From IMG/VR virus record IMGVR_UViG_3300027870_000022, positions 1 to 21,160 of that record: a stretch of 21,160 nucleotides of DNA; one strand, 5' to 3'. Positions 1-21,160 of the stretch are shown here, in pieces. Under the pieces are notes generated by a model that was given only the letters and a program-made list of their open reading frames with translations, was not told the origin of the DNA and searched no databases. The translations under genes were made by a program, and so were the position numbers. The DNA comes from a virus. Numbering within the stretch: the stretch's first letter is position 1; every line of letters begins with the position of its first letter.

Positions 1-382
1 TCCGATCTGCGTTCTGGCGGGTCGTGTAGCCCATGCCGGTGAACAGGTCCCGGCGATCCATGAACAGGACGCCGTCATGATCTCCGTCGGCCTGCTTGCG
101 ACGCTTCACCCAGACGAAGGCGAGGCTCGAGTAGCGGAAGCCCCATGCGTTCATGACGAGGAAGGCTTGCTGCAGGTGAGGGCCGGTCGTCCAAAGGAAC
201 AGATGGCAATCCTTGGCAGCCGACCCGGCGACGGGCAGGGCCTTGATGTCTGGCAGCGACATGGTCGGATAGTGATGCGAAGGCGAACGCCGCGTCTGCC
301 CCTTCGGCGACCGGCTGGCGTGATGCCACGGCGGATCGGCGAGGATGCAGGAAAACGGCCCGGCGGGGAGACACTCGGTCAC
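1..382 (-). CDS. MT-A70 family adenine-N6 DNA methyltransferase (partial, runs off left edge)
   Basis: The first 127 residues are visible; the C-terminus is beyond base 1. The frame reads CILADPPWHH about ten residues in. DPPW is the catalytic motif of N6-adenine methyltransferases of the MT-A70 class, and it is followed by HHYPTMSL and LFLWTT-type segments typical of phage members. The start is a GTG at 382-380 whose bases overlap the TGA stop of the upstream gene (GTGA). An in-frame stop lies just upstream of this GTG and a G-run sits before it, so this start is well supported. It is the most distal visible gene of the leftward operon. It probably methylates adenines in phage or host DNA, either to evade restriction or to change regulation. 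The target sequence cannot be told from here. Confidence 0.88.
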   Translation of the reverse strand, partial: MTECLPAGPFSCILADPPWHHASRSPKGQTRRSPSHHYPTMSLPDIKALPVAGSAAKDCHLFLWTTGPHLQQAFLVMNAWGFRYSSLAFVWVKRRKQADGDHDGVLFMDRRDLFTGMGYTTRQNADR

Positions 383-732
383 TCGGCCCCCCGATCATTG
401 GCCGCGAACAGCTGTTCAGCGCGAGCGAGAGCGATCTTGCGGGGCAGGATGTCGCGAGCAGCCTCATAGGCCTCACGAGACATGCAGGCGGCGGCGCCAG
501 GGGCGTCGGTATGGGCGACGAGCTTGATCCGGACAGCGGTCGCAAGGGACCGGCAGAAGTCGGCACGGTCGTCTGCCGGAAGCTCCGCGACAGCGCAGGA
601 GATCAGGGCGGCGGCGCGGGCTTCGAGCGACTTCTGGCGGGCGGTCCGCTGGTCCCGGTTGTCCGAGCATTCCCGGCGGCGATCGATGCGGTCGATAACG
701 AAGTTCTCTTTCGCGTTGGTCAAGCCACCCAC
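379..732 (-). CDS. Hypothetical phage protein, 117 aa
   Basis: No family is recognised. The protein is rich in Ala, Arg and Asp and is probably helical, with a basic N-terminal third (IDRRRECSDNRDQRTARQ). It ends in FAANDRGAE, one of several AAND-type tails in this window. The listed start is GTG at 732, overlapping the previous gene by 13 bases. A TTG at 723 would give a 4-base TTGA overlap like most junctions here, so the start is uncertain. Its stop overlaps the GTG of the MT-A70 gene. Position and coupling make it a real operon member, but its role is unknown. Confidence 0.65.
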   Translation of the reverse strand: MGGLTNAKENFVIDRIDRRRECSDNRDQRTARQKSLEARAAALISCAVAELPADDRADFCRSLATAVRIKLVAHTDAPGAAACMSREAYEAARDILPRKIALARAEQLFAANDRGAE

Positions 733-908
733 CCATCGTTGTCATTGCTGGCGCGGCAGACGCGCTGGAGTGCCACTCGGGCGGCGGTCTCTGCGCCCTG
801 GAACCCGGCGACGTCCTTGATGGCCCGGAGACAGCCTTCGATCTTCACCGTCTCGGTCACGATAACGTCGGCCTTCTGGCGTGCGTGGGTGATCTGCTGC
901 TCGGTCAT
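720..908 (-). CDS. Small hypothetical phage protein, 62 aa
   Basis: It begins MTEQQITHARQK and ends RASNDNDGWVA. The ATG at 908 overlaps the stop of the upstream GP88-like gene (ATGA), which fixes the start; a longer reading of the same frame would run far into that gene. It is predicted to be soluble and helical. No family is recognised. It is translationally coupled within the leftward operon. Confidence 0.65.
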   Translation of the reverse strand: MTEQQITHARQKADVIVTETVKIEGCLRAIKDVAGFQGAETAARVALQRVCRASNDNDGWVA

Positions 909-2323
909 GCCGCCACCTTCTTGGCGGGGCGGGCGAACATCAGGGCGGTGTGTTCCTTGCAGTAGGACAGGCGGCCAGCGACCGGGGCGCAGCAGTAGGT
1001 CGTCTCCTCGCCGCGACCGATCGCGGGGGAGTTGGTCGGATAGGCGCACTCGCCTGCCTTGCGCGCGACAAGGCCATGAGGGCGCCGGTCGTTGGCGGGA
1101 GCGAGATCATCAGCCGATGGGGCGGCCGGGCCACGGGTCACCGGACGAGGCGTGACCTTCGTCGTGATCGGGATCGGCGGGCGGGGCGCGACAACGGCAG
1201 GCGCAGGGGCGGACGGGCGGTGATCGGAGATGATCTGGTACTGGACCGGCTTGCCACGTCCCTCAGCCGAACGAATGACCTTCAGGGCGCCGCGCTTCTC
1301 CAGCGTCTCCATCGTGAAGCCCATTGAGCCAGACGGAACGCCGGACCCTTTGCAAATCTGTGCCCAGGTCGCTGAGACCATCCCGTCCACATCCGCCGTG
1401 GTGGCGAGGAAGGCCAGAGCCTTTCGGCATCCCTCGGACAGAGGCCGTTCGCCGGGCGCTGCGGCCCGGACCACGGGGACGACGCTCTGGCGCGGCGCGG
1501 GAGCGAGGGGAGCCTCGTCGTTGGCCACCTTCGGGCCGCGGAGCTTCCGGCCATGGCGCAGGAAGGCGATCTTCTTGTCGCGGGCGCCGGTGCTCCAGCA
1601 GAGACCGCAGGAGGCGCAGGCCTCTGTGGCCTTGGTCTGGGCGGGGCAGACGATCGTGTCGGGTAGGTCGGGGTCTTCGTCGACTACGATGGCCTGTGAG
1701 CGCTCCGGGTTGCCGGCGCCGCTGGTGCGGATCGCGAAGCGGGACCATGCACCGTCAGTCAGCACCTTCAGGGCGCGGGCGATGCGGACAGTCTCAGGAT
1801 CAGCGTCGTCGGTCCGCCGGGAGGTGTATCCAAAGACGGTCAACTGAGGGAATTGCTTGAGCAGCGAGGCCCAGATGTAGACGTACTCGACCGAGTAGAA
1901 GTCGCCCAGCACATGAAGGCGGATCAGAAGGCCATCGGGATGGGCTCGGCAGAGCGTCGTGACCTCAGCGATCAACAACCGTTCGAAGTCTGCGTCGGGG
2001 GTGTGGCGCCGGGCAAAGGGCATGGAGTTGCCGTAGCAGGACGCCCACTGCTGGCAGGACCTGGGGCAGGTGGCGCGCTCCTCCAGAGAAAGCTGATAGA
2101 TCGCGTAGCCTGCCAGAGGGCCTTTCAGGACGGCCTTGCCCAGCTTCGTGTTGCTGTGGCCTGAGACGAGGAACCGGGGGCTCTGCGTCGAAGGCGTGAC
2201 CGTCTTCATGAAGATCGTCCGACCCTCGCTAAGCGCAGCGTGGCCTTCTGGCAGGGGCACGACCCGGTCGGGCTCGATCGCCTTTGCCTCGAAGCGGCTG
2301 ACGGTGGAACGGTGGGGCGCCAT
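905..2323 (-). CDS. GP88-like phage protein with internal winged helix and GcrA-like zinc tail, 472 aa
   Basis: Three regions are visible. Residues about 40-265 resemble the phage Gp88 family, with cysteines at 86, 90 and 96 (CPRSCQQWASC) and a second cluster at 226, 236, 239 and 242 followed by KIAFLRHG. Residues about 296-366 look like a winged helix-turn-helix (ATWAQICKGSGVPSGSMG, then TLEKRGALKVI). After a Pro/Ala-rich linker, residues about 424-464 carry C426, C444/C445, C455 and H458, spaced like the C-terminal zinc region of GcrA. The start chosen is ATG at 2323, which forms TAATG with the stop of the upstream GcrA-like gene. An ORF start at 2350 would run into that gene. The role of GP88 is not known. 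The tail suggests DNA or polymerase binding, which is inference. Confidence 0.72.
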   Translation of the reverse strand: MAPHRSTVSRFEAKAIEPDRVVPLPEGHAALSEGRTIFMKTVTPSTQSPRFLVSGHSNTKLGKAVLKGPLAGYAIYQLSLEERATCPRSCQQWASCYGNSMPFARRHTPDADFERLLIAEVTTLCRAHPDGLLIRLHVLGDFYSVEYVYIWASLLKQFPQLTVFGYTSRRTDDADPETVRIARALKVLTDGAWSRFAIRTSGAGNPERSQAIVVDEDPDLPDTIVCPAQTKATEACASCGLCWSTGARDKKIAFLRHGRKLRGPKVANDEAPLAPAPRQSVVPVVRAAAPGERPLSEGCRKALAFLATTADVDGMVSATWAQICKGSGVPSGSMGFTMETLEKRGALKVIRSAEGRGKPVQYQIISDHRPSAPAPAVVAPRPPIPITTKVTPRPVTRGPAAPSADDLAPANDRRPHGLVARKAGECAYPTNSPAIGRGEETTYCCAPVAGRLSYCKEHTALMFARPAKKVAA

Positions 2324-3126
2324 TACGCAGCGCTCCTGAGTTCGTCCCACAGCCCGTCGTTCGCCGGCTTCTTCCGAGGAACGTCGATGCGGTCGAACTT
2401 GGTGAAACTGGCGGCGCGGCGGTCGCCTCGGTCACGGAGAGGCGGCTGAACCGGTGCGAAAGCGATGACGCTGTGGCCCTCGCAGTAGACGCCCCGATGG
2501 ATCGGGTTGCAGCACGACAGCATGGCCAGCCCTTCGCCGATGGGCCATTTGCAGCCGCGCCGGGCGTCGAGGAAGGGAAGGGCGTTCGGACTGGAGACCG
2601 TGACCTTCTCCGACCGGGCTATGGCAGCGCGACCTTCGGCGGCCTTTTCCCTACGGACCTGGGCCGTCGCCGTCGACGTGGCCTGAGACATCAGTGAGAA
2701 CGAACCCGGCGCCTTGGCCTGCGGACCCGGCTTCGGAGGGCGGATATGCGAACGGACGACGGAGGGCGCCTTCTTGCGCGGTGTCCCGTCAGCCGCTTCC
2801 TTGCGCATGTAGCCCAGCCGGTAGAGGCGACCGATCACGGAGTTGCGCGTCGTGCCGGGGATGGCCCGCATGATCTCAGCCGCCGACTTGCCTTGCTTCC
2901 AGAGGCTGACGGCAAGCTCTTCATTTTTCGGGTCTGCCCACACGCCGCAGCGCGGCTGAACACGGGTCCGCTCCGGAAGATCGAGAACACGCCTGCGCCT
3001 TGCGATCGTGTCGTAGGAGAGGCCCAACTCCTTTCCGATGGCGTCGACGCCCAGACCTGAGTTCCAGCCGTCCGTGAGCTTCTGGTCCATGTCTGTGGTC
3101 CAGACCGTTGGTGTTTTCCAGATCAT
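2323..3126 (-). CDS. GcrA-like cell-cycle regulator with an extra N-terminal HTH, 267 aa
   Basis: Host GcrA binds sigma-70 RNA polymerase and activates promoters carrying CcrM-methylated GANTC sites. Here residues about 63-106 match the GcrA N-terminal HTH (WKQGKSAAEI, then TTRNSVIGRLYRLG). Residues 191-224 match its C-terminal motif, with CKWPIGEG, C205/C206, YCEGH and IAFAP. Unusually, a further HTH-like segment (residues about 8-48, LTDGWNSGLGVDAIGKELGL) precedes the GcrA part, so the protein is longer than typical GcrA (about 170 aa). The ATG at 3126 overlaps the RuvC stop (ATGA). It probably redirects host polymerase to methylated phage or host promoters. The family assignment is strong; the role is inferred. 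Confidence 0.88.
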   Translation of the reverse strand: MIWKTPTVWTTDMDQKLTDGWNSGLGVDAIGKELGLSYDTIARRRRVLDLPERTRVQPRCGVWADPKNEELAVSLWKQGKSAAEIMRAIPGTTRNSVIGRLYRLGYMRKEAADGTPRKKAPSVVRSHIRPPKPGPQAKAPGSFSLMSQATSTATAQVRREKAAEGRAAIARSEKVTVSSPNALPFLDARRGCKWPIGEGLAMLSCCNPIHRGVYCEGHSVIAFAPVQPPLRDRGDRRAASFTKFDRIDVPRKKPANDGLWDELRSAA

Positions 3127-3689
3127 GCGGTTCTCCTGAAGTTCATAGGGTCCCAGCGGCCGGCATGGGTCGGGTGGCGAAGGCGAAGAGCGCAGAGCCA
3201 GATCCCGAAGGCATCAGCCTCATCGGAGGCGGCTTCGCCCTGGTGGGTGTAGGTGTGGGGATCGAGACCGAAGGCGCGGCAGGCGCGGACCATGTCCGGC
3301 TTCTTGGCGTTGCCCTTGCCGGTCAGGGCCTGCTTCGCCGATGCAGGCTGGACCTCAGCGCATTCGAGGCCTTGGCGGAAGGCGATGCGCTCCAGTTCCC
3401 CAGCGAGACCCTGCAGCTTTCGGGTCGTGAGGATGCTGACGCCGCCTTCCACCTTCTTGGTCCCCGGATTGTACTTGGCGCGGGGAAGGACCGGCGCTTC
3501 GAAGACCACGAGGGTCGGCTCGACACGGTCGAACAGGCTCAGGATGTGGTCCTCGAAGGCCGCGAGGAAGCGCCCGACGTCGTCACCCGTCGACGGCAGC
3601 CGGAAGTGCTCCAGCGTCGGGATTTCGCCGGTGTCGGCGGCCCCGAAGCAGATGCCGGTCTGAGTGGCGAGGTCGAGCGCGAGGAACAT
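3123..3689 (-). CDS. RuvC-like Holliday junction resolvase, 188 aa
   Basis: The protein has the RNase H-fold acidic residues in the order expected for RuvC: D6 in FLALDLATQTG, E64 in LVVFEAP, and D156 and D159 in ASDEADAFGIW. Length and spacing fit phage and bacterial RuvC enzymes. RuvC-type resolvases cut four-way junctions, which in phages resolves recombination or packaging intermediates. The ATG at 3689 overlaps the upstream stop (TGATG). It is the only clear DNA-processing nuclease in the leftward operon and complements the exonuclease in the rightward operon. Confidence 0.88.
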   Translation of the reverse strand: MFLALDLATQTGICFGAADTGEIPTLEHFRLPSTGDDVGRFLAAFEDHILSLFDRVEPTLVVFEAPVLPRAKYNPGTKKVEGGVSILTTRKLQGLAGELERIAFRQGLECAEVQPASAKQALTGKGNAKKPDMVRACRAFGLDPHTYTHQGEAASDEADAFGIWLCALRLRHPTHAGRWDPMNFRRTA

Positions 3690-4249
3690 CAGGCGGCCTG
3701 CTGCTGGTGTTCGGTGTCGTCCTCGCCGTCGTTGGCGGCGGGCTTCTGGATAGCGGCCAGCATTTCGGCCTGGGCCCGGCGCCAGCCGCCCGAGAAGTCG
3801 GGGATGTTGTTCGGGGCGATCCAGTCGGGAGCGACCTCATCCTCACCCCGGCGGCCCATGGCGTAGCCGTGAGCGTCGGCGTCGACGGCGTCGCGAGCGG
3901 TCTCGCCGAGGCCGAACAGATCGGGTTGGGTTCCGGCAGGCAGGCCGGCCCAGGTCCGCAGCTTGGCGCGGCGCTCTTCTTCGGCGACGAGGTCGCGGCG
4001 GCTGGACTTGCCGTCGTCGAGGATCGCGGCCAGCTCCTTCCGGGTGAAGCCGTCGGTCTTCGCGTCCCGGAACATGTCCGTCATCGTCGACTTCTCGGCA
4101 TCGAATGCGGCCTTGGCGATGGCGACCTTGTTCTGCTGGATGCGCAGCTTGCCGAGGTGCGAGAGGAAGTTCGCCTCCTCGCTCGCGTTCGGGATGGATG
4201 CCGACGAACCGGCGGGCGGTGTGGGGTCGGCTTTAAGCGTTCTGGCCAT
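3689..4249 (-). CDS. Phage protein with helical N-domain and RMF-like C-terminal segment, 186 aa
   Basis: Residues about 26-80 are charged and helical (FLSHLGKLRI, then RDAKTDGFTRKELAAILDD). They loosely recall GapR/DUF2312-type helical DNA-binding proteins, but this is only a pattern match. Residues about 118-161 (DADAHGYAMGRRGEDE, then GGWRRAQ) resemble the G-Y-x2-G-xx-G ... W-x2-G/A-x2 layout of ribosome modulation factor-like domains that occur in alphaproteobacterial prophages. The protein ends with AANDGEDDTEHQQQAA. A good ribosome binding site (GGAGGG) lies just upstream of the ATG at 4249. Unlike most genes here it does not overlap its upstream neighbour, which leaves a 49-base gap holding an inverted repeat. 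Confidence 0.7.
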   Translation of the reverse strand: MARTLKADPTPPAGSSASIPNASEEANFLSHLGKLRIQQNKVAIAKAAFDAEKSTMTDMFRDAKTDGFTRKELAAILDDGKSSRRDLVAEEERRAKLRTWAGLPAGTQPDLFGLGETARDAVDADAHGYAMGRRGEDEVAPDWIAPNNIPDFSGGWRRAQAEMLAAIQKPAANDGEDDTEHQQQAA

Positions 4250-4265
4250 CTGGCCCTCCTGTTCG

Positions 4266-4299
4266 ACCGGTCAACGGGCCGGTCGGTCCCGTTGGTGGT
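4266..4299 (-). repeat. Intercistronic inverted repeat
   Basis: The arms CAACGGG (4272-4278) and CCCGTTG (4288-4294) surround a 9-base loop, and the pairing can extend by two wobble pairs. It lies in the only sizeable gap in this part of the leftward operon, just upstream of the ribosome binding site of the 4249 gene. There is no U-run, so it is not an obvious terminator. It could affect RNA processing or bind a regulator. Confidence 0.3.
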
Positions 4300-4517
4300 C
4301 AGTGTCGAGGGCCGCGCAGGGCCGCGTGGACGATGTCCTGCTGGCGCTGGTCGATGTCTCGGGTGCCCTTGTGCTTGTCGCGGCGGGCCTCGCGCTGGCG
4401 GCGCACGTCAGCCTGAAACTGGATCCACGCCCGGCGCGAGTAGATGGCCTGGATCGTCGGGCTCTCTGAGCGCGGGCGGTCGGCGAAGAAGGCGGCGATG
4501 CGGGAGAGGAAACCCAT
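4299..4517 (-). CDS. Small basic hypothetical protein, 72 aa
   Basis: It begins MGFLSRIAAFFADRPRS, a short amphipathic N-terminal stretch, followed by a strongly basic, charged body (RRQREARRDKHKGTRDIDQRQQD). The ATG at 4517 forms TGATG with the stop of the upstream gene and lies 8 bases after AAGGAG. A GTG one codon earlier (4520) is also possible. No family is recognised. The N-terminus might associate with the membrane; that is weak inference. Confidence 0.6.
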   Translation of the reverse strand: MGFLSRIAAFFADRPRSESPTIQAIYSRRAWIQFQADVRRQREARRDKHKGTRDIDQRQQDIVHAALRGPRH

Positions 4518-4843
4518 CACGCGGGCTCCTTCGCAGGCGCGCGGACCGGGTTCGGGTTCTCGATGGTGTTCTCAGCGGCCAGCCAGACCGACCAGTCGCG
4601 GCGCTGGACCTTGCGGAACATGAAGTGCGGGTAAAACCCCTCGTCATCGACCTCGACGCCGAACAGGCCCTCGATGTCGGGATGGGGCGTAAGCCCACGA
4701 ACGACATAGGCGCCGCCGTCGGTCAGGGAGCACGGAGGGGCCTTCGGAAGGAACACGCCGAGCCAGATGTCGTAGAGTTGGCCAAGGATACCGCCGTCGT
4801 CATCGACTGCGATCACCTCATCGCCGGGCTTGAGATCGCACAT
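4517..4843 (-). CDS. Conserved phage hypothetical protein, beta-rich, 108 aa
   Basis: The pattern LKPGDEVIAVDDDG, then GGAYVVRGL, FGVEVDDEG and HFMFRKVQRRD matches a small beta-rich (SH3-like in appearance) protein widespread in alphaproteobacterial prophages as an uncharacterised family. That family resemblance is from memory, not from a search. The ATG at 4843 makes TGATG with the previous stop. The function is unknown. Confidence 0.7.
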   Translation of the reverse strand: MCDLKPGDEVIAVDDDGGILGQLYDIWLGVFLPKAPPCSLTDGGAYVVRGLTPHPDIEGLFGVEVDDEGFYPHFMFRKVQRRDWSVWLAAENTIENPNPVRAPAKEPA

Positions 4844-5319
4844 CAGCGCTTCTCCGTTTTCGATTTGCAGTGAGCCAAAAGGGCCAACAGGGGCCGCAGG
4901 GCGTCATGGATCAGGGGGATCGCCACAGTGCCGTCCATGGCGTCGAACTCGCCGTCGGCGGCGCGGCGGATGATCTCGCCGACCAGCTCGCCGGACTCGG
5001 CGGTGAACGTCGCCAGTTGGGCTTGCAGCGCGACTTGGTCGATCACGCCCATGGGGACGAAGACGCCGCCAGCTTCGAGGGCCAGGTGTTCGGCCAGGGC
5101 ATGGCCGCCGGCCCCAGCGAGCTTGCAGGCCTCGGCATAGGAGAGCTTCGCTTCCTTGCGGCGCTCAACGTCCGGGTCACAGGCGGTGTAGAGCCAGTAG
5201 GGCTGGCGCTCGATGATCTCGGCGGCCTCGTCCAGCGTCCCCACCTGCGAGACGGCATCCGACAGCGCCTTGTGGACGCTGCCATGGGGACGGGGCTTGA
5301 CGGGTTTGAAGGTGGCCAT
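4843..5319 (-). CDS. CII/CP76-like phage regulatory protein, 158 aa
   Basis: Residues about 14-90 follow the layout of phage regulatory protein CII (CP76) relatives: SVHKALSDAVSQVG, a short helix, YWLYTACDPDVERRKEAKLSYAEACKLA, then LALEAGGVFVPM. In that family this region is a helical DNA-binding domain that governs the lysis-lysogeny decision. The remainder (about 95-158) is helical. The gene lies third in the leftward operon behind a Cro-like gene, where lambda places cII. The similarity is by pattern only, so it could instead be a general helical phage DNA-binding protein. Confidence 0.6.
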   Translation of the reverse strand: MATFKPVKPRPHGSVHKALSDAVSQVGTLDEAAEIIERQPYWLYTACDPDVERRKEAKLSYAEACKLAGAGGHALAEHLALEAGGVFVPMGVIDQVALQAQLATFTAESGELVGEIIRRAADGEFDAMDGTVAIPLIHDALRPLLALLAHCKSKTEKR

Positions 5320-5379
5320 GGTCTCGTTCTGTTCGCCCCAACCAAGGGGCTCAGGTTCGGGGTGCTGGAAACGGCGCTT

Positions 5380-5652
5380 TCAGGCGATGAGGGGATCGGG
5401 CTGAGACGGAGTAGGCGTGTGATCGTTGGCTGGGACGGGAAGGTGCGGCGGGAGGCGCTGTTCGCGGACGGACGCAACTGCGGTCGTCAGGATTGCCCGT
5501 GCGCACTCGTTGCCGAACTTGACGGTGTGGGCCTGGTCGATGGCGGACTGGAGAAGCCGAAGCGTCTCGCCCTCGTCGGCGCAGGCGTCAGCGGCCAGCA
5601 GCAGGTCCGCCAGACCATCCGACAGCTCCATCACCCGCTCACAGAGCGACAT
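5380..5652 (-). CDS. Small hypothetical protein, 90 aa
   Basis: The start chosen is ATG at 5652 (MSLCERVMELSDGLADLLL) because a GGAG lies just upstream. The longer reading to 5751 begins with a Pro-rich run and would overlap the Cro-like gene. Residues 1-60 are helical; the tail is Pro-rich and contains PANDHTPTPSQ. No family is recognised. It is the second gene of the leftward operon, 34 bases after the Cro-like gene and 60 bases before the CII-like gene. Confidence 0.6.
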   Translation of the reverse strand: MSLCERVMELSDGLADLLLAADACADEGETLRLLQSAIDQAHTVKFGNECARAILTTAVASVREQRLPPHLPVPANDHTPTPSQPDPLIA

Positions 5653-5686
5653 GGACGGCTCCGATGATGCAGGGCGTGGCCATCTG

Positions 5687-5935
5687 TCACGCCGCCTCTG
5701 ATTGGGCGGGGGAGGCGTCGTTGGCGGCGGACCTAACGAGCGCAACGTCATCGTTGAGCGTGGCGGCGTCTATCCGACCTTTGGAAAGCCGCTCGATCTG
5801 CAAGGCCACGGCCACGCTGGCCGATCGGTTCCCGGATTCGAGATCATGAGCCTGTCCGCGGCTTTTCAGGCCGAGGGCGGCTGCGAAAGCCTCAAGCGAG
5901 AGACCAAGCTCTTTTCGGAGGGCGCGAATGTCCAT
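5687..5935 (-). CDS. Cro/YdaS-like HTH regulator, 82 aa
   Basis: Residues 1-60 (MDIRALRKELGLSLEAFAAAL, then VAVALQIERLSKGRIDAATLNDDV) have the short Cro/YdaS-type HTH arrangement, where the last part matches the common AxxIExxTxGxIxxxxL pattern. It ends in AANDASPAQSEAA. The start is set at ATG 5935 because the protein reads as a complete HTH domain from there. In-frame ATGs at 5953 and 5962 would place the operator at 5944-5960 inside the gene. It is the first gene of the leftward operon and divergent from the repressor gene at 6029, the position of lambda cro. Confidence 0.78.
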   Translation of the reverse strand: MDIRALRKELGLSLEAFAAALGLKSRGQAHDLESGNRSASVAVALQIERLSKGRIDAATLNDDVALVRSAANDASPAQSEAA

Positions 5936-5943
5936 GAGCAAGA

Positions 5944-5960
5944 GTTCGCACATGGGAAAC
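5944..5960 (+). promoter_or_regulatory. Operator copy 1 (17 bp)
   Basis: The sequence is GTTCGCACATGGGAAAC, an imperfect palindrome with half-sites GTTCGC and GTTTCC. It lies 8 bases upstream of the Cro-like start and is one of four matching sites in the window. It is probably bound by the repressor and/or the Cro-like protein to control the leftward promoter. Confidence 0.7.
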
Positions 5961-6011
5961 ATTTTCGCAAGCCGGTTGTTCGCCAGCGGCTTAACGACGG
6001 CCGCCTGTTAG

Positions 6012-6028
6012 TTTCGCACAATGCAAAC
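6012..6028 (+). promoter_or_regulatory. Operator copy 2 (17 bp), directly abutting the repressor start
   Basis: The sequence is TTTCGCACAATGCAAAC, matching the other copies except for the first base. It ends one base before the ATG of the repressor gene, so the promoter must overlap or lie just upstream and the transcript has little or no leader. Its centre is 68 bases from copy 1. Confidence 0.68.
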
Positions 6029-6418
6029 ATGGCGAGACAGCGCAAAGGCCGACACGAACTCTACGACCAATACCGAGCCGCGTCCGGCTGGTATCTGGCC
6101 GCTTGGCGTGACTTCAGGAAGCTGACGCTTGAGGAGTTAGCCGAGGAGATCGGATCCTCGAAGGGTTATGTCAGCGACTTGGAAACGGGTGCGGCGCGTC
6201 CAGACCGACCCATTCGCCGGTTCAACCGCGACTTGGTCGAAAGCGTTTCGAAGGCATTGAGTGTGACTGGTGGTCGCCTGATCGACGTCAACCCGTTCAC
6301 AATGGATGCTGACGCCGATCAGTTTGATGCTGCGCTGAAAGCCCTCGATCCGATGCAGCGACAGGCCGTTTTCCAGTTGGCACAGACACTTGGCGGCAAA
6401 ACAGGGACAGACGGATGA
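6029..6418 (+). CDS. XRE-family HTH repressor (CI-like), 129 aa
   Basis: Residues about 30-60 form an XRE helix-turn-helix (FRKLTLEELAEEIGSSKGYVSDLETG). The rest is a short helical domain (FDAALKALDPMQRQAVFQLAQTL). There is no S24/LexA peptidase domain, so RecA-triggered self-cleavage is not expected. The ATG at 6029 directly follows an operator and has no Shine-Dalgarno sequence, as in leaderless lambda cI messages. Longer readings of this frame run back through the divergent Cro-like gene and are rejected. It is the likely prophage repressor acting on the four 17-bp operators. Which of the two HTH proteins binds which site cannot be told from sequence. Confidence 0.8.
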   Translation: MARQRKGRHELYDQYRAASGWYLAAWRDFRKLTLEELAEEIGSSKGYVSDLETGAARPDRPIRRFNRDLVESVSKALSVTGGRLIDVNPFTMDADADQFDAALKALDPMQRQAVFQLAQTLGGKTGTDG

Positions 6419-6807
6419 TCGCAACCGTTCTCGCGGCTGCAATGGCGCTCCAATCCGCCCAGCAGTTCGATCTTGCCTGCACAGGGTCGTCGTTCAGTCG
6501 CCTCCAGGGCGGCCGGGGCGAGGCATTCAATGTGACGCTGCGGATCGACCTCGCCGCCAATCGCTGGTGCGACGGAGATTGTTCGGCTCCAATGGCTATC
6601 GTGAGCGCCACGCCTGACGCCATCGTCCTCGAAGATGTCCAGCCGGCGCCACGGGGCCTCAATATCCGGCGCAAGACTGAGATCAATCGGGTCACCGGCG
6701 TCTACGACTCGTATTTCTCTGCGATCGGATCGACCGTTCAGCAGGGCCGGCAAGAAGCTCGGTGCGAAGTGAAGCCATTCTCAGGGATGCCGCAAGCGCG
6801 CTTTTGA
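6415..6807 (+). CDS. Small exported protein in the repressor operon, 130 aa
   Basis: The N-terminus MIATVLAAAMALQSAQQ is hydrophobic and ends in an AxxAQ-like signal peptidase I site, without a strong basic start. The remainder is soluble and beta-rich with cysteines near 22, 52, 56 and 117, which could form disulfides in the periplasm. The ATG overlaps the repressor stop (ATGA), so the gene is probably expressed in the lysogen. No family is recognised with confidence. Its position matches rexAB in lambda, so lysogenic conversion or exclusion of other phages is a reasonable but untested guess. Confidence 0.68.
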   Translation: MIATVLAAAMALQSAQQFDLACTGSSFSRLQGGRGEAFNVTLRIDLAANRWCDGDCSAPMAIVSATPDAIVLEDVQPAPRGLNIRRKTEINRVTGVYDSYFSAIGSTVQQGRQEARCEVKPFSGMPQARF

Positions 6808-6850
6808 CGCCTTGGAGGTAGGGCGCCGGTCGAAGCAGCGTCCATTTGTC

Positions 6851-7120
6851 CTACGCCGCGTCAGCCTCCCAAGGGTCGGGCGCCGGGGGATCGATGAGCA
6901 TCGCCGCCGCCGGGACCTCGCCCAAAATCAATAGAACCTCGGGCTCGCTTTCGGTCTCGGCGTCGTCGTCGATGCACTGCTGAAACACGAGCACGCCGTC
7001 AGCCTGGACCATCAAGATCCGGCCGCCTTCCTCGGCGTCCGTCGCGCACAGGAAGCCATAGGCCTCGCCGGGGCGGCCTTCCCAAAAGGGCTGTGCGATA
7101 TAGCGGAGCCGGCGCGTCAT
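6851..7120 (-). CDS. Small acidic hypothetical protein, 89 aa
   Basis: It begins MTRRLRYIAQPFWEGRPG and ends in an acidic, Pro-rich tail (DPPAPDPWEADAA). The start is ATG at 7120, 10 bases after GGGAGG; a TTG at 7138 would be inside that ribosome binding site. It faces the exported-protein gene across a 43-base gap and is divergent from the rightward operon. Similar small proteins occur in alphaproteobacterial phages and chromosomes without known function. Three GANTC sites lie in its upstream region. Confidence 0.62.
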   Translation of the reverse strand: MTRRLRYIAQPFWEGRPGEAYGFLCATDAEEGGRILMVQADGVLVFQQCIDDDAETESEPEVLLILGEVPAAAMLIDPPAPDPWEADAA

Positions 7121-7149
7121 GACTTTCTGTCCTCCCAATCCTTAACAGC

Positions 7150-7181
7150 GATTCGACACAGGTAGACGGTGGAGTCGAGTC
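7150..7181. promoter_or_regulatory. Cluster of three GANTC (CcrM) sites
   Basis: GATTC at 7150-7154, GAGTC at 7172-7176 and GAGTC at 7177-7181 lie within 32 bases of the divergent control region. GANTC is the CcrM methylation site, and GcrA activates promoters carrying it. The cluster suggests cell-cycle or GcrA input to the 7120 gene and possibly to the rightward operon. Confidence 0.5.
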
Positions 7182-7219
7182 CCCCGTCTGAAAGGTGCGA
7201 CCATACCTGTCGCATTGAC

Positions 7220-7236
7220 GTTCGCACACCGCAAAC
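7220..7236 (+). promoter_or_regulatory. Operator copy 3 (17 bp)
   Basis: The sequence is GTTCGCACACCGCAAAC. It overlaps the end of a TTGACG (7215-7220) that could be a -35 element. It is the third match to the operator palindrome and lies upstream of the rightward operon. Confidence 0.68.
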
Positions 7237-7253
7237 AAAACGCTTGCGATAAG

Positions 7254-7270
7254 GTTTCCCATATGCGAAC
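7254..7270 (-). promoter_or_regulatory. Operator copy 4 (17 bp, reverse orientation)
   Basis: On the minus strand the sequence is GTTCGCATATGGGAAAC, nearly identical to copy 1. Its centre is 34 bases from copy 3. TTGCGA at 7244-7249 is a possible -35 element for a promoter overlapping this site. It lies 27 bases before the first ATG of the rightward operon. Confidence 0.68.
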
Positions 7271-7296
7271 AATCTCCCATCACAAGGGAGACGAAC

Positions 7297-7608
7297 ATGT
7301 CGCTCAAGACCACCAAGACCGAAGCCCGAGACGCGCTCGACTGGTTCCGCGCCAGCTGCCCGATGCCGTCGGAAGAGAACCGCGCGCACCGCCAGAAGCT
7401 GGAAGCCGCCGCCCGTGCCGAGGAAGAGACCGACCCGGACTACTGCCTGAAAACGGCGGAATGGCTTGAGCGGATCGCCGCCGAGAAAATCGCCGCTGGC
7501 GGTCGCTACGAGCCCGCCGCGTCCAACGAAAATCTGGCTGAGGCCGCGCGCCTCCGCGCCATCGCCGCCGCCCTGACGGCTCCCTTCACCTATGCCGAGG
7601 CCGCGTGA
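7297..7608 (+). CDS. Hypothetical protein, first gene of the rightward operon, 103 aa
   Basis: The ATG follows AAGGGAG with good spacing. The protein is helical and charged (EARDALDWFRASCPMPSEENRAHRQKLE); no family is recognised. As the first gene behind the operators at 7220-7270 it should be among the earliest expressed. Its position matches lambda N or kil-type genes, but nothing in the sequence supports a function. Confidence 0.65.
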   Translation: MSLKTTKTEARDALDWFRASCPMPSEENRAHRQKLEAAARAEEETDPDYCLKTAEWLERIAAEKIAAGGRYEPAASNENLAEAARLRAIAAALTAPFTYAEAA

Positions 7609-7952
7609 TGTCGATGAACCCCATCGGAGGCGAGACCTATCGCCGCCTCGACGCCGTCCTGACGCCCATGGTCGACCGCTTGTCGGTGTCCGTGCTGGCC
7701 TCGGCCGCCAACGAGGTCGCCCCGCGCTTCGTCGCTGAGGGCAGGGACGTGGTCTCCGTCGGCTCCGGCAAGCGCCGGTCGCCTCAACAGGCTCGCGACT
7801 ATCTGCGCTTCGTCGCGGAAGACGCCCTGTCCGTGCGCGAGGACATCGTCGCCGAGGTCGACATCGTCATGCTTGGCGACCTGATCCGAGCCATCCGTGA
7901 CGCCGAGCGCGGCGAACCGACGCCACCGGCTGCGATTGCGAGGGCAGCATGA
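7608..7952 (+). CDS. Hypothetical protein, 114 aa
   Basis: The ATG at 7608 makes TGATG with the previous stop; a GTG one codon earlier is possible. The protein is helical (YRRLDAVLTPMVDRLSVSVLA, then RDYLRFVAEDALSVREDIVAEVDIVMLGDLIRAIRDAE). No family is recognised. It is coupled to its neighbours at both ends. Confidence 0.62.
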   Translation: MSMNPIGGETYRRLDAVLTPMVDRLSVSVLASAANEVAPRFVAEGRDVVSVGSGKRRSPQQARDYLRFVAEDALSVREDIVAEVDIVMLGDLIRAIRDAERGEPTPPAAIARAA

Positions 7953-8131
7953 GGATCGAAGGCGATCTGGGCGTCTTCATGGGCGCCATCATCCTTTGGA
8001 TTTCGGCCGTGACCTGCGGCTTGGAATGCATCCTCGCCGGGGTCGAAAACGACTGGGGAAGCTGCGCTTTCAAGTTCGTCGCGACCCTTGGCCTTGTCTC
8101 CATCGGACGTCGCGTCTGGAGGGCCGCATGA
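7949..8131 (+). CDS. Small membrane protein, 60 aa
   Basis: It has two likely membrane segments, about residues 8-30 (GVFMGAIILWISAVTCGLEC) and about 41-53 (FKFVATLGLVSIG). Its ATG overlaps the upstream stop (ATGA). No family is recognised. It may act on the host membrane early in infection, which is inferred only from hydrophobicity and position. Confidence 0.58.
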   Translation: MRIEGDLGVFMGAIILWISAVTCGLECILAGVENDWGSCAFKFVATLGLVSIGRRVWRAA

Positions 8132-8385
8132 CCGGCGCTCCGCACCCCTTGGGCGTCGAGAGCCATCCCGATTGGGAGGCCGTGAACGAGCGCTATCAGG
8201 CCAACGCCAACGACAACGAATGGCTGTCGCAGTTCGTCGCGCCCCGGGAAATCCCGATGGACGACGACCACGACGATCCGGTTGAGCCCCGCGACATCCG
8301 GCCCTCGCTGCTGACGTTCGTCGTCTGCCTGGCCCTTATGATCGGCGGTATGCTGGCCGTGATCCTGCCGGCGGTTCTGAAGTGA
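8128..8385 (+). CDS. Tail-anchored small membrane protein, 85 aa
   Basis: The soluble N-terminal 58 residues include NANDNEW and an acidic run (MDDDHDDPVEPRD). A single strong membrane segment lies at about residues 61-82 (LTFVVCLALMIGGMLAVILP), close to the C-terminus. The ATG overlaps the previous stop. The pattern suggests a C-tail-anchored inner-membrane protein. Its function is unknown. Confidence 0.6.
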   Translation: MTGAPHPLGVESHPDWEAVNERYQANANDNEWLSQFVAPREIPMDDDHDDPVEPRDIRPSLLTFVVCLALMIGGMLAVILPAVLK

Positions 8386-9077
8386 GCGCCGTCTATCATC
8401 GCGATCTCGCTCAAGGCTCCGGCGACTGGCTGGAAATCCGGCGAGGTCTGCTGACCGCGAGCGAAATGCGTCTGCTGGTCACCCCCGCGACCATGAAAGC
8501 AGCGGCGAACGACAACGCCCGTGCCCACCTGTTCACGCTCGTTTCGCAGCGGATCGCTGGCTACGTCGAGGACACCTACACCGGCTATGACATGCTGCGC
8601 GGGCATGAGGACGAGATCGACGCCCGGATCGCCTATGCGCAGAACTACGCGCCTGTCGAGGACTGCGGTTTCATCACGAACGACCGCTGGGGCTTCACCA
8701 TCGGCTATTCGCCGGACGGTCTGGTCGGCGACGACGGGCTGATCGAGTGCAAGTCCCGCAAGCACAAGTTTCAGGTCGAGACGATCCTCAAGTCGGTCGC
8801 CGAGGACAAGGTCCCTGCTGAGTTCCTGATCCAGTGCCAGACCGGCTTGCTGGTCAGTGAGCGGAAGTGGCTGGACTTCATCAGCTACAGCGCCGGCCTC
8901 TTCATGGCGACGGTCCGGGTCTATCCCGATCCCGTGATCCAGGAGGCCATCGTGTCCATCGCGACCGATGCCGAGATCAAGATCAACCAGATGCACGCCG
9001 AGTTTCAGCGCGTCTGCAAATCCGGCGTCCGACTGCTGCCGACAGAGCGTCGGCAAGATCAGGAAATCAACATATGA
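8382..9077 (+). CDS. YqaJ-family (lambda exonuclease-like) recombination nuclease, 231 aa
   Basis: The protein shows the YqaJ/lambda-Exo pattern: GSGDWLEIRRGLLTASEM at the N-terminus, catalytic D112 in GYSPDGLV, E122 and K124 in LIECKS, and a downstream glutamine helix (FLIQCQTGLLVS, Q151/Q153). These are PD-(D/E)XK nucleases that resect double-strand ends 5' to 3' and hand the strand to an annealing protein. The GTG start at 8382 overlaps the previous stop (GTGA). The length is typical of the family. The next gene, coupled by ATGA, is the natural candidate partner. Confidence 0.92.
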   Translation: MSAVYHRDLAQGSGDWLEIRRGLLTASEMRLLVTPATMKAAANDNARAHLFTLVSQRIAGYVEDTYTGYDMLRGHEDEIDARIAYAQNYAPVEDCGFITNDRWGFTIGYSPDGLVGDDGLIECKSRKHKFQVETILKSVAEDKVPAEFLIQCQTGLLVSERKWLDFISYSAGLFMATVRVYPDPVIQEAIVSIATDAEIKINQMHAEFQRVCKSGVRLLPTERRQDQEINI

Positions 9078-9937
9078 CCGACCTGCGGCTCACCATCCAG
9101 CCGAAGAGCGACCAGCTCAACGCCGACGACCTGATCGGGCGCTCCCTGACCATCAAGGTCTCCGGGGTGAAGCTGTCCGGCGACGCGGATCAGCCGGTCT
9201 GCGTCCACTACGAGGGCGACAACGGCAAACCCTACAAGCCCTGCCTCTCGATGCGGCGGGTGATGATCAAGGTTTGGGGTGATCAGGGCGCCGCCTTCGT
9301 CGGCAAGCGCATGACCCTCTACCGCGACGACAAGGTCACCTTCGGCAAGGACGCCGTCGGCGGCATCCGCATCTCGCACATGTCGGACATCGACCGCGAG
9401 GTCACGATGGCCCTGACGGCGACCCGCGCCAACCGGAAGCCCTACACCGTGAAGCCGATGGCTCCCGAGCGCGGCGAGCCGGTCGAGAGCGTGGACCTGC
9501 TGACGGTCCTGACCAAGGGTCGCGCTGCAGCCGCGCGCGGTTCTGCTGCCCTGACGGCGTGGTGGTCCTCGCTAGACCGGGACGAGAAGGCCGCCGCCAA
9601 GCCGGTCCTCGACAGCGAACTCAAGGCCGCTGCAGCGACCGCCGATCAGGCTGCGCTAGATACCACAGACGACGACTTCCCCGGCGGACGCCCCCCGAGC
9701 GCCCGTGAGGACACGACAGCCGGGTCCGCTGAGGCCAACGCCGATGAAGGGTCGGGCTTGGCTGTCGATGTCATCGCATGGGCGGACAAGCTGATTTCCG
9801 ATCTGCCCTTCTTCACGCCGGAGCAGGTCGAGTTTCTGGAGAGCGACCGGAAGGAGCTGGCGAAGTTCGCCATCCTCAAGGCGACCGACATCGACAAGGC
9901 CCGTGAGCTTGAGCGAGCCATCGAGGCCGTCAAATGA
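9074..9937 (+). CDS. Conserved phage protein paired with the exonuclease; possible ssDNA-binding or annealing partner, 287 aa
   Basis: The N-terminal 130 residues are highly patterned (LIGRSLTIKVSGVKL, VHYEGDNGKPYKP, MTLYRDDKVTFGKDAVGGIRI, LTATRANRKPYTVKP) and recall an uncharacterised family seen beside YqaJ exonucleases in alphaproteobacterial phages. The segment looks beta-rich. It does not show RecT, Beta, Erf or Rad52 motifs. Residues 197-205 (DTTDDDFPG) resemble the acidic tip of SSB. The C-terminal 55 residues are helical (WADKLISDLPFFTPEQVEFLE). The start at 9074 gives an ATGA overlap with the exonuclease. Lambda-type exonucleases need an annealing partner and this is the only candidate nearby, so that role is proposed but not shown. 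Confidence 0.7.
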   Translation: MTDLRLTIQPKSDQLNADDLIGRSLTIKVSGVKLSGDADQPVCVHYEGDNGKPYKPCLSMRRVMIKVWGDQGAAFVGKRMTLYRDDKVTFGKDAVGGIRISHMSDIDREVTMALTATRANRKPYTVKPMAPERGEPVESVDLLTVLTKGRAAAARGSAALTAWWSSLDRDEKAAAKPVLDSELKAAAATADQAALDTTDDDFPGGRPPSAREDTTAGSAEANADEGSGLAVDVIAWADKLISDLPFFTPEQVEFLESDRKELAKFAILKATDIDKARELERAIEAVK

Positions 9938-10401
9938 CCCGGTACGCCGCCGACACCTCGGTCTCCACCGAGAAGAGCCGCGCCGAGATTGAAGCGATCC
10001 TGCGCCGCTACAAAGCGACCTCGTTCGGATACATGACGAACGCCGCTTCAGCCCTGATCTTTTTCGAGATCAGCGGGCGCCGGATCAAGTTCGTCCTGCC
10101 AATGCCGGACCCGAAGGCTCGGGAGTTCACCCATACGGCGGTGAAGAACCAAGCGAGGTCGCCGGCCGAAGCTGAGAAGGCATGGGAGCAGGCCGGGCGC
10201 CAACGGTGGCGGGCTCTTGCCCTCGTGATCAAGGCCAAGCTGGAGGCGGTCTCGGCGGGCATTACGACCATCGAAGACGAGTTCCTGGCCCACACGGTTC
10301 TCCCCGACGGCTCAACTGTCTCGGAGGCCATGCAGGACCGGATCTCGCTGGCCTATATGAACGGCCAGATGCCTCCGCTGATGCTGGAGGCGCCGCGATG
10401 A
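9934..10401 (+). CDS. Conserved phage hypothetical protein, 155 aa
   Basis: The phrases AEIEAILRRYKATSFGY, RRIKFVLPMPD, WRALALVIKAKLEAVSAGITTIEDEFLAHTVLPDG and MPPLML fit a family common in alphaproteobacterial prophages beside recombination genes (recognised from memory). A beta-rich N-terminal part is followed by long helices. The ATG overlaps the previous stop. Its function is unknown; its place between the exonuclease pair and the DUF968-like gene suggests DNA recombination or replication. Confidence 0.75.
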   Translation: MTRYAADTSVSTEKSRAEIEAILRRYKATSFGYMTNAASALIFFEISGRRIKFVLPMPDPKAREFTHTAVKNQARSPAEAEKAWEQAGRQRWRALALVIKAKLEAVSAGITTIEDEFLAHTVLPDGSTVSEAMQDRISLAYMNGQMPPLMLEAPR

Positions 10402-10889
10402 CCCGTCTCCTGCAGATCGAGGCCCAGATCGCCGCGCTCAAGGCCGAGAAGAAGGCGCTGCGGACCACGACGTTCGCGCCCGGCCGGAACCCGCATCGGT
10501 CCTATAAGCCGAGCGGGGAGGGCCAGCGCGCACCCCGGCGCCACGATAACGCGCACCTCGCGTGGATCCGCCGGCTGCCCTGCGTCGCGACCTACGTCTC
10601 GACCGGGCGGCTGGTCTACGGTTGTCAGGCCGCGCACCTCCGCCTCTCCTCTGCCCGCCACGGCAAGACCGACCCCGGCATGCAGCGGAAGCCGGACGAC
10701 ATGTGGACCACGCCCCTGTCACCGGAGCAGCATCGCATCCAGGGCGATGTGAAGGGCGAGGCCCGGTTCTGGGGTGACCTCGGCGTCGACCCATTCTTGC
10801 TCTGCCAGCGCCTCCATGCCGTCAGCGGCGACGACGCGGCCGGGCTCGAGGTGATCAGATCCCTTCGGTCGGGAGGCTCCCCCCAATGA
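10398..10889 (+). CDS. DUF968/HNH-like nuclease, 163 aa
   Basis: After a basic N-terminal 50 residues, the protein reads HLAWIRRLPCVATYVST, CQAAHLRLSS, GMQRKPDDMWTTPLSPEQHRIQG and ARFWGDLGVDPFLLCQRL. This matches the DUF968/Ref-like layout, in which cysteines and histidines form an HNH-type metal centre (C62, C76, H80 and H112 are candidates). Phage proteins of this kind act as recombination-linked nucleases. The start at 10398 gives ATGA coupling; the longer reading of this frame is rejected because it overlaps the conserved upstream gene. Confidence 0.75.
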   Translation: MTRLLQIEAQIAALKAEKKALRTTTFAPGRNPHRSYKPSGEGQRAPRRHDNAHLAWIRRLPCVATYVSTGRLVYGCQAAHLRLSSARHGKTDPGMQRKPDDMWTTPLSPEQHRIQGDVKGEARFWGDLGVDPFLLCQRLHAVSGDDAAGLEVIRSLRSGGSPQ

Positions 10890-11242
10890 CCGGCGATAGG
10901 CAAGACACACACAGTCGGGTTGATGGCGGGCGTGAACGCCAGATCGCGGTCTATCGTGAACGGCTGGCTCAGCAGCTTGAGGCCCATAAGGGGCGCATCG
11001 ACAAGGGCCTGCAGCCGGTTTGCGGCCTGCGCCTGATGGTGCCGGGTTCCGCGGTCGTGATCCCCGACATTCATCCGTGGATGGGCGAGACACCGTTCGC
11101 GCAGTTCTCGCTCGATAGCCGCGATCCTGCTCTCTACGCCATGGCCGCAGATTGCGCCTCTGAGCTTGTGGAATATGCCCGATCCGCCCTTTCCAAAGCC
11201 AAGACAGAGAAGGCCGGTGGAGAAGGGGCTGGTCATGAATAG
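10886..11242 (+). CDS. Hypothetical protein, 118 aa
   Basis: It has a basic N-terminus (GRERQIAVYRERLAQQLEAHKGRI), a central segment MVPGSAVVIPDIHPWMG, and a helical C-terminus. The ATG overlaps the previous stop. No family is recognised and there are no obvious catalytic motifs. Confidence 0.6.
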   Translation: MTGDRQDTHSRVDGGRERQIAVYRERLAQQLEAHKGRIDKGLQPVCGLRLMVPGSAVVIPDIHPWMGETPFAQFSLDSRDPALYAMAADCASELVEYARSALSKAKTEKAGGEGAGHE

Positions 11243-11984
11243 CTTTGTCCACTCCGGGCAAGAGCCCTCCGTACCCGCCGATCAGTCGTCCGGTGTCACC
11301 ACTCCCGTCAAAGAGCGGCCCATCCTGTTCAGCGGCCCCATGGTGCGGGCGTTGCTGGCGGGCCGAAAGACGCAGACCCGGCGTGTCGTGAAGGGCGTCC
11401 CATCATGGGATCACTACGGCAAGGACATCATGGACTGGGGCCTCTCAGGCATCCACCAGTTCGAAAATGATCTGGACGGAACCGATCGCTGGGCAGTGGA
11501 CGTCCAGACCGATGTTGACGACTACTCCCGCACGCTGATCCGCTGCCCCTACGGCAAGCCGGGCGACCGGCTCTATGTCCGCGAGACGTGGAAGCCGCAT
11601 TCGCTCTTCGCCGACATGAAGCCGCGCGACGTCCCGTTCAGCCGGATATTCTACCGGGCCGACGACGCCTACGCGCCCAGCAATACGCCGTGGAAGCCGG
11701 GTATTCATCAGCCGCGCTGGGCCAGCCGCCTCGTGCTGGAGATCACCGAGGTCCGGGTCGAGAGACTGAACGACTGCTCCGAGGATGACGCCCGCGCCGA
11801 GGGCACGCAGGAACCGACCCTGGTTCCGATCATCGGCGCCTGCTGGTCCGAGCGAGACGCCTACGCGAAGCTCTGGGAGGCCATCAACGGCGCTGGATCA
11901 TGGTCCGCCAACCCGTGGGTCTGGGCTGTCTCCTTCCGCGTGCTGACGACCTCTGACGCCACTGGAGAAGGGGAGGGGGTGTGA
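11235..11984 (+). CDS. ASCH-like (PUA-fold) phage protein, 249 aa
   Basis: The pattern ILFSGPMVRALLAGRKTQTRRVV, CPYGKPGDRLYVRETW, HQPRWASRLVLEITEVRVERLNDCSEDDARAEG and LWEAINGAGSWSANPWVWAVSF is that of ASCH-like proteins common in tailed phages. ASCH domains have a PUA-like fold and are thought to bind RNA or modified nucleotides. The ATG at 11235 gives an 8-base overlap with the previous gene. It sits immediately before three predicted modification enzymes, which makes a nucleic-acid recognition role attractive but unproven. Confidence 0.8.
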   Translation: MNSFVHSGQEPSVPADQSSGVTTPVKERPILFSGPMVRALLAGRKTQTRRVVKGVPSWDHYGKDIMDWGLSGIHQFENDLDGTDRWAVDVQTDVDDYSRTLIRCPYGKPGDRLYVRETWKPHSLFADMKPRDVPFSRIFYRADDAYAPSNTPWKPGIHQPRWASRLVLEITEVRVERLNDCSEDDARAEGTQEPTLVPIIGACWSERDAYAKLWEAINGAGSWSANPWVWAVSFRVLTTSDATGEGEGV

Positions 11985-12871
11985 CTGTCGCCGCTCCCCT
12001 CGCTGTCGATCTGTTCTGTGGCCTTGGCGGCTGGACCGAAGGCCTGCTGGCTGAGGGCTGGCGCTGCCGTGGCTACGACATCGAGAGCCATGAATACGGC
12101 GACGAGCGCTATCCCGGCGAGCTGATCCTGGCTGATGTCATGGCCCTGACCGGCGCCGACGTGGCGGATGCTGACCTGATCGTCGCCTCGCCGCCCTGTC
12201 AGGAGTTCAGCTACATGGCGATGCCGTGGAGCCGGGCCAAGCAGATTGGCCGCGCGCTGCGGGGGCAGGACGAGTTTCCCGAGGGCTATCGGGGCTCCCG
12301 CACCATAGCCGACCTGACGGCCCTGTTCGACGCCTGCTTCCGCATCCAGCGTGAGGCAAACGAGATCCGGGCCGCTCGCGGTCAGGTGCCGATCCCCATG
12401 GTGGTCGAGAACGTCCGCGGCGCGATCCCGTGGGTTGGGCCGGCAGCGTGGAGCTACGGATCGTTCTACCTCTGGGGCGACGTGCCAGCGCTGATGCCTG
12501 CACCGCAGCGCGCGCGAAAGAACGGGGACCTCGGAGGAGGTTCGTGGTTCGCGATCGGATCGCCGGGGCAGACCAACGTCAACAGCAACCCAGACGGCCG
12601 TAAAGTCCCAGCCTTGGACGGCGCGCGGCGCACGGACAAGGGCAAGGGCGCCAGGTTCACGTCACGCGATTGCGGTGTCGAGCGCGACATCACCAGCGGC
12701 CGCAAGGGTGGCGGCGACTGGTTCGGCTCGGGCGATGATTGCTCGCTCCAGCGGAAGGCGTCCTCGGGCTCCAGCGCTCGAAAGGCCGCCAGCGCGAAGA
12801 TCGCGAAGATCCCGATCGCCCTCGGCTCGCACATCGCGCGCGTCTATCGCCCCATGTCGGAGGCCGCATGA
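11981..12871 (+). CDS. C5 cytosine-specific DNA methyltransferase (orphan), 296 aa
   Basis: Motif I is DLFCGLGG (residues 10-17), motif IV is SPPCQEFS with nucleophile C73, motif VI is VVENVRG (E143), a QRARKN segment near 176 could be motif VIII, and GSHIARVY near 283 resembles motif X. The GTG start overlaps the previous stop (GTGA). No restriction endonuclease is adjacent, so it is an orphan phage enzyme. The region 183-270, where target recognition lies, is short and rich in Gly, Ser and Lys, with GGGSWF and GGGDWF echoes, and the target cannot be guessed. Methylation of phage DNA against host restriction is the usual role. Confidence 0.88.
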   Translation: MTVAAPLAVDLFCGLGGWTEGLLAEGWRCRGYDIESHEYGDERYPGELILADVMALTGADVADADLIVASPPCQEFSYMAMPWSRAKQIGRALRGQDEFPEGYRGSRTIADLTALFDACFRIQREANEIRAARGQVPIPMVVENVRGAIPWVGPAAWSYGSFYLWGDVPALMPAPQRARKNGDLGGGSWFAIGSPGQTNVNSNPDGRKVPALDGARRTDKGKGARFTSRDCGVERDITSGRKGGGDWFGSGDDCSLQRKASSGSSARKAASAKIAKIPIALGSHIARVYRPMSEAA

Positions 12872-13749
12872 CCGTCTCCCGTGCCGCCTCGCACCGCCAG
12901 ATCGAGATTTCCCGCCAGCAACAGAAGGAGGCTCTGCATGGTCGGCCCGCGTCGTCGGGTTCGCTTCTTCAGGATGAACTTCGGGTCGGGGTTGCCTATC
13001 ACGGCACCCCGATTACCCCTCGCACCGTTCTGGAAGCGATGGGCGCGCGGGACTACTGCGTCTCCTTCTACCGGCCCGACGACGTCGAATGGATCGACGC
13101 CAACGCCCGGTCGTGGTTCGCCGACAACGGCGTCTTCTCGTTCTGGATGGCCGCGCTGAAAGCCAAGCGCGACATGGAGATGAGCCGCGAATATCTCGAC
13201 GCCTATTACGCCTTCGTGCGCCGCTGGGTCCATGAGGGCTCCGGGGCCTGCAAGTGGGCGGTGATCCCCGACCCCATCGGAACGGGCACCCAGGAACTCG
13301 ACGCCCTGCTGCGTGAGTGGCCCGCCGACCTCGCTGACTACGGCGTGCCGGTCTATCACCTCGACGAGCCGCTGGAGCGCGCCCTGATGCTGCTGGAGCG
13401 CTATGGGCGCCTGTGCGTCGGCGCGACCGGGGAATATCGAGTGATCCTGTCGCCCGACTTTTGCGGCCGGATGGATGACCTGTTCGACGCCGTCGCCGGA
13501 TCGTTCAGCGAGGTCCCGCCGATCCACATGTTCCGCGGCCTCCAGCTCCTGAAGCCGGAACACCCTTGGCCCATCACGACGGCCGACAGCACCGACCGGG
13601 CCCGCAATCACAACCGGCTGAAATGCCTTGGCGACCGCTATTTCTGGGCCGTCAAGCAGACCGCCGACCGCTGGGACCACATGGCGGCCCGCCGGACCTT
13701 CCAATGGCCGCCAGCCCACCAGCACGAACTTTTCGGAGCCGCCGCATGA
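12868..13749 (+). CDS. TGT/DpdA-like putative DNA transglycosylase, 293 aa
   Basis: The protein resembles a phage family related to tRNA-guanine transglycosylase. Visible motifs are GVAYHGTPITPR (from 41), WFADNGVFSFW with D86 (compare the DSGGF aspartate of TGT), WAVIPDPIG with D135, VYHLDEP with H164, LCVGATGEY, and TTADSTDRARNHNR with D240 (compare the TGT nucleophile region DCV...TRSGRNG). DpdA enzymes exchange guanine for a 7-deazaguanine in DNA. The first 40 residues are a poorly patterned extension, so the true start may be later, although ATG 12868 gives ATGA coupling. No preQ0 synthesis genes are in the window, so a base would have to come from the host. The fold assignment is by motif only. 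Confidence 0.62.
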   Translation: MTVSRAASHRQIEISRQQQKEALHGRPASSGSLLQDELRVGVAYHGTPITPRTVLEAMGARDYCVSFYRPDDVEWIDANARSWFADNGVFSFWMAALKAKRDMEMSREYLDAYYAFVRRWVHEGSGACKWAVIPDPIGTGTQELDALLREWPADLADYGVPVYHLDEPLERALMLLERYGRLCVGATGEYRVILSPDFCGRMDDLFDAVAGSFSEVPPIHMFRGLQLLKPEHPWPITTADSTDRARNHNRLKCLGDRYFWAVKQTADRWDHMAARRTFQWPPAHQHELFGAAA

Positions 13750-13937
13750 CGCCGGCCGATCATCACCGCCACACGGCTGCTGCCTGTCGTACCGCCGCTG
13801 AGATCTGGCGCAACGACGGGTCCAAGCCCCACGCCGATTTTGCCTCGGTTCTCGATGCCTGGGCCGCCCGATCCGACCGCAGAGCCCTTGAGGCTGAGAG
13901 CGCTAACCCTTTCGAACAGATGGAGCTATTCGCATGA
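13746..13937 (+). CDS. Small hypothetical protein, 63 aa
   Basis: The protein begins MTPADHHRHTAAACRTAAEIW and ends in FEQMELFA. It has ATGA overlaps at both ends, between the DpdA-like and radical SAM genes. It is helical and soluble. No family is recognised. Its tight coupling between two predicted modification enzymes makes an accessory role possible. Confidence 0.58.
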   Translation: MTPADHHRHTAAACRTAAEIWRNDGSKPHADFASVLDAWAARSDRRALEAESANPFEQMELFA

Positions 13938-14911
13938 ACGAACAAACCGACTGCTGGCCTGCAATCAAGCGCATCGACGACGACGCGGAGAACGTCTGCA
14001 AGTTCGTATACACCCGCCCTGACGCCGTCGTGGAGTCGGTCCTGTACCGCTACCCGACCTATCTGGAGCGCACGGTCATCTGCTGTTCGACGCAGTCCGG
14101 GTGCCCTGTCGGGTGCCGGTTCTGCGGTGCGGGCGACTATTTCGTCCGCTCCCTGACGGCTGCTGAGATCGTCGAGCAGGCCGTCTACAGCGTTCAGGTG
14201 GCCGAGCGGGCTGAGGGCATCAAGGCCGCTGATATGGGTCGCCTCCAGATCATGTTCATGTCGATGGGCGAGCCCCTGTTGAACATGAAGGGTTTGGTCC
14301 CGGCACTGCGCGAACTCTACCACCTTTACCCGAACGCGGCGCTGCTGATCTCCACCTCGGCCCCGGCGATCAACTACGACGAGGTCATTGCGATCTCGCG
14401 GGAAATCCCGACCATCGGGCTCCAGTTCTCGGTTCACGAGTCCACCGACGTCGCCCGCGATGCGCTGGTCCCGTTCAAGAAGAAGCTGACCCTGCGCCAG
14501 ATCGCCGACGAGGGCGAGCGCTGGTTCGATGCCACCGGGCGTCACCCGTTCTTTAACTACTGCGCCCACGACGGCAACGCCTCTCAGGAGGACGCTGACC
14601 GCATCGAAGCGCTCTACGACCCGAAGGTCTGGTGCGCGACCGTGAGCGTGGTCTGTGAGCGCGACGAGGGGATGCCGAAGACCAACCAGCATCAGCGCGG
14701 CCTCGCCAGTGACTTCGCCTCCAAGATGGTCGCAGCGGGCTACGACACCCGCATGTTCGACCCCGCCGGCCAAGACACCATCGGCGGCGGCTGCGGCCAA
14801 CTCTGGTTCGTGCAGGAGTGGATGCGCGAACACCCGGACCAGGCTCGGCCCTCCATCGGTCATGGTCGCCAGATCGTTCACGCTCCGGAAGCCGCCGAGG
14901 TCTCGCAATGA
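13934..14911 (+). CDS. RlmN/Cfr-like radical SAM methyltransferase, 325 aa
   Basis: The radical SAM cluster is C57-x3-C61-x2-C64 in SGCPVGCRFCGAG. The SAM-binding GEP motif is MSMGEPLLN (residues 110-118). C50, seven residues before C57, matches the accessory cysteine of RlmN, and C287 in GGGCGQLW matches its methyl-carrying catalytic cysteine (ACGQL). FSVHESTDVARDALVPF also fits RlmN/Cfr. Those enzymes methylate C2 or C8 of adenine in rRNA or tRNA. The N-terminal accessory domain of about 90 residues is short here. The ATG overlaps the previous stop. The substrate is unknown: host or phage RNA, or DNA given its neighbours. All key cysteines are present, so it looks active. Confidence 0.85.
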   Translation: MNEQTDCWPAIKRIDDDAENVCKFVYTRPDAVVESVLYRYPTYLERTVICCSTQSGCPVGCRFCGAGDYFVRSLTAAEIVEQAVYSVQVAERAEGIKAADMGRLQIMFMSMGEPLLNMKGLVPALRELYHLYPNAALLISTSAPAINYDEVIAISREIPTIGLQFSVHESTDVARDALVPFKKKLTLRQIADEGERWFDATGRHPFFNYCAHDGNASQEDADRIEALYDPKVWCATVSVVCERDEGMPKTNQHQRGLASDFASKMVAAGYDTRMFDPAGQDTIGGGCGQLWFVQEWMREHPDQARPSIGHGRQIVHAPEAAEVSQ

Positions 14912-15831
14912 TCACCCCAGAACAAGGGTCTGTCCTCACTGACGACCAGATTGCGCTTCTGAAGGATGGCGACTGGATTTTGACCCGTCGTGGTCATCCC
15001 TTTCAGTTCCTTCATGCGGACGACATGGTCGCCCCGACCGACACCTTCATCGGTCGCCCTGATCCTGATGGATGGCTCGTCTGGTCGGGAGGGGAGAACC
15101 CGGTTCCGGGGCAGCGTGTCAGAGTGCTAATCAAGGGCCTCGGCGACGCGGTGAACAATGGACACGGCCTGTCCGACGATCTCGTTTGGTCGTGGGCCGA
15201 ACAGGACGCCCGAGCATGGGACATCATCGCCTTCCGTCTCTCCAGTAAGAAATCTGAGGAGACTACGCTTCGCTCCGTACCCGTAGCGGCAGAAGGCGAC
15301 ACGGTCTGTCATGACTGCCGGGCGGTCAACCCGGTCTGGTTTGCCCCGAACGACCTGTGGCGTCGCGCTCTAGGCGGTGCGGAAGGCGTCCTCTGCCCCA
15401 TCTGCTTCATCGCGAAGGCCGAGGCAGCAGGGGTCCGACCGACTGCATGGATGATCTGCGAGGAGCCCCTCGAAAAAGTCGATCCAGCCGTGGCGGAGGG
15501 CATCATTTCTCGGACGATCTTAGATGCTTGCTGCGACATGCACATAGATATTCCTGTCGAAAGCCACGAGGCCATTGCCGCGCTAATCGTCACCGCGCTG
15601 ACTGGCAACGCCTCCGCGAACACGGTGGGTATGGAGGCCCTTCAGGGCCGGAATGAACCAAGCCCTCATCCAGAGACAGAAGCACGGATAGCTTTGGACC
15701 GGCTTGCGAAAGCGACGGATCGACTAATGTCGGCATGGCCTTCAACGCATGTTCCCGGCGCTCCGCTATGCGTCGAGGTGTCGGAAGCTCTGAACGCTGC
15801 CAATGCCCTCCTTTCCCCCAAGGGGAAGTAG
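14908..15831 (+). CDS. Phage protein with zinc-finger-like centre, 307 aa
   Basis: Residues 1-110 (DWILTRRGHPFQF, GQRVRVLIKGLGD, ARAWDIIAFRL) form an unassigned domain. Residues 134-166 hold C134-x2-C137 and C163-x2-C166 around NPVWFAPNDLW, a zinc-ribbon-like module seen in small phage proteins. The last 130 residues are helical. The protein reads like a composite of modules that often occur separately. The ATG overlaps the radical SAM stop. Its function is unknown; nucleic acid binding is a reasonable guess. Confidence 0.65.
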   Translation: MITPEQGSVLTDDQIALLKDGDWILTRRGHPFQFLHADDMVAPTDTFIGRPDPDGWLVWSGGENPVPGQRVRVLIKGLGDAVNNGHGLSDDLVWSWAEQDARAWDIIAFRLSSKKSEETTLRSVPVAAEGDTVCHDCRAVNPVWFAPNDLWRRALGGAEGVLCPICFIAKAEAAGVRPTAWMICEEPLEKVDPAVAEGIISRTILDACCDMHIDIPVESHEAIAALIVTALTGNASANTVGMEALQGRNEPSPHPETEARIALDRLAKATDRLMSAWPSTHVPGAPLCVEVSEALNAANALLSPKGK

Positions 15832-15832
15832 G

Positions 15833-16003
15833 ATGATCCTGAAAGCTACCCTCAGCACCGTCAGAAACGGCTTCTCCTATGAACGCGACCGGATAGCAGC
15901 GTGGGATTGGGACGACCTGACCGCCAAGCTGCGCGAGTCGATGGAGCGCCTTTCCAACGAGAACCCTGACAGCGTCCTGATCAAACTGGAGCGCCCACAA
16001 TGA
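15833..16003 (+). CDS. Small hypothetical protein, 56 aa
   Basis: The start is ATG at 15833 (MILKATLSTVRNGFSYERDR), just after the upstream stop and behind AGGGGAAG. A longer in-frame reading would overlap the previous gene in an unlikely way. The protein is mixed alpha/beta and ends in VLIKLERPQ. No family is recognised. Confidence 0.55.
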   Translation: MILKATLSTVRNGFSYERDRIAAWDWDDLTAKLRESMERLSNENPDSVLIKLERPQ

Positions 16004-16350
16004 CCCTCTCCCCCACCCTTGCCGTGGCCCAGACATCTGGGTCTGTCGTAGTGCAGAGAGAGTTGCTGAGCGAGGCCGCTGGCATTCTCGACTGTGAAGG
16101 CTATGGCCCGATCTCGTCGCAACTGAACGCGCTTCTTGGTGCGGCTGCTTCTTCCTCGGAAGGTCCGCTTGAACGTGCCTTGGCCTTCATGGACTTCCTG
16201 ACGTCCGATCCGCTTTTGGGCGGGGAAGATCAGCTTCTCACCGTGTCTGACATTCAACTGAATGCGGCTATCGAACTAGCGTCGATCCAGCGTCAGATTG
16301 CTCTAGAGGGAGTAGAGAAGCCTCCCCCACGGCACAGGGGGAGGCGGTGA
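16000..16350 (+). CDS. Hypothetical protein, 116 aa
   Basis: The protein is mostly helical (ELLSEAAGILDCEGYGPISSQ, then ERALAFMDFLTSD) and its C-terminus is basic (KPPPRHRGRR). It has an ATGA overlap with the previous gene and a GTGA overlap with the next. No family is recognised. Confidence 0.58.
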   Translation: MTLSPTLAVAQTSGSVVVQRELLSEAAGILDCEGYGPISSQLNALLGAAASSSEGPLERALAFMDFLTSDPLLGGEDQLLTVSDIQLNAAIELASIQRQIALEGVEKPPPRHRGRR

Positions 16351-16643
16351 TCCTCCATCGCAAACTAGATCGTGCTGTCCGCGCATTGGAACGGGCGGGG
16401 TTCACGGATTGCGGAGGGCAGGAATGGAAGCCGCCCCTTGGTCCAGTGCCGGAGGGCTACGCCACCCCACAGGCAGACGTTACCGGGCTGGTGGAGGCGC
16501 TGGAGAAGATCAAGGCCCTAGATTGGCGTCGCGACCCAGCTGACGATTTTGACCGGGGGATTTTGTCGGCGCGTCGTCAGGCTTCCGAGTGGGCCGCCAA
16601 AGCCCTCGCGTCTCAACGCAATGGAGCGGGAGAGCAGCCATGA
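16347..16643 (+). CDS. Hypothetical protein, 98 aa
   Basis: The GTG start at 16347 overlaps the previous stop. The protein begins ILHRKLDRAVRALERAGFTDCGG and contains a helix VTGLVEALEKIKALDW, a phrase common in small phage proteins of the early right-end cluster. The remainder is helical. The function is unknown. Confidence 0.6.
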   Translation: MILHRKLDRAVRALERAGFTDCGGQEWKPPLGPVPEGYATPQADVTGLVEALEKIKALDWRRDPADDFDRGILSARRQASEWAAKALASQRNGAGEQP

Positions 16644-16783
16644 GCCTGTCATACGGTCCGGTCTTTTTGTGGATTCCTCGTCGTCTGACCGGTGGCACAT
16701 GGGCGTGGCTCAGAACGGTTCAGCGCGTGTCCGCTAACGGCCCCTACGGACGCGCCCATAGGTATCGGGATTACAGCAAATGA
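16640..16783 (+). CDS. Very small hypothetical protein, 47 aa
   Basis: The ATG at 16640 overlaps the previous stop (ATGA). The product is basic and aromatic-rich (YGPVFLWIPRRLTGGTWAWLRTVQR). Continuous coupling with both neighbours supports it as a gene, but no family is recognised. Confidence 0.5.
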   Translation: MSLSYGPVFLWIPRRLTGGTWAWLRTVQRVSANGPYGRAHRYRDYSK

Positions 16784-16833
16784 CCGGTCTCGCAGGCCTC
16801 CGTTCCAACACTGAAGAGCAGCGAAATGACTAG
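16780..16833 (+). CDS. Possible 17-codon linking ORF
   Basis: An ATG overlapping the previous stop (ATGA) opens a 17-residue frame (MTGLAGLRSNTEEQRND) whose stop lies just after the next ATG at 16826. It would carry ribosomes across the only gap in this stretch. Whether the peptide matters is unknown. Confidence 0.25.
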   Translation: MTGLAGLRSNTEEQRND

Positions 16834-17173
16834 GGTTCATTCGAGCGAAGACGCTCTCATACCTACCGCACAGGATGCTGGCGGTTCCAGCCTCGGTAAG
16901 TTCTGTGACGCCTGTCAGGCCCACCCTCGCTACGGCTTTTGCAGCCTGCCGGGTTGCCCTGAAGTACCCCCTGCGCCCGACCTGGTTCGCGAGATCGGCC
17001 GCCTGCGTACAGCGCTGAAGGCTATCCACGATGCGACGGATGACGAGATCGCCGTTCGCTTCCGAACAGGCAACAAGTCCGAGGCCGAAATGGGCCGGAA
17101 CAGCCGCATCTATTCGATGCTGGTGGTGCCTAGAAACATGGCGCGCAACGCTCTAGCGGCGGTGCCCTCATGA
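16826..17173 (+). CDS. Hypothetical protein with cysteine cluster, 115 aa
   Basis: C27-x2-C30, C39 and C44 (FCDACQAHPRYGFCSLPGC) could bind zinc. A helix follows (LVREIGRLRTALKAIHDATDDE), then a basic C-terminus. The ATG at 16826 lies 43 bases after the previous gene without a clear ribosome binding site. The function is unknown. Confidence 0.58.
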   Translation: MTRVHSSEDALIPTAQDAGGSSLGKFCDACQAHPRYGFCSLPGCPEVPPAPDLVREIGRLRTALKAIHDATDDEIAVRFRTGNKSEAEMGRNSRIYSMLVVPRNMARNALAAVPS

Positions 17174-17358
17174 CCGATCTCTGGACAATGACGGAGGCTA
17201 GACTTCCCCCAGTCGGGCAGGTCGTGGAAACCAAAATCAGTGACACCAGTGGTGAGCGCAATCATGCGCGCCTGAAGCGCGACGGGCGGCTCTGGTGGAC
17301 CGAGAGCGGCAGCATGTACGTCTACTACACGCCGACGCACTGGCGGCCCGTCCAATGA
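17170..17358 (+). CDS. DUF551-like small protein, 62 aa
   Basis: The layout LPPVGQVVETKI, RLWWTES and YYTPTHWRPVQ fits the small DUF551-type fold common in phages, where a THW-x-P motif closes the domain. The ATG overlaps the previous stop. The function of the family is unknown. A second DUF551-like gene follows at 17599. Confidence 0.65.
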   Translation: MTDLWTMTEARLPPVGQVVETKISDTSGERNHARLKRDGRLWWTESGSMYVYYTPTHWRPVQ

Positions 17359-17609
17359 CCCGTCGCGTTCAAAACAGCGACAGCATTGCCCGCCTTGTCG
17401 TCCGGGAGCTTCGCGGCGGAAACAAGCTGAAGGAATGCGACGGCTGCGGTCTTGGCAAATACACGATGTGGTTCGGTGAGCGGTCTTTGTGCAAGACCTG
17501 CGCACCGACTGAAGGGGCAGGAAACACATCACCACACTCGGTAGGTATTTGCGAAGCAAATGAAACCAAAACTCCCAACATCAAAGGAGATACAGACCAT
17601 GCAGGGTGA
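17355..17609 (+). CDS. Small zinc-finger-like protein, 84 aa
   Basis: C28-x2-C31 and C46-x2-C49 (KECDGCGLGKYTMWFGERSLCKTC) form a compact zinc-ribbon motif. The C-terminal 30 residues are polar and disordered-looking. The start at 17355 overlaps the previous stop. The last 11 bases overlap the next gene. It may bind nucleic acid. Confidence 0.58.
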   Translation: MTRRVQNSDSIARLVVRELRGGNKLKECDGCGLGKYTMWFGERSLCKTCAPTEGAGNTSPHSVGICEANETKTPNIKGDTDHAG

Positions 17610-17859
17610 ATGGCAATCGACAAAGGACAATCCGCCACCGATGGGGTTCTATCTGGCCCACGAGGGCGGAGCGATCAGAACGATGTGGTTCGACGGGAAG
17701 GTTTGGGAGCTTCCTGATTTCCCCGTCCTGATCCTACAGACCGGCGACCGGTTGGTCCCTCGGGACGTAGAGAAGCGGGCGTCAGGCGAGAAGTTGGGCA
17801 TGTGCCAGATGATCACCGACCCGACCCATTGGATGCCGCTCCCAGAGGCGCCCCAATGA
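17599..17859 (+). CDS. DUF551-like protein, 86 aa
   Basis: The protein reads EWQSTKDNPPPMGFYLAHEGG, WFDGKVWELPD and ITDPTHWMPLPEAPQ, the standard DUF551 beginning and end. The start is ATG at 17599 because AAAGGAG lies 10 bases upstream; an earlier ATG at 17560 adds residues outside the family pattern. The function is unknown. Confidence 0.75.
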   Translation: MQGEWQSTKDNPPPMGFYLAHEGGAIRTMWFDGKVWELPDFPVLILQTGDRLVPRDVEKRASGEKLGMCQMITDPTHWMPLPEAPQ

Positions 17860-18194
17860 CCGCCCCTACCATCCCCACCCATTCAGAACTGAGGGCGATC
17901 CGACAGCGTCAGCCGCGCGAAGATGCTTTCGCCCCGGCATTCTACGATAGCCTCGTGACCCATGCTCTGGACGCGTTGCGCGAGGGTCGTCGCTTTGAAC
18001 TGAACGCAGACGGTGCGTGGTCGATCATCCAACAGGCGCATCAGGATCGAAAGGACGTCCTCTCCCTTCTCGACCAGATAGCCGCACTCCAGATCGAAAC
18101 TGCTGAAATGCGGGCTCAACTGGAAAGCAGGACAATCGCCCTCATCGCAGCCAAAGCCCTTTCCACCCCTTCTACTGATAGCGGGAGAGACTGA
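17856..18194 (+). CDS. Hypothetical helical protein, 112 aa
   Basis: The N-terminal part (HSELRAIRQRQPREDAFAPAFYDSLVTHALDALREGRRFEL) is followed by a likely coiled coil (VLSLLDQIAALQIETAEMRAQLESRTI). The ATG overlaps the previous stop. No family is recognised. Confidence 0.6.
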   Translation: MTAPTIPTHSELRAIRQRQPREDAFAPAFYDSLVTHALDALREGRRFELNADGAWSIIQQAHQDRKDVLSLLDQIAALQIETAEMRAQLESRTIALIAAKALSTPSTDSGRD

Positions 18195-18391
18195 TGAGCG
18201 CTGCGAACGACAACGGCTTCAAGATCTCCTACTCGCCGGCCGAAGCCGCGGCGGCGACCGCCCTGGGGCTGACGACCATCTACGCGATGATGAAGGACGG
18301 GCGCCTGAAGCGGGTCAAGATCGGCTCCCGGACGCTTATCCCCAGGTCTTCTCTGGAGGCATTGTTTGGCGAGGACGGCGAAGCGGCTTAG
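18194..18391 (+). CDS. Excisionase-like HTH (HTH_17) protein, 65 aa
   Basis: Residues 12-58 (YSPAEAAAATALGLTTIYAMMKDG, then VKIGSRTLIPRSSLEAL) form the small winged HTH typical of excisionases and helix-turn-helix family 17. The TGATG overlap couples it to the upstream gene. It is the last gene of the rightward operon and lies about 60 bases from the putative attachment site, as expected for xis. A transcriptional regulator of the same fold is the alternative. Confidence 0.78.
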   Translation: MSAANDNGFKISYSPAEAAAATALGLTTIYAMMKDGRLKRVKIGSRTLIPRSSLEALFGEDGEAA

Positions 18392-18410
18392 GACAGAGCT
18401 TAGGACAGAG
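18387..18410 (+). repeat. 12-bp perfect tandem repeat at the end of the excisionase-like gene
   Basis: CTTAGGACAGAG occurs twice head to tail, the first copy spanning the stop codon. The GGACAGAG of the second copy can pair with CTCTGTCC at 18461-18468 inside the tRNA-like segment. This could be an arm-type binding site near att or part of a weak hairpin. Its function is unknown. Confidence 0.45.
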
Positions 18411-18451
18411 GGCAGGGGCGCCCCGCAAACCCAGCGCCAGCGCTACGACTG

Positions 18452-18472
18452 CGAATCCCTCTCTGTCCGCCA
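18452..18472 (+). other. Candidate right attachment site (3' end of a tRNA-Ser gene)
   Basis: CGAATCCCTCTCTGTCCGCC followed by A matches the usual T-arm/acceptor end of bacterial tRNA-Ser genes (CGAATCCC...TCTCCGCCA) with about one difference. No tRNA body precedes it: the upstream bases do not form a T-stem, anticodon arm or D-arm. Phages often integrate into tRNA 3' ends and leave such a fragment at the far junction. It directly follows an excisionase-like gene. Confidence 0.5.
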
Positions 18473-18876
18473 CGATGCCTTTTCCTTCATGCGTTCACCG
18501 GATCAGCGGCTGGCGAGTGGCTGGTGATTAGTGGCTAGTGGCTGGTGGCGAGGGTCGAGAGTCCACCGTGTCCCGAAAAATTGAAACTGGAGACACTGGA
18601 CCCTTGGGCGGATTTCAGCGGGAGCGGCGGGCGTGTGTGTGCTTGGGCTGTCGCGCCTGGACTCGGGTCGGTCGCGCAGTCGAATGACGATGTGAAAGAC
18701 CGGGAGGGCGGCCGCGAGCGGTTCGCGCGCCTCAGTGTCTACAAGGGGTCGCCAAGTGCCGGTTCAAGGCCTGTGCGGCGGAGAAATGCAGCGGCCGGAA
18801 GGGGCGGGTGTCTCCGCCGAGGATCGCGAAGGGGCGAGAGTATCAGGGTCGGGAGTGTCGCTCCGGCAATGCGCAG
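18473..18876. other. Non-coding junction region, no convincing gene
   Basis: About 400 bases between the putative att and the DUF2971 stop. The open frames here have low-complexity Arg/Gly/Ser-rich translations, no start signals and no family motifs, and none shows tyrosine-recombinase residues. The stretch contains a short imperfect repeat (18506-18551). It may be host intergenic sequence or decayed DNA. Confidence 0.5.
18506..18551 (+). repeat. Imperfect 11-bp tandem repeat
   Basis: Units of the type GTGGCTGGTGA occur about four times in degenerate form (18506, 18517, 18531 and 18538). No gene or motif is associated with it; slipped replication in intergenic DNA is the simplest explanation. 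Confidence 0.4.
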
Positions 18877-19851
18877 CTACCACTGCCGGAGGGGGATGCC
18901 TGATGGCCAAATCCGTTCCGCGGGGTTTTCGACTCCTGCCTCTGCAAGAAGTACAGCGAAGGCATCAAAAGTGACGAAGGGGTCCTCCGTCGGACCAATG
19001 ATTAACCTGTAAAGTAGGTCCGGAATTGCTGCGCCGTTTAGGCCGTGTTCGATATCGTTCACCAGCGGGAGCTTCTGAATTACTTGTGGGACGCCCCGCA
19101 CAGTCTGGACAAATGGAATGACGACGGGCGAGCGCGCGACGTTCGGTGAATAAATGACGCGCCATTCGCGTTCTTCGCTGAACGCGGGATGCTTAGTGCA
19201 CAGTACCGTAAAGCGAAGGACCATAAACATCATGTCTCGGATTGCTTCCGCCGGGACTAGTTCAAATGCGTCGCGCTTAGCGATTATCCCGTCCGCAGTC
19301 CGGTCGAATTGCTGTTCCACCATTTCGGTATCGCCATAGAACACTGGGGCAGAGTAGGCATGAAGGTTGTCGGTCTCAGTCTCAAAAGGCGTGCGATTGA
19401 GAACCAAAGCGACGCCATTGCGACCGCCGTAGGCCCGCCACATCGATAAGCGACCAAGATTATCCTCGTCAGGCCAGTGTTCTGACAGGCTAGTCAGGAA
19501 AGTGTTATTCTCGAGATCTCGCTGCCACGACGTAAAGAGGGTTTCGATGTCGGTGATGATGCCCGGATACAAGCCCTCGAGAACAGCCTTCAACTTCTCG
19601 CCGCCGGGGGCTTTCCATGCATCGAAAACACACTTTTTGCCGTGATGTATTTCCGAGAAATCATTCATGGTGATCGCGTTTCGCATCCAGACCGCCTTGT
19701 TCTGGATGATGCTCATTGCGACCTCTGCGGAGGTGTAGTGAGCGAAGCGAACGTTATTTTCGATAACCTCGTCACGTCGCTGCACAGCGTCAGTGAGGAA
19801 GATCGAATTTAATAGGCGGACCATTTCCGCTTCTTCTTCTTCCGCGCCCAT
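18877..19851 (-). CDS. DUF2971 family protein, 324 aa
   Basis: The protein shows the DUF2971 layout: VRFAHYTSAEVAMSIIQNKAVW, RNAITMNDFSEIHHG, FLTSLSEHW, LSMWRAYGGRNGVALVLN, FTVLCTKHPAFSEEREWRVIY, and a basic/hydrophobic end (LLYRLIIGPTED). GGGGAG lies just before the ATG at 19851. Its base composition is visibly lower in G+C than the phage genes or acs, suggesting recent transfer. DUF2971 proteins have no settled biochemistry but are frequent in accessory and defence-rich regions. It lies outside the putative att, so it is either cargo of an older insertion or a separate island gene. A weak promoter (TTGGTC-N18-TGTTAG) may lie upstream. Confidence 0.82.
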   Translation of the reverse strand: MGAEEEEAEMVRLLNSIFLTDAVQRRDEVIENNVRFAHYTSAEVAMSIIQNKAVWMRNAITMNDFSEIHHGKKCVFDAWKAPGGEKLKAVLEGLYPGIITDIETLFTSWQRDLENNTFLTSLSEHWPDEDNLGRLSMWRAYGGRNGVALVLNRTPFETETDNLHAYSAPVFYGDTEMVEQQFDRTADGIIAKRDAFELVPAEAIRDMMFMVLRFTVLCTKHPAFSEEREWRVIYSPNVARSPVVIPFVQTVRGVPQVIQKLPLVNDIEHGLNGAAIPDLLYRLIIGPTEDPFVTFDAFAVLLAEAGVENPAERIWPSGIPLRQW

Positions 19852-19936
19852 TCTGCTCCCCGAAAGACCCCAGGGCAGCCTAACATGCAGAAGCTCGAAA
19901 CTCGACCAAACGTAGATTTTGCTACGCGGCCAAGAA

Positions 19937-19955
19937 GGCCGACGCGAGCTCGGCC
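19937..19955 (-). terminator. Possible terminator of acs
   Basis: GGCCGA (19937-19942) pairs with TCGGCC (19950-19955) over a 7-base loop. On the minus strand the hairpin is followed by TTCTT. It lies 17 bases beyond the acs stop. The stem is short and the U-run interrupted, so this is a modest candidate. Confidence 0.4.
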
Positions 19956-19971
19956 AAATAGGCGTGCCGCC

Positions 19972-21160
<1,189 letters not shown>

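Follow-up and report, generated by a model that had tools for sequence, protein, structure and literature searches.

A putative temperate-phage immunity region on the lambda plan, with 17-bp palindromes at a fixed 34-bp spacing

The 21,160-nt stretch of viral DNA analysed here (hereafter the window) very probably carries the immunity region of a temperate phage built on the lambda plan, in which 17-bp palindromes are the putative repressor operators. The evidence for a lambda-type region with two groups of operators is strong: the sites, their spacing and their flanking genes are conserved in relatives, and a CII-like gene and genes for an exonuclease and an excisionase are present. The region is ordinary in principle; the switch layout is a variant in its details. 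Temperate-phage operators and promoters of Caulobacterales and similar bacteria are poorly characterised so far, and this layout was not found described in the part of the literature covered, for these operator letters, for a Caulobacterales switch or for the operator spacing.

Genes of the region

The following genes form the switch and the operons around it:

4843..5319, minus strand: CII-like transcriptional activator, third gene of the leftward operon (PHROG 101 CII-like, E 2e-9)
5687..5935, minus strand: Cro-like HTH_3 protein of 82 aa, first gene of the leftward operon (Pfam HTH_3, E 1.4e-8; homologues in the same place in relatives)
6029..6418, plus strand: CI-like repressor of 129 aa, HTH_31/HTH_3 followed by two C-terminal helices (Pfam, PHROGs)
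6415..6807, plus strand: second gene of the repressor operon (rex position), overlapping the repressor stop (ATGA)
6851..7120, minus strand: conserved small protein, between the repressor operon and the right promoter
7297..7608, plus strand: first gene of the rightward early operon, an ORF with no family match in the libraries searched
8382..9077, plus strand: YqaJ/RecE-like exonuclease of the rightward operon (Pfam YqaJ, E 1.4e-12; PHROG 149, E 5e-23)
18194..18391, plus strand: excisionase-like HTH_17 protein, distal end of the rightward row (E 4.3e-9 with NCBIfam excise, above cut-off)

The AlphaFold model of the repressor (pLDDT 82) consists of the HTH helices and two C-terminal helices, and its closest solved folds, with marginal E-values, are SinR, ClgR and small phage repressors. 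The Pfam search found the HTH only and no S24 peptidase domain. The second gene of the leftward operon, between the Cro-like and CII-like genes, has no assigned function, and the match of the CII-like protein to Pfam Phage_CP76 is below cut-off. The protein at the rex position has a hydrophobic N-terminus, possibly a signal peptide, and a homologue in one relative (L023, 42% identity). The small protein encoded by 6851..7120 has homologues in the same place in nine relatives (44–64% identity) and no match in isolated phages or in any family library searched; its predicted fold is confident, with no convincing match in the PDB.

The sequence-only reading had described a mirror-image lambda-type region. 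Its lambda-type part is well supported, given the conservation in relatives and the CII-like, exonuclease and excisionase genes. On the other strand, the order is xis-exo-[PL]-(second gene)-repressor-[PRM/PR]-cro-cII, which is that of lambda; the term mirror-image therefore has no biological meaning and reflects the strand of the record only.

Several further genes were observed. The leftward operon encodes a protein of the GcrA family (2323-3126, minus strand), to which sigma cofactors of the host cell cycle belong, and a GP88 protein whose tail is weakly GcrA-like (905-2350, minus strand), with an MT-A70 methyltransferase at the end of the record. The rightward row encodes a cytosine methylase-like protein, a radical SAM protein and a phage protein resembling queuine tRNA-ribosyltransferase (11981-14911, plus strand). 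Positions 18391-21160, after the excisionase-like gene, hold no integrase but a DUF2971 gene and an acetyl-CoA synthetase-like fragment, and are probably host flank.

Four putative operators in the window

Four 17-bp sites, named by the lambda positions that they would occupy, were located:

5944..5960, plus strand: operator on the Cro-like side (lambda OR1 position), GTTCGCACATGGGAAAC; found by pattern and matrix
6012..6028, plus strand: operator on the repressor side (lambda OR3 position), TTTCGCACAATGCAAAC; abuts the repressor ATG
7220..7236, plus strand: upstream operator of the right-operon pair (lambda OL2 position), GTTCGCACACCGCAAAC; 34-bp pair in relatives
7254..7270, minus strand: downstream operator of the right-operon pair (lambda OL1 position), GTTCGCATATGGGAAAC; 34-bp pair in relatives

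These are the four copies that had been proposed from the sequence, and each was recovered at its position and on its strand. The proposed centre-to-centre distances of 68 bp (5944/6012) and 34 bp (7220/7254) are both exact. When KTTCGCAYANNGNAAAC was searched over the whole window with up to two mismatches, the four operators were the only matches. Shuffled windows gave a mean of 0.21 matches and none of 100 shuffles gave four, in a test done again with a slightly altered pattern. A matrix built from the four operators scores them at 24.8–27.2 bits, the next best position of the window reaching 12.8. In addition, 5944-5983 and 7231-7270 are inverted copies of each other, 83% complementary over 40 nt.

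The sites had been described as a conserved TTCGCA half joined to a G-[CG]-AAAC-type half. The sites are real, but the operator is better read as an imperfect palindrome, GTTYGC-N5-GCRAAC, perfect forms of which are present in relatives (e.g. GTTCGCACAGTGCGAAC); moreover, a half-operator at 5978, described below, had been overlooked.

The pair at the divergent genes might also belong to an autoregulated HTH pair of the toxin-antitoxin or control-protein type and not to a phage switch. The Cro-like protein indeed gives weak matches to YdaS toxin, HipB and HigA models, all of them under the cut-offs. However, another operator pair is found 1.2 kb away, in front of a phage recombination operon, cro is followed by a CII-like gene, and phage contigs show the layout again, all of which makes such an origin very improbable.

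Conservation of the layout in relatives of the repressor

Relatives of the repressor were collected from IMG/VR and from Caulobacterales genomes (loci L005-L008, L010-L013, L014-L028 and L034). In the 390 genomes of the family (Caulobacterales genomes), a relative was found at E 1e-12 in only 10; this distribution is rare and of the prophage type. With a matrix made from the sites of the window alone, most loci of relatives have sites in two pairs: one spans the divergent starts at a spacing of exactly 68 bp, and the second, spaced exactly 34 bp, precedes the other early operon. This is the layout that had been proposed for the window, i.e. two sites flanking the Cro-like and repressor starts and two before the exo...xis operon. 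The same window-only matrix gave 49 matches at a score of at least 14 in 16 loci of relatives (141 kb), against 0–4 in ten shuffles; the loci have a common origin, L014, L016 and L017 being near copies, and counts by locus are therefore non-independent. At this score, the close spacings in the 16 loci are 68 bp (10 cases), 34 bp (6), 35 bp (2) and 26, 61 and 69 bp (one each). Two loci, L012 and L026, show a distance of 26 bp on the repressor side, the Cro side still being at about 35 bp. In the related switches of L046 and L065, the paired operators are separated by 44 and 45 bp, which amounts to 34 bp plus one helical turn.

Many related phages thus share the layout, including some in which the repressor or the sequence of the sites differs. 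Repressors with an S24 domain (L013, E 1e-17; weakly, L024) share the operator layout with repressors that lack it, and the DNA layout is therefore kept across repressors with and without self-cleavage. No isolated phage shows DNA similarity to positions 5600-8200 of the window. Cyanophage HTH proteins with 26% identity were discarded as candidates, their locus (L009) having no matching sites. A search of the viral contigs with exact peptide patterns of the Cro-like protein found nothing, yet relatives of this protein adjoin repressor homologues.

This recurrence refutes the view that the sites are chance repeats. Nothing beyond the shortness of the sites speaks for that view, and the shuffles without four sites, the relatives and the gene-blind scan presented below all speak against it; its probability is practically nil.

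Rarity of the palindrome outside the switch bears on the binding protein. The sequence-only reading would have been refuted by many copies elsewhere in the host. The palindrome proved to be rare in the genomes that carry relatives: in G001 (2.8 Mb), it occurs at 7 places, 4 of them inside the prophage switch. In nine viral records, eight of which have a match, the plain palindrome is practically confined to the switch. The phage could have borrowed a host regulator, for example LexA or CtrA, as alphaproteobacterial phages are known to use CtrA (PMC9437464). This rarity argues against it, as do the absence from the window of the CtrA site TTAA-N7-TTAA and the occurrence of a LexA-type direct repeat, GTTC-N7-GTTC, only at 3130, far from the switch; binding by a host regulator thus appears highly unlikely.

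Another explanation is that only the Cro-like protein uses the palindromes as operators, and that the 6029 protein acts elsewhere or through the Cro-like protein. The latter has a clear HTH_3 domain and adjoins the sites, and the HTH helices of both proteins are alike (SRGQAHDLE and SKGYVSDLE). However, one site lies immediately before the 6029 gene, at offset 0 from its start, the layout tracks relatives of the 6029 protein across very different neighbours, and one locus (L011) keeps the operators although no Cro-like ORF was recognised there. Exclusive use of the sites by the Cro-like protein is thus unlikely, though less so than binding by a host regulator. When the recognition helices of the repressor and of the Cro-like protein were compared by eye for co-variation, few changes were seen among relatives. 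Which HTH protein binds is something that we infer from conservation and helix similarity only.

Promoter cassettes and the middle half-operator

Four further elements are predicted between the operators:

5968..5970, minus strand: TTG within the presumed -35 box of the Cro-like gene's leftward promoter, set 10 bp ahead of the operator (18/18 loci including the window)
5978..5994, plus strand: predicted middle half-operator, GTTCGCCAGCGGCTTAA; its GTTCG half is kept and its other half lies beside the presumed repressor -35
5994..5999, plus strand: weak presumed -35 of the repressor promoter, ACGACG, with CACAAT 17 bp downstream (GAC kept here in 15/18 loci)
7244..7246, plus strand: TTG within the presumed -35 box of the promoter of the rightward operon, set 10 bp ahead of the operator (17/17 loci including the window)

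In the aligned cassettes, a TTG lies exactly 10 bp before the inner operator in 35 of 35 cases (18/18 on the Cro side, 17/17 on the right side). As judged from these alignments, the right-operon pair and the Cro-side pair are copies of one promoter cassette made of two operators 34 bp apart and a -35-like TTG. A scan found no consensus sigma-70 promoter, the -10 boxes being poor matches.

The start codons also keep a fixed geometry. The ATG of the repressor is at offset 0 from the operator in 14 of 18 loci, and that of the Cro-like gene is 8 nt from its operator in 13 of 18, the window being included in both counts. The repressor promoter would have CACAAT at 6017-6022 as its -10 box, which places the predicted transcription start at the ATG itself. 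The natural reading is a leaderless repressor mRNA, as with the leaderless cI mRNA that lambda makes from PRM.

The half-site GTTCGC at 5978 lies exactly 34 bp from both 5944 and 6012, at the midpoint of the 68-bp pair. By score alone it is weak, ranking 73-174 of 42,288 in the matrix scan, but GTTCG is invariant at the exact equivalent position in 11 of 11 loci. The left half of this middle site, towards the Cro-like gene, holds 10.3 bits of information and the right half 4.1 bits; in L014, L016 and L017 the site is a nearly full palindrome. The weak half is continuous with (C/T)GAC, whose GAC keeps a single offset in 15 of the 18 loci; we take this GAC to belong to the -35 box of the repressor promoter. 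The midway position and the invariant GTTCG thus indicate that the divergent region has three positions, at 34 + 34 bp. A third right-hand site was considered at 7186 (minus strand), 34 bp before 7220, where the sequence ranks 10th in the window; it was left uncounted because it has no counterpart in relatives.

Gene-blind scan of viral contigs

Pairs of perfect-arm palindromes 19–49 bp apart were searched for in 2.9 million viral contigs, genes being ignored, and 53 stretches were obtained. Counted by record (n = 53), the commonest spacing is 34 bp (15), followed by 35 (7), 21 (7) and 42 bp (5); the 21- and 42-bp spacings come largely from one tandem-repeat group. A TTG lies at -10 in 13 of the 14 distinct 34-bp pairs, in 3 of 6 pairs at 35 bp and in one pair each at 33, 41, 44 and 45 bp, while no pair spaced 21–32 or 36–39 bp has one. 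A relative of the repressor or Cro type is present in the fetched stretch of 16 of the 22 records with a 34- or 35-bp pair. Five viral records (L048, L060, L068, L073 and L092) hold GTTCG-N7-CGAAC tandem arrays in 21-bp steps, apparently unrelated to the switch.

The fixed geometry provides a largely sequence-independent rule for finding such switches, and predicts transcription starts and immunity groups. The spacings (26, 33–35 and 44–45 bp) and repressor types form a natural series with which the needs of cooperative repression can be probed.

A model of the switch

The following model can be drawn. The 129-aa HTH repressor (6029), and probably the Cro-like protein (5935) too, would bind the 17-bp palindromes. 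At each early promoter (cro-cII and recombination-xis), two operators 34 bp apart would bracket the -35 box. The inner operator covers the region downstream of this box, so that a bound dimer would block the polymerase, and the outer one, 34 bp upstream, would leave room for another dimer, which might bind cooperatively. The outer site of the divergent region (5978) would be common to the repressor promoter, and it is cut down to a half-site where the presumed repressor -35 meets it. A repressor bound there could stimulate its own promoter because the centre of the site is at -43, i.e. 43 bp upstream of the repressor ATG and predicted start, much as lambda OR2 lies near -42 of PRM. Binding at 6012 would turn off the repressor's own promoter. 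Binding by the 6029 and 5935 proteins, cooperativity, self-activation, leaderless starts, competition by Cro and the mode of induction are all inferred from this arrangement.

RecA-triggered induction cannot be assumed, since the repressor of the window lacks an S24 domain, and RecA cleavage is probably not the route here. Our guess is that another protein disrupts the pair of C-terminal helices of the repressor. More broadly, the 34-bp pair, together with a -35 box at a constant 10 bp ahead of its inner operator, could be the conserved cassette of a distinct family of switches. In this family, the operator sequence and the repressor C-terminus (with or without S24) would be swapped, geometry more than sequence would be under selection, and the members with short repressors would be induced otherwise than by RecA cleavage. 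We consider the chances of this broader proposal to be evenly balanced.

Comparison with known systems

The immunity region of lambda is organised as OL-PL, rex-cI-PRM-OR-PR-cro-cII, and its operators are 17-bp palindromes 23–24 bp apart. The window resembles it in having two groups of 17-bp palindromes at both early operons with the repressor gene between them, and divergent repressor and cro genes with three operator positions (5944, the half-site at 5978, and 6012). The resemblance extends to a repressor ATG at the predicted mRNA start, a middle site near -42/-43 of the repressor promoter, cro followed by cII, and exo and xis in the other operon, behind 7220/7254. In contrast to lambda, the centres are 34 bp apart, the middle site is a half-site where lambda has three full sites, the repressor has 129 aa and no S24 self-cleavage domain, and the start of the Cro-like gene, too, is close to its operator (8 bp). 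In addition, the region contains the small conserved reverse gene (6851-7120), and no N-like antiterminator, integrase or replication (O/P) gene was identified in the window.

The RtrA, RtrB and TgrL proteins of Caulobacter and phiCbK (PMC10688885) are likewise HTH XRE proteins from the same host group, with sites made of a strong and a weak half. They differ in being regulators of adhesin and phage production, no immunity region being shown for them, and the likeness is one of description, the letters of the motif not being given.

The Microcystis phages Mae-JY28 and Mae-JY04 (PP438420.1, PP395637.1) encode a protein 53% identical to the Cro-like protein of the window, recorded as hypothetical. 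In both phages the operator is GTTTC-N7-GAAAC and the repressor is different. In Mae-JY28, the homologue of the Cro-like protein adjoins a gene annotated 'CI repressor', whose ATG abuts an operator as in the window; the outer operators are separated by 69 bp, the Cro-like gene has its ATG at 8 bp from an operator, and a TTG lies 10 bp before the inner operator. As far as these sequences indicate, the geometry outlasts the sequence.
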